The notes under the pieces were generated by a model, which searched no databases, was not told the DNA's origin, and saw only the letters and a program-made list of their open reading frames with translations. DNA of 64,000 nucleotides from Clostridiales bacterium. GTDB lineage: Bacteria; Bacillota; Clostridia; Christensenellales; Aristaeellaceae. Location of the stretch: contig SVHC01000001.1 in the NCBI GenBank assembly GCA_015056055.1, positions 119,157-183,156 of the forward strand. The letters run 5' to 3'. A program made the position numbers and the translations under genes. Shown here one piece after another: positions 1 through 64,000 of the stretch (position 1 is its first letter; each line of letters begins with the position of its first letter).

Positions 1-960
1 GTGGATGACTGGGCGGAAATGTTCAAGCGCTGCTATGAAATCGCGGGTATCACGCCCAAAGACCGCGTGCACATCACGCCCGGTTATGGTCTGTGGACGG
101 CGGGCATTGGTTTTCAGGCGGGTGCGGAGCGTCTGGGTGCAATGGTCATTCCCATGGGTCCGGGCAATACGGATAAGCAGATTCGCTTTATGCAGGACAT
201 GGGCTCCACCGTTTTGTGCGCCACCAGCTCCTATGCATTGCTTCTTGCCGAGGAAATTGAAAAGCGCGGCGTGATCAATAAGCTCAAGCTTAAAAAAGGC
301 GTTATCGGCTCCGAACGCTGGGGCGAAAAGATGAGAAAGCGCATTGCCGGCGAACTGGGCGTTTCTCTGTATGATATTTACGGTCTGACCGAAATCTATG
401 GCCCCGGCATCGGCATCAGCTGCGATGCAGACAAGGGTATGCATGTGTTCGATGATTTCCTCTACTTTGAGGTCATTGATCCCAAGACGGGGAAGAATGT
501 GCCGGACGGGGAGATCGGCGAACTGGTTATCACGACCCTGCGCAAGGAAGGTGCGCCGCTGATTCGCTATCGCACGCACGATCTTACCCGCATTCTGACG
601 GGCGAATGTCCCTGCGGCTGCAAATATCCGCGTATCGAGGCGATCCTTGGCCGCACGGACGATATGGTCAAGGTCAAGGGCGTGAATATCTTCCCCGGAC
701 AGATCGACGAACTTCTGCATGAGGTCGAGGGTGTCAGCAGCGAATATCAGGTGATGATCGACCACTTTGACGGTAAGGACAGGATCACGCTGTTCTTTGA
801 AACCGAGATGCCTGCGGAGGAACGCAAGGCTCTGGGAACTGCTGTTCAGGCGCATTTCAAGGCGCGCATCGGCGTGACCGTGGTTCCCAAGCCGGTGTCC
901 ATCGGTGAACTCCCGCGCAGCGAGAAAAAATCTCAGCGCATTTTTGACAACCGCTACTAA
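1..960 (+). CDS. paaK: Phenylacetate-CoA ligase family protein, 5' end outside window
   Basis: The visible 319 residues are the C-terminal three quarters of an adenylate-forming (ANL superfamily) ligase of the PaaK type, which turns phenylacetate or another arylacetate into its CoA thioester using ATP. The frame is open at base 1 and the first codon is internal: relatives are about 430 residues and carry the SSGTTGKP loop upstream of this point. Visible motifs, numbered from base 1, are YGLTE (127-131), RYRTHD (189-194), a cysteine cluster CPCGCKYPR (203-211) and the hinge GRTDDMVKVKG (217-227) before the small C-terminal domain. In gut Clostridia such genes often accompany aromatic amino acid fermentation; that role is inferred here. 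A terminator separates it from the transporter genes downstream. Confidence 0.88.
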   Translation: MDDWAEMFKRCYEIAGITPKDRVHITPGYGLWTAGIGFQAGAERLGAMVIPMGPGNTDKQIRFMQDMGSTVLCATSSYALLLAEEIEKRGVINKLKLKKGVIGSERWGEKMRKRIAGELGVSLYDIYGLTEIYGPGIGISCDADKGMHVFDDFLYFEVIDPKTGKNVPDGEIGELVITTLRKEGAPLIRYRTHDLTRILTGECPCGCKYPRIEAILGRTDDMVKVKGVNIFPGQIDELLHEVEGVSSEYQVMIDHFDGKDRITLFFETEMPAEERKALGTAVQAHFKARIGVTVVPKPVSIGELPRSEKKSQRIFDNRY

Positions 961-987
961 ATTGCGGATACAGGAAAAAGAGAAATC

Positions 988-1022
988 GCCCGTGCGTGCA
1001 GCTGCATTGCGCGGGCATTTTT
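988..1022 (+). terminator. Rho-independent terminator after the CoA ligase
   Basis: An 8-bp GC-rich stem with one mismatch (988-995 with 1009-1016) is followed at once by ATTTTT. It lies 28 bases after the ligase stop codon. Confidence 0.7.
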
Positions 1023-1078
1023 GCAGGTTCAAACGGGTGTTTTTGTCGTTTTGAGGAAAGAAGTGCCCTACATGGTTC

Positions 1079-1108
1079 TTGACAAATATGCAGAAGGAAG
1101 CGTATAAT
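1079..1108 (+). promoter_or_regulatory. Sigma-A promoter of the first substrate-binding protein gene
   Basis: Perfect TTGACA (1079-1084) and TATAAT (1103-1108) boxes are separated by 18 bases. The start codon at 1157 follows after a short leader with a G-rich ribosome site (1145-1150). Confidence 0.85.
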
Positions 1109-1156
1109 TTTTCATACAGTATGGAATGCTATGGGCTATTCATAGGGGGGAATACG

Positions 1157-2152
1157 ATGAAAAAAGCAGTTGCTCTGATTCTTGCAATGGTGATGGCGCT
1201 GGGAATGGTATCTGCGGCTGCGCAGGAAGAAACGTTTACCATCGGTATCTGCCAGTTTGACGGGCATGTGGCTTTGGAGGAGTCCACGCAGGGCTTTATG
1301 GATGCGATCACCGAAGTGCTGGGTGACAGAGCCATCTTTGATGAGCAGGATGCCGCCGGCGAGATTTCCCTTTGCAGCACGATCGTGAATAACTTCGTGG
1401 TGAAGGACGTGGATCTTATACTGGCAAATTCCACACCGGCGCTGCAGACCGCTGCATCCGCTACCTATGATATTCCCATTCTGGGAACTTCCGTGACGGA
1501 ATACGGCGCTGCGCTGGATATTGCGGATTTTTATGGTATCGTCGGCTACAATGTATCCGGAACGAGCGACCTTGCACCGCTGGACAAGCAGGCGGCTATG
1601 ATCACAACATTGTTTCCCGAGGCCCAAAATGTCGGCCTTTTGTATTGCTCCAGCGAGGCAAATTCTGACTATCAGGTAAAAGTCGTAAGTGAGCTTCTGA
1701 CGAAGGCCGAGATCAACGTAAAGGAATTTCCCTTTATGGACACCAGTGATATTGCCGCCGTATGCTATGCGGCGTGCGAATTCAGCGACGTGATCTATGT
1801 GCCCACGGATAACGTGGTGGCCTCTTCTGCCGCCATCGTGGACGGAGTGTGCCGCCCCATGGGCGTGCCGGTCATCGGCGGCGACGAGGGCATCTGCTCT
1901 GCCTGCGGCGTGGCTACGCTGTGCATCAGTTACTACGAACTGGGCTATACCACGGGCAAAATGGCGCTGCGCATCCTGCTGGACGGCGAGGATGTTGCAA
2001 CGATGCCCATTGAATATGCCCCGGTATTTATGAGGCTGTACAATTCGGAGATCTGCGCAGAACTGGGAATCACGCCTCCGGAAGAGTATGTTGAGATCGG
2101 TACGACCTTGCCGGTTGAAACAGAGGGAATTGAGAGTGATACAAAAAATTAA
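1157..2152 (+). CDS. ABC transporter substrate-binding protein, TrpX family (copy 1)
   Basis: A 331-residue exported solute-binding protein of the ABC_sub_bind (TrpX) family, which captures a small ligand outside the cell and hands it to the membrane permease. The start at 1157 is chosen because it follows a G-rich ribosome site and begins a clear Sec signal peptide (about residues 1-22: MKK, hydrophobic core, cleavage near AAA-Q); an upstream in-frame ATG at 1079 overlaps the promoter. Visible family features are the TIGICQ strand opening the mature protein, SNTPALQ-like ligand-lobe sequence, and the GVPVIGGDEG and YYELGYTTGKMA stretches of the second lobe. It is about 75 percent similar by eye to the paralogue at 2445. 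No lipobox cysteine is present. It has its own promoter; permease and ATPase genes lie downstream. Confidence 0.9.
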   Translation: MKKAVALILAMVMALGMVSAAAQEETFTIGICQFDGHVALEESTQGFMDAITEVLGDRAIFDEQDAAGEISLCSTIVNNFVVKDVDLILANSTPALQTAASATYDIPILGTSVTEYGAALDIADFYGIVGYNVSGTSDLAPLDKQAAMITTLFPEAQNVGLLYCSSEANSDYQVKVVSELLTKAEINVKEFPFMDTSDIAAVCYAACEFSDVIYVPTDNVVASSAAIVDGVCRPMGVPVIGGDEGICSACGVATLCISYYELGYTTGKMALRILLDGEDVATMPIEYAPVFMRLYNSEICAELGITPPEEYVEIGTTLPVETEGIESDTKN

Positions 2153-2164
2153 CACTCTAAACTC

Positions 2165-2193
2165 TTGCGTAATTATACAAACGGGAGTATAAT
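2165..2193 (+). promoter_or_regulatory. Promoter of the leader region before substrate-binding protein 2
   Basis: TTGCGT (2165-2170) and a perfect TATAAT (2188-2193) are 17 bases apart. Transcripts would start near 2200, crossing the small ORF at 2226 and the terminator at 2366 before reaching the gene at 2445. Confidence 0.75.
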
Positions 2194-2225
2194 TGCAGCA
2201 ACTTAAAGGGAAAGGGGAATGCAGG

Positions 2226-2330
2226 ATGAAAAACGGTATTTTTGCAGAAGTGCGTTCCCTGTTTGCAGCTTCCCGATTTGTGGCAGGCTTTATTTATCAT
2301 GCCCGATTTCGATTTGCAAATGGGGGCTGA
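2226..2330 (+). CDS. Possible 34-residue leader peptide, Phe-rich
   Basis: A small frame that begins with ATG 26 bases after the expected transcription start, has a purine-rich ribosome site just upstream (GGGAAAGGGG then AGG), and stops with TGA at 2328-2330. It encodes six phenylalanines, all as TTT, among 34 residues, plus several Arg and Ala. It ends 35 bases before a strong terminator hairpin that precedes the second substrate-binding protein gene. The arrangement promoter, short ORF, terminator, transporter gene is that of a transcription attenuator, and the amino acid bias would suggest sensing of charged tRNA-Phe. This is inference: no competing antiterminator was worked out and the peptide could be untranslated. 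Confidence 0.4.
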   Translation: MKNGIFAEVRSLFAASRFVAGFIYHARFRFANGG

Positions 2331-2365
2331 TTCAGGATATACCTGCTGATTGCTTGTGATACTTG

Positions 2366-2401
2366 AAAGCGGCTCCGTTTATTCTGACGGCGCCGCTTTT
2401 T
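2366..2401 (+). terminator. Terminator or attenuator before substrate-binding protein 2
   Basis: An 8-bp stem AAAGCGGC (2366-2373) with GCCGCTTT (2392-2399) continues inward through CCGT/ACGG and ends in T residues. It lies upstream of the gene at 2445, downstream of a promoter and small ORF, so it can act as an attenuator. Confidence 0.75.
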
Positions 2402-2444
2402 GGTATAAAAAAAGAAGTATGGAAGTATGGAAGGAGAACTCACA

Positions 2445-3476
2445 ATGAAGAAGGTACTTGCTCTGGTTCTGGTTGCTATGATGATGCTCGGCTCTGTCTG
2501 CGCGGTCGCGGAAGATACGACGTACACGATCGGTATCTGTCAGCTGGTTCAGCATGTGGCGCTCGACGCTGCGACGCAGGGTTTCAGGGATGCCATCACC
2601 GAAGTTCTGGGCGATAAGGTCGTATTCGATGAAAAGAATGCTTTCGGCGATTCGCCTACCTGTGCAACCATCGTCAACGGATTTGTTTCCGCAAATGTGG
2701 ATCTGATTCTCGCCAATGCGACGCCCGCCCTTCAGGCTGCGGCTTCTGCATCCTACGATATTCCGATCCTCGGTACCTCCGTTACCGAGTACGGCGTTGC
2801 TCTTGAAATTCCGGATTTCACCGGCGTTGTCGGCTACAACGTATCCGGCACGAGCGACCTTGCTCCCCTCGACCAGCAGGCGGCGATGATCGTTGAGCTG
2901 TTCCCCGAGGCGAAGAACGTGGGCCTGCTGTTCTGCTCCAGCGAACCCAACTCTGCCTATCAGGTAAAGGTCGTTGCTGAGGAATTGGCAAAGGTCGGCA
3001 TCACCACTAAGGATTTCCCGTTCTCTGATCTGAACGACGTAGCGGCGGTCACCACGGCAGCCTGCGAGTTCAGCGATGTTATCTACGTTCCCACCGATAA
3101 CACCGTAGCATCCGCCACCGGTATCGTTGACGGCGTTTGCCGCCCGGCAGGCGTTCCGATCATCGCGGGTGAAGAAGGCATCTGCTCCGGCTGCGGCGTT
3201 GCAACGCTTTCCATCAGCTACTATGATCTGGGCTATGCCACCGGCCTGATGGCTCTGCGCATTCTCGTGGACGGCGAGGACATCACCAAGATGCCCATCG
3301 AATATGCTCCGAACTTCACCAAGAAGTACAACGAGGAAATCAGCGCTGAGTTCGGTGTGACCATTCCCGAGGATTACATTGCCATCGGCGCTGAAGAAGA
3401 AGCCGAAGCAGCCGAAGAAGGCGAAACGGCTGAGGGAACCGAGGCAGCAGAGGAATCTGAACCTGCTGCGGAATAA
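2445..3476 (+). CDS. ABC transporter substrate-binding protein, TrpX family (copy 2)
   Basis: A 343-residue paralogue of the preceding binding protein and the more likely main partner of the permease and ATPase that follow. The ATG at 2445 follows AAGGAGA at a good distance and opens the signal peptide; an in-frame ATG at 2427 would place the ribosome site inside the gene. The mature part matches copy 1 throughout (TYTIGICQ, VGYNVSGTSDLAPLD, YVPTDN, GICSGCGVATL). It differs in a C-terminal acidic tail of about 27 residues made mostly of Glu and Ala, probably a disordered spacer. A cysteine sits at residue 19, but in the context GSVC, which is a poor lipobox. A hairpin between this gene and the permease may give it a separate, more abundant transcript. 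Confidence 0.9.
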   Translation: MKKVLALVLVAMMMLGSVCAVAEDTTYTIGICQLVQHVALDAATQGFRDAITEVLGDKVVFDEKNAFGDSPTCATIVNGFVSANVDLILANATPALQAAASASYDIPILGTSVTEYGVALEIPDFTGVVGYNVSGTSDLAPLDQQAAMIVELFPEAKNVGLLFCSSEPNSAYQVKVVAEELAKVGITTKDFPFSDLNDVAAVTTAACEFSDVIYVPTDNTVASATGIVDGVCRPAGVPIIAGEEGICSGCGVATLSISYYDLGYATGLMALRILVDGEDITKMPIEYAPNFTKKYNEEISAEFGVTIPEDYIAIGAEEEAEAAEEGETAEGTEAAEESEPAAE

Positions 3477-3500
3477 CGCGGAATTATTTGTAAGCGGACA

Positions 3501-3528
3501 GCGTTTCAGGCCATTCGGCCTGAAACGC
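3501..3528 (+). terminator. Strong intercistronic hairpin without T-tract
   Basis: A perfect 12-bp stem (GCGTTTCAGGCC with GGCCTGAAACGC) around ATTC lies between the binding-protein and permease genes. No run of T follows, so it may stabilise the upstream mRNA or cause partial termination. It would set binding protein above permease, as is common in ABC operons. Confidence 0.55.
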
Positions 3529-3610
3529 CTCTGTGCTTAAATGGCAAGAATAGCGGACGGATTCGAAGAGATTCGCCGGTATTCTTTGCACGTTTTGGGA
3601 GGATGATTAC

Positions 3611-4537
3611 ATGTCGCTGACCACGCTGCTTGCGGCCATGCCCGGTGCGATCTCACAGGGCGTTATCTGGGGAATCATGGCCATTGGCGTATATATCACA
3701 TATAAAGTGCTCGACTTTTCGGATCTGACGGTGGACGGTTCTATCTGCACCGGCGCAGCGGTCTGTGTCGTGCTGATGATCAATGGCGTAAGTCTGCCGA
3801 TCGCAATGGTTGCTGCCGTGGCTGCCGGTATGCTTACGGGTCTGGTTACGGGCCTGTTCCATACGTTCATGGGAATCCCGGCGATCCTTGCCGGCATCCT
3901 TACGCAGCTTTCGCTGTATTCTGTCAATCTGAAAATCATGGGTAAAGCCAATCAGGCCATCAATGCCCGCAACTATGATCTTCTGGTCAGCATGCAGAAG
4001 TTGCGCAATGTACCTTTTTATGAGAACACGATTTTTATTGTGCTGCTGTTTTCGGCGGTCATGATTGCGGTTCTGTACTGGTTCTTCGGAACGGAGGCGG
4101 GCTGCTCGCTGCGTGCGACCGGTTCCAATCTCAATATGAGCCGCGCGCAGGGCATCAACACGAATTTCAACAAGGTTTTGGGACTGATGATCTCCAACGG
4201 CATTGTGGCCCTTGCGGGCGCGCTGCTTGCGCAGTATCAGGGCTTTGCTGAGGTGCAGATGGGCCGCGGCGCCATCGTTATCGGTCTGGCGGCAGTTATC
4301 ATCGGTGAAGCGCTGTTTGGAAAAATCTTCCGGAACTTTGCGCTCAGGATGGTCAGCGTAATTCTGGGCGGAATCGTGTATTACATTGTATATCAGACGG
4401 TTATTTTGTTTGGTCTGGATCCGGATCTTCTCAAAATGCTGTCGGCGCTGGTCGTGGCCACCTTCCTTGCGGTACCGCACTGGAAAAATAAGTGGTTTGC
4501 AAAGCCGGCAAAGAAGGGAGGAACAGATCATGCTTGA
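3611..4537 (+). CDS. ABC transporter permease, TrpY-like
   Basis: A 308-residue integral membrane protein of the BPD_transp_2 permease family that pairs with TrpX-type binding proteins. It forms the membrane channel of the importer. Eight or more hydrophobic segments are visible from residue 8 (AMPGAISQGVIWGIMAIGVY) to about residue 292, with the conserved loop GCSLRATGSN near residue 160 and GLMISNGIVALAGALLAQYQGF after it, both typical of this group. The start follows GGGAGG with good spacing. Its last eight bases overlap the ATPase start, so the two are translationally coupled. Streptococcal TrpXYZ relatives are linked to tryptophan; the ligand here is unknown. Confidence 0.9.
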   Translation: MSLTTLLAAMPGAISQGVIWGIMAIGVYITYKVLDFSDLTVDGSICTGAAVCVVLMINGVSLPIAMVAAVAAGMLTGLVTGLFHTFMGIPAILAGILTQLSLYSVNLKIMGKANQAINARNYDLLVSMQKLRNVPFYENTIFIVLLFSAVMIAVLYWFFGTEAGCSLRATGSNLNMSRAQGINTNFNKVLGLMISNGIVALAGALLAQYQGFAEVQMGRGAIVIGLAAVIIGEALFGKIFRNFALRMVSVILGGIVYYIVYQTVILFGLDPDLLKMLSALVVATFLAVPHWKNKWFAKPAKKGGTDHA

Positions 4538-5324
4538 GATCAGGAATGTATCCAAAACCTTCAATCCCGGCACGATCAATGCAAAAACGGCGCTTGACAA
4601 TCTGAATCTTACGCTCAATGCGGGTGATTTTGTAACGGTAATCGGCGGCAACGGCGCGGGCAAGAGCACCATGCTCAACGCCATCGCGGGCGTGTGGAAG
4701 CCGGATGCGGGTTCCATCCATATCGACGGAACGAACGTTACCGGCATGCCCGAATACCGCCGCGCAAGATTCCTGGGCCGCGTATTTCAGGATCCGATGA
4801 TGGGTACTGCGGCGGATATGGGAATCGAGGAAAATCTCGCGCTTGCCCTCAGGCGCGGCCAGAGGCGCACCATGCGCTGGGGCATTACTGCATCGGAACG
4901 CGAAATGTATCGCGAAAAGCTAAAGATGCTCAATCTGGGGCTGGAAAACCGCATGACCAGCAAGGTCGGTCTGCTTTCCGGCGGTCAGCGGCAGGCGCTT
5001 ACCCTGCTTATGGCAACGCTCAAGCAGCCGAAGGTTCTGCTTCTGGATGAGCACACCGCGGCGCTTGACCCCAAAACGGCAGCGCTGGTATTGCAGCTGT
5101 CCGATCAGATCATCCGGGAAAACAATCTGACCACCCTGATGATCACGCACAATATGCACGATGCCATTCAGCACGGAAACCGCCTGATTATGATGCATGA
5201 AGGTCATGTGATTCTGGATATTTCCGGCGAGGCAAAAAAGAAGCTCACCGTGGAGGAACTGCTGGAACAGTTCAGCGTGGCAAGCGGAAAGCAATTTGCC
5301 AGCGACCGCGCACTTCTGTCATAA
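4530..5324 (+). CDS. ABC transporter ATP-binding protein, TrpZ-like
   Basis: A 264-residue ABC ATPase that powers the importer formed with the preceding permease and binding proteins. Visible motifs are Walker A GGNGAGKST (39-47), the Q-loop in FQDPM, signature LSGGQRQ (148-154), Walker B VLLLDEH (168-174), the D-loop ALDP and the H-loop histidine in THNMHD (about 206). The ATG at 4530 is preceded by GGGAGG and overlaps the permease stop by eight bases, the usual coupling in this operon type. A strong terminator follows at 5361, so the operon ends here. Length is normal for the family. Confidence 0.93.
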   Translation: MLEIRNVSKTFNPGTINAKTALDNLNLTLNAGDFVTVIGGNGAGKSTMLNAIAGVWKPDAGSIHIDGTNVTGMPEYRRARFLGRVFQDPMMGTAADMGIEENLALALRRGQRRTMRWGITASEREMYREKLKMLNLGLENRMTSKVGLLSGGQRQALTLLMATLKQPKVLLLDEHTAALDPKTAALVLQLSDQIIRENNLTTLMITHNMHDAIQHGNRLIMMHEGHVILDISGEAKKKLTVEELLEQFSVASGKQFASDRALLS

Positions 5325-5360
5325 AGATACCGGTGGATCAGCTGCCGGAATATTTGATGC

Positions 5361-5404
5361 AAACGGCTCCTTTCGTCCGATAAGCGGCGGAAGGAGCCGT
5401 TTTG
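5361..5404 (+). terminator. Terminator of the ABC transporter operon
   Basis: A perfect 12-bp stem (5361-5372 with 5391-5402) of the form AAACGGCTCCTT/AAGGAGCCGTTT is followed by TT. The A/T flanks suggest it can work in both directions. Confidence 0.85.
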
Positions 5405-5486
5405 TATGAGAAGAATATCGGTGCGCATAGGATGAACGGAAAATTCGAATTATGGGTAGTTTGGTATAGCACTTTTTTGAGAATTA

Positions 5487-5495
5487 TGCTATAAT
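5487..5495 (+). promoter_or_regulatory. Extended -10 promoter of the YitT gene
   Basis: TGC followed by a perfect TATAAT (5490-5495) makes an extended -10 element; there is no convincing -35 box. The ribosome site AAGGGGGAG follows close downstream. Confidence 0.65.
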
Positions 5496-5516
5496 AAATA
5501 AGAAGGGGGAGTTGAA

Positions 5517-6377
5517 ATGCAAAAGAATTGGAAACGGGATGCAAGACGATTGCTCTATGTCCTTGTCGGCGCGGTATTGCTTGCGGCAAATATAAAATGC
5601 TTTATTCGGCCGGGCGGATTGTATCCGGGCGGCGTAAGCGGACTTTCGCTGCTTTTGCAGGAGATATTTGCGCGGTATATGAATCTGCAGCTTTCGTATA
5701 CGCTTTTGAATCTGCTCCTGAATTCTGTTCCGATTGTGATCAGCTTCCTTTTTATCGGCAGGAAGTTTACCATATATTCCTGTCTTGCGATTGTGGTTGC
5801 AAGCGTATTGACGGATATTCTGCCCGGATATTCGATCACGCAGACGCCTCTTTTGAACGCTGTGTTCGGCGGAATTATTCAGGGCACAGCGGTCAGCTGC
5901 TGTCTGCTTGCGGATGCCACCAGCGGCGGCATGGATTTTATCGCGATTTTTATGTCAGAGCGGTATAATAAGGATACATGGCATATTGTGCTGGGAATGA
6001 ATGTGGTGATTCTTCTGTCCGCAGGGCTTCTGTTCGGCTGGGAAGCGGCGCTGTATTCGATTATTTTCCAGTATACTTCCACGCAGATTATCAATGCCGT
6101 ATATAAGCGTTATCAGAAAAATACCCTCTTCATCGTTACAGACCATCCGGAGGACGTGTATCGCACCATTGCGGAAAATACGCATCACGGCGCGACGCTT
6201 TTCCGCGGCACCGGTCTTTATGAAAATAAGGAACGTTCTATGCTGTACTCCGTTGTTTCCTCCGAGGAGGCAAAGCGCGTGATCCATCAGGTTCGCATTG
6301 TGGACCCCAAAGCCTTTATCAACTGTATGAAAACGGAATCCATTTCCGGCAGGTTCTATAAAAGGCCGAATGATTGA
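5517..6377 (+). CDS. YitT family membrane protein (YitT_membrane plus DUF2179)
   Basis: A 286-residue protein with the two-part structure of the YitT family: five or six transmembrane segments over the first two thirds (including the characteristic GGLYPGGVSGLSLLL near residue 33 and CLLADATSGGMDFIAIF near 135), then a soluble DUF2179 domain of about 80 residues ending in a conserved D-P-K-AFI-N pattern. The family is widespread in Firmicutes and its function is not settled. The gene stands alone, between a terminator upstream and one just downstream, with its own extended -10 promoter and an AAGGGGGAG ribosome site. Confidence 0.88.
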   Translation: MQKNWKRDARRLLYVLVGAVLLAANIKCFIRPGGLYPGGVSGLSLLLQEIFARYMNLQLSYTLLNLLLNSVPIVISFLFIGRKFTIYSCLAIVVASVLTDILPGYSITQTPLLNAVFGGIIQGTAVSCCLLADATSGGMDFIAIFMSERYNKDTWHIVLGMNVVILLSAGLLFGWEAALYSIIFQYTSTQIINAVYKRYQKNTLFIVTDHPEDVYRTIAENTHHGATLFRGTGLYENKERSMLYSVVSSEEAKRVIHQVRIVDPKAFINCMKTESISGRFYKRPND

Positions 6378-6406
6378 TGGAGCAGCAGTCATAGTTTTGG
6401 ATGAGC

Positions 6407-6434
6407 AAAAGCCGCCTGAAAAGGGCGGCTTTTC
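6407..6434 (+). terminator. Terminator after the YitT gene
   Basis: A 10-bp stem AAAAGCCGCC with GGCGGCTTTT (6424-6433) has a short loop and ends in T residues. Confidence 0.85.
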
Positions 6435-6487
6435 TGCGCAAAAATATGTGTCGTTCACAAAATGGACTTAATTTTCGGTATATTGCG

Positions 6488-6496
6488 TGATATACT
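6488..6496 (+). promoter_or_regulatory. Extended -10 promoter of the VTC/DUF4956 operon
   Basis: TGA followed by TATACT (6491-6496) is an extended -10 site 27 bases before the VTC-domain gene. The -35 region (TTAATT at 6468) is weak. Confidence 0.55.
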
Positions 6497-6522
6497 GATA
6501 GCAGAGAAAAGGAGGGTGCGAT

Positions 6523-7281
6523 ATGCAGCAGCGGACCTTTGAAAGGTACGAAAAAAAGTATCTGCTTTCCGCCGAGCAGTATGGAAAACTTCGAAAAAAA
6601 CTGGAAGATAAAATAGTGCCTGACCGGTACGGCAAAAATACGGTTTTGAGTGTGTATTACGATACGCCCGATTTTCGCCTGATACGAATGTCCATGGAAA
6701 AACCCATATATAAAGAAAAGCTGCGCATGCGAAGTTATGGTGTTCCGGCTGCGGATGAATCGGTTTTTGTGGAACTCAAAAAGAAGTATAATGGAGTTGT
6801 CTATAAGCGCAGGGTGAACATGCCGCTGAAAACGGCGGAAAAGTGGCTTGCGGACGAGGGAAAATGCATTCCGGTGCCGCCAAACGATATGACCGTTGCC
6901 GAGAATTTTTTGTTCCGACAAATCAGCAGGGAGATCGCGCATTCGTTTGAAATATATCCGGAGCTTGCGCCGGCCATGTTTATATGCTATGACAGACTGG
7001 CCTTTGATGGTGCAGAGGATACACGTTTAAGAGTTACGTTTGATGACAGGATTCTTTTTCGCAGGGAAGAGTTGAGCCTTGCATCCGGTGCATGGGGTGA
7101 ACCGCTTCTGGAGGTCGGTCAGCGGCTGATGGAAATAAAAATGCCCGGTGCAATGCCGGTATGGCTTTCCAAAATACTGGACGAATTGAAAATTTATCCT
7201 ACATCATTTTCGAAATACGGTGCGGCATTTGAAAGAATTATGATAAGAAGCAGAAACGGAGGAATTAAAAATGTTTCCTGA
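6523..7281 (+). CDS. VTC-domain (polyphosphate polymerase-like) protein
   Basis: A 252-residue protein with the VTC domain, a triphosphate-tunnel fold found in the yeast vacuolar polyphosphate polymerase. The charged strand motifs that line the tunnel are present: ERYEKKY (7-13), KEKLRMR (64-70), ELKKK (84-88), KRR (95-97), TRLRVTFD (167-174) and MEIKM (203-207), with SKYGAAF near the end. It has no membrane anchor. In many Firmicutes this protein is encoded directly before a DUF4956 membrane protein and a secreted carbohydrate-binding or CotH protein, as here; its product in that setting is not established. It overlaps the next gene by 11 bases. The start has a GGAGGG ribosome site. Confidence 0.87.
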   Translation: MQQRTFERYEKKYLLSAEQYGKLRKKLEDKIVPDRYGKNTVLSVYYDTPDFRLIRMSMEKPIYKEKLRMRSYGVPAADESVFVELKKKYNGVVYKRRVNMPLKTAEKWLADEGKCIPVPPNDMTVAENFLFRQISREIAHSFEIYPELAPAMFICYDRLAFDGAEDTRLRVTFDDRILFRREELSLASGAWGEPLLEVGQRLMEIKMPGAMPVWLSKILDELKIYPTSFSKYGAAFERIMIRSRNGGIKNVS

Positions 7282-7945
7282 AGCGATATTGACGCAGATC
7301 ACCGACTGGACGACAGCGAGTTTTTTGATCGCACTGTGCGTTTCTTTGGGCGTTGGCCTTATGATTGCCGCATCTTACATGTTCCGAAACGTATATACCA
7401 AGGGATTTGCGGTCACGCTGGTATTGATGCCGATGGTTGTGCAGGTGATTATCTGCGTAGTGAACGGAAATCTGGGTACGGGCGTTGCCGTGATGGGCGC
7501 ATTCAGCTTGGTAAGGTTCCGCTCCGCGCCCGGCAGCGCAAGGGAAATAACCAGTATATTCCTTGCGATGGCAGTCGGAATTGCGGTTGGCGTGGGCTAT
7601 ATTGCGCTTGCGGTTTTGATGGCGGTGGTTTTCTGCGCGGTGAGTATGGCGTTGTATCTTTTGCCGTTTGGCGAGATGAAGAATGCAGAAAAGGATCTTA
7701 AAATCACCATTCCGGAAAGTTTGGATTACACGGGCGTGTTTGATGATCTGTTTGAGAAATATGCGCGCCGCACGGAATTGATTGGCGTGCGTACCACCAA
7801 CATGGGCAGTCTTTATCGGCTGCATTATCGGGTTTCTTTGAAAAATGCTGCTGAGGAAAAAGCATTTATTGATGATCTTCGCTGCCGGAACGGCAATCTG
7901 GAGATCAGCATCGGCCGTCCTGTGAGCGGACGCGAAGAATTATAA
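7271..7945 (+). CDS. DUF4956 membrane protein
   Basis: A 224-residue protein with four predicted membrane helices in its first 135 residues and a soluble C-terminal domain of about 90 residues. The motif GAFSLVRFRSAPGSAREI near residue 77, between helices, is the hallmark of DUF4956. The function of the family is unknown. It is encoded with VTC-domain proteins so regularly that the two probably form a membrane complex; here the start codon lies inside the VTC gene, so translation is coupled. The ribosome site is GGAGG just before the ATG at 7271. Confidence 0.85.
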   Translation: MFPEAILTQITDWTTASFLIALCVSLGVGLMIAASYMFRNVYTKGFAVTLVLMPMVVQVIICVVNGNLGTGVAVMGAFSLVRFRSAPGSAREITSIFLAMAVGIAVGVGYIALAVLMAVVFCAVSMALYLLPFGEMKNAEKDLKITIPESLDYTGVFDDLFEKYARRTELIGVRTTNMGSLYRLHYRVSLKNAAEEKAFIDDLRCRNGNLEISIGRPVSGREEL

Positions 7946-7961
7946 CAGGAGGGGATAAGCT

Positions 7962-9878
7962 TTGAAAAAGAAGTATATAGCTCTGGTGATTGCACTTGCC
8001 TTGATGCTTCCATCAGGTGCACAGGCGACCGACTGGGAATTTTCAAACCGCGATATGGAAGGTACCTATGATGCGAAGGACGCCGTTTATGTGGCGCTTT
8101 CCGAAGACAATGTGCAGATTTCCGGAAGCGGCGCTTCATACCGGGACGGAGTTATTGCAATATCGGATGAGGGTACCTATGTATTTTCCGGAACGCTGAA
8201 CGGCGGCAGAATCGCAGTGGAGGCCGGCAAGAAGGATAAGGTGCAGATTGTTCTGAACAGTGCGGACATTTACTGTGAAGATTACGCCGCCCTGTATATT
8301 GATGAAGCGGACAAGGTATTTGTTACCCTTGCGGAGGGTACGGAAAACCGCCTTGCAAGTGGTGAAAACTATGCGCTTTCCGGTGATGACAATACTGACG
8401 GCGCGGTTTTCAGCCGGGCAGATATTACCTTTAACGGTGCGGGCGCGCTTACGGTTGAGGGCAATTACGAGCATGGCATTGTATCGAAGGATGATCTGAC
8501 CATCACCGGCGGCAGTTATACGATTTCGTCCGTTGGACATGGAATTGTCGGCAAGGACTGCGTGAAGATTGCAAACGGCGCGTTTGTGATTCGTGCAGGC
8601 AGCGACGGAATCCAGTCCGATAACGATGAGGATGCGGGCCGCGGATTTGTGTATATCCAAAATGGCAGCTTTGTAATCGAATCCGGCGCGGACGGCATTC
8701 AGGCGGAAAGCATGCTCGTGATTGAAAACGGCGCTTTCACAATTACCACCGGTGGCGGCAGCGCGGATTATTCGGCTCCGGAGACAAATGGCGGATGGAG
8801 TCTGTTCGGCGGCTGGGGAACACAGGCGAAAACCGATACCCAGAGTGCAAAGGGAATCAAGGCAGGCGGAGATTTGAACATTGCAGGCGGTACTTTTTCG
8901 CTGGACTGCCTGGATGACGGTCTGCACGCGGGCGGCAATCTTACTGTGCAAAACGGCGTGATCGACGTTATGACGGGAGATGACGGCGTGCATGCGGATG
9001 CCGAACTGATCGTAAACGGCGGCAACCTGAATGTTTCCCGAAGCTATGAAGGGCTGGAAGGCGGCGCTGTTACAATAAACGGCGGCATCATCAATCTGGT
9101 TTCAAGTGATGACGGTATCAATTCCGCCGGCGGCAATGATGCCTCCGGTATGGGTGGCCGCATGGGCGGCGGAAGATTCGACATAACGGAAGGCTGCAAT
9201 ATTACGATCAACGGCGGCGAGATTACAATCGACGCATCCGGCGACGGTATTGACGCGAATGATTCTATTTATGTGAACGGCGGCGTGACGTATGTAAACG
9301 GGCCGACAAACAGCGGAAACGGTGCGCTGGACTATGCGGCGGAAGCCGTGGCAAACGGCGGAACGATGTTCGCTGCGGGCGCTGCGGGCATGGCAACGGG
9401 ATTCAGTCAGACCTCCGGGCAGGGTGTGTATTTTGCAGGTGTAAGCGCTGAGGCCGGGCAGCTTGTGGAGATTGCGGATGAAGAAGGAAAAGTGCTTGCA
9501 TCGTTTGTGCCTGAAAAAGCCTTTCAGTCGCTTGCTGCAACGGCGCCCGGTATGATTCCCGGCGGGAATTATGTGATCCTTGTTGATGGCGAAGAGGCAT
9601 CTGCAAGCGCGGGCTCGGGCTTTGGAATGCCTGGCGGAAACTTCGGCGGCTTCGGTGGCGGACATGGACAATTTGGGGCGCCCGGCGGCGATGCGTGGAA
9701 TCCAATGCCTGACGGTGGCAGCCGGAATTGGGGACAGATACCTCAGATGCCCGGCGGAAACTATGGCTGGGGTACGCCTCCGCAAATGCCCGGCAGCGGT
9801 GAAACGAATGAGAACAGCGGCTGGACAAAACCGGATGGCGGCAGACGCAGCATGGTGAATGACGCGGATGCGGTATAA
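7962..9878 (+). CDS. Secreted beta-helix carbohydrate-binding protein (Cthe_2159-like)
   Basis: A 638-residue exported protein. It starts at a TTG eight bases after AGGAGGGG and opens with a signal peptide (about 1-23). Residues 30 to about 480 are a run of right-handed parallel beta-helix turns, seen as repeated phrases such as INGGEITI, NGGVIDVMTGDDGVHA and ITGGSYTISSVGHGI with many DG and GDDG steps, as in the Cthe_2159 family (DUF4353), which binds acidic and plant polysaccharides. From about 550 the chain becomes a low-complexity tail rich in Gly, Pro, Asn, Gln and Trp (MPGGN-type repeats), probably a flexible surface segment. No LPXTG or membrane anchor is seen. It is the last gene of the VTC-DUF4956 operon. 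Confidence 0.85.
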   Translation: MKKKYIALVIALALMLPSGAQATDWEFSNRDMEGTYDAKDAVYVALSEDNVQISGSGASYRDGVIAISDEGTYVFSGTLNGGRIAVEAGKKDKVQIVLNSADIYCEDYAALYIDEADKVFVTLAEGTENRLASGENYALSGDDNTDGAVFSRADITFNGAGALTVEGNYEHGIVSKDDLTITGGSYTISSVGHGIVGKDCVKIANGAFVIRAGSDGIQSDNDEDAGRGFVYIQNGSFVIESGADGIQAESMLVIENGAFTITTGGGSADYSAPETNGGWSLFGGWGTQAKTDTQSAKGIKAGGDLNIAGGTFSLDCLDDGLHAGGNLTVQNGVIDVMTGDDGVHADAELIVNGGNLNVSRSYEGLEGGAVTINGGIINLVSSDDGINSAGGNDASGMGGRMGGGRFDITEGCNITINGGEITIDASGDGIDANDSIYVNGGVTYVNGPTNSGNGALDYAAEAVANGGTMFAAGAAGMATGFSQTSGQGVYFAGVSAEAGQLVEIADEEGKVLASFVPEKAFQSLAATAPGMIPGGNYVILVDGEEASASAGSGFGMPGGNFGGFGGGHGQFGAPGGDAWNPMPDGGSRNWGQIPQMPGGNYGWGTPPQMPGSGETNENSGWTKPDGGRRSMVNDADAV

Positions 9879-9925
9879 AATGATTGTTGTAGACATAGCA
9901 GCATCGTGACTTAACGAAATGCGAA

Positions 9926-9954
9926 TTGACGGCGGCTGGAAAATGGTTTATAAT
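9926..9954 (+). promoter_or_regulatory. Sigma-A promoter of the pyridoxal kinase gene
   Basis: TTGACG (9926-9931) and TATAAT (9949-9954) are separated by 17 bases, 23 bases before the TTG start at 9978. Confidence 0.85.
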
Positions 9955-9977
9955 CGCCCTCGGAAGAAGGTGTTGAT

Positions 9978-10814
9978 TTGCAACCTGTAAAAACAGCCGC
10001 CGTTATTCATGATTTGAGCGGCGTGGGAAGATGTGCGCTTACGGTGGTGCTCCCCGTGATTTCGGCGATGGGCATTCAGGCGTGCCCGGTTCCCACAGCG
10101 GTGCTCTCTACGCATACGGGCGGATTTGACAATATGGCATCCGTGGATCTGACGGATTTGATGGGTGATTATCTTGCGCACTGGCGCTCGCTCGGGCTGC
10201 GTTTTGATGCGGTGTATTCCGGCTATCTTGCCAATTGTGCGCAGGCAGAGCATGTAATGCGATTGATGCGCGAAAGCGGCGGGCTGAGCGTGGTTGACCC
10301 GGTTATGGGCGATGAGGGTGAAATGTACTCGGCACTGCCCGCAGATATTCCTGCGGAGATGCGCATGCTTTGCGCAGCGGCGGATGTGATTACCCCGAAC
10401 CTTACCGAGGCTGCGCTGCTTTTGGAAGAAAGTTATACCGATGCACCCCGAACGGATGCTGAGGTGGAACATATGCTGCGCGGGCTTTTGAAACTGGGCG
10501 CAAAGCGCGTGGTTCTGACCGGCGTACCCAAGGCGGATGGCCGCATGGCAAATGCCTATATGACACAGGGCGACAGAATGCACAGCGAAACGACCTTTGA
10601 ACATCTGGGCGTGCATTATCCGGGCACGGGCGACCTGTTTGCCAGCGTGTTGACGGGCGCCATGGTTCAGGGGGACAGTCTTTCACGCGCGGTGCAGCGG
10701 GCAGCTGATTTCGTTTACCGCGCCATTGATATTACCATTCCTGTGAAAACCGAACCCAGAATGGGTGTCCAGTTCGAAAAAATTCTGCACGAGCTCAAGT
10801 GTGAACAAAATTAA
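9978..10814 (+). CDS. Pyridoxal/pyridoxamine kinase (PdxY-like, ribokinase superfamily)
   Basis: A 278-residue kinase of the PfkB/ribokinase superfamily, closest to the pyridoxamine kinases of Firmicutes, which phosphorylate B6 vitamers in the salvage pathway. Motifs are the N-terminal HDLSGVGRCAL phosphate loop region (about 11-21), THTGGFDN (45-52), VDPVMGDEG (106-114), TPNLTEA (139-145) and the catalytic GTGD (216-219). The start is a TTG at 9978 placed after AGAAGG; no ATG offers a full N-terminus. A thiamin-type HMP kinase is the main alternative, but the HTGG and PVMGD context favours B6. It is transcribed alone from its own promoter. Confidence 0.85.
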   Translation: MQPVKTAAVIHDLSGVGRCALTVVLPVISAMGIQACPVPTAVLSTHTGGFDNMASVDLTDLMGDYLAHWRSLGLRFDAVYSGYLANCAQAEHVMRLMRESGGLSVVDPVMGDEGEMYSALPADIPAEMRMLCAAADVITPNLTEAALLLEESYTDAPRTDAEVEHMLRGLLKLGAKRVVLTGVPKADGRMANAYMTQGDRMHSETTFEHLGVHYPGTGDLFASVLTGAMVQGDSLSRAVQRAADFVYRAIDITIPVKTEPRMGVQFEKILHELKCEQN

Positions 10815-10851
10815 AATAAATTCTGCGCCGCTACCATTCGGACGAAATGTG

Positions 10852-10860
10852 TGCTATACT
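10852..10860 (+). promoter_or_regulatory. Extended -10 promoter of the foldase gene
   Basis: TGC followed by TATACT (10855-10860) is an extended -10 element about 90 bases before the start codon. No clear -35 box. Confidence 0.55.
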
Positions 10861-10949
10861 GTGAAGCATGGCAGGCAATCATCCACTGGCAGCGGTGCTG
10901 CGTTTATTTTGGAATGAAGATTGCCATAAAATATGAGGAGGTTATGCAG

Positions 10950-12179
10950 ATGAAAAAACGTATATTTGCCGTGATTCTTGCTGCAATGCTGGCTTTTTCC
11001 GGCTTTGCTTTTGCTGAGGAGGATCTTGCTGCGCAGCTGGAGGCTGCAAACGCCCGCATTGCGGAGCTGGAGGCTTTGGTGGAATCCTATACTGTTGCTG
11101 CGAAGTTTGACGGCGGTACAGTCACCATTGATGAGGTCGAAGAACAGTATGACTACATGGTAGAGATGTATTCGCAGTACGGATACGACCTTGCCAGCTA
11201 CGAGGATTACTATAAAGAGGAAATTCTCTACCAGATCGCAGAATACAAGATCATGCTGCTCAAGGCTGAGCAACTGGGGCTTGCGACTTTTACCGAGGAA
11301 GAGGAACAGCATTTCCTTGAGCATGCACAGGAAGAATACAATGCTACGCTGGAAATGTACAAGGCGGAATTCACCGGCACGGATGAAGAAATTCTTCAGA
11401 AGGCTCAGAACCTGCTCGACAGCGAAGGCTATACGATCGACTATATCGTGAACTATCAGAAGGAAGAGGCGATCCTGAGCCGCATTTACGAGTATGCTAC
11501 GCAGGATGTTGCTCTTACGGATGAAATGGTGCGTGCAAACTACGAGGAGCTTGTTGAAACCGATAAGGCAGCCTACGAGGCGGATGTGACTCTCTATGAG
11601 GACGCCATGATGGATGGGCTGGCTAACTACTACAATCCGGAAGGCTTCCGCACCGTGCGCCATATCCTTTTGATGTTTAACGATGCGGAAACGGCAGAGC
11701 TGGAAACGCTCAATGCCGAACTGGAAGCTGCACAGACGGATGCGGATAAAGCCGCCGTACAGGCAAAGATTGACGAGATTCACGCCGGTGCGGTTGCAAG
11801 GACGGATGTGATTTACGAACGCCTGAATGCGGGCGAGGATTTTGAAGTGCTGCTTGGCGAATACAATGAGGATACCGGAATGGATTACGGCGATCCGTAC
11901 TATGTCAGCGCGGAAAGCGGCATGTGGGTGAAGGAGTTCACCGAAGGTGCGATGGCACTGGAAAACATTGGCGACGTAAGTGAGCCGGTTGTTTCGCGCT
12001 TTGGCGTTCATATCATCAAGTATGTTGGCGACGTTACGCCCGGCCCGGTTCCCTTTGAGGAAGTGGAAGCTGAACTGCGTGAAACTTATATGAATGAGCT
12101 TCTGGATGAGGCTTACAATACGGCCGTCAGCGAGTGGGTTGGTGAGTTCCATCCGGAGTACCATCCCGAAAGGCTGTAA
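10950..12179 (+). CDS. Secreted PpiC/SurA-type peptidylprolyl isomerase (PrsA-like foldase)
   Basis: A 409-residue exported foldase with a signal peptide (1-21), a short coiled-coil-like Glu/Ala/Leu stretch (about 24-48), a SurA N-terminal-like helical domain and a PpiC parvulin domain in the last 150 residues (FRTVRHILLMF opens it, RFGVHIIKYVG closes it). Such proteins assist folding of secreted proteins outside the membrane. The start at 10950 lies eight bases from GAGGAGG; the in-frame ATG at 10944 is only two bases from it. A helical insertion of about 45 residues (ETLNAELEAAQTDADKA region) interrupts the parvulin domain after its first strand, as in some clostridial relatives. There is no lipobox, unlike classical PrsA. 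Confidence 0.85.
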   Translation: MKKRIFAVILAAMLAFSGFAFAEEDLAAQLEAANARIAELEALVESYTVAAKFDGGTVTIDEVEEQYDYMVEMYSQYGYDLASYEDYYKEEILYQIAEYKIMLLKAEQLGLATFTEEEEQHFLEHAQEEYNATLEMYKAEFTGTDEEILQKAQNLLDSEGYTIDYIVNYQKEEAILSRIYEYATQDVALTDEMVRANYEELVETDKAAYEADVTLYEDAMMDGLANYYNPEGFRTVRHILLMFNDAETAELETLNAELEAAQTDADKAAVQAKIDEIHAGAVARTDVIYERLNAGEDFEVLLGEYNEDTGMDYGDPYYVSAESGMWVKEFTEGAMALENIGDVSEPVVSRFGVHIIKYVGDVTPGPVPFEEVEAELRETYMNELLDEAYNTAVSEWVGEFHPEYHPERL

Positions 12180-12195
12180 GAGAAAAGGTGTTTCC

Positions 12196-12594
12196 GTGAA
12201 AAACGAAAGAATGGCTCCGGCCTTTGTGCTGGAAGGCACAGTGATCCGCGGAAAGCAGCTTGGGCGCGAGCTGGGTTTTCCGACGGCGAATCTGCCGCTG
12301 CCGGAAGGCGAAATTCCGGAAAATGGGGTTTATGCTGCCAGAGTCTGTGTGGACGGCGGCGAATGGATGGATGCGATCCTGAATCAGGGCGCACATCCGA
12401 CCTTTGCCGAAGGCATGCACACGGTGGAGATTCATCTTCTGGACCGGAGAGAGGACCTCTACGACCGGCATATATGCGTGGAGTATCTGGCATTTCTGCG
12501 TGAGGAAAAAACGTTTTCTTCCGGGCAGGAGCTTTCGGCACAGATCGCGCAGGATGTGCAGACGGCAAAAGAGATTCTGGCAAAATTGAGATAA
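12196..12594 (+). CDS. Stand-alone riboflavin kinase (flavokinase domain)
   Basis: A 132-residue protein that consists only of the flavokinase domain, which converts riboflavin and ATP to FMN. It shows the family core GKQLGRELGFPTANL (19-33) with the PTAN motif (29-32), and N-Q-G-A-H-PTF in place of the usual N-x-G-x-RPTF. The N-terminal FAD synthetase domain of normal bacterial RibF (about 180 residues) is absent: upstream sequence in this frame belongs to the foldase gene. The GTG at 12196 follows AAAGG and lies 17 bases after the foldase stop, so it is probably co-transcribed. Either FAD synthesis is done by another protein or a full RibF exists elsewhere. Confidence 0.85.
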   Translation: MKNERMAPAFVLEGTVIRGKQLGRELGFPTANLPLPEGEIPENGVYAARVCVDGGEWMDAILNQGAHPTFAEGMHTVEIHLLDRREDLYDRHICVEYLAFLREEKTFSSGQELSAQIAQDVQTAKEILAKLR

Positions 12595-12599
12595 AAGCA

Positions 12600-12636
12600 A
12601 AGAAGTCGGATTAAAATATCCGGCTTCTTAAAGTTT
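12600..12636 (+). terminator. Likely terminator after the flavokinase gene
   Basis: A 12-bp stem with one G-T pair (AAGAAGTCGGAT with ATCCGGCTTCTT, 12618-12629) is followed by AAAGTTTT. The T-run is slightly displaced. Confidence 0.6.
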
Positions 12637-12752
12637 TGGATAAAGTCACATTTTTGAAGGATTTATAACGTCGTTTTGGTGGAAAACGGCAGAGGGAATT
12701 GTGTATTATATAATAAGGATTATTTTTGAAGGGGGAAAAGCCTATCGCACTG

Positions 12753-14342
12753 ATGATATTTCTTGCGGCGATTGTAATTATTGCCTGTCTTGCGTTGACG
12801 CGCGTATCCAACAAAATCGGCCTGCCTACACTGGGACTGTTTATCGGATTGGGCATGCTGCTTGGTTCGGATGGCATTCTGAAAATACCGTTTGATGATT
12901 ATAATTTGGCGGAGCAGGTCTGCTCCGTGTCGCTGATATTTATTATGTTCTACGGCGGATTTGGTACAAACTGGAAAAAGGCAAAGTCCACGGCTCCGGT
13001 TGCTGTATTGCTTTCGACGTTGGGTGTAGTGGTCACTGCGGCGCTTACCGGCGTATTTTGCCGATTGGTGCTGCACATGGAATGGACACAGAGCTTTTTG
13101 ATCGGCGCAGTAATTTCTTCCACTGACGCCGCATCTGTTTTTTCGATCCTGCGTTCCCGAAAGTTGAATCTGAAGAACAATACGGCTTCTCTTCTGGAAG
13201 TGGAAAGCGGTTCGAACGACCCGTTTGCCTACATGATGACCATTACGCTTCTGAGCATTATGGATGGCAGGGCAGAAGGCGTTATGGCCACAATTTTTAT
13301 GCTGGTGAAGCAGGTGGCCTTTGGCGCGATTGTGGGCATACTGATGGCATATATAGGCCATTTTCTGCTGACAAAGGTGCGTCTGGGCGGCACCGGAAAC
13401 GATTCCATGCTGATTTTTGCCGTGGCGCTTCTGAGCTATGGCGGAGCTGCCGTAATCGGCGGCAACGGATACCTGAGCACATATATCACAGGTATTATGC
13501 TTGGCAACATGCCCATTCGCAGAAAAAAGGAACTGGTTCATTTCTTTGACGGAGTGACGGGACTTATGCAGATTTTCATTTTCTTCCTGCTGGGTCTTTT
13601 GTCGTTCCCGTCGCGCCTGCCGAGGGTTGCGCTGAGTGGCCTTCTCATAGCGCTGTTTATGACATTTGTGGCACGTCCGGCAGCGGTATTTGCGATTATG
13701 TCGCCGTTCAAATGCTCGATCAAGCAGCAGCTTCTGGTTTCCTGGTCCGGTCTCAGAGGCGCGGCATCCATCGTATTTGCGATTATGGCAACGGTGGAAT
13801 CGGCATTCGCGCCATATCAGCTGTTCAATACAATCTTCTTTATCGTGCTGTTTTCGATCATTATTCAGGGTTCCTTGATTCCGTATGTGGCAAAATGGCT
13901 GGATATGATCGATAATGATGCGGACGTAATGAAAACCTTTTCAGACTATACGGAAGAGATTCCTGTGCAGTTTCTGAAACTCACAATCGGCGAAAAGCAT
14001 CCGTGGGCAAACCATGAACTGCGCCAGATACGCATGACACCGCAGACGCGCATAGCGCTTATTGTGCGCGAGGGGATTCAGTACACGCCCAACGGAATGT
14101 TTAAGCTGCGTCCGGGCGATACAGCGGTTCTCAGCGGCCCGGCATTCGAAGGCGAAAAGTGGGGCATGCTGACGGAAGTGACCATCGGGAAGGAACACGA
14201 ATGGTACAATCGTCCTCTCAGGGCGATTCAGATGGAAAAGAATTGCGCGGTCGCTATGATACAGCGCGGCACGCGTACAATCATTCCGGACGGAAATACC
14301 GTGCTGCTTGACGGAGACGTCGTGGTTATCAACGAGGGCTAA
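12753..14342 (+). CDS. Cation/proton antiporter of the CPA1 family with C-terminal TrkA-C domain
   Basis: About 529 residues: twelve or so membrane helices (roughly 1-390) of the NhaP/CvrA type, then a soluble region of about 140 residues ending in a TrkA-C (RCK_C) domain that binds ligands controlling K+ transporters. Helix features include TRVSNKIGLPTLGLFIGLGMLLGS-type sequence near the start, the IGAVISSTDAASVF motif, LEVESGSNDP with the ion-site aspartate, and WSGLRGAASIVFA. It probably exchanges K+ or Na+ for protons. The start is uncertain: GGGGGA lies 16 bases before ATG 12753, while TTG 12726 would put that ribosome site inside the gene. A TATAAT at 12709 may be its promoter. Confidence 0.88.
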   Translation: MIFLAAIVIIACLALTRVSNKIGLPTLGLFIGLGMLLGSDGILKIPFDDYNLAEQVCSVSLIFIMFYGGFGTNWKKAKSTAPVAVLLSTLGVVVTAALTGVFCRLVLHMEWTQSFLIGAVISSTDAASVFSILRSRKLNLKNNTASLLEVESGSNDPFAYMMTITLLSIMDGRAEGVMATIFMLVKQVAFGAIVGILMAYIGHFLLTKVRLGGTGNDSMLIFAVALLSYGGAAVIGGNGYLSTYITGIMLGNMPIRRKKELVHFFDGVTGLMQIFIFFLLGLLSFPSRLPRVALSGLLIALFMTFVARPAAVFAIMSPFKCSIKQQLLVSWSGLRGAASIVFAIMATVESAFAPYQLFNTIFFIVLFSIIIQGSLIPYVAKWLDMIDNDADVMKTFSDYTEEIPVQFLKLTIGEKHPWANHELRQIRMTPQTRIALIVREGIQYTPNGMFKLRPGDTAVLSGPAFEGEKWGMLTEVTIGKEHEWYNRPLRAIQMEKNCAVAMIQRGTRTIIPDGNTVLLDGDVVVINEG

Positions 14343-14349
14343 AATGATT

Positions 14350-14383
14350 AAGGGCCAGTCGAATTTATCGGCTGGCCTTTGTT
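14350..14383 (+). terminator. Terminator of the antiporter gene
   Basis: A 13-bp stem with one G-T pair (14350-14362 with 14368-14380) is followed by G then TT, just after the antiporter stop codon. Confidence 0.75.
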
Positions 14384-14395
14384 GATGCAAACGAA

Positions 14396-14428
14396 AGGGC
14401 ATCCGACAAAAATCGGATGCCCTGTTTT
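14396..14428. terminator. Bidirectional terminator between the antiporter and aspA
   Basis: A perfect 11-bp stem AGGGCATCCGA with TCGGATGCCCT (14413-14423). On the plus strand it is followed by GTTTTG, on the minus strand by TTCGTTT, so it can end both converging transcripts. Confidence 0.75.
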
Positions 14429-14441
14429 GTGGTATATGAAA

Positions 14442-15812
14442 TTAGCAGTTTTCGATGCACTCGCGGAAGATGACTTCGACTTCATCCACCGGCAGACCCA
14501 TCTGCTCGGAAGCAACCTCAACGACGGTGCGCTTCTCATGCAGAGCAGTCTTAACGATGCTGGTGGCGCGCTCGTAGCCGATGCGCGGAACCAGAGCGGT
14601 GGCAACTGCGGTGCTGTTCATCAGGATACGCATGCACTCTTCCTTGTTGGCGGTGATGCCTTCGACGCAGTACTTGCGGAATACTTCAGCAACGCGGTCG
14701 AGCAGGGTGATGGACTGGAACAGGCTGTACAGCAGGATGGGCTCGAAAGCGTTCAGCTCCAGCTGACCGGCTTCTGCTGCCATTGCGATGGTGGTGTCGT
14801 TGCCGACGATGCGGTATGCAACCTGGGAAACAGCCTCAGGCATTACGGGGTTGATCTTGCCGGGCATGATGGAGGAACCGTGCTGACGTGCGGGCAGGTT
14901 GATCTCCTCAAAGCCGCCGCGCGGACCGCTGGAGAGCAGGCGCAGGTCGTTGGCGATCTTGGAAAGAACCAGTGCGAAATTCTTGATGGCGCCGGAAACT
15001 TCTACGAAGCCGTCCGGATTCTGGGTGGCGTCGATCAGGTCTTCTGCACGGGTGAAGGGCTCGTGGGTTTCACGGGCGATAATGCGAACAACGTTCTGCA
15101 GATATTCGCGGGTGGTGTTGATGGAGGTACCGATGGCGGTTGCGCCCATGTTCAGAACGTACATCTCATGACGGGAGTTTACGATGCGAACGAGGCCGCG
15201 CTCCAGTGCGCTGGCATATGCGGCAAAGCTCTGACCCATGCGAACCGGAACGGCATCCTGCAGCTGGGTACGGCCGAGCTTGATAACATCCTTGAATTCC
15301 TCAGCCTTGGCATAGAAGGCATTGATCAGCTCATTGAGGGTAACGGTCAGGTGGTTGATGAGCTTAACGGTAGCCAGCTTACCGGCAGAGGGGAATACGT
15401 CGTTGGTGGACTGGGACATGTTTACATGATCGTTGGGATGAACAATATATTCGCCCTTCTTGCCGCCGAGGATTTCGGTAGCGCGGTTGGCGATAACTTC
15501 GTTGGCGTTCATGTTGGCAGAGGTGCCTGCGCCGCCCTGGATGGGATCTACGATGAACTGATCGTGGAGCTGACCTTCCAGGATCTCGTCACATGCGCGA
15601 ACGATGGCATTTTCCATGCGCTTGTCCAGCTGACCGTTCAGGCCGTTTGCGATAGCGGCAGCACGCTTGATCTCAACAAGGCTGTTGATCATTTCCGGAA
15701 CCATCTGGGTGCCGGAAAGCGGGAAGTTCTGATAGGCGCGGATGCTCTGCACGCCGTAGTAAGCGTCGTCGGGCAGCTCGATGTAACCGATGGAGTCTTT
15801 TTCTCTACGCAT
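14442..15812 (-). CDS. aspA: Aspartate ammonia-lyase
   Basis: A 456-residue member of the fumarase/aspartase superfamily. It interconverts L-aspartate and fumarate plus ammonia, linking amino acid use to fumarate. The superfamily signature GSSIMPGKINPV lies near residue 310 and the second region GRTQLQDAVP near 180. The N-terminal DAYYGVQSIRAYQNF favours aspartase over fumarase (which has ALWGAQT here). Normal length for the family. The start has AGGAGG nine bases upstream and a consensus promoter behind it; a bidirectional terminator follows the stop. It is a single-gene unit. Confidence 0.9.
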   Translation of the reverse strand: MRREKDSIGYIELPDDAYYGVQSIRAYQNFPLSGTQMVPEMINSLVEIKRAAAIANGLNGQLDKRMENAIVRACDEILEGQLHDQFIVDPIQGGAGTSANMNANEVIANRATEILGGKKGEYIVHPNDHVNMSQSTNDVFPSAGKLATVKLINHLTVTLNELINAFYAKAEEFKDVIKLGRTQLQDAVPVRMGQSFAAYASALERGLVRIVNSRHEMYVLNMGATAIGTSINTTREYLQNVVRIIARETHEPFTRAEDLIDATQNPDGFVEVSGAIKNFALVLSKIANDLRLLSSGPRGGFEEINLPARQHGSSIMPGKINPVMPEAVSQVAYRIVGNDTTIAMAAEAGQLELNAFEPILLYSLFQSITLLDRVAEVFRKYCVEGITANKEECMRILMNSTAVATALVPRIGYERATSIVKTALHEKRTVVEVASEQMGLPVDEVEVIFRECIENC

Positions 15813-15856
15813 ATATGTATTCCTCCTAAGAGTTCTAAATGACAGATTTCCTGCAA

Positions 15857-15885
15857 ATTATAGCACAAAAACAGATTAAGTGCAA
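15857..15885 (-). promoter_or_regulatory. Sigma-A promoter of aspA
   Basis: On the minus strand TTGCAC (15885-15880) and TATAAT (15862-15857) are 17 bases apart. One copy of the octamer TTGCAGGA overlaps its downstream edge (15856-15849). Confidence 0.85.
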
Positions 15886-16079
15886 GCAATCCACCAAAAT
15901 GACTGGGTAAATTTTATAAACTGCAAGCGGTGAAGGTTGAAATGGCTATAATTGCAGGAAGAATGGGTAAAAAACGGGATTTGGGCGCGAATTGCAGGAT
16001 GGGGGCCATTTTGCAGGAAGCATTTTGCAGGAAAGAATCGGTTTTATGCAAAAATGAAGGAGAGGCAGAAGGTATACAA

Positions 16080-16122
16080 TAAAACAGCAGCGAAACTCCT
16101 GAAAAGGAAGCTTCGCTGCTGC
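16080..16122 (-). terminator. Terminator of the glycosidase-like gene
   Basis: A perfect 10-bp stem CAGCAGCGAA with TTCGCTGCTG (16085-16094 and 16112-16121); on the minus strand it is followed by TTTTATT. Confidence 0.85.
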
Positions 16123-16161
16123 CACTGAAATTATAATTCGAATCTGAATATCCTTGGAATA

Positions 16162-18213
16162 TTAGTCTACGATTTCGGAATCCGGCGTGGGCGGTGCGTC
16201 AAAGAATGCGCTTACGTCGGTATTCTTATCCTCTACAAAATGGCTGGAGACGAGGCGAAGGAATACCGGCATGGTGGCGGCATAGTTTGCAACCATGCCC
16301 TCGCAGCCGCGGTCGGTCAGGATTTCGCCGTACAGGTGGATGTATTCCTGCACGAATGCCGAAGCTCTTTCGATTGCGTCGCGGGCTTTTGCAGCCGTTT
16401 CGTCATCGGGCGTTACGGGATTGGCGAAGTCGAAGTATTCATTGATTTCGCGCACGGCGAAGAGCGCGTCAATGTGCAGAACGCTGGCCTGGCAGCGGTT
16501 TGCCATCAGGCGCAGGAAGGCAATGCCCTGCTCGCCTTCTGCGCAGTCCAGAAGGGCTTCGAAAGCATCGCGGAGGGCGGCATATTCGCTTCTGCCGTAA
16601 ACCATGTTGTCGTGCTTCAGACCGTTGCACAGCGGCACGCCATGACCCGGGCGATACCAGCACGGCTCAAAGGGGAAGCCGATATTCATCAGCTCTTCGC
16701 GGGCATAGGAATCAAGCTTGGCAAGGCGGTCGCAGGCGGCAACGAATGCATCTGCATCTGCAATGCCGGTTTTTGCGGCAAAGGCGCGGTAGAATGCCTC
16801 GGTTGTCGTGGGGCGGATGGCGGATTCGGCGAAAAGGTCGATGGCAAGGGCATTTTCAGCGGTACGCCAGTGGTTTACGCATACGCCGTAAATGCTGTCT
16901 GCATCCGGCATGTTCGTCAGCTTTGCAAGACCGTCGGTGGACATCTGCAGCATGAACATGTTGCCGTCGAATTCTGCCCAGGAATACAGCATGAAGCGCT
17001 GCCAATCCGCATCGGTCAGATGCAGCTTTTCGATGTTGTCGGCTGCGACCTGTGCGCCGTGCGCGGGCAGCATGCTGAAGGTGATATCGGCGGGAATCAG
17101 CTTGCGCATCATGGGAAGCAGGATTCTCAGGCTCTTTACGCAGGGAATGTACATGCCCACGCACAGTTTCGGCTGATTGTGTTCGGGCAGCCAGTTTTCG
17201 CGGCAGGAGAGAGCCGTGACCATGCGCTTTAGGCACATAGAACCGCCGTACAGGCAGTAGGGTACTTCGTCGTCCAGTCCTTCCAGCGTTCCGTCGGCAG
17301 AGAGGATTTTATCGCCCAGCAGATCGGCATAGAAGCGCGGAGCTTCGGCAACAGGAGTCTGGGGCGGAACGAAATTGCCGCCGCATTCGTAGGAGATGAG
17401 TTCCAGAATATCGATTGCGGGGTAAAGACGGCATACGTCCTTGAGCATGTTGGTGAGCATTTCTTCGCCGTCAACATCCGGCTCAACGGAAAGCGTGACG
17501 GTCATGCAGGCTTCCTTCGCGGTCTTGATGACCTCGTTCAGCCAGTAGATGGCATATTCGGCGCGGGCGGCGGGTTCGTTGTAGATCGCCTCAACTTCCG
17601 GAATGCAGAAGATCTTCCGGTTGCGGATGCGGGACATGGTCAGTTCGTCCTCCACAGGGACTTCGTGGCAGTGACCGTAGAAGAAGTGACCGGCGCACTT
17701 TTCGGGATCGGAAGGATCCACCGAGTGCCACTGGCCGGGATAGCTGTGGAAAGTGATGGCGTTAAAACGCATGCGTGCCAGCGCGCGGATGTATTCCTGT
17801 GCCTCTTTAAGAGGATAGGAGGAAATATCCATGGTGAAATTGATGTGCTGGCGGATACCACGCAGGCGCACTTTGGGCTGCACATCGGCATTCAGCGTCA
17901 TGAATGCATCCATGCTGAATTTGCCCGGCAGACTGAAGCCGTGGGCTTCAAACAGGATGCCGGCATGGGCGAGCGCTTCGTATACAGCGCAGAGTACGGA
18001 AGATGCGTTGCCGCCGGTGAAAACCTGCGTTTTTCCGTCGCCATGGACGCTGTACCAGTGCGGCTGCATGGCGTCATCCACGCGCAGCTGCAGAAGGAGA
18101 TCTTCGCCGCAGCAGGCAAATTTTGCATTGGTATAGCGTGCAAGGAAGGTTTTCAGTTCGGTAACGGCATAGTCCAGACCGGGAGTGAGCATTTCAATAC
18201 GAATTTTGGCCAT
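16162..18213 (-). CDS. Putative TIM-barrel glycosidase with GH20/GH67-type N-terminal domain
   Basis: A 683-residue cytoplasmic protein of uncertain family. The first 110 residues resemble the small alpha/beta domain that precedes the barrel in GH20, GH67 and GH115 enzymes (FTGGNASSVLCAVYEALAHAGI). The next 350 or so look like a TIM barrel: RLRGIRQHINF, RMRFNAITFHSYPGQW, LSVEPDVDGEEM, LELISYECGG. The last third is helical. No signal peptide is present, so it would act on imported sugars. Acid residues in SVEPD and SYECGG are candidate catalysts, not proven. The start at 18213 follows GGAGGG; the in-frame ATG 39 bases upstream has no ribosome site. It lies 90 bases downstream of argH on the same strand, with a hairpin between. 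I do not recognise its exact family or substrate. Confidence 0.6.
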   Translation of the reverse strand: MAKIRIEMLTPGLDYAVTELKTFLARYTNAKFACCGEDLLLQLRVDDAMQPHWYSVHGDGKTQVFTGGNASSVLCAVYEALAHAGILFEAHGFSLPGKFSMDAFMTLNADVQPKVRLRGIRQHINFTMDISSYPLKEAQEYIRALARMRFNAITFHSYPGQWHSVDPSDPEKCAGHFFYGHCHEVPVEDELTMSRIRNRKIFCIPEVEAIYNEPAARAEYAIYWLNEVIKTAKEACMTVTLSVEPDVDGEEMLTNMLKDVCRLYPAIDILELISYECGGNFVPPQTPVAEAPRFYADLLGDKILSADGTLEGLDDEVPYCLYGGSMCLKRMVTALSCRENWLPEHNQPKLCVGMYIPCVKSLRILLPMMRKLIPADITFSMLPAHGAQVAADNIEKLHLTDADWQRFMLYSWAEFDGNMFMLQMSTDGLAKLTNMPDADSIYGVCVNHWRTAENALAIDLFAESAIRPTTTEAFYRAFAAKTGIADADAFVAACDRLAKLDSYAREELMNIGFPFEPCWYRPGHGVPLCNGLKHDNMVYGRSEYAALRDAFEALLDCAEGEQGIAFLRLMANRCQASVLHIDALFAVREINEYFDFANPVTPDDETAAKARDAIERASAFVQEYIHLYGEILTDRGCEGMVANYAATMPVFLRLVSSHFVEDKNTDVSAFFDAPPTPDSEIVD

Positions 18214-18260
18214 GGTGATCCCTCCGATTGTTTGTGCTGGTTTTGGATGCATAGCGAAAC

Positions 18261-18289
18261 GCTGCTGCAGATTTGGGTTCTGCAGCAGC
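18261..18289 (-). terminator. Hairpin between argH and the glycosidase-like gene
   Basis: A perfect 11-bp stem (GCTGCTGCAGA with TCTGCAGCAGC). On the minus strand only GTTTC follows, so it would be a weak or partial terminator. Confidence 0.5.
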
Positions 18290-18302
18290 GCGAAAAAACA
18301 AA

Positions 18303-19679
18303 TTACAGGCGTGCAAGATGCTCCTCGGCGTTGGCGATGGCAGCCTTTACGGCTTCCGGTGCGGGACCGCCGGGGATGTTGCGCTCCTTGACGCAGGTGA
18401 GGATGGAGATGGCTTCGTAAACGTCCTCAGCGAACAGGGGAGAGAACTCCTTCAGCTCGGCAAGGGTGAGGTCCAGAAGCGCCTTGTTCTCCTTGATGCA
18501 GTGCAGTACGAGCTTGCCTACGACTTCGTGAGCCTCGCGGAAGGGCAGACCCTTCTTTACGAGATAGTCGGCTGCGTCGGTGGCGTTGGTGAAGCCGCCC
18601 TCTGCGCTGCGGGCCATCTTCTCTGCACGGAAACGCGCGGTCTTCATCATGCCGGTGAAGGTGGTAAGACACTTCATCCAGTTGTCATGCGCGTCGAAGA
18701 AGGCTTCCTTGTCCTCCTGCATATCCTTGTTGTATGCAAGCGGCAGGCCCTTCATTGCGGTGAGCAGAGCCATCAGGTCGCCGTAAACGCGGCCGGTCTT
18801 GCCGCGGATCAGCTCGGCAACGTCCGGGTTCTTTTTCTGCGGCATGATGGAGGAGCCGGTGGAGAAACCGTCATCCAGCTCGATGAACTGGAATTCCGCG
18901 CTTGCCCACAGGATGACTTCCTCGCAGAAGCGGGAAAGATGCATCATGGAGATGGAAGCGGCGGAGAGATATTCCAGCAGGAAATCGCGGTCGGCAACGC
19001 CGTCCAGCGAATTGTTGGTGATTTTGGCAAAGCCAAGCAGTTCACGCACGCGATCGCGGTTGAGCGGATAGGTGGTGCCTGCCAGTGCGCCGCTGCCAAG
19101 GGGCATGGAGTCCGCACGCTCATAAGCGCCGTTCAGACGCTCGATATCGCGCAGAAGCATCTCGATCCACGCCATCATGTGGTGTGCAAGCGTAATGGGC
19201 TGCGCCTTCTGCAGGTGCGTATAGCCGGGCATTACGGTTACGAGATTGTCCTTTGCGATGGAAAGGAGCGCATCGATCAGGGCACGCAGATTGTTCTTCG
19301 CGTCCTCGATGGCGGTTTTGGCATAGATGCGAACGTCCAGAGCAACCTGATCGTTGCGGCTTCTGCCGGTATGCAGGCGCTTGCCAGCCTCGCCGATGCG
19401 CTCGGTGAGGATGGTTTCCATATTCATGTGAATGTCTTCGGCATCTACCGAGAAGGTGAGCTTGCCGGCGCGCGCTTCTTCGAGCATAAGGGCGAGGGCC
19501 GACGTGATCTGATCCGCGTCGGCCTTCGGAATAATATTCTGTTCGCCCAGCATCGTGGCGTGCGCTATAGAGCCGAGGATATCCTGCTCGGCGAGCCGCT
19601 GATCGAAGGAGATAGAAGAATGAAAATCATCTACCGAGTGATCGGTGGCTTTTTCAAAGCGTCCGCCCCAGAGCTTCAT
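18303..19679 (-). CDS. argH: Argininosuccinate lyase
   Basis: A 458-residue fumarase-superfamily enzyme that splits argininosuccinate into arginine and fumarate, the last step of arginine synthesis. It opens with [10 protein letters not shown], the standard argH start, and carries [11 protein letters not shown] near residue 105, TYPLNRDRV, and the catalytic loop [12 protein letters not shown] near residue 280. Its start codon overlaps the argG stop (ATGA), so the two are one coupled operon. Length is normal. Confidence 0.95.
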
Positions 19680-20887
19680 TTGGCGTTCTTCTCCTTCATC
19701 ATGGCGTTGACCTTGAGGGGCAGACCGAACAGGTTGATGAAGCCTGCGCTGTCCTTGTGGTCATACAGTTCCTTGGAATCGCCGAAGGTAGCGATCTCTT
19801 CCATGTAGAGGGTGTAGGGGGACTTGACGCCTGCCGGATATACGCCGCCCTTGTAGAGCTTTACGCGTACGGTACCGGTAACGTTTTCCTGGGTGGAATC
19901 TGCGAATGCGCTCATAGCCTCGCGCAGGGGAGTGTTCCAGCATCCGTCATAAACCAGCTCGGAGAAGCGAACTGCCATCATATCCTTGTAGTGTGCGGTT
20001 GCACGGTCGAGGGTGATGGTTTCGAGGATCTGGTGAGAATCGAACAGGATCTTACCGGCGGGATTCTCGTAAACGCCGCGGGACTTCATGCCGACCAGAC
20101 GGTTTTCAACCAGGTCTGCAACGCCTACGCCGTGCTTTGCGCCCAGCTCGTTGAGCTTTTCGATCAGAGCGATGGGAGCGAGCTTTTCGCCGTTAACGGC
20201 TACCGGAACGCCCTTTTCGTAATCGATTTCAACATACTCGGCCTCGTCGGGAGCTTCTTCGGGATTTTTGCAGATCAGAAGCAGATCCTTCGGCGGCTCG
20301 TTCCACGGATCTTCCAGCTCTGCGCCTTCGTGGCTCAGGTGCCAGAGGTTGCGGTCCATGCTGTAGGGGCGCTTCTTGCTTACCGGAACATCCAGGCCGC
20401 GTGCCATAGCGTAGTCGATGGCTTCTTCACGGCTCTTGATATCCCAGATGCGCCACGGAGCGATGATCTTCATGAACGGAGCGAGGGACTTGATGGTCAG
20501 CTCGAAGCGAACCTGGTCATTGCCCTTACCGGTTGCGCCGTGGCAGATGGAGGTTGCGCCTTCCTTGAGGGCGATCTCAACCAGCTTCTCGGCGATGATG
20601 GGACGTGCAAAGCTCGTGCCCAGGAGGTACTTCTGCTCGTAAACGGCGCCCATCTTCAGGGTCGGCCAGATATAATCGGTGATGAACTGCTCGCGAACGT
20701 CCAGGATGTACAGCTTTTCTGCGCCGGACTTCTTGGCTTTCTCGTGCAAGGGTTCGAGTTCTTCGCCCTGACCTACGTCAACGGCAACTGCGATAACTTC
20801 GCAGTCATAGTTTTCTTTCAGCCACGGGATAATAATGGTCGTATCCAGACCGCCGCTATAAGCGAGAACAACTTTTTCTTTTGCCAT
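19676..20887 (-). CDS. argG: Argininosuccinate synthase
   Basis: A 403-residue enzyme that joins citrulline and aspartate with ATP to make argininosuccinate. The N-type ATP pyrophosphatase loop AYSGGLDTT (9-17) and the conserved [15 protein letters not shown] stretch near residue 115 are intact. It is the first gene of argGH. The promoter (TTGTAT, 17 bases, TATAAT on the minus strand) overlaps an 18-bp palindrome that resembles an ARG box, so repression by ArgR/AhrC with arginine is likely. The ribosome site is TGGAGG. Confidence 0.95.
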
Positions 20888-20923
20888 GGTAGTATAGCCT
20901 CCAGTAATTTTGTCTGTAGGTGT

Positions 20924-20952
20924 ATTATACGACTGCTTGTATAAAAATACAA
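20924..20952 (-). promoter_or_regulatory. Promoter of argGH
   Basis: On the minus strand TTGTAT (20952-20947) and TATAAT (20929-20924) are 17 bases apart, 37 bases before the argG start. Confidence 0.8.
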
Positions 20953-20953
20953 G
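20936..20953. promoter_or_regulatory. ARG-box-like operator overlapping the argGH promoter
   Basis: An 18-bp site with perfect 7-bp arms CTTGTAT/ATACAAG around four A/T bases. It has the size and symmetry of ArgR/AhrC boxes (TGAAT-WWWW-ATTCA), with TGTAT in place of TGAAT. It covers the -35 box and half of the spacer, as expected for a repressor. Confidence 0.6.
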
Positions 20954-20975
20954 CCATATTTACCGTTAAATCTTC

Positions 20976-21004
20976 TTGACAAGCAGATGTTTTTCGCATA
21001 TTAT
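20976..21004 (+). promoter_or_regulatory. Sigma-A promoter of ruvCA
   Basis: A perfect TTGACA (20976-20981) and TATTAT (20999-21004) are 17 bases apart, 22 bases before the ruvC start. Confidence 0.8.
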
Positions 21005-21025
21005 GGAAAATGTGGAGGTATGGCT

Positions 21026-21520
21026 ATGATTATTTTGGGAATCGATCCCGGATTTGCAATCATGGGATATGGTGTGATCGAAACCGATGGCGTGCGTCAC
21101 AAGCTGATTCAGTACGGCGCACTGACTACCGAGGCAAAAACGCCCACGCCGGCAAGACTTCTTTCTATATATACCGGAATCCGACAGGTGATTGACATCT
21201 ATAAGCCGGATCAAATTGCGTTTGAAGAACTGTTTTTTTCCAAGAATGTTACCACAGGAATGATGGTCAGCGCGGCACGAGGAGCAGCGCTGGTGGCTGC
21301 CGCGCAGTATACGCAGGAGCTTTATGAGTACACGCCCATGCAGATCAAACAGGCGGTAACGGGCAGCGGTCGTGCGGACAAGCAGCAGGTGCAGGCCATG
21401 GTTCGCGTAATTCTGGGCATGAGGGAGACTCCCAAGCCTGATGATGCGGCGGACGCACTGGCTGCAGCCATCACGCACGCGCACAGCATGAAGGCTGGAG
21501 CACTGTTTAAAATTGTATAA
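21026..21520 (+). CDS. ruvC: Holliday junction resolvase RuvC
   Basis: A 164-residue endonuclease that cuts Holliday junctions during recombinational repair. It has the RNase-H-like fold signature ILGIDPG and the four acidic residues expected of the active site: Asp7, Glu67, Asp140 and Asp143. The second of two close ATGs (21026) is chosen because it is seven bases from GGAGG and gives the standard MIILGIDPG start. ruvA follows 17 bases after the stop, so the two share a transcript. Confidence 0.94.
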   Translation: MIILGIDPGFAIMGYGVIETDGVRHKLIQYGALTTEAKTPTPARLLSIYTGIRQVIDIYKPDQIAFEELFFSKNVTTGMMVSAARGAALVAAAQYTQELYEYTPMQIKQAVTGSGRADKQQVQAMVRVILGMRETPKPDDAADALAAAITHAHSMKAGALFKIV

Positions 21521-21537
21521 TTAGGAGGAAATTATGC

Positions 21538-22134
21538 ATGTTTTCTCATTTTGAAGGTGTGGTTGCGGAGAAGCAGCCGGGCAGTATTGTGGTGGATTGC
21601 GGCGGTGTAGGCTATCTTTTACAGGTAAGTCATACAACTCTTGCGGAGGCACCGGCCGTTGGCGAGCGTATGAAGCTATACGCTATATTATCGGTAAGGG
21701 AAGATGCGATGGAATTGTTCGGCTTCGCATCCAAAGAGGAAAGAACGATGTTTGAACGCCTGCGCGCCGTTTCGGGCGTGGGTCCCAAGATGGCGATGCA
21801 GGTTCTTTCCGCACTGCCGGTGCGCGATCTTTCCATTGCGCTCGCGGCGGGCGATGCCAATGCGCTTACGAAAGTGCCCGGAGTCGGCAAGAAAACCGCG
21901 CAGAGGCTGGTGCTTGAACTGCGCGATAAGGTGGATGAGAGCATGCTTACGGGTTCCGGTATCAAGCCTGCTCAGACCGCAACTCCCGTCGGCAATGCTG
22001 CAAGCGAGGCGATCGAGGCGCTTATGGCGCTGGGATATTCTTCGCAGGATGCCGCACAGATGGTTTCCCGCGTGGCGGATAAGAGCGACCGCGCGGATGA
22101 ACTTGTCAGGTTTGCACTCAGGTCGATGAGTTAG
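21538..22134 (+). CDS. ruvA: Holliday junction DNA helicase subunit RuvA
   Basis: A 198-residue protein that binds four-way junctions and loads the RuvB motor. It shows the N-terminal OB-fold (SIVVDCGGVGYLLQV), two helix-hairpin-helix motifs (AVSGVGPKMAM near 77-87 and KVPGVGKKTAQ near 112-122) and a C-terminal three-helix domain (ASEAIEALMALGYS). Normal length. Two ATGs lie close together (21534, 21538); only the second is in frame, with AGGAGG upstream. In most Firmicutes ruvB follows directly; here a 600-base repeat array follows instead and no ruvB lies in the window. Confidence 0.94.
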   Translation: MFSHFEGVVAEKQPGSIVVDCGGVGYLLQVSHTTLAEAPAVGERMKLYAILSVREDAMELFGFASKEERTMFERLRAVSGVGPKMAMQVLSALPVRDLSIALAAGDANALTKVPGVGKKTAQRLVLELRDKVDESMLTGSGIKPAQTATPVGNAASEAIEALMALGYSSQDAAQMVSRVADKSDRADELVRFALRSMS

Positions 22135-22140
22135 GGGATC

Positions 22141-22200
22141 TCTCCTTCCGTCAGCTTCGGCCTTCGGCCTTGCTGCCACCTTCCTCATCAGAGGAAGGCA
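22141..22200. repeat. Palindromic repeat family P, copy downstream of ruvA
   Basis: Family P has the form CTCCYTC-CGTCA, an internal GC hairpin, CCA, then CTTCCTC-atcag-GAGGAAG. This copy carries the internal GCCTTCGGC hairpin. Similar units occur at 22262, 25778, 34636, 38041, 45988, 52710, 54612 and 59385. Confidence 0.7.
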
Positions 22201-22261
22201 AACCGCAATCTCGGCTTTCCGTTTCTGCACGGGAAAGGTATTCCTGAGATTGTTGCACAGC

Positions 22262-22290
22262 CGGCCTCCATCTGATGAGGGAGGTAGGCA
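22262..22290. repeat. Half-unit of palindromic repeat P
   Basis: Contains GCCTCC-atctgatga-GGGAGG, the terminal hairpin of family P, without the first half. Confidence 0.5.
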
Positions 22291-22295
22291 GGTTA

Positions 22296-22664
22296 CAATG
22301 TGAAGTGCGAGGACAGGACGAAGTCCTCCGCAGCTGCGGAACACCGGGCATGCGAAGCATAGCACGGTGCGTCAAGGGAGCCCGAAGGGTGAAGTGCGAG
22401 GACAGGACGAAGTCCTCCGCAGCACGGAACACTGCGCCGCCGAAGGCGAGGGCAGTGCGAAACTGCGAAATGAATGGAGGGGCGAAGCCCTGGAGGGACG
22501 AGGACAACCCGAAGGGTTCTGTCGACCCGAGGTCGCGAAGCGACTGAAAGAGCGAGGACAATCCAAAGGATTCCGCAGCTCTGGAATACTGGCCCGCTGA
22601 AAGCGAGGTCAGTACGAGGAACCGGAACACTGCGCAAGCGAAGCGAAGGGCAGTGCGGAATTCT
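22296..22664 (+). repeat. Array of five three-hairpin repeats (family R)
   Basis: About 370 bases without a gene between ruvA and the pectate-lyase-like gene. Each complete R unit has hairpin 1 (CGCgaaGCG type), the phrase GAGGACA, hairpin 2 with a 3-base loop, the phrase CCGCAG, then GGAA and hairpin 3 (CACTG to CAGTG, with an inner gaa-loop hairpin). Hairpin 2 is at 22315-22327 and 22404-22416 (arms AGGAC/GTCCT), 22506-22518 (AACCC/GGGTT) and 22560-22572 (AATCC/GGATT). Hairpin 1 is GGGC/GCCC in one unit and GTCGC/GCGAC in another. The fifth unit keeps only hairpin 3. No protein-like frame is convincing. Confidence 0.8.
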
Positions 22665-22687
22665 TAATGAAAAATTACGCCTTCATA

Positions 22688-22696
22688 TGATATAAT
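22688..22696 (+). promoter_or_regulatory. Extended -10 promoter of the pectate-lyase-like gene
   Basis: TGA followed by a perfect TATAAT (22691-22696), 35 bases before the GTG start. No good -35 box. Confidence 0.6.
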
Positions 22697-22731
22697 AGAA
22701 GTGTATAACGATAAAACAAGGAGAGGTCAAA

Positions 22732-24405
22732 GTGACGAAACGCCTGCTTATATGTCTGCTGATTGTAGTAACGGTATTTTCCGGCGTTTTTGCGTCGGCG
22801 GAAACGTGGCGCAGCGAACTGTATCCTACTTACTGGGCATCCGGTTTGCAGGACAGTGTAGGCCGCTTTCTGCACGATTTTTCCTACGCGGGTTATAAAA
22901 CAGGCCTGACGGAACTGCCGGAAACGATCGAAGGCAAATATATCGACGTTACGCAGGAGCCGTACTTTGCCGATAACACGGGCACGCAGGACGCCACGGA
23001 CGCAATCCAGGCTGCTATCGATGCGGTGGGACAGGCAGGCGGCGGAACGGTATATATGCCCGCGGGTACCTATAAGCTTTCTCTGCGGGAAGAGCGCGAG
23101 TGCGCGCTGCTTGTGGGATACAGCAATGTACTCCTGAAGGGCGCGGGCGTGGGCGAAACAAAGCTGTACTGCGATACCTATAAAATGCGCGAGGTGCAGA
23201 TCATTGTCGTAGGGCAGCGCCGCGGCAGCTGGGACACGCCTGCGGACGGCACGGTTTATCCGTTTTCCAAGGATGTGCCTGAAACGCCGGTAAACAAGAT
23301 TTTTCTGCAGTCCGTTTCCGGGCTGAATGTGGGCGACTGGGTAGCCGTCACTTCGGACTGGACGGAAGCGTACATCAAGGAAATGGGCATGCAGAGCATG
23401 TGGGCCGAGTCCGATATTTACGGTCCTCGCATATACCGCAAAATTACGGCGGTTGATACGCAGAATGGCAGCGTAACGCTGGATGCGCCCACGCGCTGCG
23501 CCATGCTCATGCGCGACAATGCACGCCTTTATAAGATCAATCCCTCTGTGTCCGGCAGCGGTCTTGCGGATTTCTCCATCGGAAACCGCGAATATCCCAT
23601 CAAGTCCGCAGCAACAGACCTGGATGCCTATGCCTATCAGACGAAGGGCACCGCAGGCTACAACGTGCATGCGTCGGACGTGATCCGCTTCTCCCTGTGC
23701 GTGGATTCGTGGATGCAGAATGTTTCCACCTATCGTCCGGAGTGCAACGACAGGGATGTGCACATGCTGTCCAACGGTCTTGAGATCATGCACTGCCGCG
23801 GAATCACCGTCAGGAACTGTTCTTTCTCCAATGCGCAGTATCAGGGCGCGGGCGGCAACGGATACGGCTATATCATTTCTGCGGGCGATTGTCTGCTGGA
23901 TACCTGCTCGGCAATTTCCACCCGCCACGGTTTTTCCTTTAAATATGCCTGGTCGAACGGCAATGTTCTGTACAACTGCCTGTCGCGCGGCTCCTGGGGC
24001 GGCAGCGATTTCCACATGATGCTGAGCATGGCAAACCTTGTGGACAATCTGACGCTGGATAAGGATTTCATCGAGGCGGTCGTGCGTCCCTACGGCGGTG
24101 CAGCCGGACGCATCCACGGACATACCACCACGCAGACGGTGTTTTGGAACACGCACGGCGAGAGCTATTTTGACGGCAAGCGCTATATCATCGATTCCCG
24201 TCAGTACGGATGGGGCTATATCATCGGTACCGACGGGAAGGCAGACAAGGTAAACACGCTCCCCACCGCCGAAACGGAAGGCGGCTACGGCAAGGTGGAC
24301 ACTTCGCCCGAGGATCATGTGGAGGGCGTTGGCAAGGGCGATACGCTGGATCCGCAGTCCCTGTATCAGGATCAGCTTCGCCGCAGAAAATTTTCCGGAG
24401 GCTGA
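22732..24405 (+). CDS. Secreted pectate-lyase-superfamily (beta-helix) protein
   Basis: A 557-residue exported protein with a signal peptide (about 1-23) and a Pectate_lyase_3-type right-handed beta-helix. The domain opening DNTGTQDATDAIQAAIDAVGQAGGGTVYMPAGTY-type sequence, near residues 82-115, is diagnostic of this superfamily; later turns include GLEIMHCRGITVRNCSFSNA and SAISTRHGFSFK. It probably cleaves or binds a polysaccharide outside the cell; the family covers pectinases, epimerases and phage tail enzymes, so the substrate is open. The GTG start follows AAGGAGAGG. rarA begins three bases after its stop, so they share a transcript although their roles seem unrelated. Confidence 0.8.
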   Translation: MTKRLLICLLIVVTVFSGVFASAETWRSELYPTYWASGLQDSVGRFLHDFSYAGYKTGLTELPETIEGKYIDVTQEPYFADNTGTQDATDAIQAAIDAVGQAGGGTVYMPAGTYKLSLREERECALLVGYSNVLLKGAGVGETKLYCDTYKMREVQIIVVGQRRGSWDTPADGTVYPFSKDVPETPVNKIFLQSVSGLNVGDWVAVTSDWTEAYIKEMGMQSMWAESDIYGPRIYRKITAVDTQNGSVTLDAPTRCAMLMRDNARLYKINPSVSGSGLADFSIGNREYPIKSAATDLDAYAYQTKGTAGYNVHASDVIRFSLCVDSWMQNVSTYRPECNDRDVHMLSNGLEIMHCRGITVRNCSFSNAQYQGAGGNGYGYIISAGDCLLDTCSAISTRHGFSFKYAWSNGNVLYNCLSRGSWGGSDFHMMLSMANLVDNLTLDKDFIEAVVRPYGGAAGRIHGHTTTQTVFWNTHGESYFDGKRYIIDSRQYGWGYIIGTDGKADKVNTLPTAETEGGYGKVDTSPEDHVEGVGKGDTLDPQSLYQDQLRRRKFSGG

Positions 24406-24407
24406 AA

Positions 24408-25724
24408 ATGGATCTGTTTTCCTATGATCAGAGCCAAAATAAAAAGCTTGCCCCGCTGGCCGACCGCATGCGTCCGCGCACGCTGGATGAATTTATCGGT
24501 CAGGAGGCAATCGTCGGAAACGGCCGCCTTTTGCGGCGTGCAATCGAGGCAGACCGGCTGACAAGTTCCATATTCTGGGGCCCGCCCGGAACGGGAAAAA
24601 CCACGCTGGCTTCCATTGTCGCCAACCAGACGAGAAGCGAATTTGTGAAGCTCAACGCAGTTACCAGCGGCGTGGCGGATGTTCGCGAAGTCATCAAGGC
24701 GGCGGAAAGCCGTCTTTCCATGTACGGCAGATCAACGTATCTTTTGCTGGATGAGTGCCACAGGTGGAGCAAGGCGCAATCGGATTCCATCCTGCCTGCG
24801 ATCGAGGCGGGCGTGATTCGCTTTATCGGCTCCACAACGGAAAATCCCATGATCGCGATGACCCCGGCTATCGTATCGCGCTGCAGGCTGTTCCGGTTTG
24901 AGGCGCTTACGCAAAAAGAGGTCGAAAAGGCCATTCTTTCGGCGGTTTCGGATACGGAACGCGGCTACGGGCGGCAGAAGGTCGCTGTCGAGGATGCGGC
25001 GCTTCATCACATTGCCTCCGTGGCAAACGGCGACGTGCGCGCGGCGCTCAATGCGCTGGAACTTGCCGTGCTCACCACGCCCATGGATGCGGACGGGATT
25101 TCGCGCATCACGCTTGCGATTGCGGAGGAATCCATTCAGAAGCCGGTGGTCCGGTTTGATGAATCCATGCTCTATGATATGCTCAGCGCATTTTGCAAAT
25201 CGCTGCGAGGTTCGGATTCGGATGCTGCGCTTGCATGGTTTGCACGCATGAACTATGCCGGAATGGATCCGCGCATCATCGTGCGCCGCGTGATCGCGCA
25301 TGCCAGCGAGGATGTGGGCCTTGCCAATCCGCAGGCCATGCTGCAGGCGGTGGCGGCTGCGCAGGCGCTGGAGTTTATCGGCATGCCGGAAGCAAAGCTG
25401 CCCATTTCGCAGGCAATCATCGCCGTATGCGAAAGCCCGAAATCCAATTCCGTGGTCATGGCGATCGACAAGGCCATGGAGGATGCCGAAAAGGGCGGAT
25501 ATCAGCCGGTGCCCATCCATCTGCGGGACACGCACTACAAAGGGCACGAAAGAATTAACTCCGGCGAAGGCTACAAATATGCGCACGATTTCCCCGGCCA
25601 TTACGTCAAACAGGAGTATGCGCCGCTGGAAGCAAAAGGAATGCCGTATTATCTGCCCGGCGAGGAAGGATTTGAACAGGAAATTCGGAAAATTCGCTCG
25701 GAACGCGGGATTCCAAACGAATAG
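24408..25724 (+). CDS. rarA: Replication-associated recombination ATPase RarA (MgsA)
   Basis: A 438-residue clamp-loader-like AAA+ ATPase that acts at stalled replication forks. Walker A is GPPGTGKT (58-65), Walker B LLLDEC (112-117) with the RarA-type CHRWSKAQSD following (usually EVHRFNKAQQD), the sensor IGSTTENP, and the C-terminal MgsA region with DVGLANPQAM, YQPVP and HYKGHERINSGEGYKYAHDFPG-type sequence. The ATG at 24408 has CCGGAGG upstream and lies two bases after the pectate-lyase-like gene. Length is normal. Confidence 0.93.
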   Translation: MDLFSYDQSQNKKLAPLADRMRPRTLDEFIGQEAIVGNGRLLRRAIEADRLTSSIFWGPPGTGKTTLASIVANQTRSEFVKLNAVTSGVADVREVIKAAESRLSMYGRSTYLLLDECHRWSKAQSDSILPAIEAGVIRFIGSTTENPMIAMTPAIVSRCRLFRFEALTQKEVEKAILSAVSDTERGYGRQKVAVEDAALHHIASVANGDVRAALNALELAVLTTPMDADGISRITLAIAEESIQKPVVRFDESMLYDMLSAFCKSLRGSDSDAALAWFARMNYAGMDPRIIVRRVIAHASEDVGLANPQAMLQAVAAAQALEFIGMPEAKLPISQAIIAVCESPKSNSVVMAIDKAMEDAEKGGYQPVPIHLRDTHYKGHERINSGEGYKYAHDFPGHYVKQEYAPLEAKGMPYYLPGEEGFEQEIRKIRSERGIPNE

Positions 25725-25777
25725 GTGTGACATACTGAAAAGTAATTTGCAACGAGGAGAAAGGGAGAAATGATATT

Positions 25778-25828
25778 CTCTCCCTCCGTCACGGCTTTGC
25801 TGCGCCACCTCCCTCGTCAGAGGGCGGC
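25778..25828. repeat. Palindromic repeat family P between rarA and the VanW gene
   Basis: CTCCCTCCGTCACGGC, a short loop, GCGCCA and CCTCCCTC-gtcag-AGGGCGG. It is nearly the same sequence, in the other orientation, as the segment that interrupts the primase gene at 54612. Confidence 0.7.
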
Positions 25829-25873
25829 TTGGAGTTGTTGACCAAAATGAGTTTATAAAGTCAGGAGCAGGAC

Positions 25874-27325
25874 ATGCAGAACAAACCCAAGGAAACCAAT
25901 AAGAGCAAGCAGAATGCAAAGAAAAGAAAAAAGAACCGCCATTGCTGGTGGGCGGCGCCGGTGATCAGCCTTTCCGTGGTTGTGCTGGTGGTGGCGGGGC
26001 TGTTTATCTCGCAGCAGATGGAAATCTACCGTCACTATCGCACCATGCGCGATGCGGTGGAGAATCCTACCTATTATGCGGGGATTTATCTGGACGGAAT
26101 TTCGCTGGAAAATGCAACGCCGGAGCAGGCGATTGCCCACTGGCGGGAGAACGTCGAGCCTTCCTATGCAAATCGTACCGTAACGGTGAATGTGCAGGGA
26201 CGCACCTATACCTTTGCCGCCGCGGATTTCGGCTACACCAGCAATTATGAGGAAGTGCTGAATCAGGCGTATGCCATCGGACGCAGCGGCAGCCTTGAAG
26301 AACGCTACCGCGAAATTCAGCAGATGGCGGGCTCCAGCCGCGACGTATTTACGGAGCGCACGATGGTGAATGCCGCGCTGGTGGAAGAACGTCTGGATGA
26401 AATCGTCAGCGAAATCGATACCGGAGCATCGGATGCGCGCGTTACCGGTTTCAATGCCGAAACGAAGGAGTTTACCTTTGCCGAGGGCGTTGCGGGCTAT
26501 GCCGTGAATGCCGGGCAGCTCAAAAGCGACGTGCTGAATGCGTTTGCCACCGGCGAAAATCTGGTTGTGGAGGCGCAGGTCTCTCTCGTGCAGCCGAAGA
26601 ACACGGTAGAGGCGATCCGAGCCAAATACGGCCTGATCGACAGCGCGACCACCAATGCATCCTCGTCCAGCTCGAACCGCCTTTCCAATATTCAGCTTGC
26701 ATGCTCGACCATCAACGGATTCTGCCTGCAGCCGGGCGAAACCTTCTCGTTCAACGGAGTAGTCGGCAAGCGTACCAAGGACAGAGGCTATAAGGAAGCA
26801 CCCGCGTATATCAACGGCCTTGTTGAAGATGATGTGGGCGGCGGCATCTGCCAGGTTTCCACAACGCTGTTCAATGCTGTGGTAAAGGCGGATATGAAGA
26901 TCACCGAGCGCAGCGCGCATTCCCGCCCGGTTTCCTATGTGGATTACGGCAAGGATGCGGCGGTCAACTGGCCGGATACGGATCTGAAATTCACCAATGA
27001 ATCGAATGATCCGATCTATATCGTGGCTGAGGTTACGGAAAACAAGCGCGTTGTGATTTCGGTTTACGGAAGAATGTTTGATGACGGCGGCTCCATCGTC
27101 ATCAAGGCCAAAACGGTCGAAACGCTGGAACCCGGTCAGCCCGAATATCGCCAGAATGCCTCGCTTCTGCCCGGTGAATTCCTGGTCGTGTCGGATGCAC
27201 GCGAGGGCTACAAGGCCGAAGCGTACAAGGTTTATCTGGATGCGGACGGAAATGAGATCGACCGCGAACTGCTGTGCAAGACGACCTACCGCGCGTCCGG
27301 CGGAGTGATCGAATTCGGCCCGTAG
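25874..27325 (+). CDS. VanW family protein with peptidoglycan-binding-like and G5-like domains
   Basis: A 483-residue membrane-anchored extracellular protein. A Lys/Arg-rich start (1-24) precedes one membrane helix (about 28-46), a YoaR/PG_binding_4-type region (about 85-200) and the VanW domain (about 225-370: [48 protein letters not shown]). The final part resembles a G5-like beta domain. VanW proteins accompany some vancomycin-resistance loci but most, like this one, stand apart from them and probably act on the cell wall; the activity is not known. The start has CAGGAG six bases upstream. metA follows after 55 bases. Confidence 0.85.
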
Positions 27326-27380
27326 TGTTAGTGAAAGAACGGTTTTATATTGCTTTTTGATTTCAAACGGAGGAAAACCA

Positions 27381-28319
27381 ATGCCTGTAAAAGTACCGAA
27401 CAATCTGCCTGCCGTGCAGGTATTGCAGAACGAGAATATTTTTGTAATGACGGAAGAACGCGCCAGCATGCAGGACATTCGTCCCCTGCGCATCGCGATT
27501 CTGAACCTGATGCCCACCAAGGAAGTGACGGAAACGCAGCTTTTGCGCGTGATCGGAAACACGCCGCTGCAGGTTGAGGTAACGCTTCTTCGCACGGCTA
27601 CGCACCTTTCGCGCAACACTTCCACGCAGCATCTGGAAGCGTTCTACAAGACCTTTGAAGACGTGCGCAATGAAAAATTCGACGGACTGGTTATCACCGG
27701 CGCACCCGTCGAACAGATGGAATTTGAAGAGGTCAATTACTGGAATGAACTGACGCAGATCATTGACTGGGCGGAGGAGCACGTATTCTCTACCTTCTAT
27801 ATCTGCTGGGCAGCGCAGGCGGGTCTGTACTATCATTACGGCGTGCGCAAGTATCCCCTGGAAAAGAAGTGCTTCGGCGTGTTTGAACACCGCGTGCTTC
27901 TGCCGGGCCATCCTTTGATGCGCGGATTCGATTCGGTCTTCTTTGCACCGCACTCCCGCCATACCGAAGTTCGCAGCGAGGATATCGCTACGGTTGATAA
28001 TCTTGATGTTCTGGCTGCAAGCGCGGATGCGGGCATGTATATCGCAGCAAGCCCCCGCGGAAAGCGCGTGTTCGTTACCGGCCATTCGGAGTACGATCCC
28101 AATACCCTGCGCCTGGAATACGAGCGCGACGTAAACAAGGGCCTGGAGATCGAAGTTCCGAAGAATTACTTCCCGGACGACGATCCTACCAAGCCCCCGT
28201 GTGTGCGCTGGCGCGCGCATTCCAATCTTCTGTTCCAGAACTGGCTGAACTACTGCGTATATCAGGAAACTCCCTACGATTATGACCTCATCGGAAACGA
28301 GCCGGGCACGCCCGTGTAA
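27381..28319 (+). CDS. metA: Homoserine O-acetyltransferase, MetA type
   Basis: A 312-residue enzyme that acylates homoserine at the first committed step of methionine synthesis. Catalytic residues are visible: Cys142 in YICWAAQAG and the His and Glu of GHSEYD (about 235-237). Residue 111 is Glu in GAPVE; in characterised MetA enzymes Glu here goes with acetyl-CoA and Gly with succinyl-CoA, so acetyl transfer is predicted. The start at 27381 follows GGAGG; an ATG-like start 24 bases upstream lacks a site. Its last 40 bases overlap the convergent homocysteine methyltransferase gene. Confidence 0.92.
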
Positions 28320-29416
28320 TGCAGGAGAACGCGCTCTGAGGTGCCTTCTTCAAAAAGGAAGGGCAGCTGGCAAAGCGTCTGTGCCTCTTCGATGGCCTCG
28401 ATGGCCTCGTCCTCGGAAAGACCGTCCAGCACAAATTCCACTGCATTGATATCGTCATCCAGATCAAGCAGATCATCAACGTCGTCCACGCGGGCGGCGT
28501 TGATTTCGTCTATGCGGACAAACTGACGCTGCGAGCAGATGTAGCCGGGCAATTCTTTTTTCTCGAATGCGGGGAACACAACCGATTTCATGGCGGAAAT
28601 GTGCGCGGGCGTGGTGCCGCAGCAGCCGCCGATGGAGGTTGCGCCGGCGTCGGCCAGCTTCTGCATGGAAACGGCCATGTCCTCCGGCGAGAAGGGATAG
28701 GTCACGCAGCCGCATTCGCACATTACGGGAAGTCCCGCGTTGGGCTGCACGACGATGGGAAGATTCGTCACCGCGCGCATGCGGCGAAGCGGCTCGATCA
28801 TTTCGTCCGGACCGCCGGAGCAGTTGATGCCGATGGCGGATGCGCCGGCATGCTCCAGAATCAGCGCGCAGCACTCCGGCGTGTTGCCGGTCAGCGTGCG
28901 GCAGTTCTTTTCAAACGTCATGGACGCGACTACGGGCAGTCCCGTTTCCTTTGCGGCGACGAGCGCGGCGCGGCATTCAGCCACGTCGGCCATGGTTTCA
29001 ATAATCACGGCGTCGGCATTCTTTCCGGCCCGGGCGCAGGCGCGGAAGCCGTCCATCATCTCTTCAACGCTTTTGGTGCCGACAGGGCGCAGGAACTCGC
29101 CCGTGGGGCCGATGTCAAGCGCTACGAAATTGCCTGCGGCGCGTGCGTTTTCAACGCCCTTTTCAATCAGCTCGTTAAGACGCTCTTCCATGCCGAGCGC
29201 ACGAAGCTTGATGGGGTTTGCGCCGAAAGTGTTCGTAATGGAAACGTCCGCACCGGCTGCGGCATAGTCCGCATGGATGGAACGGATGGCTTCGGAGTTT
29301 TCGGCGTTCAGTGCGGCAGGGCAGCGGGTCTTGATTCCGCGCGCTTCGATGAGCGCACCCATGCTGCCGTCAAAAATCAGATGACCGCCTGTCAAACGTG
29401 CAAGAAAGTTATTCAT
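28280..29416 (-). CDS. Homocysteine S-methyltransferase family protein
   Basis: A 378-residue protein whose first 300 residues are a zinc-dependent homocysteine methyltransferase barrel: [13 protein letters not shown] near the start, zinc ligands Cys199 (GINCSGG) and Cys265-Cys266 (GGCCGTTP). It transfers a methyl group to homocysteine to make methionine. The last 80 residues, very acidic in part ([12 protein letters not shown]), do not match the barrel; in longer clostridial MetH-like proteins (about 800 residues) a folate-binding module follows this point, and it is missing here. The gene ends inside metA on the other strand. Its promoter faces away from trigger factor. The start has AAGGAGG. 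Confidence 0.87.
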
Positions 29417-29442
29417 AGGGCAAGCCTCCTTTTATGCGTTAA

Positions 29443-29471
29443 ATTATAACATATTTTACCGCCATAAGCAA
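29443..29471 (-). promoter_or_regulatory. Promoter of the homocysteine methyltransferase gene
   Basis: Minus-strand TTGCTT (29471-29466) and TATAAT (29448-29443) with 17 bases between, 27 bases before the start codon. It is divergent from the trigger factor promoter. Confidence 0.8.
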
Positions 29472-29491
29472 TTCTATCGGCATCATACATC

Positions 29492-29520
29492 TTGCAATCT
29501 TTGCATTCATGTGCTAGAAT
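29492..29520 (+). promoter_or_regulatory. Promoter of the trigger factor gene
   Basis: TTGCAA (29492-29497) and TAGAAT (29515-29520) are 17 bases apart, with a TGC extension before the -10. Confidence 0.75.
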
Positions 29521-29561
29521 GTACGACGGAATTGTACGGGTATAATCAGGAGGGTATTATA

Positions 29562-30848
29562 ATGAGTGCAACCGTTGAAAGACTTAGCAAAACCAAGGCT
29601 AAAATCACCATCACCGTAGAAGCAAGCGTATTCGAAGAGCATATGGAAAAGGCGTATCGCAAGGATGCGAAGCGCTTCAATATACCGGGCTTCCGTCGCG
29701 GCCGTGCTCCGCGCGCTCTGATCGAGCGTTACTATGGCGCAGGCGCCTTCTTTGAGAGCGCTTTCGAGTCCGCATTCACCGCTGCTTATCCGGCAGCTCT
29801 GGAAGAGACCGGCATCAAGCCCATCGCCAATCCGGAAGTTGACGTTCTGCAGATCGAAAAGGGCAAGGACCTGATTTTCGAAGCAGTTGTTTACGAGTAT
29901 CCGGTAGCCGAGCTGGGCGATTACAAGTCCATCCGCGTTGAGAAGGTCGTTGAGGAAGTTACCGATGACGACGTAAACGCAGAAATCGAGCGCGACCGTG
30001 ACCGCGTTGCCCGTTACATCGACGTTACCGATCGTCCCGTTCAGCTGGATGACGAGACCAACATCGACTACAAGGGCTTCTGCGACGGCGAACAGTTCGA
30101 AGGCGGCACCGCTGAAGGCCAGACTCTGGTAATCGGTTCCGGCCACTTCATCCCCGGCTTCGAAGAGCAGCTCGTTGGCAAGAACATCGGCGAGGAAGTT
30201 ACCGTTGACGTTACCTTCCCCGAGGTATATCATGCAGAAAACCTCAAGGGCAAGGCCGCTCAGTTCATCGTTAAGATCAACGGCATCCGCGCTAAGGAAC
30301 TGCCGGCTCTGGACGATGAGTTCGCCAAGGACGTTTCCGAGTTCGACACTCTGGATGAGTACAAGGCTTCCGTACGCACCCGCCTCGTAGAGGCAGCCGA
30401 GCGTAAGGCCGAAGGCGCTTTCGAGAACGAAGTTATCGAAAAGCTCACCGAGATGGCTGATGTTGAAATCCCCGAGCCGATGATCGAGGACGAACTCAAC
30501 AACATCCTGCGCGACATGGAAATGCGCCTGATGTATCAGGGCATGCGCATGGAAGATTTCCTCAAGTACACCGGCCAGACCATCGAGCAGGTTCGCGAGA
30601 TGTACAAGGATCAGGCCGAAATGCGCGTTCACACCCGCCTCGCTCTGGAAGCTCTGAAGGCTGCTGAAGGCCTCACCGCTACCGAAGAGGAAGTTGACGC
30701 CGAGCTGCAGAAGATGGCTGACAACCAGAAGAAGTCTCTGGACGAGTTCAAGGCCACTCTGTCTGCCGACGCCAAGGAATACTACACCATGCTCACCGAG
30801 ATGAACAAGACCGTTGAGGCTCTCAAGGGCTACGCAGCTCAGGCATAA
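29562..30848 (+). CDS. tig: Trigger factor chaperone/prolyl isomerase
   Basis: A 428-residue ribosome-associated chaperone. The three domains are visible: ribosome-binding tail with the signature FNIPGFRRGRAPR (about 39-51, GFRxGxxP), an FKBP-type isomerase domain (about 150-245, FIPGFEEQLVGKNIGEE) and the helical C-terminal cradle. Codon use is strongly biased to C-ending and favoured codons, as expected for an abundant protein. The start at 29562 follows AGGAGG. It heads the tig-clpP-clpX-lonB cluster that is common in Firmicutes. Confidence 0.95.
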   Translation: MSATVERLSKTKAKITITVEASVFEEHMEKAYRKDAKRFNIPGFRRGRAPRALIERYYGAGAFFESAFESAFTAAYPAALEETGIKPIANPEVDVLQIEKGKDLIFEAVVYEYPVAELGDYKSIRVEKVVEEVTDDDVNAEIERDRDRVARYIDVTDRPVQLDDETNIDYKGFCDGEQFEGGTAEGQTLVIGSGHFIPGFEEQLVGKNIGEEVTVDVTFPEVYHAENLKGKAAQFIVKINGIRAKELPALDDEFAKDVSEFDTLDEYKASVRTRLVEAAERKAEGAFENEVIEKLTEMADVEIPEPMIEDELNNILRDMEMRLMYQGMRMEDFLKYTGQTIEQVREMYKDQAEMRVHTRLALEALKAAEGLTATEEEVDAELQKMADNQKKSLDEFKATLSADAKEYYTMLTEMNKTVEALKGYAAQA

Positions 30849-30889
30849 TCACGCTTGTTCGGAAGCAAAAAACAAAATAGCAATTCAGC

Positions 30890-30921
30890 GTTGTCCCGGC
30901 GCATAACTTCGCCGGGGCAAC
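30890..30921 (+). terminator. Hairpin between tig and clpP
   Basis: A 12-bp stem with one G-T pair (GTTGTCCCGGCG with CGCCGGGGCAAC). No T-tract follows, so it is more likely an mRNA end or pausing structure than a full terminator. Confidence 0.45.
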
Positions 30922-30992
30922 ACATAATCTAAGGGACTATTTAATACAGTTCCCCTGAAATGCTAATGTCAAGGTCAAAAGGAGGTGCGGTC

Positions 30993-31583
30993 ATGCAGAA
31001 CAATCTGGTACCGTATGTAGTGGAACAAACCAACCGTGGAGAGCGAACCTATGATATTTTTTCCCGCCTGCTGAAGGACAGAATTATTTTCCTCACCGGC
31101 GAGATCGACAGCGCTACGGCCAATATCATTATCGCGCAGATGCTGTTTCTGGAGATGGAAAATCCGGATGCGGACATCATGCTTTATATCAACAGCCCCG
31201 GCGGAGAGATCACCGCAGGCATGGCGATTTATGACACTATGCGCTATCTGAAGTGCGAGGTATCCACGATTTGCGTGGGCATGGCGGCTTCCATGGCGGC
31301 GGTGCTGCTGTCGTCCGGTGCGAAGGGCAAGAGAAAGGCTCTTCCCAATGCCGAGGTTATGATTCATCAGCCTCTGGGCGGAACGCAGGGTCAGGCGACC
31401 GATATCGCGATCCATGCAGAGCGCATCCTGAAGATGAAGAAAAAGCTCAATCAGATTCTGGCCGAAAACAGCGGCAAGGACCTGGCCGAAATCGAGCACG
31501 ATGTGGAAAGAGACTATTTCCTCACTGCCGAGGAAGCTATGGCTTACGGCCTGATTGACGAGATTATCGCTCCGAGGAGATAA
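30993..31583 (+). CDS. clpP: ATP-dependent Clp protease proteolytic subunit
   Basis: A 196-residue serine peptidase that forms the double-ring chamber of ClpXP. The catalytic triad is Ser100 (GMAASMAA), His125 (MIHQP) and Asp174 (ERDYF). The N-terminal [20 protein letters not shown]-type sequence is standard. The start at 30993 follows AAAGGAGGTG; upstream in-frame ATGs lack a site. clpX starts two bases after its stop, so the two are co-translated. Confidence 0.96.
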
Positions 31584-31585
31584 AA

Positions 31586-32854
<1,269 letters not shown>

Positions 32855-32865
32855 ATAGAATGGTG

Positions 32866-32902
32866 AACTCCCGGCCGGGCAAATGCCTGACCGGGAGTTT
32901 TT
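32866..32902 (+). terminator. Terminator after clpX
   Basis: A stem AACTCCCGG with CCGGGAGTTT (32891-32900) enclosing an inner CGGGC/GCCTG stem, then a T-run. Confidence 0.85.
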
Positions 32903-32968
32903 GTGTATCGGCAATGCTTTGAATCAAAACGGAACATCCTTCCCATACTACGCCGGGAGGGATGTTTT

Positions 32969-34627
32969 TTGCTGATGAATGTGATTATGATAATTCAGCT
33001 TGCGGCGACGATCGTTGTCGGCATTTATTTTTTTCGGCAGCTGCGCGCGCAATCCGCGCCGGAAAAGGTTATCCGCAATACAAAAGGACAGGCGGAGTGG
33101 AACAAGCTCAATTCCCTTCGGCAGATTCATCTGACGGAGCCTTTGAACGAACAGGTGCGCCCGGCAAAGCTGGAGGACGTGGTCGGGCAGGAGGCGGGCA
33201 TCGATGCGCTGATGGCGGTGCTTTCAGGACCCAATCCGCAGCATGTGATCATTTACGGGCCTCCGGGCGTGGGCAAAACCTGCGCGGCGCGGCTTGCGCT
33301 GGAGGCAGCAAAACAATCCGAAGGAACGCCGTTTGCCATGAACGCACCCTTTATTGAGATGGATGCAACCTGCGTGCGCTTTGACGAAAGGGCCATTGCC
33401 GACCCATTGATCGGCAGCGTGCACGATCCGATTTATCAGGGCGCAGGGCAGCTGGGTATCAGCGGAGTTCCGCAGCCGAAGGAAGGTGCGGTGACCCGGG
33501 CACACGGCGGCGTTCTGTTTCTGGATGAGATCGGCGAACTGCATCCTTTGCAGATGAATAAGCTCCTGAAGGTTCTGGAGGACAGAAAGGTGCGCTTTGA
33601 AAGCGCGTATTACAATCGATTCGATTCCGCAACGCCCGGATGGATCCACGATGTTTTTCAAAACGGTATGCCGGCGGATTTCAGGCTTGTGGGCGCGACC
33701 ACGCGCTCACCGGAAGATATTCCGCCTGCGCTGCGCTCCCGGTGCATGGAGATTTTCTTCCGTCCGCTGGATGCCGGGGAACTTGCCGGGATTGCCGGGT
33801 CGGCCGCCGAAAGGGCGGGCTTTCCCATGGCACACGAAGATGCGGAACTGGTGGGAAGCTATGCCGCAAACGGGCGCGATGCGGTGAATATTGTGCAGAT
33901 GGCCATGGGCATTGCGCGGCGTGCGGGACGCAGGCAGATTCAAAGGGAGGATATTCTCTGGGTGGTGGACTGCGGCAGGTACACCATGCGCCATGAGGCG
34001 GGTCTTTGCCGCGCGGGCGGCGTGGGAATTGTGCATGGTCTGGCGGTACATGGAGCAGGTCAGGGTGCTGTAATGGAAATTGAGGCCACCAAAACGCCGG
34101 GTACGGGGCGCGTGACAGTGACGGGCATTGTGGAGGAAGAGGAATTTACCGGCGGTCACGGACACAAAATGCGCCGCATGAGTATGGCACGCGGCGCGGC
34201 CGAAAACGCTTATACACTGATAAAGAGTATGGGCTATCCCACAGAAGGATACGATCTGCATATCAATTTCCCGGGCGGCGTGCCGGTGGACGGTCCGTCT
34301 GCCGGCGTGGCAATGGCGGTCGCGATGGTTTCTGTATTGACGGAAAAGGCGGTTGCTTCCGATGTCGCCATCACGGGCGAGGTATCCGTGCGGGGGCGCG
34401 TACTGCCTGTCGGCGGCGTGAATGCAAAGGCACAGGCTGCGGCAAGGGCAAAGCTTGCCCGCGTGATTATCCCGAAGGACAATGCTTCCGAGCGGATTCA
34501 GGCGGAAATCGAAATCTGCCCCGTGGAGGAGATTGAGGAAGTGTTCAAGCTGGCTTTTGGAGAGGAAACGGAAATAAAAGTGCCGCTGATTTCGGATGCT
34601 TCCGTTCTGGCGGCACAGGGGGAATAG
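32969..34627 (+). CDS. lonB: Lon-family ATP-dependent protease LonB
   Basis: A 552-residue membrane-anchored AAA+ protease. One helix at the N-terminus (about 5-22), Walker A GPPGVGKT (97-104), Walker B LFLDEI (183-188), then the Lon protease domain with the Ser444 (VDGPSAG) and Lys487 (NAKAQAAA) dyad, 43 residues apart as in Lon. The 79-kDa LonA substrate-binding N-domain is absent, as expected for LonB. In Bacillus LonB acts in the forespore, so its presence hints at a sporulating ancestry. The TTG at 32969 lies eight bases from GGGAGG; ATG 32975 is the alternative, 14 bases away. Confidence 0.9.
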   Translation: MLMNVIMIIQLAATIVVGIYFFRQLRAQSAPEKVIRNTKGQAEWNKLNSLRQIHLTEPLNEQVRPAKLEDVVGQEAGIDALMAVLSGPNPQHVIIYGPPGVGKTCAARLALEAAKQSEGTPFAMNAPFIEMDATCVRFDERAIADPLIGSVHDPIYQGAGQLGISGVPQPKEGAVTRAHGGVLFLDEIGELHPLQMNKLLKVLEDRKVRFESAYYNRFDSATPGWIHDVFQNGMPADFRLVGATTRSPEDIPPALRSRCMEIFFRPLDAGELAGIAGSAAERAGFPMAHEDAELVGSYAANGRDAVNIVQMAMGIARRAGRRQIQREDILWVVDCGRYTMRHEAGLCRAGGVGIVHGLAVHGAGQGAVMEIEATKTPGTGRVTVTGIVEEEEFTGGHGHKMRRMSMARGAAENAYTLIKSMGYPTEGYDLHINFPGGVPVDGPSAGVAMAVAMVSVLTEKAVASDVAITGEVSVRGRVLPVGGVNAKAQAAARAKLARVIIPKDNASERIQAEIEICPVEEIEEVFKLAFGEETEIKVPLISDASVLAAQGE

Positions 34628-34635
34628 AATGACAC

Positions 34636-34681
34636 CTCATCAGTCTCGCTTCACTCGACAGCTTCCCCTCAAGGGGAAGCC
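34636..34681. repeat. Palindromic repeat family P after lonB
   Basis: CTCATCAGTC, a TCGCTTCACTCGA hairpin, CAGCTTCCCCTC-AAGGGGAAGC. The last part alone recurs at 34882-34904. Confidence 0.65.
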
Positions 34682-34682
34682 T

Positions 34683-34761
34683 CAGACCTCTGACAAACCC
34701 TGCAAACGCAAAAATCCTTACAAATGATAGGAATGTTGTACGGATTTTTGCTTACTGTGTC
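34683..34761. repeat. 79-bp hairpin repeat (family H), copy 1
   Basis: This segment and 63875-63953 are the same length and differ at roughly a dozen positions. Both contain GCAAAAATCCTTAC paired at a distance with a GTAMGGATTTTTGC arm. It lies in a 325-base gap between lonB and a convergent HAD gene that holds no gene; the rest of the gap (34762-34881) shows only short low-complexity repeats of CTTCCTTGTCT. Confidence 0.75.
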
Positions 34762-34881
34762 AGCTGCGCTTGCAGCCAGCGGTCACTTACGTCTATGTAA
34801 GCTTCCTTGTCTGCAAGTTTGCTTCCTTGTCTTGCAGGTTTTTTCAGACTCTGGTAAATCGCTGACTTTGTCAACGATTTA

Positions 34882-34904
34882 CAGCTTCCCCTCAAGGGGA
34901 AGCC
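34882..34904. repeat. Half-unit of palindromic repeat P
   Basis: AGCTTCCCC-tcaa-GGGGAAGCC followed by TTTT. It could also act as a terminator for rightward transcripts. Confidence 0.55.
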
Positions 34905-34952
34905 TTTTGGTACGGTTGTCGGTGTAAGCTGATTGATGAGGTGAATTGTGTT

Positions 34953-35606
34953 TTACGCGCCGAACAATTTGGCAATATCGCAAACGTTTTCAACGATATA
35001 ATCCGCACCGGCATTTTCGTGTTCGGCTCTGTCGCCGAAGCCATAAAGCACGCCGAGGGAAGCGATGCCCTCATGCTGTGCGCCCAGAATATCGTGCTTC
35101 CTGTCGCCGATCATGATGGCGCGGGATTTATCGGCAATGGGGAAGGATTCCAGCGCATAGGCGATGACTTCATGCTTGCGGGTGCGGGTCTCGTCCATCA
35201 GTGCGCCCGCGATGAAGTCAAAATACTGCGTGAGTCCAAAATGGTCGAGGATTCTTTTTGCGAACACTTCCGGCTTGGATGTGGCTACGAGCAGCGTTTT
35301 GCCCGCTGCCTTCAGGCGGGAGAGCATTTCATCCACGCCGTCGTACTTTACATTTTCAAGAAGTCCTATTTCGCGGAAATATTCGCGGTAGTATGCGACG
35401 GCGGTTTTGGCGTCCTCTGCGGAAAGAGAGTAGTATTCCATAAAGGAATCGATCAGCGGCGGGCCGATAAAGGAATAAAGCGCCTCGCGTTCCGGGGGAG
35501 TGATGCCGAACTTTTTCAGTGCGTACATCACCGAATTGGTAATGCCGAGCGCAGGGTCGGTGAGCGTTCCGTCAAGGTCAAAAAGCAGATACTGATACTG
35601 GTCCAT
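34953..35606 (-). CDS. HAD-superfamily phosphatase, phosphoglycolate phosphatase-like
   Basis: A 217-residue HAD hydrolase with the nucleophile motif LLFDLDGTLTD (Asp10, Asp12), motif II ATSKP (about 108-112), a Lys in the helix after it, and motif III IMIGDRKHD (about 165-173). The four-helix C1 cap between motifs I and II places it with Gph/PpaX-type small-molecule phosphatases. The exact substrate cannot be told. It is the last gene of a minus-strand run beginning with acpS and follows the metallo-hydrolase by 11 bases. Confidence 0.88.
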   Translation of the reverse strand: MDQYQYLLFDLDGTLTDPALGITNSVMYALKKFGITPPEREALYSFIGPPLIDSFMEYYSLSAEDAKTAVAYYREYFREIGLLENVKYDGVDEMLSRLKAAGKTLLVATSKPEVFAKRILDHFGLTQYFDFIAGALMDETRTRKHEVIAYALESFPIADKSRAIMIGDRKHDILGAQHEGIASLGVLYGFGDRAEHENAGADYIVENVCDIAKLFGA

Positions 35607-35617
35607 AGCGTTTCCTC

Positions 35618-36235
35618 TTATTTCATGTAGGGCAGTACGACTGCGCCGGGCATGGCGTCGATTGCGTCCTTTGTGATCTCGATGGCGGAGGATGCGGCAA
35701 ATTCGGCCTTGGTCATCCCTGCAAAGCGGTCGACGGTTTCAATGGGATAGTCGATGCACTCCGTTTTAAAATGCATGGGAATTACGACCTTGGGCTGGAT
35801 GCGGCGAACGATTTCGTAGGCTTCGTCCGTGGAAATCGTATAGTAGCCGCCCACGGGAATCAGAAGAACATCGATATCAGAAAGGCTGTCCGCGCCGTTT
35901 GCCTCGCCCATATCGCCGAGGTGCGCGATGCGAAGGCCTTCGGCTTCGATGACGAAGATGCGGTTGTCGCCGCGAAGCTTGCCGCCCTCCGGGTCATGCC
36001 AGGTGGAAACGGTGGAGAACTTCACGCCGCCGATTTCCCACTCGCCTGCGGTGGAAAGTACATGGGTAACTTCCATGCCGGTGGTGTCGTTGTGGTCGTG
36101 GTGCTGGTGGCTTTCGGTGACGACGTCCGCGCGGGCGGGCTTTTTCGGATAGCCGATGGAGCACGGGTCGGTCACGACGGTCAGATTTTCAAAGGCGATT
36201 TCAAAGGTCGAGTGTCCGAAGTAAGTGAGCTTCAT
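35618..36235 (-). CDS. Metallo-beta-lactamase-fold hydrolase, UlaG-like
   Basis: A 205-residue member of the MBL superfamily close to the UlaG/UPF0173 group. The metal motif H-x-H-x-D-H is present as His43, His45, Asp47, His48, with further ligands in LSTAGEWE and the C-terminal VVIPMHFKTE. Substrate unknown; relatives include L-ascorbate-6-phosphate lactonase and RNase-like enzymes. Its start codon overlaps the stop of the 117-residue gene upstream (ATGA), which shows tight coupling. The ribosome site is GGAGGG. Confidence 0.85.
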   Translation of the reverse strand: MKLTYFGHSTFEIAFENLTVVTDPCSIGYPKKPARADVVTESHQHHDHNDTTGMEVTHVLSTAGEWEIGGVKFSTVSTWHDPEGGKLRGDNRIFVIEAEGLRIAHLGDMGEANGADSLSDIDVLLIPVGGYYTISTDEAYEIVRRIQPKVVIPMHFKTECIDYPIETVDRFAGMTKAEFAASSAIEITKDAIDAMPGAVVLPYMK

Positions 36236-36585
36236 GCAGAACCCTCCTCTATTTGTTGAATCAGTTTTTCAAGCGTATCAAGTCCCGGGTCGGCTTCGTG
36301 CGTCCGAAGGCAGACTGCCATGCGTCCGCGGGCAGCCTTGACCAGGCCGGGAAAGCGCGAATCGGTGATTTCTGTCTGTTTTAAAAGGCCGAAAAAGATG
36401 CGCTCGGTTTCGGCGGGGAGATTTGTTTGGGGCGAAAGGGCGAAAAGCCTGCCGCGTGCCTCCTGCCGCCAGCCGGGCGGGCATACGGGAGAAACGGTGA
36501 TGAAAAGCGCGTCGCCCCGGTCGAGTTTCAGCATTGTACCTTCGCCGATATGGGAAATGGCTTCTTCGCGGAGTTTACGGAGCAT
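36232..36585 (-). CDS. Conserved-context small protein of unknown function
   Basis: A 117-residue soluble protein I do not recognise. It has no membrane segment, no cysteine cluster (one Cys in PVCPPGW and one in VCLRTH) and a mixed alpha/beta look: an N-terminal helix (MLRKLREEAISHIGEG), a strand pair (MLKLDRGDALFITVSP) and a helical end. It overlaps nnrD by 11 bases and the metallo-hydrolase by four, so it is clearly expressed as part of the acpS operon. A role linked to one of those neighbours is likely but cannot be named. Confidence 0.65.
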   Translation of the reverse strand: MLRKLREEAISHIGEGTMLKLDRGDALFITVSPVCPPGWRQEARGRLFALSPQTNLPAETERIFFGLLKQTEITDSRFPGLVKAARGRMAVCLRTHEADPGLDTLEKLIQQIEEGSA

Positions 36586-37417
36586 AGGCCATAAACACCT
36601 CCGAAAGGGAATCCACCGTGTCCATTGGGGTCATGGCGATGGTTCCGAGTCTGCGTGCGGCGGCTTCGCCTGCAAGACCGTGAATCTCGCTTGCCATCCA
36701 TGCGGCGTCCGTCGGGGAATATCCCTGCGCAAGAAGGGAACTCACAATGCCGGTGAGCACGTCGCCGCTGCCGCCCTTTGCCATGCCGACCGTGCCGGAG
36801 GAGGAAATGTATTCGTCCTCACCGCAGATGAAGCTGTCCGCCCCTTTGAGAAGGCTGACCGGCCCCATAGCGTGAAGGGCGCGGGCATCCTCGATGCAGG
36901 AGGATGCAGGGCGACCCAAAAGGCGCGAAGCTTCGCCGGGATGCGGCGTGATGACGTGGCGGGAAGAGAACAAGGCTGAAAGCGTAGAATATTTTGCGCA
37001 CAGGTTCAGCGCGTCCGCGTCGATAACGGCGGGAAGGGAATCGGAAAGCACCGCGCGAACGATATCCGGATTTGCCCGCATGGAAAGCCCGCAGCCGATG
37101 GCAAGCGCCGTTTTGCCGCGAAGGGCATTTTCCAGAACGGGGACAGCCTCTTTTGAAATTGCGCCGTCTTCCTCCGGAAGGGGAATGCACATGGCGCCCG
37201 GCTGCGTGATTTGCAGAATCGGCACGATGGATGCGGGGCAGGCTACGGTCACAAGGCCGACGCCCGAGCGCAGCGCGGAGGCTGCGGCAAACTGCGCTGC
37301 TCCCGCCATGCCGAAGGAACCGGCAACGATCAATAGATGCCCGAAATCGTTTTTGTGCGCTTTGGGGTCACGCATGCGAAGGTGGGTGCGCAAGGATTCG
37401 CTCTGAACATGTATCAT
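36575..37417 (-). CDS. nnrD: ADP-dependent NAD(P)H-hydrate dehydratase
   Basis: A 280-residue ribokinase-fold enzyme that repairs hydrated NADH and NADPH. Motifs are KNDFGHLLIVAGSFGMAGA near residue 22, the VIDADALNL core, TPHPGEASRLLG (about 158-169) and the terminal GSGDVLTG anion loop (about 217-224). The NnrE epimerase half, fused in E. coli, is absent from the protein and from the window. Its start overlaps the acpS stop (ATGA). acpS next to nnrD is a frequent pairing in Firmicutes. Confidence 0.88.
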   Translation of the reverse strand: MIHVQSESLRTHLRMRDPKAHKNDFGHLLIVAGSFGMAGAAQFAAASALRSGVGLVTVACPASIVPILQITQPGAMCIPLPEEDGAISKEAVPVLENALRGKTALAIGCGLSMRANPDIVRAVLSDSLPAVIDADALNLCAKYSTLSALFSSRHVITPHPGEASRLLGRPASSCIEDARALHAMGPVSLLKGADSFICGEDEYISSSGTVGMAKGGSGDVLTGIVSSLLAQGYSPTDAAWMASEIHGLAGEAAARRLGTIAMTPMDTVDSLSEVFMAYAP

Positions 37418-37782
37418 GCATCTGCCTCCAGAATGGCGACGGCGGCGGCCATATCGCCCGTGTGCGTGATGGAGATGTGAAGGCGTGCGGCGCCCATTTT
37501 TTGCATTTGTTCCAGTGCGCCTTTATAAAGGTGGCATTCGGGCTTGCCGACCTCGTCCGTCAGAATTTCAATGGAATCGGGGCCGAAGCCGCGGAAGCCC
37601 GTGCCCAGCGCCTTGGCAACGGCTTCCTTTGCGGCAAAGATTCCCGCTGCCGTTTCCCAGCCGCGCTCGTCAATTCTGGCGTTTTCGCTTTCGGAAAATA
37701 TGCGCTTTCTGAAATGCTCCTTTTCACAGGCATGCTCAATGCGGGAAATTTCTGCAAGATCAATGCCGACGCCGAGTATCAT
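37414..37782 (-). CDS. acpS: Holo-[acyl-carrier-protein] synthase
   Basis: A 122-residue phosphopantetheinyl transferase that activates acyl carrier protein for fatty acid synthesis. The Mg-binding residues Asp8 (GVGIDL) and Glu53 (FAAKEAVAKALG) and the C-terminal ISITHT motif are present. Normal length. It leads a five-gene minus-strand operon (acpS, nnrD, a 117-residue protein, an MBL hydrolase and a HAD phosphatase) with overlaps at most junctions, transcribed from a near-consensus promoter at 37817-37845. The ribosome site is AAAGGAG. Confidence 0.94.
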   Translation of the reverse strand: MILGVGIDLAEISRIEHACEKEHFRKRIFSESENARIDERGWETAAGIFAAKEAVAKALGTGFRGFGPDSIEILTDEVGKPECHLYKGALEQMQKMGAARLHISITHTGDMAAAVAILEADA

Positions 37783-37816
37783 GGGCCCAAATCTCCTTTA
37801 AGGTATTATAAGAAAT

Positions 37817-37845
37817 ATTATACACGCTGAAAAGGATTTTCACAA
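37817..37845 (-). promoter_or_regulatory. Promoter of the acpS operon
   Basis: Minus-strand TTGTGA (37845-37840) and TATAAT (37822-37817) are 17 bases apart, 35 bases before acpS. Confidence 0.85.
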
Positions 37846-37851
37846 GCCGCC

Positions 37852-37880
37852 TTGTAAAAGTTGCGGAAGAACGGTATAAT
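37852..37880 (+). promoter_or_regulatory. Divergent promoter facing the repeat region and moxR
   Basis: TTGTAA (37852-37857) and a perfect TATAAT (37875-37880) with 17 bases between. The first transcribed feature is repeat Q at 37907, about 20 bases after the expected start, and moxR follows 470 bases later. Confidence 0.8.
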
Positions 37881-37906
37881 GTATAGTGGATAAGAAGCGT
37901 GATGGG

Positions 37907-38011
37907 GACGAACGAAGCGCGCGCCCAGTGGGCGAAACAGCGCGAAGTAAGTCCAATGAGCAAAGGAATACGGCAAGCATAGCGCTGACGGATGACTATT
38001 GCGAATTGAGG
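37907..38011 (+). repeat. 105-bp structured repeat Q, copy 1
   Basis: Copies of Q lie at 37907-38011, 46047-46152 and 52841-52946. They share GTAAGYCCAATGAGCAA and end in ATTGCGAATTGAGG. Near the start each has an outer stem and an inner AGT-loop hairpin: here CGCGC with GCGCG around GCCC-agt-GGGC. In the 46-kb copy the same places read GGCC with GGCC around CGCC-agt-GGCG, so the pairing is kept with different bases. No gene lies in 37783-38352. Confidence 0.75.
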
Positions 38012-38040
38012 GGTGCTGGCATTAAGGCCAAGCCGAAGGT

Positions 38041-38170
38041 CTCTCCCTCAGTCATCATCGCACTGTTCCGCGCTGCGCTTGAACAGTGTTTCGCCCTTGC
38101 GGAGTACTACGTACTGTCCTCAGGGCTTCAGCCTACGGCCTTGATGCCAGCCCCTCGTCAGATGGAGGCT
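38041..38170 (-). repeat. Family R unit nested inside a family P repeat
   Basis: The ends read CTCCCTCAGTCATC and CCCCTCGTCAGATGGAGG, the two halves of a P repeat. Between them, on the minus strand, is a complete R unit: hairpin 1 GCC-gta-GGC, GAGGACA, hairpin 2 AGTAC-gta-GTACT (38103-38115), CCGCA, and hairpin 3 CACTGTTC to GAACAGTG. The remaining bases up to 38330 show a half P-like ATGAGG end but no gene. Confidence 0.75.
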
Positions 38171-38352
38171 TTCCGGATAGCAGCTTTCGGTAGTTTCATC
38201 AGACGGAATTTCAATAGCTGCATCTGAGATAAGGGGCACGGCGAAGCCGTGACTGATGAGGTGTTCTGCGAAACTCAAAGCCCGGGAACCTTTTTTCCCT
38301 CTTACACGCCGAAAGAACAGAATAACACACGTTGATATAAGGAGATAAAACA

Positions 38353-39297
38353 ATGCAGGCTACACAGAGAGTTGTCCGCGCGCTGAAAGCCAACATCGGC
38401 AAGGTCGTTGTCGGCAAGGAAAGCGCCATTGAACTGATGCTCAACGCCATTTTGTGCCGCGGTCATGTTCTGATCGAGGACGTACCGGGCGTAGGCAAGA
38501 CCACGCTGGCAAGCGCGCTTGCAAAGTCGCTGGACTGCTCGTTCAAGCGCATTCAGTTTACCCCGGATATTACGCCCAGCGATATTACGGGCTTTTCCGT
38601 GGTGAACTTCAAGACGGGCGAGTTGGAATACAAAAATGGTCTGGTTATGAGCCAGATCGTTCTGGCAGACGAAATCAACCGTACCTCGCCGAAAACCCAG
38701 TCGAGCCTTCTGGAAGTCATGGAAGAAGGCCAGGTCACGGTGGACGGCGTTACCTACCGCATGCCCGCGCCCTTCGTTGTGCTGGCAACGCAGAACCCCG
38801 TGGACTACGTGGGTACGTATCCCCTGCCCGAGGCACAGCTGGACCGCTTCTTCATGAAGATCTCCATCGGCTATCCCACGGCGGAAGAGGAGGCTGCGAT
38901 TCTGGAACGCTCCTCCACGGGACATCGCCCCATTGAGGACATTCGTCCCATCTGCACGGGCGAGGATATCGTCGCCCTGCAGGAGCAGGTGGGCACGGTA
39001 TATGTTTCCCCGGAAGTACGCGCCTATATCGCGCTGATTTGCCAGGCTTCGCGCAAGCATGCCGCGCTGCAGATGGGTATTTCCACGCGCGGTGCAATCT
39101 TCCTGATGCGAAGCGCACAGGCATGCGCACTGCTTGCCGGACGCGATTACGTGATTCCCGAGGATGTGCAGAAGATGGCTGCCCCTGTTCTGGCGCACCG
39201 CATTCAGCTCAGCCCCGAGGCGCGTATGCGCAATATGACCAGCGAACGTGCGCTCTCCGGAATTATGTCCAGCGTGCAGGTGCCTGTGAAGGTGTAA
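38353..39297 (+). CDS. MoxR-family AAA+ ATPase
   Basis: A 314-residue MoxR ATPase. Walker A is DVPGVGKTT (43-51), Walker B VLADEINR (about 103-110), followed by TSPKTQSSLLEVMEEGQV, the sensor ATQNPVDYVGTYPLPEAQLDRF and a C-terminal lid. MoxR proteins act as chaperones for the assembly of neighbouring membrane or metal-binding proteins. Here it is directly upstream of a DUF58 protein and a transglutaminase-like protein, the standard three-gene unit. The ribosome site is AAGGAG. Confidence 0.92.
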   Translation: MQATQRVVRALKANIGKVVVGKESAIELMLNAILCRGHVLIEDVPGVGKTTLASALAKSLDCSFKRIQFTPDITPSDITGFSVVNFKTGELEYKNGLVMSQIVLADEINRTSPKTQSSLLEVMEEGQVTVDGVTYRMPAPFVVLATQNPVDYVGTYPLPEAQLDRFFMKISIGYPTAEEEAAILERSSTGHRPIEDIRPICTGEDIVALQEQVGTVYVSPEVRAYIALICQASRKHAALQMGISTRGAIFLMRSAQACALLAGRDYVIPEDVQKMAAPVLAHRIQLSPEARMRNMTSERALSGIMSSVQVPVKV

Positions 39298-39303
39298 GAC
39301 ATC

Positions 39304-40470
39304 ATGCATAAAAAGACATTTTGGTTCGCCTTTGCAATGGCGACGCTGCTTGTTACGGCGCTGTCCACCGGGCAGGAGATTTATTATCTGTTTTTCCTGC
39401 TGATGCTGGCGATGCTCGTACTTTCGGCGGTGACCGTTTTGTGGACGGCGCTGACGCTCAGGGTCGATATCCGGGGCGTGAAGCCGCGCGTCACGCGAGG
39501 AGAGGCGCTGCCGTTGATCATCACGGCGAAGCATGCGTGCCTTTTGCCCGCGGCGGATGTGCGCATGGTCATGGCTATGCATGATGCAGCTGCCGGAAGC
39601 AATACGATCACGGCGTTTTTGCCGCCTTTTCAGAAAAAGGAATTCCGCTTCGTAATGCGCTGTGCGCACAGGGGAGAATACGTGGCGGGCGTTTCGCATG
39701 CCGTGATTTCGGATGTGTTCGGCCTGATCGAAATCAAAAAGCATATCAAAAGAAAGACCGGCAAGGTGGAAGTGCTGCCGCGCGTCCGTCAGCAGGCGGA
39801 GCTTGAAATTCAGGCGGGCGATACCGGTCCGGAATCCCGTTCCCGCGCTGCGGAGGATGCAAGTTCGCCCTCCGGCGTGCGTGCATGGCAGGACGGCGAT
39901 ATTTTGAAACGCGTGCACTGGAAGCTCACGATGCGCAAAAAGGAGCTGCTTGTGCGCACGTTTGAGGAATCCGCAAAGCCGGATACCCTGATTCTGCCGG
40001 ATTTGACGCCCGTCAACGCACTGGAAGAGCAGGCGCTGTTCATTGAGGACTGCGTGTGCGAAATCTGCCTTGGCGCGGCGCAGGCGCAGCTTTTGAACAA
40101 CTCCCCGGTGAATATGCCGCTTACGGCGGCAAAGCCCTACGAAATCAACGGGCGATCCATTGTGGATGTGCCCCGATTCCAGAGCGAGCTTGCACGCGTG
40201 AAATTTGATAGTTCCTATTCGTATGAACAGGTGCTTGCAAGCATGCTGAGCCGCATGCAGCGCACCGGCGGCGCGATTCTGGTGACCCCGCACCTTACCA
40301 TGCGCATTGCAGACGCGGCCATCCGCATGCGGCAGATGGGCATGGAGGTTTCCGTGTTCTGGGTATCGGATGCGCAGCGCGAAGAGGTGCTGGCGCTGAC
40401 GGGCAGGCTCAGGCTTGCGGGAATTGACGCCCATGTGGTGAATCCGTGGACGGCGGAGGAATCGGCATGA
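39304..40470 (+). CDS. DUF58 membrane protein
   Basis: A 388-residue protein with two N-terminal membrane helices (about 7-55), a beta-rich middle and the DUF58 core (about 185-260) with SPSGVRAWQDGDILKRVHWKLTMRKKELLVR-type sequence, whose R-Y/W-x2-GD-x3-IHW pattern marks the family. The last part resembles a vWA-like fold. Function is unknown, always with MoxR. It starts seven bases after moxR and overlaps the next gene by four bases. Confidence 0.87.
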   Translation: MHKKTFWFAFAMATLLVTALSTGQEIYYLFFLLMLAMLVLSAVTVLWTALTLRVDIRGVKPRVTRGEALPLIITAKHACLLPAADVRMVMAMHDAAAGSNTITAFLPPFQKKEFRFVMRCAHRGEYVAGVSHAVISDVFGLIEIKKHIKRKTGKVEVLPRVRQQAELEIQAGDTGPESRSRAAEDASSPSGVRAWQDGDILKRVHWKLTMRKKELLVRTFEESAKPDTLILPDLTPVNALEEQALFIEDCVCEICLGAAQAQLLNNSPVNMPLTAAKPYEINGRSIVDVPRFQSELARVKFDSSYSYEQVLASMLSRMQRTGGAILVTPHLTMRIADAAIRMRQMGMEVSVFWVSDAQREEVLALTGRLRLAGIDAHVVNPWTAEESA

Positions 40471-42764
40471 ATGTGACGAAGAAAAATCTGCTGGAAATAC
40501 TGGGCGCAATCTGCGTATCGGCGCTGTTTGCGGCCTCCGGTATGCATGTGGCTGCACAGGCGTGGAACGTGCAGCTGAGCACAGCGAAAATCTATCTGCT
40601 TGCGCTGGCTGCCTCCGTTTTTGTGGGCGGCTGTGTATTCGGGAACGACCCCGTCAGCCGCAAGGCCCAAAAAGCCGCGCAGGAGGATGGCACGAAAAGT
40701 GCATCCACAGGCCGCGCATGGGGCATTTTTGCCGCGCTGCTTGGCGCTGCCGGTATAATTGTCCTTTCCGCAGGCAGCGTGCGGGACTTGCTTGTCGCTG
40801 CGAAAAGCGCCGAGGTTGCGCTTTCGGACTATGCGCCGTTCATTGCGTGCGTGGGCACGGTGGGTCTTACCGCGGCGGCGTTCGGCGTCTGCCGTGTTCG
40901 CGGCGGCGTGTATGCGATGGCGCTGGCGTTTTTCATGATTCTGGCGGCAAGCCGCTCGATGGGGCAAAGCCTGAATGTGCTCCATGTGATTCCGGGACTC
41001 AGCGCACTGGTTGCCATGTATGCCGTCTGTTCGTCGGATAAGGGCGCGGCGCTGCGTACGCTGGTGTCCTCCGCGCTGATTGCAGCCATCCTTGCCACAG
41101 CATGTCTGCCGGGCGAGGGCACGGTGTTTACGCCGCTGAACAATGCGGCAAATAAGGCGCGCGCGATTTTTGAGGACTATTTCAAATTCACGCATTCCCG
41201 AGTTGCATATTCCCTGTATATGGACGGATATCAGCCGCTGGGCGAGCTGTTGGGCGGACCTGCGCAGCCGAGCGAAGATGCGGTCATGCGCGTGGAAAGC
41301 ACGGAGGACCTCTATCTGCGCGGTACGATTAAAAACACCTATACGGGCTATTCCTGGACGGACAACGCGGTCAAAAGCCGCTACCTGTACGTTGACCCCA
41401 TGCGCGCAGGCGTAAAAGCCGAGGTCTTTGGCACGGAAAATGTGAATGAAAATGCGTTTTTCCGGACGGATGCCGAGGTTGAATTCCTTGCAGAAGGTAC
41501 GAGCACCCTGTTCGTGCCGTATCGCGCGGAAAATGTGTCCGCGCCGATAGCAATGGCTGTCTATTTCAACACCGTGGGCGAGGTTTTCCTGCCCAGAAAC
41601 GCGGCGCAAGGGGATTCCTATTCCTTTGATGTATGGCTTCCCGTATCCGAAAGTACCGTGAAGGCCTATTCCGGCGCAGACGGTGCGGAAGGGATGGATG
41701 TGGCGCTGGTTGCACTGCCGGTCGGCGTGGACGCGCGCGTATATGCGCTGGCGGAAGAGATCACGCAGAGCGCCTACAGCGATTATGAAAAGGCCGCTGC
41801 CATCCGCGATTATCTGCAAAACAATTATACCTATACGCTCGACGGCGCATACGGAAGCATGGACCGCGACTTTGTTTCCGACTTCCTGTTTGACTGGAAG
41901 GAAGGCTACTGCACGTACTTTGCCTCCGCAATGGCGGTGCTTTCCCGCGCGGCAGGGCTTCCTGCACGCTACATTGAGGGATATCACGTTCCTGCCGACG
42001 AAAGCGGCGAAACCATCGTGACCGGCCTGAACGCGCACGCATGGACGGAAGTATGGATTGACGGCCTTGGCTGGATGACCTTTGACGCGACACCCGGAAT
42101 GGACGGCGAAGAACCCGATTCCGGCGAAAACGGCACGGAAAACAGCACGGAGCCGACGCCGACTCCCACGCCGCCGGATGAAGAACAGCTTCCCACGCCT
42201 GCGCCTGAGCAGGAGAACGATCCGGGGCAGCATACCCCGCCGACTCCGACGCCCGATCCCGGCAATCAGCCGCCGACTCCGCCGGAGAACGATAACAATG
42301 ATTCGGATAGCGACAGTGATCGGAATTTTGCGTGGCTGTGGTGGCTGCTGCTGGCGCTTGTGATTCTGGCAGGCGGCGCATTCCTTGTGCGCATGCGCCT
42401 TGCCGCAAGTGACCCGGTAAAGCTCTCAGCTGCACAGCAGGACGAGGAAACCCGCCTTTTGGTGTGGTACCGCGCACTGCTTACGGTGTTCGCTTCCGAG
42501 GGTCAGATTCCCGAAAGCACGGAAACGCCCGCCATGTTTGCACGCCGCATGCGTGCAGCCGGTCTTGCAACCGAAAGCTTTGAAAGGTTTGCAGATGCCC
42601 TGATGCTCAGCCGCTATGCCGGAAAGCAGGCATCCGAAACGCAGCTTGAAGCCGCGCAGCAGGCGTATGACGAGCTCGTTTCCCAGCTGCGCAATGCCGA
42701 AAAGATCCGCTGGCTGCGCAGAAGGCTGGTTAAGGGATTGGGCAATATCCGAAAGATACCGTAG
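40467..42764 (+). CDS. Transglutaminase-like membrane protein (TgpA type)
   Basis: A 765-residue membrane protein. The first 225 residues hold about six helices, then an extracellular region leads to a transglutaminase core with Cys482 (EGYCTYFASAM), His524 (NAHAWTEVW) and Asp540 (TFDATPG), the papain-like triad. A Pro/Thr/Glu-rich linker of about 70 residues (PTPTPTPP and PPTPPEN-type repeats) precedes one more helix and a DUF4129-like cytoplasmic tail. It probably modifies or cleaves peptides or cell-wall material at the surface. The start at 40467 overlaps the DUF58 stop (ATGA) and has GGAGGA upstream. Confidence 0.88.
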   Translation: MNVTKKNLLEILGAICVSALFAASGMHVAAQAWNVQLSTAKIYLLALAASVFVGGCVFGNDPVSRKAQKAAQEDGTKSASTGRAWGIFAALLGAAGIIVLSAGSVRDLLVAAKSAEVALSDYAPFIACVGTVGLTAAAFGVCRVRGGVYAMALAFFMILAASRSMGQSLNVLHVIPGLSALVAMYAVCSSDKGAALRTLVSSALIAAILATACLPGEGTVFTPLNNAANKARAIFEDYFKFTHSRVAYSLYMDGYQPLGELLGGPAQPSEDAVMRVESTEDLYLRGTIKNTYTGYSWTDNAVKSRYLYVDPMRAGVKAEVFGTENVNENAFFRTDAEVEFLAEGTSTLFVPYRAENVSAPIAMAVYFNTVGEVFLPRNAAQGDSYSFDVWLPVSESTVKAYSGADGAEGMDVALVALPVGVDARVYALAEEITQSAYSDYEKAAAIRDYLQNNYTYTLDGAYGSMDRDFVSDFLFDWKEGYCTYFASAMAVLSRAAGLPARYIEGYHVPADESGETIVTGLNAHAWTEVWIDGLGWMTFDATPGMDGEEPDSGENGTENSTEPTPTPTPPDEEQLPTPAPEQENDPGQHTPPTPTPDPGNQPPTPPENDNNDSDSDSDRNFAWLWWLLLALVILAGGAFLVRMRLAASDPVKLSAAQQDEETRLLVWYRALLTVFASEGQIPESTETPAMFARRMRAAGLATESFERFADALMLSRYAGKQASETQLEAAQQAYDELVSQLRNAEKIRWLRRRLVKGLGNIRKIP

Positions 42765-42803
42765 GGGGTAATCGCCGATTTATTCGATTACGGAGGACAA
42801 CTT

Positions 42804-43391
42804 ATGCAATTGATATACTCCGACCGTGACCTTGCCGTGTGCATAAAGCCTGTTGGATTGGATTCGGAGGCAGAGGTGTCTGCGAAGCTGAAGGAAATGC
42901 TCGGCGGCGAAATCTTCCCCGTGCACAGGCTGGATAAGAATGTGGGCGGCGTGATGGTGTATGCCAGAAGCAAGTTTGCCGCGGCGGCGCTTTCCAAGTC
43001 CATTCAGGACGGCAGCATGGTGAAGGAATATGTGGCCATGGTGCACGGCATGCCCGGCGAATCGGGCGACTGGACGGATCTGCTTTTTAAGGACAGCGCG
43101 AAGAACAAGGTATTCGTCGTAAAGCGCGAGCGCAAGGGCGTAAAGCCTGCGCGGCTGGAATTTGCCTGCCTGAAGGCGGGTGAGGAAAGCCTTGTGCGCA
43201 TCCGGCTGCATACCGGCAGATCGCATCAGATTCGCGTGCAGTTTTCAAGCCGCGGCTTTCCGCTCGTCGGCGACCATAAGTATGGTTCCAAGGACGGAAA
43301 AACCGAGCCCATGCTCTTTTCCTGCCGCATTACCTTCCCCTTCAAGGGACAGGAAAAATGCTTCGAAGCTCTGCCGGAATGGGCGGAATGA
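42804..43391 (+). CDS. RluA-family pseudouridine synthase
   Basis: A 195-residue pseudouridine synthase that isomerises uridines in rRNA or tRNA. The catalytic Asp lies in HRLDKNVGG (about 42-50), the family's HRLDxxTxG with Asn-Val in place of the usual Thr; later motifs are KEYVAMVHG and RLHTGRSHQIRVQF and FPLVGDHKYG. No S4 domain is present and the protein is shorter than RluD (about 300), like the RluA/TruC subgroup. Which RNA it modifies is open. A terminator follows. Confidence 0.88.
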   Translation: MQLIYSDRDLAVCIKPVGLDSEAEVSAKLKEMLGGEIFPVHRLDKNVGGVMVYARSKFAAAALSKSIQDGSMVKEYVAMVHGMPGESGDWTDLLFKDSAKNKVFVVKRERKGVKPARLEFACLKAGEESLVRIRLHTGRSHQIRVQFSSRGFPLVGDHKYGSKDGKTEPMLFSCRITFPFKGQEKCFEALPEWAE

Positions 43392-43412
43392 AGGCTAACT
43401 TTTGAAAAAACA

Positions 43413-43446
43413 AAAAAGCACGGCAGATTTTTTTGCCGTGCTTTTG
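43413..43446 (+). terminator. Terminator after the pseudouridine synthase gene
   Basis: A perfect stem AAAAGCACGGCA with TGCCGTGCTTTT (43434-43445), A-rich before and T-rich after, so probably bidirectional. Confidence 0.88.
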
Positions 43447-43476
43447 CTTGCTCTCCAATGATAAGGGGTAAAATAC

Positions 43477-43649
43477 ATTCAAAATCCGCAGCGGCGGCAT
43501 GTACGCCGCGAGGAGCAGATTTTTCCGCAGGCGAGCCTGCGAAACGGAGGAAAAATTGTTTCTTTGCAGATTTCACGCCCGAAATCCAAAGGATTTCAGT
43601 GAAATCTGGTGGGGGTGGCAGTGGCGGGGGAGCTTGCTTCCCCGCCACA
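43477..43649 (-). repeat. About 172-bp structured repeat F, copy 1, directly after the GH3 gene
   Basis: It matches 48535-48706 at about 94 percent. Read on the minus strand it begins 11 bases after the GH3 stop with a GGCGGGGAAG/CTCCCCCGCC hairpin, then a long stem AGATTTCAC to GTGAAATCT enclosing GAAATCC-ttt-GGATTTC, then a CGCAGG/CCTGCG hairpin and a GC-rich end. It may serve as a 3' UTR or terminator. Confidence 0.75.
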
Positions 43650-43659
43650 TATGAAATAT

Positions 43660-45717
43660 TTATCTTGCCACGTATACGCTGAGGATCTTCTTGCCGGTGA
43701 GCTCTTCGGTGCGCTTGTCGGGCTGACCGCCGCCGATATAGAGCGTGTAGCCGGTGCCGTCCGTGACGAACTCGCCTTCGTCGTTGACGACCTTCCATGC
43801 CTTTTCGGGGATGGCGATCTTGACGTTCTTGGTTTCGCCGGCCTTCAGAGCGATGCGCTCAAAGCCGCACAGGCTGTGATTTTCAACGGCCCACTGGGAA
43901 TCATGCACGCGGATGTAAGCCTGAACGACTTCTTCTGCGTCGATATCGGAAGTATTCTTCACGTCGACGGAGAGAACGCCGTCTGCATATGCGATGTTCG
44001 AATATTCGAAATCGGCATAGCTCAGGCCGTAGCCGAAGGGATACAGCGGGGTGCCGGTGAAGTAGCGGTAGGTGCGGTTCTTCATGGAATAATCGGTGAA
44101 GTCCGGGCACTCGTCAACGCTGTTGTAGAAGGTCAAGGGCAGGCGTCCGCTGGGGGATACCTGACCGAAGATCAGCTGGGCTGCTGCCAGACCGCCGCTC
44201 TGACCGGGATACCATGCATCGAGGATGGCGTTGCCGTCCTTGATGTTGATGGCGCTGCCGCAGGCGAGAACCACGATCACGGGCTTGCCGGTTGCGATGA
44301 TGTTTGCCATCAGTTCCTTCTGGGAATCGGGCAGCTCGAGGGAGAGCTTGTCGCCGCCGGCGAAGGCGTTGTATGCGTCGCCCTCTTCGCCTTCGATGCT
44401 GGCGTCAAGGCCGAGGCACAGGATGGTAACGTCCGCCTGACGAGCCATTGCGATGGGCTCGAAGGCCATGCCGTCGCCGTCCTTGATGATGTGGCAGCCA
44501 GCGCAGTGCAGCACGCGGGCATCGTCGCCCAGTACGCGGCGAACGCCTTCCACGAAGGTGATGTATTCGGATGCGGTGCCGTTGTAGTTGCCCTCGAGGC
44601 ATGCAATGCTGTTGGCATTCGGGCCGATGACGGCAACGGTCTTGACCTTCTTGGGATCCAGCGGCAGGATGCCGTCGTTCTTCAGCAGGACCATACTGCG
44701 CTGTGCATCTTCCAGAGCCTCGCGTGCGTGCTCGGGTGCTTCGTTTTGGGAGTAGGGAATGTTGTCGTACTCGCAGTCGTTGTCGAACATGCCCAGACGG
44801 ATGCGGGTTGCCATAACGTGCTCGGCAGCTTCGCGGATGGCTGCCTCGGTAACGAGGCCTTCCTCATAGGATGCCATCAGGCGCTTGTACATGTTGCCGC
44901 AGTTCAGGTCGCAGCCGTTGGTGATCGCCATTGCGGCGGATTCGGTTTCGGTTGCGGTGATCTTGTGGTTGCGGTGGAAGTCGGCGATGGCGAGGCAGTC
45001 GCTGACTACGTGGCCCGTAAAGCCCCACTGCTCGCGCAGGACGGTCTTGAGCAGGTACTCGGAACCGCAGCAGGGTTCGCCGTTGGTGCGGTTGTATGCG
45101 CCCATGACGGCCTCAACCTTGGCTTCGCGGACGAGCGCTTCAAAGGCGGGCAGATAGGTTTCGGCCATGTCCTTCTTGGAGGCGATGGCGTTGAACTCGT
45201 GGCGGATCGGCTCGGGACCGGAGTGTACGCAGTAATGCTTTGCGCAGGCTGCGCCTTTGAGGTACTTGCCTTCGCCCTGAATGCCCTTTACAAAGGCAAC
45301 GCCCAGGCGGGTGGTCAGGAACGGGTCTTCACCGTAGGTCTCATGGCCGCGGCCCCAGCGGGGATCACGGAAGATGTTTACGTTCGGGGACCAGTAGGTG
45401 ACGCCGCGGGTGTGACGGCGGTCGCCGAAGGAGCGGAACATATTGTACTTTGCGCGGCCTTCCTCGGCAATGATCTCGCCCACGCGCTTCTGACGGTTTA
45501 CGTCGAACATGGCGGCAAGACCGATGGCCTGCGGGAAAACGGTGGCTGCGCCTGCGCGGGCAACGCCGTGCAGCGCTTCGTTCCACCAGCCGTACTCCGG
45601 AATGTCAAGGTGATCGATCGCGGCTGCGTCGATGCTGACCTGGCTTACCGCTTCTTCAAGCGTCATTTTGGCAACGAGCTCTTTCGCTCGCAGTGCTGCA
45701 TTGTCAATGTTTGCCAT
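43660..45717 (-). CDS. Glycoside hydrolase family 3, beta-xylosidase-like
   Basis: A 685-residue cytoplasmic GH3 enzyme without a signal peptide. The barrel domain carries DPRWGRGHETYGEDP (118-132), KHYCVHSGPE and the nucleophile Asp240 in GHVVSDCLAIAD; SDC with a following AI-D-x-H-x2-HK is typical of the GH3 beta-xylosidase/arabinofuranosidase branch. The second domain (VAVIGPNAN, GNYNGTASEY) and a C-terminal fibronectin-like domain (VSVDVKNTSDIDAEEVVQAYI-like) are complete. It would cleave xylo-oligosaccharides after uptake. The start at 45717 follows AAAGGA. It is the last of three minus-strand sugar genes, separated from the next by a 519-base repeat region. Confidence 0.9.
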   Translation of the reverse strand: MANIDNAALRAKELVAKMTLEEAVSQVSIDAAAIDHLDIPEYGWWNEALHGVARAGAATVFPQAIGLAAMFDVNRQKRVGEIIAEEGRAKYNMFRSFGDRRHTRGVTYWSPNVNIFRDPRWGRGHETYGEDPFLTTRLGVAFVKGIQGEGKYLKGAACAKHYCVHSGPEPIRHEFNAIASKKDMAETYLPAFEALVREAKVEAVMGAYNRTNGEPCCGSEYLLKTVLREQWGFTGHVVSDCLAIADFHRNHKITATETESAAMAITNGCDLNCGNMYKRLMASYEEGLVTEAAIREAAEHVMATRIRLGMFDNDCEYDNIPYSQNEAPEHAREALEDAQRSMVLLKNDGILPLDPKKVKTVAVIGPNANSIACLEGNYNGTASEYITFVEGVRRVLGDDARVLHCAGCHIIKDGDGMAFEPIAMARQADVTILCLGLDASIEGEEGDAYNAFAGGDKLSLELPDSQKELMANIIATGKPVIVVLACGSAINIKDGNAILDAWYPGQSGGLAAAQLIFGQVSPSGRLPLTFYNSVDECPDFTDYSMKNRTYRYFTGTPLYPFGYGLSYADFEYSNIAYADGVLSVDVKNTSDIDAEEVVQAYIRVHDSQWAVENHSLCGFERIALKAGETKNVKIAIPEKAWKVVNDEGEFVTDGTGYTLYIGGGQPDKRTEELTGKKILSVYVAR

Positions 45718-45784
45718 GGTATGTGTTCCTTTCAAAGTTGTAATTGCTTCCGGTGATTGCTGTAGTGGTGGAGGACAATCCCTC

Positions 45785-45975
45785 AGTCATCTTCGCACTG
45801 CCTTACACTTCGTAAGGCAGTGTTCCGCCGCTTCGCATTGCCTTACACTTCGTGTGGCAATGTTCCACTCCTGCGGAGGGCTGAGCCCTGTCCTCGGAGT
45901 TTCAGCTTCGCTTCGCTCAGCCTCCGGTGACGGAGTGCTGCGCTCTGTCCTCACCGCTCCAGCCGCTTCGCGGCC
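45785..45975 (-). repeat. Family R repeats upstream of the GH3 gene
   Basis: On the minus strand, in order: hairpin 1 GCCGC-gaa-GCGGC, GAGGACA with hairpin 2 AGAGC-gca-GCACT (45946-45934, one mismatch), then GAGGACA with AGGGC-tca-GCCCT (45889-45877) and CCGCAG, then hairpin 3 CATTGC to GCAATG, and a second hairpin 3 CACTGC to GCAGTG. Part of the 519-base gene-free gap 45718-46236. Confidence 0.75.
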
Positions 45976-45987
45976 TACGTGAAGCGC

Positions 45988-46016
45988 GATGCCAGCTCCC
46001 TTTGCACAAGGGAGCC
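45988..46016. repeat. Half-unit of palindromic repeat P
   Basis: GATGCCAGCTCCCTT-tgcac-AAGGGAGCC, then TTTC. Confidence 0.55.
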
Positions 46017-46046
46017 TTTCGTTCTCCCCAGCCTCCCTTATTAAAG

Positions 46047-46152
46047 GGGCGCACGCAGGCCGCCGCCAGTGGCGGAAACAGGCCGTAGTAAGCCCAATGA
46101 GCAAGGGAATACGCCAAACATAGTGATGGCGGATGACCATTGCGAATTGAGG
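46047..46152 (+). repeat. Structured repeat Q, copy 3 (diverged)
   Basis: It aligns end to end with the copies at 37907 and 52841 and keeps GTAAGCCCAATGAGCAA and ATTGCGAATTGAGG. The 5' stem is rewritten to GGCC/GGCC around CGCC-agt-GGCG. It lies antisense to the flanking minus-strand genes. Confidence 0.7.
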
Positions 46153-46185
46153 ACAGGGGGACCGCTTTAGCGGTGGAGGGATTCC

Positions 46186-46220
46186 TTAAAAACCCGGCCT
46201 CCCTCTGATGAAGGAGGCCT
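46186..46220 (-). terminator. Terminator of the GH42-like gene, formed by a P-type palindrome
   Basis: Minus strand GGCCTCC with GGAGGCC (46219-46213 and 46202-46196) is followed by a run of T. The loop region carries the P-family TCATCAGAGG. Confidence 0.75.
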
Positions 46221-46236
46221 GAGTTTATCGTTTCAA

Positions 46237-48471
46237 TTAGTCCTCAATGGGCAGGTCGCCGAAGTAGAACAGCTTGGTTTCGCCGCTCTTCATATCGAAG
46301 GAGAACTCGTTTACATTGTCAGCGATTGCTTCGCCGGAGAAGGCGTCAACAACGTTGGCGGTACGCGGCAGGGTGATGGTCTTCTTGCCGGTGCGGACGG
46401 TGTGCAGCATGACATAGTCGTGACCTGCATAGATAACGTCCTCATCGTTGTTGTAGATATGAACGCCTGCTTCGCGAGCCATTTCGCGCAGGATGCAAGC
46501 GGGTACCAGCGGAGCCACGGAGTAAGCGTAGGTGTAATTCTCGCGGCGTGCGATGGCGAAGCCGGTTTCGAAGCGGCCCTGCTGAGCAACGCTGGTGGCG
46601 AGCGGTACGGCATCGGTGCCCTTGGTATCAATTGCGAAGATCGGGCCGAGCTGCATGTCGGTGCCCCAGAACATGCTGGTGGGGGTGGCCTTCATGATCG
46701 GGTCTTCGAAATTGGTGGGCATGATGTTCACGCTCCAGCGGCGCGGGCGCAGGATAACGTTCATGCCGGTCAGCTTGGAAACGTTTTCAACGTCCAGAGT
46801 CTCGTCGGAAGCATAGCCCGGAGCGTAGATGAACAGGGTCATCTTGTTGTCGCGCTCGAGGATGCCCTTGAGCTTCGCGCGGTTCTCATCGGACAGGTGG
46901 AAGGTGTTGAGCATGTAGTACATCTTGTACTCCTTGGCGCGGCCTTCCAGAATGTCAGAGAGCATTACGAAGTCAACCGGTGCGCCCATGCGAGCCATAG
47001 CCCAGCCGCGTGCACGCCAGTTGGGGATATCGATGTTGTTCAGCGTGGAGCGATAGAAGGAGCTCTCTGCATCGATAACGATGGCGATTTCGGCAGCGGT
47101 TTCGCGATGGGGCATCTTGATGTTGTGCTGGCCGAGCTTGACCATGCGCTCAAAGAGCTTCATGGTGTTGGGCTCGTCGTAGCTGCCCATGGTGGGCTTG
47201 CACCAGTCGCACCACCATGCGGAGCTCTGGTGAATCAGGATGTTGGAGAACTGGCGCTTGAGCAGGTTGAGCTGCTCTTCCAGATCGTTGGGCTGGCCGT
47301 AACCGGAATCGGGATCCCAGTTGAGGGAGCGGAAGTCTTCTTCGGACATCCAGAGCTTGCCTGCGATGCGGACGGACTCATACGGGGACATGAAGCCGCC
47401 TTCGCCGCCGGTGCCGCGGAAGCCGTAGCCGTACGGGCTGCAGAAGAAGTCAACATCCGGGGAAGCCAGAACCTCTGCAAAGCCGGCATGACCGGAGCGT
47501 GCTGCTGCGGAGTGCTCGGTATCGCAGGTCAGATCGCCCTGACCGAAGAAACCGTCGTTCCAAACCATTTCCTGCAGGTAGCCGTAGAATACGCCGGCCA
47601 GCCAGCTGCGGTTGGAAACTTCCTTGACAGCGCCGGAGAGCTTGCAGATGTCATAGGCAACGCGGTGTGCCAGATATTCATAATGATCGATGGAATCGCG
47701 ATGACGAACCGGGTGCTTGAACAGGAACAGCTCGGTTGCGTTCTGTGCTTCGGGAGAGGGAACCAGATCATCCTCGAGGGAAACGTCGTCCTTGCCCCAT
47801 GCTGCGCGCAGAGCTTCGTCCGTGCCGTACTTTTCCTTCAGCCAGTTGCGGAAACCGATCTGCATGGGCTCGGAATAGTCGCTGGCCCAGTCCTCCATGG
47901 GACCGGACTTAACCCATTCGCAGCTGTTGCCGCCGCCGATGAGGAAGCCCAGAACGTTGTCGCCCAGGCCGCGTGCGATCAGCTCTTCACCGAAGCGCTT
48001 GATGTAGCGGCAGGCGTCGTTCAGCCACAGGTCGGAAGCGTAGGAGGGGTTTTCGTAGTTGTGGGACTGCCACTTTTCTTCCATCAGCTCCATCTGCTCG
48101 GGATGCATCTGCAGCCACTTGGAATTCTTGCCGCGGGGCTCGGGCATGATGCGCAGAAGAACCTTGATGCCGGGGCAGCGGCGTGCGTACTCGGCCAGGA
48201 CTTCGCAGCTGTAATCATAGCCTTCGGACGGGAAGGAATCGGTCTCCGGATCATAGCAGCGATCGAAGCCGCCGATGTCGCCTTCTACCTGAATCTGGAA
48301 CAGGCGGAAGCCTGCGCGGTAGAAATCTTCAAAATACGGGTCCGGACGCCAGTCCTTGTTGCCCGTGTTGTGGGGGTTCTTGTTGGTGGTCAGCATCGGG
48401 GCGAAAACCGGTTCGCCGTTGATGTGCAGGGTGGGGGCGCCATTGTGCAGGCGAATATCACATACATCCAT
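46237..48471 (-). CDS. GH42-like clan GH-A glycosidase (putative beta-galactosidase superfamily)
   Basis: A 744-residue cytoplasmic protein with the layout of beta-galactosidase-superfamily enzymes: a TIM barrel (about 20-420), an alpha/beta trimerisation-like domain (about 440-620, with ETAAEIAIVIDAES and GWAMARMGAPVDFVMLSDIL) and a small beta domain. Candidate acid/base is the Glu of GGGNSCEW (about 185) and candidate nucleophile a Glu in WMSEEDF (about 380). It is far from classical GH42 in sequence, so the exact family and sugar are uncertain. The start follows AAGGGAGTG. The next gene upstream on this strand is an RpiB-like isomerase, which suggests a pentose or galactoside pathway. Confidence 0.7.
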   Translation of the reverse strand: MDVCDIRLHNGAPTLHINGEPVFAPMLTTNKNPHNTGNKDWRPDPYFEDFYRAGFRLFQIQVEGDIGGFDRCYDPETDSFPSEGYDYSCEVLAEYARRCPGIKVLLRIMPEPRGKNSKWLQMHPEQMELMEEKWQSHNYENPSYASDLWLNDACRYIKRFGEELIARGLGDNVLGFLIGGGNSCEWVKSGPMEDWASDYSEPMQIGFRNWLKEKYGTDEALRAAWGKDDVSLEDDLVPSPEAQNATELFLFKHPVRHRDSIDHYEYLAHRVAYDICKLSGAVKEVSNRSWLAGVFYGYLQEMVWNDGFFGQGDLTCDTEHSAAARSGHAGFAEVLASPDVDFFCSPYGYGFRGTGGEGGFMSPYESVRIAGKLWMSEEDFRSLNWDPDSGYGQPNDLEEQLNLLKRQFSNILIHQSSAWWCDWCKPTMGSYDEPNTMKLFERMVKLGQHNIKMPHRETAAEIAIVIDAESSFYRSTLNNIDIPNWRARGWAMARMGAPVDFVMLSDILEGRAKEYKMYYMLNTFHLSDENRAKLKGILERDNKMTLFIYAPGYASDETLDVENVSKLTGMNVILRPRRWSVNIMPTNFEDPIMKATPTSMFWGTDMQLGPIFAIDTKGTDAVPLATSVAQQGRFETGFAIARRENYTYAYSVAPLVPACILREMAREAGVHIYNNDEDVIYAGHDYVMLHTVRTGKKTITLPRTANVVDAFSGEAIADNVNEFSFDMKSGETKLFYFGDLPIED

Positions 48472-48534
48472 GGTTACTACACTCCCTTTTTTTAGTTTGG
48501 TTTATAAGTTGCAATGTGCAGGAATCAAACTCCG

Positions 48535-48706
48535 TTCAAATCCGCAGCGGCGGCGTGTACGCCGCGAGGAGCAGATTTTTCCGCAGGAGAGCCTGCGAAC
48601 CGGAGGAAAAATTGCTTCCTTGCAGATTTCACGCCCGAAATCCAACGGATTTCAGTGAAATCTGGTGGGGGTGGCAGTGGCGGGGGAGTTTACTTCCCCG
48701 TCCACA
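48535..48706 (-). repeat. About 172-bp structured repeat F, copy 2, directly after the RpiB-like gene
   Basis: The second copy of F, in the same orientation and the same place relative to a minus-strand stop codon (five bases after it). Eight substitutions and two single-base gaps against copy 1 were counted by eye; one lies in the loop of the GAAATCC hairpin, leaving the stem intact. Confidence 0.75.
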
Positions 48707-48711
48707 ATGGC

Positions 48712-49332
48712 TTATGCCATTGCCAGCAGCTTGGTCTTAAGTTCACAATCTTCTGCGGCTTCAACAGCGGCCTTGAAGGGTGCGAAAGCCATAACGGTGG
48801 AAACGAGGGCGGGATCGAGGTTATCGATGATTTCCTCATAGGAACGATGGCTTCCCTCAGAGATTGCGCACAGGCGCTTGCGGCTGTCTGCCTGGCTTTC
48901 GGCGCGTGCGGGCGGATAGCCGCCTTCCTTGGTCTCGGGGAACATTTCCTTAAAGAGCATGGTGAGGTTCAGGTTTGCTGCCCAGCCATAGCCCTTGTTC
49001 AGTGCGAGGGATACGCAGTTGCCGTCGTTGATACGGGTAAACAGCCATGCATCCAAAGGCTCGGTAACCAGGCCGCAGAATACGCCCGGATACTGCATAA
49101 CGCTCATCATGAAGCCCTGACCGGTGCCGCAGCCGCCGACCACGAAATCACAAACCTTGAGCTTCAGGGCCAGTGCGCCCATCAGGCCGGTGTGAAGATA
49201 GGTAAGGGAGGGCTGCTGAGCGGGATCGCTCATGCCCAGATTCAAAACGGTGTGGCCCAGTTCGTTCAGGGCATTTACAACGTCACCGTTGCGCGGGCAT
49301 GCGGAAACTTCGTTTATGACTGCAATACGCAT
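48712..49332 (-). CDS. RpiB/LacA/LacB-family sugar-phosphate isomerase
   Basis: A 206-residue aldose-ketose isomerase of the RpiB/LacAB family. The catalytic cysteine is Cys68 in the anion loop VGGCGTGQGF, followed by GVFCGLV and the TRINDGNCVSLAL stretch. It is longer than RpiB (about 150) by a C-terminal helical extension of some 55 residues that includes YEEIIDNLDPALVS. It probably acts on ribose 5-phosphate or a related pentose or hexose phosphate made by the neighbouring glycosidases. The start at 49332 has AAGGAG 11 bases upstream; the gene leads the minus-strand sugar cluster. Confidence 0.83.
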   Translation of the reverse strand: MRIAVINEVSACPRNGDVVNALNELGHTVLNLGMSDPAQQPSLTYLHTGLMGALALKLKVCDFVVGGCGTGQGFMMSVMQYPGVFCGLVTEPLDAWLFTRINDGNCVSLALNKGYGWAANLNLTMLFKEMFPETKEGGYPPARAESQADSRKRLCAISEGSHRSYEEIIDNLDPALVSTVMAFAPFKAAVEAAEDCELKTKLLAMA

Positions 49333-49374
49333 AGTTCGGTTCGCTCCTTCCAAATAATAAATACGATTTATGCC

Positions 49375-49403
49375 ATTCTATATGTGTAAGTATAAGCTGA
49401 CAT
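49375..49403 (-). promoter_or_regulatory. Possible promoter of the RpiB-like gene
   Basis: Minus-strand ATGTCA (49403-49398) and TAGAAT (49380-49375) are 17 bases apart; four and five of six bases match consensus. Confidence 0.45.
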
Positions 49404-49476
49404 TTTATTATGGAATGGGAGGGCACCCGAATGCAAGCGGGCGTTGCGTATTGTGCAACTGAAGTTAATTTCTTTC

Positions 49477-49672
49477 TTCGCACTGTGCTATGCTGCGCAT
49501 GCCCAGTGTTCCGGGATTGCGGAGCACTTCGCGCTGTCCTCATCCCTTCAGCCGCTTCGCGGCCTCCGAGTTCGCACTGTGCTATGCTGCGCATGCCCAG
49601 TGTTCCGGGATTGCGGAGCACTTCGCGCTGTCCTCATCCCTTCAGTCGCTTCGCGACCTCGCCTGCGTGTGC
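49477..49672 (-). repeat. Tandem pair of 94-bp family R repeats
   Basis: Two head-to-tail copies with a 94-base period (49477 and 49571). On the minus strand each has hairpin 1, GAGGACA, hairpin 2 AGCGC-gaa-GTGCT (one G-T pair), CCGCA and hairpin 3 CACTG to CAGTG with inner ATGC-gca-GCAT. The copies are nearly identical, but hairpin 1 reads GCCGC/GCGGC in one (49551-49563) and GTCGC/GCGAC in the other (49645-49657), a paired change. The gap 49333-49834 holds no gene. Confidence 0.8.
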
Positions 49673-49769
49673 TCGCTGCTTCACCCTTCGGGCTTCGATT
49701 TGGACTGTGCAGCGAAAATTTTCTCAGTCACATTCGGGATTCCCTATGTACAACTCGGCCAAAATCCGC

Positions 49770-49775
49770 TATACT
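49770..49775 (+). promoter_or_regulatory. Possible -10 box of the GH116-like gene
   Basis: TATACT with TGTACA 17 bases upstream (49747-49752), 60 bases before the start codon. The -35 matches only four of six. Confidence 0.4.
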
Positions 49776-49834
49776 AACAATATATGATGGTGAATGTATG
49801 CCATCTAATATAGAAAGCAAATGAGGGGATTATC

Positions 49835-52564
49835 ATGATTTACGGATTTACTGCGCGAGATAATGACCTTGGCGGATATTCCATAAAGAATGCTCTGGAC
49901 GGTATTCGTGCCTGGTACATTTTTGCAAAGACCGACGCGACCGAAGTAAAGGTATATGCCAACGGCAACGCAGTGGCAACCGAAGGCGCATCTCTTCCCG
50001 GCGGCTGGTACATGGCCGGTATGGTCATGCTGCCCAAGGGAGAGCATGTGATCGACGTTGAATCTGCCTGTGCCATCGAGCGCGTCATGATCGCAGACAC
50101 CGAAATCGAGGCCGACAGCGAAGACGGTCTGACCCGCGCATGGGAAAACCGCGCAGGCCAGCCGACCTTTGAGCAGGACCGCGTAAGCTACACCGGCAAG
50201 GATCTGAAGCTCCTGCGCCGCCACGGCTTTGTTATGCATCAGCTGAAGGACTCCCAGGCCATGGCAGCCCCGTCCGGTATGCCTCTGGGCGGCATCGGCG
50301 CGGGCAAGGTTGAAGTTGCACGCACGGGCCAGCTGACTGCCTTCACCGGCAACAACAACCAGGACTCCCCCGTATACCGCATGCCGGGCAGCTACTTTGC
50401 CATCGGCGTAGTGGGCGAGGAGCTGCGCGCGGCACGCCTTCTGCAGACCGAGGTTGTGGATCAGGAACTGCTTCCCGCAGCCGGTATCGAGATCAACGAA
50501 AAGTATCCCTTCGGCGAGTACAAGTACAATGTAAATCCCCTGCCGGTGGACGTCACCATGAAGGCATTCTCCGCTCACGTTCCGGGCGACGAAAAGGCTT
50601 CCAGCATGCCGGCAGTCTACTTTGATTTCACCATCAAGAGCCGCGACACCGTTTCCCCGCTGAAGTACGCTCTGGCCTTCTCCTGGGAAAACCTGATCAA
50701 CGTCGGCGGCAGCATGAAGTTCCCGTCCAACTCCGGCCGCGTTCTGCCCCTGTGCTATCACACCTGGAACGCTTCCTATGTATGGAGCGATCGCCGCAAG
50801 AACCATGCCGAGGCGGGCGAGAATTCCATCCGCTTCTTCGCCGATGACGACCGCGGCAATCCCGCTTCCTTCGGCGAGCACATGATCTGGTGCTCCGATA
50901 AGAACGCTCTGGTCATCCCGGACCGCAGCCTGGAAGAGGACGAGTTCAACTTCGGCCGCGCACTGGCCACCTGCTTCGACGGCGGCTTCACCCCGACCGA
51001 TGACGGCGAATTCCGCGCCGGTGCTCTGGTATCCATTAAGGAACTGCAGCCCTGCGAGGAAGCACACGTTTCCTTCGTGCTGTGCTGGTACATGCCGCAC
51101 ATGCCCGTAACCGCAGGCGACGTGGGCGTATATTACAAGAACTTCTTTGGCAACGTCAAGGAAATCCTCGACAAGGCTCTGGAAGTAAAGGAAGACGTTC
51201 TGACCGCATCCGCATGCGTGAATGACATGGTCAACGATTCCGACCTGCCCGAGTGGTTCAAGACCCGCCTGCTCAACGACCGCTTCGTAGCCGACACCGG
51301 CACCTGGTTCGCAGCGGACGGCACCTTCTCCGTCAACGAGGCTCCCACCGGCATGTCCGGCTGCCTGGGCACGCTCGACCAGCGCGCCGCATCCCAGGGC
51401 TACTGGTGCACCTTCTTCCCGAAGCTGGACGATATGGAGCTGGAGCTCTTCCGTCTGAGCCAGGCAGAAAACGGCCTGTGCAGCCACGATATCGGCTTCT
51501 CCGAGATTCTGACCCGCCCCACCGTCAACACCCTGTGGCCTGACCTTGCGGCGGCATACGTATATCAGGTATATCATCACTGGCAGCGCACCGGCGATAC
51601 CGAGTTCATCAACCGCCACTATCCGCATGTGAAGAAGGCCGTTGCATGGGCTTCCACCTTCGACGATGCAGACTGCGGCATCCCGTACATCAAGCGCGGC
51701 CGCGGCACCACCTATGACAACCAGCACTGGGAAGGCGTCAACTCCTTCATCGCCAGCGTTTACATGGCAATGATGTTCCTCGCCGCCGATATGGCAAAGA
51801 CCCTCGGCGACAACGACGCAGCCGAGTACGAGAAGATGGCCATCCGCGCACGCGATTCCCGCCTGGAGCTGCTCTGGGACAATGAGAAGCGCTACTTCAA
51901 GAACGCTTACGTCAACAAGACCGGCGAAAGCGACACCAGCTGCTTCATCGCTTCCCTCGCAGGCGACTGGTATCTGCAGACCGCAGGCATCGAGTCCGGT
52001 ATCCCGGCAGACATTCTGGAGGATGCAGCCCGCTCCATCCTGCGCGAGTGCTACGGCGATCACGGCATGACCGACCAGGCAGGCCGCAAGAATACCCCCG
52101 CATTCATGCAGTACCCCGCAGCTTACTACTGCGCTCCCACCGCATATCTGGGACTTGCTGACGAGGCCTTCGCCGCCATGAAGACCAATGATGATATCGT
52201 TCTTACCGCTCCGTCCAACCACTTCATTCAGGGCCTGACCTACTGGTTCGACGGCGGCCCCCGCTGGGCGCTCCCCTACTACATGACCGCTCCCGCAACC
52301 TGGAACTTCCTCGATTCCCTCAGCGGCCTCATCTGCGATAAGCGCACCGGCACCCTCACCGTTTCTCCCAAGATCAAGGGCAAGATCCCGGTATTCACCC
52401 AGGATTCCTGGTTCACTCTCGAGGTCGAGGATGATTTCATCCGCTTCAACCCCGTTAAGGCTCAGGCTAAGGCCGAGTTCACCACCGTTATCGTAAACGG
52501 CGTAAAGCATGAGTATCGCCCCGGCTTCAACCCCGGCGAACAGATGCTCACCATCAAGCTGTAA
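49835..52564 (+). CDS. GH116-like glucosylceramidase/beta-glucosidase family enzyme
   Basis: A 909-residue protein with an N-terminal beta-sandwich (GBA2_N-like, about 120-440, with the GMPLGGIGAGKVEV opening typical of the family) and a C-terminal alpha/alpha-toroid (DUF608, about 480-860). Asp628 in TTYDNQHWEG fits the family's TYD acid/base motif. The first 110 residues form an extra beta domain. No signal peptide, so it acts in the cytoplasm on beta-glucosides, beta-xylosides or similar. Codon use is heavily biased to C-ending favoured codons, like tig and secA, suggesting high expression. The ribosome site is GAGGGG. A terminator follows. Confidence 0.83.
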   Translation: MIYGFTARDNDLGGYSIKNALDGIRAWYIFAKTDATEVKVYANGNAVATEGASLPGGWYMAGMVMLPKGEHVIDVESACAIERVMIADTEIEADSEDGLTRAWENRAGQPTFEQDRVSYTGKDLKLLRRHGFVMHQLKDSQAMAAPSGMPLGGIGAGKVEVARTGQLTAFTGNNNQDSPVYRMPGSYFAIGVVGEELRAARLLQTEVVDQELLPAAGIEINEKYPFGEYKYNVNPLPVDVTMKAFSAHVPGDEKASSMPAVYFDFTIKSRDTVSPLKYALAFSWENLINVGGSMKFPSNSGRVLPLCYHTWNASYVWSDRRKNHAEAGENSIRFFADDDRGNPASFGEHMIWCSDKNALVIPDRSLEEDEFNFGRALATCFDGGFTPTDDGEFRAGALVSIKELQPCEEAHVSFVLCWYMPHMPVTAGDVGVYYKNFFGNVKEILDKALEVKEDVLTASACVNDMVNDSDLPEWFKTRLLNDRFVADTGTWFAADGTFSVNEAPTGMSGCLGTLDQRAASQGYWCTFFPKLDDMELELFRLSQAENGLCSHDIGFSEILTRPTVNTLWPDLAAAYVYQVYHHWQRTGDTEFINRHYPHVKKAVAWASTFDDADCGIPYIKRGRGTTYDNQHWEGVNSFIASVYMAMMFLAADMAKTLGDNDAAEYEKMAIRARDSRLELLWDNEKRYFKNAYVNKTGESDTSCFIASLAGDWYLQTAGIESGIPADILEDAARSILRECYGDHGMTDQAGRKNTPAFMQYPAAYYCAPTAYLGLADEAFAAMKTNDDIVLTAPSNHFIQGLTYWFDGGPRWALPYYMTAPATWNFLDSLSGLICDKRTGTLTVSPKIKGKIPVFTQDSWFTLEVEDDFIRFNPVKAQAKAEFTTVIVNGVKHEYRPGFNPGEQMLTIKL

Positions 52565-52580
52565 TATAGAATCTGCTTCC

Positions 52581-52614
52581 CAAAGGCACCGGTCAATCTG
52601 GCCGGTGCCTTTTA
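52581..52614 (+). terminator. Terminator of the GH116-like gene
   Basis: A stem AAAGGCACCGG with CCGGTGCCTTT (52602-52612) and a following T-run, 18 bases after the stop codon. Confidence 0.88.
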
Positions 52615-52631
52615 TGGCTTCGTACCGGACT

Positions 52632-52700
52632 CAGCTAACACTGGTCTGGTGTTCCGGAACTGCGGAACTCTTTGGCCTCCGAGTTTGCACTGAGCTATGC
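52632..52700 (-). repeat. Degenerate family R remnant
   Basis: On the minus strand it keeps GGAGGCC, TCCGCAGTTCCGGAACAC and a reduced hairpin 3 (AACAC with GTGTT), but has lost the GAGGACA phrase. Confidence 0.5.
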
Positions 52701-52709
52701 CGGGAATAT

Positions 52710-52760
52710 CTCCCTCCGTCTTTTGCTTCGCAAAATCCACCTCCCTCGTCAGAGGGAGGC
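52710..52760. repeat. Palindromic repeat family P
   Basis: CTCCCTCCGTC, a TTTTGC-ttc-GCAAAA hairpin, TCCA, CCTCCCTC-gtcag-AGGGAGG. The internal hairpin differs from other P copies but is still paired. Confidence 0.7.
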
Positions 52761-52840
52761 CTGATGAGCAGTTGCTTTTTCGGTTCTTGATGACGTAAAT
52801 GTCTAAAAGCTGCTGATCCGTTAGGCTCCCTCTGATGAGG

Positions 52841-52946
52841 GACGAACGAAGCGCGCGCCCAGTGGGCGATGCAGCGCGCAGTAAGTCCAATGAGCAAGGA
52901 AGCGCGGCAAGCCTTAGCGATGCCGGGCGACTATTGCGAATTGAGG
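52841..52946 (+). repeat. Structured repeat Q, copy 2
   Basis: It is the closest match to the copy at 37907 (identical over the first 29 bases) and is preceded by a P-type CCCTCTGATGAGGG palindrome. It lies between the GH116-like gene and the replication module; no gene is seen in 52615-52996. Confidence 0.75.
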
Positions 52947-52996
52947 AAGGCTGGCAGTGAACCCGAAGGGTGAACTGACTGAGGGAGAGATACACT

Positions 52997-53119
52997 ATGC
53001 AAACAAAAAAACCTCACCCCAGTCTTCAGTCACTTCGGTCACTTCAGTCACTTGAGGGCGTTCCGGTCATACCGCACGACCGGAACGACCGTGGAGTGCA
53101 AACAGGCAGCCTGCGTTGA
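52997..53119 (+). CDS. Doubtful 40-residue ORF over the left iterons
   Basis: An ATG frame with GGGAGAG upstream whose middle is encoded by the three 9-bp repeats, giving a SLQSLRSLQSLE pattern. Nothing resembles a known protein. The repeats are better explained as DNA sites, so expression is doubtful. Confidence 0.2.
   Translation: MQTKKPHPSLQSLRSLQSLEGVPVIPHDRNDRGVQTGSLR
53027..53053 (-). repeat. Left iterons: three 9-bp repeats
   Basis: Three abutting copies of CRGTCACTT. They are the reverse complement of the right-hand set at 53215-53241, giving two inverted triplets of AAGTGACYR, 161 bases apart. Confidence 0.8.
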
Positions 53120-53165
53120 TAGTATATACTCTTATATAATATATACATATATAATTATATAAGAG
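53061..53165. other. Origin-like core: GC palindrome and AT-rich palindrome
   Basis: TTCCGGTC (53061-53068) pairs with GACCGGAA (53078-53085). Then comes a very AT-rich stretch in which CTCTTATATAAT (53129-53140) pairs perfectly with ATTATATAAGAG (53154-53165). Both lie between the inverted iterons, next to genes for a primase and a RepA-like ATPase. This is the layout of an iteron origin with a melting region; function is inferred. Confidence 0.55.
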
Positions 53166-53214
53166 GCAGGGACGTTCTGTCAGAATGAAAGGAACGAAGG
53201 AAACGCGGGAGCAA

Positions 53215-53241
53215 AAGTGACCAAAGTGACCAAAGTGACTG
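53215..53241 (+). repeat. Right iterons: three 9-bp repeats
   Basis: AAGTGACCA, AAGTGACCA, AAGTGACTG in tandem, ending five bases before the stop codon of the RepA-like gene; a partial GTGACT follows. Confidence 0.8.
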
Positions 53242-53245
53242 GTGA

Positions 53246-54433
53246 CTACACCGCGGTATTCAGTGTTGTTTGTATTGCGGTACTCTTGGCAGCGTGTATG
53301 CGGGTCAGATGTACCCCGCGAACGCGACCGTTATCCAGGCGAATATTGGAACTAAGTCCAATCCCCTCATACTCCATCAGCTGCGGCGCAAGGGTTCTGA
53401 GCTTTTTTGCCAGATCGCGAGAGTCGGTTGCGGGAGGATAGCCGATAAATTCCGTAGCTTCAGCCATCAGAGCATCATATCCAATACGGGCTCCGCCTGG
53501 ATTCTTATCCAGAAGCTTTCTTAAGCAGTCCACCAGAGGGTCATCCATATACGCGCGCAGGGCGAAGTAGGTATCGGCGTCCTTTCCGACCATGCGCCAC
53601 TGGCAGCGGGCGGTTTCAAAGTGCAGGGCAAGGTTTGCCATTTCCACGTCGCGACCGGTCACAAGCAGGCGCGCATCATCAGAATTGCGTTCGCGGGCGA
53701 GCACGATGGAAGTATCCGCCGCGCCGGTCAGGCCGGAAGAGCCGGAAATGCGCTCGAACGGGTCGCCGGAATCAAAAGTGCCCGTCTTTCTGAGGTGATG
53801 CACGATCACAAGGGCGATGTGGTTCTTCTTTGCCCAGTTGTGCAGGGGAGTCATGATGTTGTAGTCCGCCTCGTAGGCGTTGGCGCCGCCTTTCTGCGTG
53901 GGGCGTATCTTCTGCAGCGTATCGATCACCACCAGCCGCCCGTCCGGATTGCGGCTGCGCCAGTCGTCCAGCTGCTCGATCAGACCGGTATCCAGCGCGC
54001 GCATCTCGGTTGCAATGCTGAACCGCGGCGACATCTTGTGCCCCTGTTTCAGAAGGCGGGTATGTACGCGGTCAAAACTGTCCTCAAGAGCCAGATAGAA
54101 TACCCCGCCCGGCAGCGTTTTTCGCCCCAGAAAGGGCAGCCCGTCCGCCACGCTTGCGCACATATCCAGCACCATCCAGCTTTTGCCCATCTTCGGCGCG
54201 CCGCAAAGCAGCGTAAGCCCCTCTACGATCAGGTCTTCAACAATGTGCACGGGCTTTTCCGGCGGGTTCGCCGCCAGCTCATGCGCGGATTTGCTGTTTG
54301 CACCCAATAGGTGCGTCTGTCGGTTCGTTGCGTCCGCGTCGTCCGCATCCCGGAACAGCGCGGAAATGTCTTCATCCACTTCGGCAAAATCGCGAAGAAT
54401 ATCGTTTATAGTGTTCGGGTCAAATTCGTTCAA
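53246..54433 (-). CDS. RepA-like RecA-fold ATPase (AAA_25), mobile-element replicative helicase candidate
   Basis: A 395-residue protein with a RecA-type core: Walker A GAPKMGKS (78-85), a second acidic patch LALEDSFDRV, Walker B RLVVIDTLQK (166-175) and IVHHLRKTG. This matches AAA_25 proteins of plasmids and phages, including the RepA helicase type of RSF1010. The C-terminal 130 residues look like a winged-helix DNA-binding part. The start is a TTG at 54433 that overlaps the stop of the primase-like gene (TTGA), so translation is coupled; AAAGGAG lies 11 bases upstream. It would unwind DNA at the adjacent iteron region. No integrase, relaxase or capsid gene accompanies it, so the element is minimal or decayed. 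Confidence 0.78.
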   Translation of the reverse strand: MNEFDPNTINDILRDFAEVDEDISALFRDADDADATNRQTHLLGANSKSAHELAANPPEKPVHIVEDLIVEGLTLLCGAPKMGKSWMVLDMCASVADGLPFLGRKTLPGGVFYLALEDSFDRVHTRLLKQGHKMSPRFSIATEMRALDTGLIEQLDDWRSRNPDGRLVVIDTLQKIRPTQKGGANAYEADYNIMTPLHNWAKKNHIALVIVHHLRKTGTFDSGDPFERISGSSGLTGAADTSIVLARERNSDDARLLVTGRDVEMANLALHFETARCQWRMVGKDADTYFALRAYMDDPLVDCLRKLLDKNPGGARIGYDALMAEATEFIGYPPATDSRDLAKKLRTLAPQLMEYEGIGLSSNIRLDNGRVRGVHLTRIHAAKSTAIQTTLNTAV

Positions 54434-55008
54434 GTGTTTTCTATCTCCTTTAAATTCAGTGAATGTTGTGCCGCCGCCAGTGCCGATAGGGCACGGGTGA
54501 AGGCCGGGTCGTCCATGGTTTCCGGGGTAAAATGCGAAAGTTCCTCCTGCGCCTTGTGCAGTACGCCGCATACGGCTGAGTTCATTTTCGCAATGTGTTT
54601 GCTTCTGGCGTCTGGCCTCCCTTGTGTAAAGGGAGGTGGCGCGGCGTAAGCCGTGCCGGAGGGATTGCCTTTGTAGCAGCTCCGATTCGCGCCGTACTGC
54701 GCTGCTTCCCTCTGCGGGGAAAAATCACCCTCCAGGCCGAAATCCCCGGCAAGCCGCAAAACCGCCTCCTTCGGGGAAAGATGGAATATCCGCTCGTACA
54801 GCCGGATGGCGTCGCCGCCTTCGTGGCAGCCGAAGCAGTAAAATCCTCTGTCCCCTTCGTAAAGGCACAGGCTCGCCGTTTTTTCCCCGTGCATGGGGCA
54901 TTTTGCCCAGCCGCGTGCGCCGCGCATCCGCATGGGAAGCCCCGCGCGCCTTGCCGCTTCCTGAACGGGGATTTTGCGTGCAAGGTCAAATAAATTCTGA
55001 TTTGGCAT
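54430..55008 (-). CDS. CHC2 zinc-finger primase-like protein with an in-frame repeat insertion
   Basis: A 192-residue protein with a DnaG-type CHC2 zinc finger: Cys37, His40, Cys58 and Cys61 in AKCPMHGEK and FYCFGCHEGGDAI. The TOPRIM catalytic domain of primase is absent, so it may bind single-stranded DNA or help a separate primase. Residues about 113-133 (NPSGTAYAAPPPFTQGRPD) are encoded by a family P repeat (54612-54668), inserted without breaking the frame. The ATG at 55008 follows GGAGG. It is coupled to the RepA-like gene. A LexA-like box lies just upstream of its likely promoter. Confidence 0.78.
   Translation of the reverse strand: MPNQNLFDLARKIPVQEAARRAGLPMRMRGARGWAKCPMHGEKTASLCLYEGDRGFYCFGCHEGGDAIRLYERIFHLSPKEAVLRLAGDFGLEGDFSPQREAAQYGANRSCYKGNPSGTAYAAPPPFTQGRPDARSKHIAKMNSAVCGVLHKAQEELSHFTPETMDDPAFTRALSALAAAQHSLNLKEIENT
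54612..54668 (-). repeat. Family P repeat inside the primase-like gene
   Basis: On the minus strand it reads TCCCTCCGGCACGGC, a loop, GCCGCGCCA, then CCTCCCTT-tacac-AAGGGAGG, the same order as the intergenic copy at 25778. Its 57 bases are a multiple of three. Confidence 0.8.
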
Positions 55009-55038
55009 AAAAGCTACCTCCATTTGTAGTTTGCCTCT

Positions 55039-55060
55039 ATTATGCACGAATGAACGTTCG
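55039..55060 (-). promoter_or_regulatory. Possible -10 box and LexA-like operator of the replication module
   Basis: Minus-strand CATAAT (55044-55039) lies before the primase-like gene. Directly upstream is CGAATGAACGTTCG (55047-55060, plus strand), which fits 12 of 14 positions of the Bacillus LexA/DinR consensus CGAACRNRYGTTYC. A repressor there would block the promoter. Confidence 0.45.
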
Positions 55061-55136
55061 AATTTCTACCCGAACGCCTGAGAAACATCACTGCCGGAAA
55101 TAATGTTTGCGGAATGTGCCTTTCGTAAAGAAATTG

Positions 55137-55165
55137 TTGACGGGCTGCGGCACAGCGAATATAAT
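55137..55165 (+). promoter_or_regulatory. Sigma-A promoter of the 763-residue glycosidase-like gene
   Basis: TTGACG (55137-55142) and TATAAT (55160-55165) with 17 bases between, 75 bases before the start codon. Confidence 0.85.
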
Positions 55166-55240
55166 AGAAACAATGAGGTGTTGTGTTCTCGTCCATTATG
55201 ATTCAGAATGCTTGCAATACCATAATTTTGGAGGAATCCT

Positions 55241-57532
55241 ATGTTCACTCAATACGAAGGCAAATGGAATGAAGAAATAAACGTATGCGGAATTCCGTTC
55301 AAGGTGTTCCGGAATAAAGAAACCGAACTGATTGACATGATCGAGATGCCGAACCATCACGGTTCGGAGATTCCTTTTACCGGCAAGTGCGAGGCGCTGT
55401 TTTTCCTGGGCATGTCGGTCACGCAGTGGTACTGCAGCGACTGGTGGGGCAAGAAGGAAGTGGAGTACAACCATTCCGAGCGCGTATTTGTGGGCAGCCG
55501 CATGGCGCACGGCAAGGTGGTTTACACCGACAACAGCGAGGACTATTTTGAACTGATCTTCGGCGTGAACTGCTGGAGCTACAAGCTTTTCTGCAAACCG
55601 AACGAAAAGGAAAAATGGCCCTGGGGCGCGCCGTATGACGAGCCGTTCAAAAGCGACCCGGCGGCAAAGGCTCTGCTTGATGCTTCCCTCAAGCTGATGG
55701 AGAACCCCTCCGATGATTATGAAATGGGAAATAAGTGGATATTCGGCCTGCGCACGAACCCCAAAAAGACTGTGCACCATCTGAAATTCTGCCATTTCAA
55801 GATCAAGAACGAGCGCATCTTCATCTCCGGCATCACGGGCGTGAACGCCGGTGAAACGCTTGACCCCGCATGGAAAACCATGTGCCAGCAGGATTTTATC
55901 TCCCGCAGCTGGTTTAATGATGCCGACCGCCTGATGCATCGCCTGTACACCTTCGCCGACTGCATCCCGGACAGGGTGCCGCTTGAGGAAATCGAGGACT
56001 TCGATGCGCCGGACATCCGCTTTGCCGGTTCCTCTTCCGCGTCCATCTATACGAATGTTTACCGCAAGAACATCATGGACATGGCGAAGAACAAAATCAG
56101 CGAGGACGGCTCAATGCACACTTCCTCGCTGAATACATACAACTTTGGCGATTATTACGGCATGGGCACCTTCAAGGCCGCCGAAAGCTACTATTATGAG
56201 CTGGTTTCCCGCGACGTGGGACGCACGCTCACCGAGCTTGTCAACGTGGGCTACACAGATCGGCAGAAGAAGTCCATGGAGCTGCTGGAAAAATATCTGT
56301 ATGAGTATCTTGGCGATACATGCCCCGTTCCGCACTGGAGGCGCGTTGCCAACCGCAAACCGAACGAGTACGGCATGGGCGTAGGCGAGGATGCATGGGA
56401 AAACGACGGTCACGGCTCGCTGATGATGTTCATCTACTCCATGTACAACAAGGGCGTGCTCGGCGTGGATTGGATCAACGAGCACAAAAAGATGCTCATC
56501 GACGCGGGCGAGTACGTCATGTGGCAGCTGGAAAACCCCGAAAAGTCGCACTATGACAAGGTGCTGTATTCCTATTCCGAAGCCAGCGACATGTGCTACG
56601 GCGGATATGATCTGTTCTCGAACATCCTCGTTGCAGCCGGGCTTGACGGCTTTGCGCGCATGATGGATGCGGCGGGCGACAGGGACATTGCCGAGCGCTT
56701 CAAAAAGGGCAGCGAGATGATCCGCCTGGGCGTTGATCAGGTGTTCACCATGAAGCATCCCCGATACGGTGAGATCTTCGTCGATGCGTTCAACGGCCTG
56801 TGGACGTACGATTACAAGCGCTTCTGCGATACCTTCATGCACAGCGACCTCGACGGCTACGATATGGCTAGCGATAAGCCGCAGCTGTATGAAAAGCTCG
56901 TGCGCACCTTTGAAGCGCAGGTGGACGAGGGCTATTACAATCCCTTCTCCGGCGGTCAGATGGGCTACGGTCAGGGCTATCTCACGGTCGCTGCCATCAT
57001 GCTCGACCGCTATGACGAATTCACCGACTGCATGGACGCCATCGCCGGCGAGTGCTACCACGCATACGATCACAACTATATCGTGCCCGAGGGCGTGATC
57101 CATCACGGCTCCGGCCGTTACTGGTTCCGCCAGCACGATCTGGGCAACGGCGTGCAGCAGGCCGAAACCGTCAAGTGCACGCGTTTGCTTCTGGGCATCG
57201 ACGATGTGAACTATAAGCGCGGTATCCGCCTGATTCCCAGATTGCCCCTGAACTGGTCTTCCATGGATGCAAAGGATTTCCCCGTGCGCACCGTGGACGG
57301 CGTGAAGAAGATTGCTTTCCGTTATGAGCGCGTCACCGAGCTGCCCGACTACTGCACCGTGTTCGCATGCGATGAGTCCGACGCCTATGCAGCTACCTGG
57401 TCCGAGGATATGGATGTGTCCTACATCCGCATGGGCCCCTTCGCAACCGAGGACGTGGAAGTCACCGGCGGCACCATCCAGAAGGTCGAAAAGCTGGGCG
57501 ACTGGTGGTTTGCACAAATTGTCCCTTGCTGA
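55241..57532 (+). CDS. Putative alpha/alpha-toroid glycosidase, family not recognised
   Basis: A 763-residue cytoplasmic protein. The first 260 residues look beta-rich; from about 270 to 660 the sequence has the helical-pair rhythm and aromatic/acidic patches of six-hairpin glycosidases (NDGHGSLMMFIYSMYNKGV, FNGLWTYDYKRF, YNPFSGGQMGYGQGYL, HHGSGRYWFRQHDLGNGVQQ). The last 100 residues are a beta domain with RLIPRLPLNW and GPFATEDVEVTGG, shared with the next gene. Glu or Asp residues in these patches are candidate catalysts. Substrate unknown. The ribosome site is GGAGG. It has its own promoter, facing away from the replication module. Confidence 0.65.
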   Translation: MFTQYEGKWNEEINVCGIPFKVFRNKETELIDMIEMPNHHGSEIPFTGKCEALFFLGMSVTQWYCSDWWGKKEVEYNHSERVFVGSRMAHGKVVYTDNSEDYFELIFGVNCWSYKLFCKPNEKEKWPWGAPYDEPFKSDPAAKALLDASLKLMENPSDDYEMGNKWIFGLRTNPKKTVHHLKFCHFKIKNERIFISGITGVNAGETLDPAWKTMCQQDFISRSWFNDADRLMHRLYTFADCIPDRVPLEEIEDFDAPDIRFAGSSSASIYTNVYRKNIMDMAKNKISEDGSMHTSSLNTYNFGDYYGMGTFKAAESYYYELVSRDVGRTLTELVNVGYTDRQKKSMELLEKYLYEYLGDTCPVPHWRRVANRKPNEYGMGVGEDAWENDGHGSLMMFIYSMYNKGVLGVDWINEHKKMLIDAGEYVMWQLENPEKSHYDKVLYSYSEASDMCYGGYDLFSNILVAAGLDGFARMMDAAGDRDIAERFKKGSEMIRLGVDQVFTMKHPRYGEIFVDAFNGLWTYDYKRFCDTFMHSDLDGYDMASDKPQLYEKLVRTFEAQVDEGYYNPFSGGQMGYGQGYLTVAAIMLDRYDEFTDCMDAIAGECYHAYDHNYIVPEGVIHHGSGRYWFRQHDLGNGVQQAETVKCTRLLLGIDDVNYKRGIRLIPRLPLNWSSMDAKDFPVRTVDGVKKIAFRYERVTELPDYCTVFACDESDAYAATWSEDMDVSYIRMGPFATEDVEVTGGTIQKVEKLGDWWFAQIVPC

Positions 57533-57544
57533 TAAATGGCGTGT

Positions 57545-57765
57545 CGCCACTGCGCAAGCGAAGCGTAGGGCAGTGCGTTAAGGGAGGCCGCGAAGCGGCT
57601 GGAGGGATGAGGACAGCGCAAAGCGCTCCGCATCCGAAGGCTGAGCGAAGCGAAGCTGGAACTCCAAGGACAGCCCAAAGGGCTCCGCAGGAGTGGAACA
57701 TTGCCTCACGAAGTGAAGGGCAATGCGAAGTGACGGAACATTGCGCAAGCAAAGCGTAGGGCAAT
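57545..57765 (+). repeat. Family R repeats between the two toroid-glycosidase genes
   Basis: Order: a lone hairpin 3 (CACTGC/GCAGTG), hairpin 1 GCCGC-gaa-GCGGC, GAGGACA with hairpin 2 AGCGC-aaa-GCGCT (57615-57627), then AGGACA with AGCCC-aaa-GGGCT (57673-57685), CCGCAG, hairpin 3 CATTGC/GCAATG with inner CAC-gaa-GTG, and another CATTGC/GCAATG unit. Confidence 0.78.
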
Positions 57766-57789
57766 GCGACCAAAGAAAGGAGTATAAAC

Positions 57790-59349
57790 ATGTCTGGCAA
57801 AATCAAATTTTATGGCGCGAAGAACGCCGAACTGTTCACGAAGGAACTGGATCATTCCCTGAAAGGTGCCATCGAGCATCTGATGGACATGGACCCGGCA
57901 AGCCCGTCTTACGGCTTTGCGCAGGCTTCCTTTGACGGCCGTCCCTGGACGGATACCATGTGGACGCGCGATGCGGGCGTTATGTTGCGCGAATTGTCCT
58001 GCTACGGCATGATGGACGAGGCACGCGCGCTGGCAAATTCCCTGATCAATCTGGTTCAGGAAAACGAAAAGGGATTCTTCACATTCCCGGAACGCTTTGA
58101 GCGCAATAAGCCTGATTTCGGCCATGAGCTGGATGGAACCGCCTCCATCGTTATCGGCATGGTATTCCTGCTGCGCCGCCTGGATGCACAGGACGAAACC
58201 AAAAAGCGCGTGGAAGAATTCCTCTGGGGCGAAAAGTCCCCGCTTAAGTATGCGCAGAGCGTGCTCTCCGAATCCCCGCTGCTCTCCGGCGACGGCGAAT
58301 TCGGCGGCGGCTGCGGAATTCAGGGCCGTTATGTGAACGTGGTTCAGAATGCTCTGGTTCGCGCCATGCTGATTGCAAGCGCACAGTACGCCCGTGAAAC
58401 CGGCCGCGATGCAAGCGTGCTGGAAGAAACCGCCCAGCGCATCCGCGAAGGCATTGAGAAGTATCTCGTAAACGAAAACGGCGCATGGATCTGGTGCGTA
58501 TCGCCCGATACCATGCAGCCCGACCCGGCCATCATCAATCACGAAATCAACAAGGGCTTCGGCGGCCTGAACGACGTGCTTGCCCTCACCAGCGAGATCG
58601 AAGGCGTTCTCGCCAAGGATGATAAAATGGTCCAGCACGGCCGCGCCATGCTGGACGAACTGTATTCTTTCCCGCGCCGCAAGCAGCTGTTCGACAGCGA
58701 AGGCCTGTGGATCCAGTTCGACGAGTACCAGAAGGGCAGCCTTACCTCCTTCTCTTACGGTCAGTGCTACGCCGTGCAGGCTATGGCCATGGCGGACCGA
58801 ATCGAATGGTTCTCCAGGGGCCTGAACTACCTTGCAGAGGCAGCTTTCTATAACAATACGCCCGTTGTCCGCAAGGATCCCTATTGGTTCTTTGAGCGCG
58901 TTTTCGCAGGCGACCGTATCGCACAGATTGATACGTGGGAAGGCTGCGGCGCACTGAATCTGGTCAATATGGCAGAGCCGCTCAAGGTTGCACGCCTTGC
59001 CGCCGGTATCGATTGCACCAGCAAGGATGCTATCGTGATCGCTCCCAGACTCCCGATCAACTGGAGCGGCGTAGCTGTGGAAAATTGGGTGCTGCCGAAT
59101 AAGGACAGCCTGGTGCCCGTTTCCATGCGCTATGAAAAGGTGGCTCCCGGCGCATGCACCTGCTCCGCACGCATGACCGCTAAGGCAGGCGAGGAAGGCT
59201 ACGCACTCTACTGGGATTGCGCAAAGAAGGCAGACGTCGTTCGCTTCGGTCCGTTTGCTTCCAAGGATATCGAAGTCACCGGCGGTAAGATCACCTCTGT
59301 TTATCAGTCTGAAGATGGCTTCTGGTTCGCAGAAACCGAAATGGAATAA
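57790..59349 (+). CDS. Putative six-hairpin glycosidase, paralogous C-terminus with the preceding gene
   Basis: A 519-residue cytoplasmic protein, mostly an alpha/alpha-toroid: DGRPWTDTMWTRDAGVMLRELS near residue 50, GFFTFPERFE and GHELDGTASIVIGM (about 95-120), NHEINKGFGGLNDVLAL (about 235-252), WIQFDEYQKGSLTSFSYGQCYA and FAGDRIAQIDTWEGCGALN. Such D/E-rich signatures fit GH63/GH78-like enzymes, but no family is assigned with confidence. The last 110 residues repeat the beta domain of the gene before it (RLPINWSG, RFGPFASKDIEVTGG). The start follows AAAGGAG. Probably expressed with its neighbour, through the R array. Confidence 0.65.
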   Translation: MSGKIKFYGAKNAELFTKELDHSLKGAIEHLMDMDPASPSYGFAQASFDGRPWTDTMWTRDAGVMLRELSCYGMMDEARALANSLINLVQENEKGFFTFPERFERNKPDFGHELDGTASIVIGMVFLLRRLDAQDETKKRVEEFLWGEKSPLKYAQSVLSESPLLSGDGEFGGGCGIQGRYVNVVQNALVRAMLIASAQYARETGRDASVLEETAQRIREGIEKYLVNENGAWIWCVSPDTMQPDPAIINHEINKGFGGLNDVLALTSEIEGVLAKDDKMVQHGRAMLDELYSFPRRKQLFDSEGLWIQFDEYQKGSLTSFSYGQCYAVQAMAMADRIEWFSRGLNYLAEAAFYNNTPVVRKDPYWFFERVFAGDRIAQIDTWEGCGALNLVNMAEPLKVARLAAGIDCTSKDAIVIAPRLPINWSGVAVENWVLPNKDSLVPVSMRYEKVAPGACTCSARMTAKAGEEGYALYWDCAKKADVVRFGPFASKDIEVTGGKITSVYQSEDGFWFAETEME

Positions 59350-59357
59350 GTTTTATG

Positions 59358-59383
59358 GCGGGGAAGAATGCTTCCCCGCTTTG
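59358..59383 (+). terminator. Terminator after the 519-residue glycosidase-like gene
   Basis: A perfect 9-bp stem GCGGGGAAG with CTTCCCCGC (59371-59379), then TTT. It resembles the first hairpin of repeat F. Confidence 0.7.
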
Positions 59384-59384
59384 C

Positions 59385-59448
59385 TCTCCCTCAGTCATCT
59401 TCAGCCTTCGGCTTCCGATGACAGCTCCCTCGTCAGAGGGAGCCTTTT
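59385..59448. repeat. Palindromic repeat family P
   Basis: CTCCCTCAGTCATC, a GCCTTCGGC hairpin, GATGACAGCTCCCTC-gtcag-AGGGAGCC followed by TTTTCT. The end would also work as a terminator. Confidence 0.7.
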
Positions 59449-59527
59449 CTGTATAGCGACGTTCAGACATTTTCGAAGAAACTGAGGGAGAGATACCCTT
59501 CTCCCGCGAAGCACACGGCACTGCGGG

Positions 59528-59733
59528 GCAAGTTAGAGGAGGCCGCGAAGCGGCTGTAGGAGCGAGGACAACCCGCAGGGTTCCGCAGTTCCGAAACACT
59601 GCGCAAGCGGAGCGAAGAGCAGTGCGGAGCAAGTTAGAGGAGGCCGCGAAGCGGCTGTAGGAGCGAGGACAACCCGCAGGGTTCCGCAGTTCCGAAACAC
59701 TGCGCAAGCGGAGCGAAGAGCAGTGCGGAGCAA
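59528..59733 (+). repeat. Perfect 101-bp tandem pair of family R repeats before secA
   Basis: Two identical copies with a 101-base period (59531 and 59632). Each has hairpin 1 GCCGC-gaa-GCGGC, GAGGACA, hairpin 2 AACCC-gca-GGGTT (59570-59582 and 59671-59683), CCGCAG and hairpin 3 CACTGC/GCAGTG. The array ends four bases before the -35 box of secA. No gene is seen in 59350-59798. Confidence 0.85.
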
Positions 59734-59736
59734 GAC

Positions 59737-59765
59737 TTGCACCTCTTTCAAGAATATGATATAAT
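59737..59765 (+). promoter_or_regulatory. Sigma-A promoter of secA
   Basis: TTGCAC (59737-59742) and TATAAT (59760-59765) with 17 bases between and a TGA extension before the -10. Confidence 0.85.
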
Positions 59766-59798
59766 AAACTGATTCGAAGTCTGACGGAGGACAGTGCA

Positions 59799-62510
59799 TT
59801 GGAATTCATCAAAAAGCTACTGGCTGGATCTAACGATAAAGAGATCAAGAAACTGCGCAAGATCGTGGATTCGATCGAGGCGCTTGAGCCGAAATATCAG
59901 AAAATGACGGATGACGAACTGCGTGGTCAGACCCAGCAGTTCAAACAGCGCGTTGCAGGCGGCGAAAGCCTGGACGCCATTCTGCCGGAGGCATTTGCCG
60001 TGGCACGCGAAGGCGCGGTGCGATCGGTCGGCATGCGTCCGTTCCCGGTACAGCTTCTGGGCGGTATCGTACTGCATCAGGGCCGCATTGCGGAGATGCG
60101 CACCGGTGAAGGTAAAACCCTGACCGCAGCCCTGCCCGCATACCTCAACGCACTCACCGGCAAGGGCGTGCACATTGTTACGGTCAACGATTACCTTGCC
60201 AAGTTCCATTCCGAATGGATGGGCAAGATTTACCGCTTCCTGGGTCTGTCGGTCGGCCTGATTCTCAACGGCATGGACGCCAATGCGAAGCGTGCCGCCT
60301 ACAATGCCGACATCACCTACGGCACCAACAGCGAAATCGGTTTTGACTACCTGCGCGACAATATGGCCATCCGCAAGGAACAGCTTGTTCAGCGCGATCT
60401 CAACTTCGCCATCATCGACGAGGTCGACTCCATCCTGATCGACGAGGCCAGAACGCCGCTGATCATCTCCGGCGCGGGCGAAAAGTCCACCGATATGTAT
60501 GCTCGCGTGGATCGCTTCGTAAGCGGATTGAAGCTGGATACCGATTTTGTCCGCGATGAAAAGGACAAGACCATCAACCTCACCGAGGACGGTGCAAAGC
60601 GTGCCGAGGCGCATTTCGGCGTGGAAAACCTTTCCGCTCCGGAAAATAACGAGCTGCATCACCATATTCTGGTCTCGCTCCGGGCAAACTTCCTGATGAA
60701 GCGCGACGTGGATTATGTGGTAAAGGACGGTCAGGTGCTCATCGTTGACGAGTTCACCGGCCGCATCATGAACGGCCGCCGCTTCTCCGACGGCGTGCAT
60801 CAGGCCATCGAGGCCAAGGAGCATGTGAAGGTCGAGCGCGAAAACCGCACGCTCGCAACCATCACCTATCAGAATCTCTTCCGCATGTACGGCAAGCTTT
60901 CCGGTATGACCGGTACCGCCAAAACCGAAGAGGAAGAATTCCGCGGCATCTACAAGCTGGATGTCGTTACCATCCCCACCAACCGCCCCATGATCCGTAA
61001 GGATCTGGTGGACAGCGTATATATCAACCAGCGCGGCAAGTACACTGCCGTGGTTGAGGAAGTTGTGCGCCGCCATGCCACCGGTCAGCCCGTGCTGGTC
61101 GGTACCGTATCGGTTGAAAAGAGCGAACTGGTTTCCAAGATGCTCGAGCGCCGCGGCGTAAAGCACAACGTGCTGAACGCAAAGTTCCATGAGCGCGAAG
61201 CGGAAATCGTAGCTCAGGCCGGTAAGAAGAATGCCGTTACCATCTCCACCAACATGGCAGGCCGCGGTACGGATATTCTGCTCGGCGGTAACCCCGAATT
61301 CATGGCCCGCAGCGAAATGAAGCGCCGCGGATACACCGAGGAACTTATTGAAGAGGCCATCGGTCACGCCGAAAATGTGCCCGACGAGGTCAAGGAAGCC
61401 CGCGCCATCTTCCATGAGCTGCTCGCAGGCTATAAGAAGGAAACCGATGCAGAGCACGAGGAAGTCAAGAACCTTGGTGGTCTGCACATTCTGGGCACCG
61501 AGCGGCACGAATCCCGCCGTATCGATAACCAGCTCCGCGGCCGCGCAGGTCGTCAGGGCGACCCGGGTTCCTCTCAGTTCTTCATCTCCCTCGAGGACGA
61601 TCTCATGCGCCTGTTCGGCTCCGAGCGCATCCGCCCGATGATCGAGCGCATGAATGCTGCCGGTCAGCTCAAAGAGGACGAGGCCATGGAGTACAACATC
61701 CTCGGCAAGCAGATCGAAAATGCCCAGAAACGCATCGAAGGCCGCTTCTTCGATATCCGCCGCAACGTTCTGAAGTTCGACGATGTCATGAACCAGCAGC
61801 GCGAGGTTATCTACAGCCAGCGCCGTGATGTTATCGCAGGCGGCGATATGCGCGCCCGCATCAATGACATGCGTCGTACCCTGATCGAGGATTGCGTCAA
61901 GCGCTTCTGCTCCGATGAAAAGAACGATTCCACTTGGGATATCGAAGCCATCGCGGGCGAACTGGAACGCATCTGCCTGGCTTCCGGTCAGGTCAAGGTC
62001 GTGTTCGACGGCCTGAAGAATCAGACCATCGAAGGCTTTGTCGATGCTCTTGAGGCCGAAAGCGAAAAGATCTACGCCGCCAAGGAAGCACTCTTTGCGG
62101 AAAACGACGTCGATATGCGCGAAGTTGAGCGCGTATGCCTGCTGCGCTCTGTTGACCGCCGCTGGATGGATCACATCGACGCCATGGATCAGCTGCGCGA
62201 GGGTATCGGTCTGCGCGCCTATGCGCAGAAGGATCCCGTTGTTGAATATAAGCTGGAAGGCTACGAAATGTTCGAGGAAATGGTGCACCTCATTCAGGAG
62301 GATACCGTGCGCCTGCTCTATTCCGCAATGCCTGCCCGCAGACTGGAACGAAAGGAAGTCGCCCGCCCCATTATGACCTCCGGCGGCGGCGCTCCCCAGC
62401 CTAAGGCTCCCACCCGCGCAGCGGGTCAGAAGGTCGGCAATAACGATCCCTGCCCCTGCGGCAGCGGCAAGAAGTATAAGAATTGTTGTCTCGGGAAGAG
62501 CGGTCAGTAA
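59799..62510 (+). CDS. secA: Preprotein translocase ATPase SecA
   Basis: A 903-residue motor that pushes unfolded preproteins through SecYEG. Walker A is GEGKT (103-107), the DEAD-type box reads IIDEVDSILIDEARTPLIISG (about 206-226), and the helicase motifs TNMAGRGTDI and RESRRIDNQLRGRAGRQGDPG-like sequence are intact. The C-terminal zinc motif CPCGSGKKYKNCC, which binds SecB or ribosomes, is complete. The start is a TTG eight bases after GGAGG; no in-frame ATG is nearby. Codon use is strongly biased, as expected for a housekeeping gene. Confidence 0.95.
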   Translation: MEFIKKLLAGSNDKEIKKLRKIVDSIEALEPKYQKMTDDELRGQTQQFKQRVAGGESLDAILPEAFAVAREGAVRSVGMRPFPVQLLGGIVLHQGRIAEMRTGEGKTLTAALPAYLNALTGKGVHIVTVNDYLAKFHSEWMGKIYRFLGLSVGLILNGMDANAKRAAYNADITYGTNSEIGFDYLRDNMAIRKEQLVQRDLNFAIIDEVDSILIDEARTPLIISGAGEKSTDMYARVDRFVSGLKLDTDFVRDEKDKTINLTEDGAKRAEAHFGVENLSAPENNELHHHILVSLRANFLMKRDVDYVVKDGQVLIVDEFTGRIMNGRRFSDGVHQAIEAKEHVKVERENRTLATITYQNLFRMYGKLSGMTGTAKTEEEEFRGIYKLDVVTIPTNRPMIRKDLVDSVYINQRGKYTAVVEEVVRRHATGQPVLVGTVSVEKSELVSKMLERRGVKHNVLNAKFHEREAEIVAQAGKKNAVTISTNMAGRGTDILLGGNPEFMARSEMKRRGYTEELIEEAIGHAENVPDEVKEARAIFHELLAGYKKETDAEHEEVKNLGGLHILGTERHESRRIDNQLRGRAGRQGDPGSSQFFISLEDDLMRLFGSERIRPMIERMNAAGQLKEDEAMEYNILGKQIENAQKRIEGRFFDIRRNVLKFDDVMNQQREVIYSQRRDVIAGGDMRARINDMRRTLIEDCVKRFCSDEKNDSTWDIEAIAGELERICLASGQVKVVFDGLKNQTIEGFVDALEAESEKIYAAKEALFAENDVDMREVERVCLLRSVDRRWMDHIDAMDQLREGIGLRAYAQKDPVVEYKLEGYEMFEEMVHLIQEDTVRLLYSAMPARRLERKEVARPIMTSGGGAPQPKAPTRAAGQKVGNNDPCPCGSGKKYKNCCLGKSGQ

Positions 62511-62678
62511 TTGACTCGCTGACGGCATTGGCGTTGCCTTTCACGGCATCTGCTGCCGGAAAAAATCTTGACTTAGCGCCGCTAAGCCTGCGATTTTCGC
62601 CGTTTGCATCTGCCGCAAAATTCTTCCGCCACTGCATCATCTCGCTCAATTCCTGATCGCTGCACTCAGTAATTGACT
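62504..62678. repeat. 13-bp direct repeats flanking a 149-bp segment between secA and prfB
   Basis: TCAGTAATTGACT occurs at 62504-62516 (containing the secA stop codon) and again at 62666-62678. The segment between has no recognisable gene and no clear terminal inverted repeats. It may be an insertion with target duplication or a local duplication. Confidence 0.55.
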
Positions 62679-62730
62679 AGGATGCTTAATTACACCAAAT
62701 TCCGAAATTCATTTATAAGGAGTTGATAGT

Positions 62731-63826
62731 ATGATCGAAACGGAAGGCTTTAAGCAGGATCTTGCAGCCGTCCGCGAACGAATCAGCGAGGCAGGTGACT
62801 CACTTTGACCTGGTAAGGTTGAAGGAGCAGCTGCAGGAATACCAGGAGGACATGGCCAGCCCGGGTTTCTGGGACAATCTGGAACGCGCACAGGCGATCA
62901 ACCAGAAGGCGCATGCCACCGAATCGAAAATCAACGGTTACAATAAGGTAGTCACCGATGCGGACGATCTGGAAGTTCTGATCGACATGTACGAAGAAAC
63001 CGGCGATACGGATCTTCTTGCGGAAATCCGCAGCGAATTTGACCGCCTGAATGCGGAACTTGAAAATATCCGCCTGACCACGCTTCTGCGCGGCGAGTAC
63101 GACAGCCTGAACTGCGTTCTTTCCCTGCATGCAGGCGCGGGCGGAACCGAGGCGCAGGACTGGACCAGCATGCTCTATCGCATGTATGTGCGCTTCTGCG
63201 AACGCATGGGTCTTACCGTGCGCGAACTGGATATGCTGGAAGGCGACGAAGCGGGAATCAAGTCCGTTACGTTCGAAGTCTCCGGCGAGTATGCTTACGG
63301 CTATCTGAAGGCCGAGCGCGGCGTTCACCGTCTCGTTCGCATCTCCCCGTTTGACTCTGCCGCCCGCAGACATACGTCCTTCTCGTCCCTGGACGTTGCT
63401 CCCCTGATCGAGAGCAGCGATATCGAAATCCGTCAGGAAGATCTGCGCATTGATACCTACCGCGCCAGCGGCGCAGGCGGTCAGCACGTTAACCGTACCG
63501 ACTCCGCCGTGCGTATCACGCATATTCCCACCGGCATCGTCGTTCAGTGCCAGAACGAAAGATCGCAGATTCAGAACCGTGAAACCTGTATGAAGGTTCT
63601 GCGCGCACGCCTCATCGAGCGTCAGGAACAGCAGCGTCAGGAAGAACTGAGCGATCTGAAGGGCGAAATGAAGAAGATCGAATGGGGCAGCCAGATCCGC
63701 TCCTATGTTTTCCAGCCGTACACCATGGTCAAGGACCATCGCACCGGTTACGAAATGGGCAACATCGGCGAGGTTATGGACGGAAAGATCGAAGGATTCG
63801 TTATTTCCTATCTCCAGAAGATGTAA
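62731..63826 (+). CDS. prfB: Peptide chain release factor 2, with programmed +1 frameshift
   Basis: RF2 recognises UGA and UAA stop codons. The coding sequence is split: 62731-62805 (25 codons ending in CTT) is followed by an in-frame TGA at 62806-62808, and decoding must slip by one base (skipping T62806) to continue from GAC at 62807. The spliced protein has 364 residues, the usual length. AGGTGA, complementary to the 16S rRNA tail, precedes the CTTTGAC slip site, as in other prfB genes. Further motifs are SPF (stop recognition, in RISPFDSAARRHTSF) and GGQ (GAGGQHVN). The start has AAGGAG eight bases upstream. The shift senses RF2 level and controls its own synthesis. Confidence 0.95.
62797..62809 (+). 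promoter_or_regulatory. RF2 programmed frameshift site
   Basis: CTT-TGA-C at 62803-62809, with an internal Shine-Dalgarno-like AGGTGA at 62793-62798. The zero frame ends at TGA; the +1 frame runs on to 63826. Confidence 0.93.
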
Positions 63827-63843
63827 AAGTATCTATTACAGAG

Positions 63844-63875
63844 GACGGGGCGCACACCAAAAGGTGCGCTCCGTC
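63844..63875 (+). terminator. Hairpin after prfB
   Basis: GACGG pairs with CCGTC (63871-63875) and encloses GCGCAC/GTGCGC. There is no T-tract directly after; the H repeat that follows ends in ATTTTTGC and may complete termination. Confidence 0.55.
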
Positions 63876-63953
63876 AGACCTCTGACAAACCCTGCAAATG
63901 CAAAAATCCTTACGAATGGAAGGAAAGACGTAAGGATTTTTGCTTGCTGTATC
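63875..63953. repeat. 79-bp hairpin repeat (family H), copy 2
   Basis: Here the arms GCAAAAATCCTTAC (63900-63913) and GTAAGGATTTTTGC are perfectly complementary. See the copy at 34683-34761. The remaining bases to 64000 are GC-rich with no gene visible. Confidence 0.75.
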
Positions 63954-64000
63954 AAGAATAGCGGACGGTCGCGCAGCGTCGTCGCGCGGACCGGCGGATT

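Follow-up and report, generated by a model that had tools for sequence, protein, structure and literature searches.

The gap at 22296 to 22664 of the window, by which we mean the whole 64-kb stretch of DNA that was analysed, is occupied by an array of units of a repeat that we call R and lies between one gene encoding a RuvA C-terminal domain and another that matches the pectate-lyase-like family PF12708. Further units reside in other gaps of the window, each with a core in which a hairpin follows the letters GAGGAC or a close variant. The features are as follows.

22296..22664, plus strand: R units arrayed within the gap described above
22304..22340, plus strand: R core with mostly unpaired outer arms (AGTGC/GCTGC); 41.8 bits
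22392..22429, plus strand: R core, outer arms GTGC/GCAC, inner hairpin AGGAC-GAA-GTCCT; 56.9 bits
22494..22531, plus strand: degenerate R core in which CTGTC replaces CCGCA; 20.0 bits
22548..22585, plus strand: R core, outer arms AGAGC/GCTCT, inner hairpin AATCC-AAA-GGATT; 55.0 bits; predicted DNA fold with three hairpins
38090..38127, minus strand: R core, outer arms GCCCT/AGGGC, inner hairpin AGTAC-GTA-GTACT; in a divergent gap
45864..45901, minus strand: R core, outer arms ACTCC/GGAGT, inner hairpin AGGGC-TCA-GCCCT
45924..45980, minus strand: R unit in which CCGTC replaces CCGCA, running into the next hairpin 1
49510..49547, minus strand: R core, second member of a near-identical tandem pair
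49604..49641, minus strand: R core, first tandem unit of the near-identical pair; one compensated pair of hairpin 1 differs
57603..57638, plus strand: fused R core without full outer 3' arm
57660..57697, plus strand: R core with the AAGGAC variant, outer arms ACTCC/GGAGT
59558..59595, plus strand: R core, outer arms GGAGC/GTTCC with one G-T
59659..59696, plus strand: R core, tandem copy identical to the core at 59558, period 101

An earlier note on this DNA had counted 13 copies with such a hairpin, built from eight different inner arms, ten pairing perfectly, two with one G-T pair and one with a mismatch, and our recount agrees with both the arms and the tally. The note had placed the hairpin directly behind GAGGACA; the hairpin is present, but the last A of this phrase already belongs to the 5-base arm, as its first letter, so that the boundary was off by one. 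The copies carry GAGGAC in 12 of the 13 cases and AAGGAC in the remaining one. The window contains GAGGACA 24 times as compared to 5.6 expected, the highest count in 100 shuffles being 11. Since the cores at 59.56 and 59.66 kb are identical, and the units at 49.54 and 49.63 kb differ within the unit by a single hairpin 1 base pair (T-A/C-G), the copies of the window are less independent than they appear.

Several other features adjoin the R units. At E 1e-5, Pfam had no match for three large predicted proteins of 744, 763 and 519 aa (46240-48471, 55241-57529 and 57790-59346). A different kind of palindromic repeat between genes, the CTC(C)CTC(A/G)TCAGAGGGAGCC type, is located next to R at 22138-22200, 38150-38270 and 59420-59450, and a second repeat family, CAATGAGCAA.GGAATACG...GAC(C/T)ATTGCGAATTGAGG, at 37950-38012 and 46090-46155; a likeness of the latter family follows R in another genome, G047 (L230, L231).

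Architecture of the R unit

Alignment of the R units yields a general form of the core, A-N5-GA-(inner helix)-GCA-N5'-GNA. The long form builds this helix from GG/CC, a bulge of two bases and a hairpin of 5 bp, while in the short form it is GGAC/GTCC or, with both sides changed, GCAC/GTGC, closed by a loop of the ACGNA type; written out, the short form reads N5-GA-GCAC-ACGNA-GTGC-GCA-N5'. The short forms with GCAC/GTGC thus indicate that GG/CC can be exchanged for other pairs and that the GA/GCA loop is constant. In the energy model the G of this loop pairs with the C of GCA, accompanied by an A.G mismatch and a bulged A; it might be guessed that sheared G.A pairs are formed. A second helix is made by outer 5-bp arms which flank GAGGAC...CCGCA and change in pairs, as in GCCCT/AGGGC, ACTCC/GGAGT, GGGAT/ATCCC and AGAGC/GCTCT of the window. 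This outer helix is perfect in six of the 13 window copies, has one G-T in two, pairs at four of five positions in three and is mostly unpaired in the other two.

The complete unit measures about 85-100 bp, and each of its hairpins tends toward the frame A-helix-(C/T)GNA. Of 99 units, 94 have an A before the core and 96 have GNA behind it, figures which are partly expected as the letters of the core frame belong to the search model. Hairpin 1 (4-7 bp, 5' of the core) was found in 74 of the 99 units as compared to 21% in block-shuffled controls; 72 of the 74 have an A in front of them and 64 are closed at the foot by G.T. Similarly, hairpin 3, located 3' of the core, was found in 81 of the 99 units (28% in block-shuffled controls), with CGNA behind it in 49 of these 81; the bases 3' of it are mostly CGNN and not the T run of an intrinsic terminator. 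The loops of R are mainly GNA or AAA triloops. Among 68 long-form middle hairpins read by script, 56 have a triloop of any kind, 36 a GNA triloop and three a GNRA tetraloop, and hairpin 1 (n=74) has 45 GNA triloops and two GNRA tetraloops. Hairpins of the d(C-GNA-G) kind are of unusual stability in DNA.

A number of units depart from this plan. Four fused units of the genome of origin are devoid of the outer 3' arm. A variant middle hairpin, GTGGCGGCA...TGCCGCCAC, is without the GA/GCA loop and retains the neighbouring hairpins 1 and 3, with a shorter hairpin 1 in L093; it is set in a larger block, for example flanked by CCGACGGATTCC and GGAATTCGTCGG, and was seen at L091 9558, L093 9287, L096 8476, L097 8387, L099 5856, L100 7860 and 8358, and L104 34. 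Tandem arrays of five short-form units each are present at L098 8052-8446, with a spacing of 84 bp, and at L103 7457-7902, with a spacing of 91 bp and once 114.

Covariation, drift and the folded strand

In alignment A1, with 27 of 34 units from the genome of origin and a genus mate, 95.2% of the cells in the two helices are standard pairs, a percentage on the high side because of the seven units omitted, namely a chance match in coding sequence, two near-duplicates and four fused units that have no outer arm on the 3' side. Eight of ten pairs have changed on both sides, and covariation amounts to 0.798 as compared to 0.229 in shuffled and at most 0.152 in slid alignments. Alignment A2, with 31 rows from seven genera (the own genus, g14, g18, g42, g47, g48 and g56), gave 0.893 versus 0.231 when shuffled; it consists of 30 of 45 pre-filtered units and one added row, and since the filter demanded at least 4/5 outer pairs, its outer pairing percentage is partly a matter of construction while the variety of pair types is unaffected. 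The covariance model that the earlier note had called for was built and run on the genome and its relatives, and it returned R copies from several genera with stems that covary. Among 87 distinct cores found with the model, one weak chance match included, 782 of 800 gap-free cells hold standard pairs; G-T occupies 22 cells and A-C mismatches six, or 12 and six as distinct events, and as copies within a genome are related, such counts overstate the number of independent events.

Comparison of near-identical unit pairs, which are not mutually independent, revealed 12 one-sided changes at paired sites (four to G-T, two to A-C and six to other mismatches) versus four compensated ones; the fixed hairpin-1 layout used here misfits some units, and seven one-sided changes lie where neither unit pairs. 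The excess of one-sided over compensated changes indicates that young R copies drift. The units L198 and L207 of G056, compared over hairpin 1 and the core, differ by one whole compensated pair only, and differences of this kind can reflect either selection or arm-to-arm copying. The statement of the earlier note that folding and not sequence is selected stands as far as the structure is kept across genera, with one helix more than had been noted, whereas for the stems selection has to be weighed against arm-to-arm copying. Selection on the unpaired invariant letters of R is likely.

With DNA parameters, 58 of 62 units have the lower energy on the GAGGAC strand, and with RNA parameters 47 of 62 do. 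The outer helix is part of the minimum-energy fold of this strand in 51 (DNA) and 53 (RNA) of the 62 units, as compared to 36 (DNA) and 40 (RNA) for the opposite strand. As the fold of this strand is about equally frequent with either parameter set, energy names the strand and not the molecule, and the models support the GAGGAC strand as the one that would fold. Two stretches of the window folded as DNA gave three hairpins each; the complement of the first retained hairpin 1 alone, and the same 91 bases as RNA took a different minimum-energy fold, with the three-hairpin form in the centroid. The earlier note had argued for RNA from the position of the GAGGACA strand as the sense strand. This holds for all four co-directional gaps of the window (22.3, 45.8, 57.6 and 59.6 kb; the remaining gaps with R, at 38.1 and 49.6 kb, are divergent), but over the genome of origin six gaps are sense and seven antisense, and the co-directional gaps of eight genomes are divided into 19 and 19, which takes the ground from the argument. 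G-T pairs, in addition, form in DNA as well.

Distribution, genomic context and candidate enzymes

A strict pattern matched 27 times in the genome of origin and never when reversed. The covariance model, with 150 of 940 candidates scored, gave at least 51 matches there at E<=1e-4, distributed over 9 of 80 contigs, and at least 60 at E<=1. The units are clustered in this genome (G000, contigs C8, C65 and C70), with six of 21 classed clusters inside the 64-kb window, that is, 2% of the genome. At the family level R was found in 10 of 101 genomes. At the order level nine of 396 genomes matched, eight of them genuinely and in two families; the match in G291 (L118) was rejected as a chance hit with misfitting arms that reads as coding sequence. 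The family and order searches combined place R in nine genera, and in a class sample the genome of origin was the sole carrier among 391 genomes; as the order and class searches scored 17 candidates per genome under stricter filters, their copy numbers are lower bounds and weak carriers were possibly missed. Within the genera g14 and g47 the presence of R is patchy. The strict pattern, run over a collection of 84,980 species, matched 20 stretches, all titled as Clostridia MAGs and including Candidatus Alectryocaccomicrobium excrementavium, Candidatus Faecaligallichristensenella faecipullorum and Christensenella sp. UBA1428; NCBI assigns both Candidatus genera to Clostridia incertae sedis. Judging from names and kinship classes, R thus appears in the genome searches to be confined, patchily, to a single order, Christensenellales. 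None of 4227 Rfam families reached its gathering score in the window, or E values up to 5 at 22100-22760, and no description of R was found among the papers listed by full-text searches of a literature that lies mostly outside subscription journals.

R was also identified in a 45-kb viral contig (L170 1290-1403), between minor-tail and virion structural genes, which makes this contig a possible vehicle for R between hosts. The viral pattern matches L170 and L171 are cores with one outer mismatch, that of L171 being located at the contig end. A third match, L232, was discarded as chance since its arms do not pair; further viral pattern scans gave no match to R, and neither did blastn of 22296-22664 against phage and plasmid collections.

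Based on gene calls from a small codon-usage script, the 87 clusters of eight genomes comprise 19 sense, 19 antisense, 17 convergent, five divergent and one mixed; two lie in predicted genes (one weak chance match, one doubtful ORF), and 24 at contig edges are unclassed. A position at contig edges, as is seen with high-copy repeats, is a point for a mobile repeat. Convergent gaps account for 17 of 62 gaps with R and for 43 of 469 others (odds ratio 3.7, p 1.3e-4, raw and with gap lengths as found). The orientation of R is related neither to GC skew (44 vs 40) nor to the local gene majority (48 vs 36).

R is also present between gyrB and gyrA. At 29 of 31 loci, the best 30 of a 61-genome search plus G274, this gap was measured, and in 26 it spans -29 to 172 bp. 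In two lineages the gap contains R, in opposite orientation, and measures 706 and 369 bp. What is inserted there is a larger mosaic block with R as one part, and some R units elsewhere lie within larger palindromic blocks as well; no base-exact empty site and no target duplication, which together with terminal inverted repeats would mark a MITE, could be made out for R. One further gyrB-gyrA gap, in G076, consists of 670 bp of other palindromes without R, filled with blocks similar to the CTC(C)CTC(A/G)TCAGAGGGAGCC type of the window. A 16-bp direct repeat flanks an R unit on both sides in L101. In several genera a palindrome of the form ATGAAGGGGC...GCCCCTTCATGCATCCCC appears repeatedly close to R (L192, L215-L217, L227, L229 and L067), and in G263 an R unit sits inside such a palindrome.

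The check proposed by the earlier note for a mobile-DNA model, a search for a Y1 transposase, was negative: there was no match in the genome of origin (95% complete) and no link to R in the relatives. Y1_Tnp, with a profile that matched five of 14 known genomes as a control, was present in 4 of 13 R-bearing and 5 of 11 R-free genomes (R-free meaning no match in the family and order searches), and absent from nine of the 13 carriers, including G042, which is assembled in three contigs. A Y1 transposase showing no association with R was accordingly rejected as its mobiliser. The Y2_Tnp profile of the IS91 type matched none of 12 genomes, the control genomes being equally without a match. Clustering of 611 predicted proteins from the fetched stretches revealed no R-associated family among the 25 largest groups; the largest group has 18 proteins, four of them within 1.5 kb of R.

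Interpretation and comparison with known repeats

Taken together, we consider it probable, on balance, that R belongs among the non-autonomous, REP/BOX-like mobile repeats of DNA and that its identity lies in the fold of one strand. Insertion is well supported, as neutral orientation, scarcity in divergent gaps, insertion into a tight operon gap, occurrence on a phage contig and patchiness are traits of mobile elements. Since joints and triloops are retained while stems are free, the site is likely to be read as a folded strand. We infer that DNA rather than RNA is the acting molecule and that R would be recognised by a putative enzyme acting in trans, for which the transposase searches and the protein clustering yielded no candidate. 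The GAGGAC strand would probably fold when R DNA becomes single-stranded, as in lagging-strand synthesis or repair, or when it is extruded by supercoiling; the enzyme would then recognise the hairpin feet and the unpaired letters, and the unit would be copied or moved into intergenic DNA, where recombination could produce tandem arrays and hairpin swaps, the letters of the stems being free provided that pairing holds. A more far-reaching version is put forward tentatively: R might be a mobile element that inherits its identity as a single-stranded DNA shape, a hairpin chain with G.A-type joints, moved by an enzyme class other than Y1, with stems that can turn over completely while the element remains recognisable across genera and travels in phages.

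Of the alternatives, a role of R as RNA, in which structures transcribed from across the genome would bind protein or serve in mRNA processing (as a stabiliser, an attenuator or a target of RNase), appears unlikely. The four sense gaps of the window, the outer helix in the RNA minimum-energy fold of 53 of 62 units and the excess of G-T over A-C mismatches (22 vs 6 cells, 12 vs 6 events) would suit such a role; yet sense and antisense are balanced over eight genomes, triloops are common and GNRA tetraloops few, there is no Rfam match, presence is patchy among sister species, and G-T pairs are possible in DNA too. The REP-like single-strand DNA role that the earlier note had named as a rival fits R better than its RNA argument, even though the Y1 test proposed for that role was negative.

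It is quite unlikely, in our judgement, that the paired changes of the stems are mutational and arise in inert repeat DNA by copying from arm to arm, through template switching or quasipalindrome correction. Such copying cannot explain the near-fixed unpaired letters (GA/GCA, A...GNA and CCGCA) across genera in which both stems have turned over, and it is at odds with the energetic strand asymmetry of 58 in 62 units, although it would agree with outer and inner arms that recombine as blocks (ACTCC occurs with four different inner arms) and with two near-identical unit pairs, 49.5/49.6 and G056 L198/L207, that differ by a whole compensated pair only. Highly improbable is a REP moved by a Y1 transposase, of the RAYT/TnpA-REP or IS200/IS605 kind, which is now lost or hidden in an assembly gap. 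R shares with such elements a hairpin with conserved foot letters and an intergenic, mosaic and tandem occurrence, and Y1 genes exist in some R-bearing and R-free relatives, but nine of 13 carriers are devoid of Y1_Tnp, the share of genomes with it (4/13) is no higher than among R-free ones (5/11), and GT[AG]G is absent from the hairpin feet of the listed units.

If the mobile-DNA reading is true, R represents a natural collection of folded DNA with most stem positions varied and joints held, recognition of a single-stranded DNA shape becomes testable with simple binding and cleavage assays, and R would hint that Christensenellales possess a mobilising enzyme yet to be described. Strong covariation would then be no proof that a repeat between genes acts as RNA.

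Among known systems, REP, BIME and REPIN sequences are short intergenic palindromes of species-specific sequence and shared structure which form clusters and mosaics and for which recognition as single-stranded DNA is proposed, according to passages of PMC6006769; the same passages define REP/RAYT by the tetranucleotide GT[AG]G, placed 0-2 nt before the foot of the hairpin on its 5' side. R is similarly intergenic and multicopy and keeps its structure while its sequence differs between species. In contrast to REP, it has three hairpins and not one, an internal GA/GCA loop and no link to Y1, and, by eye in the listed units, an A and not GTAG or GTGG directly at the foot. Lacking the foot tetranucleotide and the Y1 association, R is not filed as REP. 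The BOX, RUP and SPRITE repeats of streptococci are modular, tandem, fold-rich and enriched in convergent gaps and are judged to be mobile parasites, the convergent excess being taken as a sign of this, in the parts of PMC3049150 that deal with these pneumococcal repeats. R shares all of these structural traits and the enrichment in convergent gaps. However, it differs in host order and sequence, its stems turn over between genera, and a leading-strand bias such as the 61-63% given there for BOX, RUP and SPRITE is not seen for R by GC skew (44 vs 40).

The promoter of the N4 virion RNA polymerase, as outlined in part of PMC4496689, is a small DNA hairpin that extrudes at physiological supercoiling and in which the contact bases are conserved while other stem bases matter for pairing alone. 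This is a one-hairpin phage promoter, whereas R is a dispersed chain of three hairpins with no polymerase implied. Finally, the 92 stem-loop-containing sequence families of PMC2267715, whose genome table names no Christensenellales in the part examined, are presented as repeated intergenic families with a common predicted secondary structure, and it is to this general class that R belongs.
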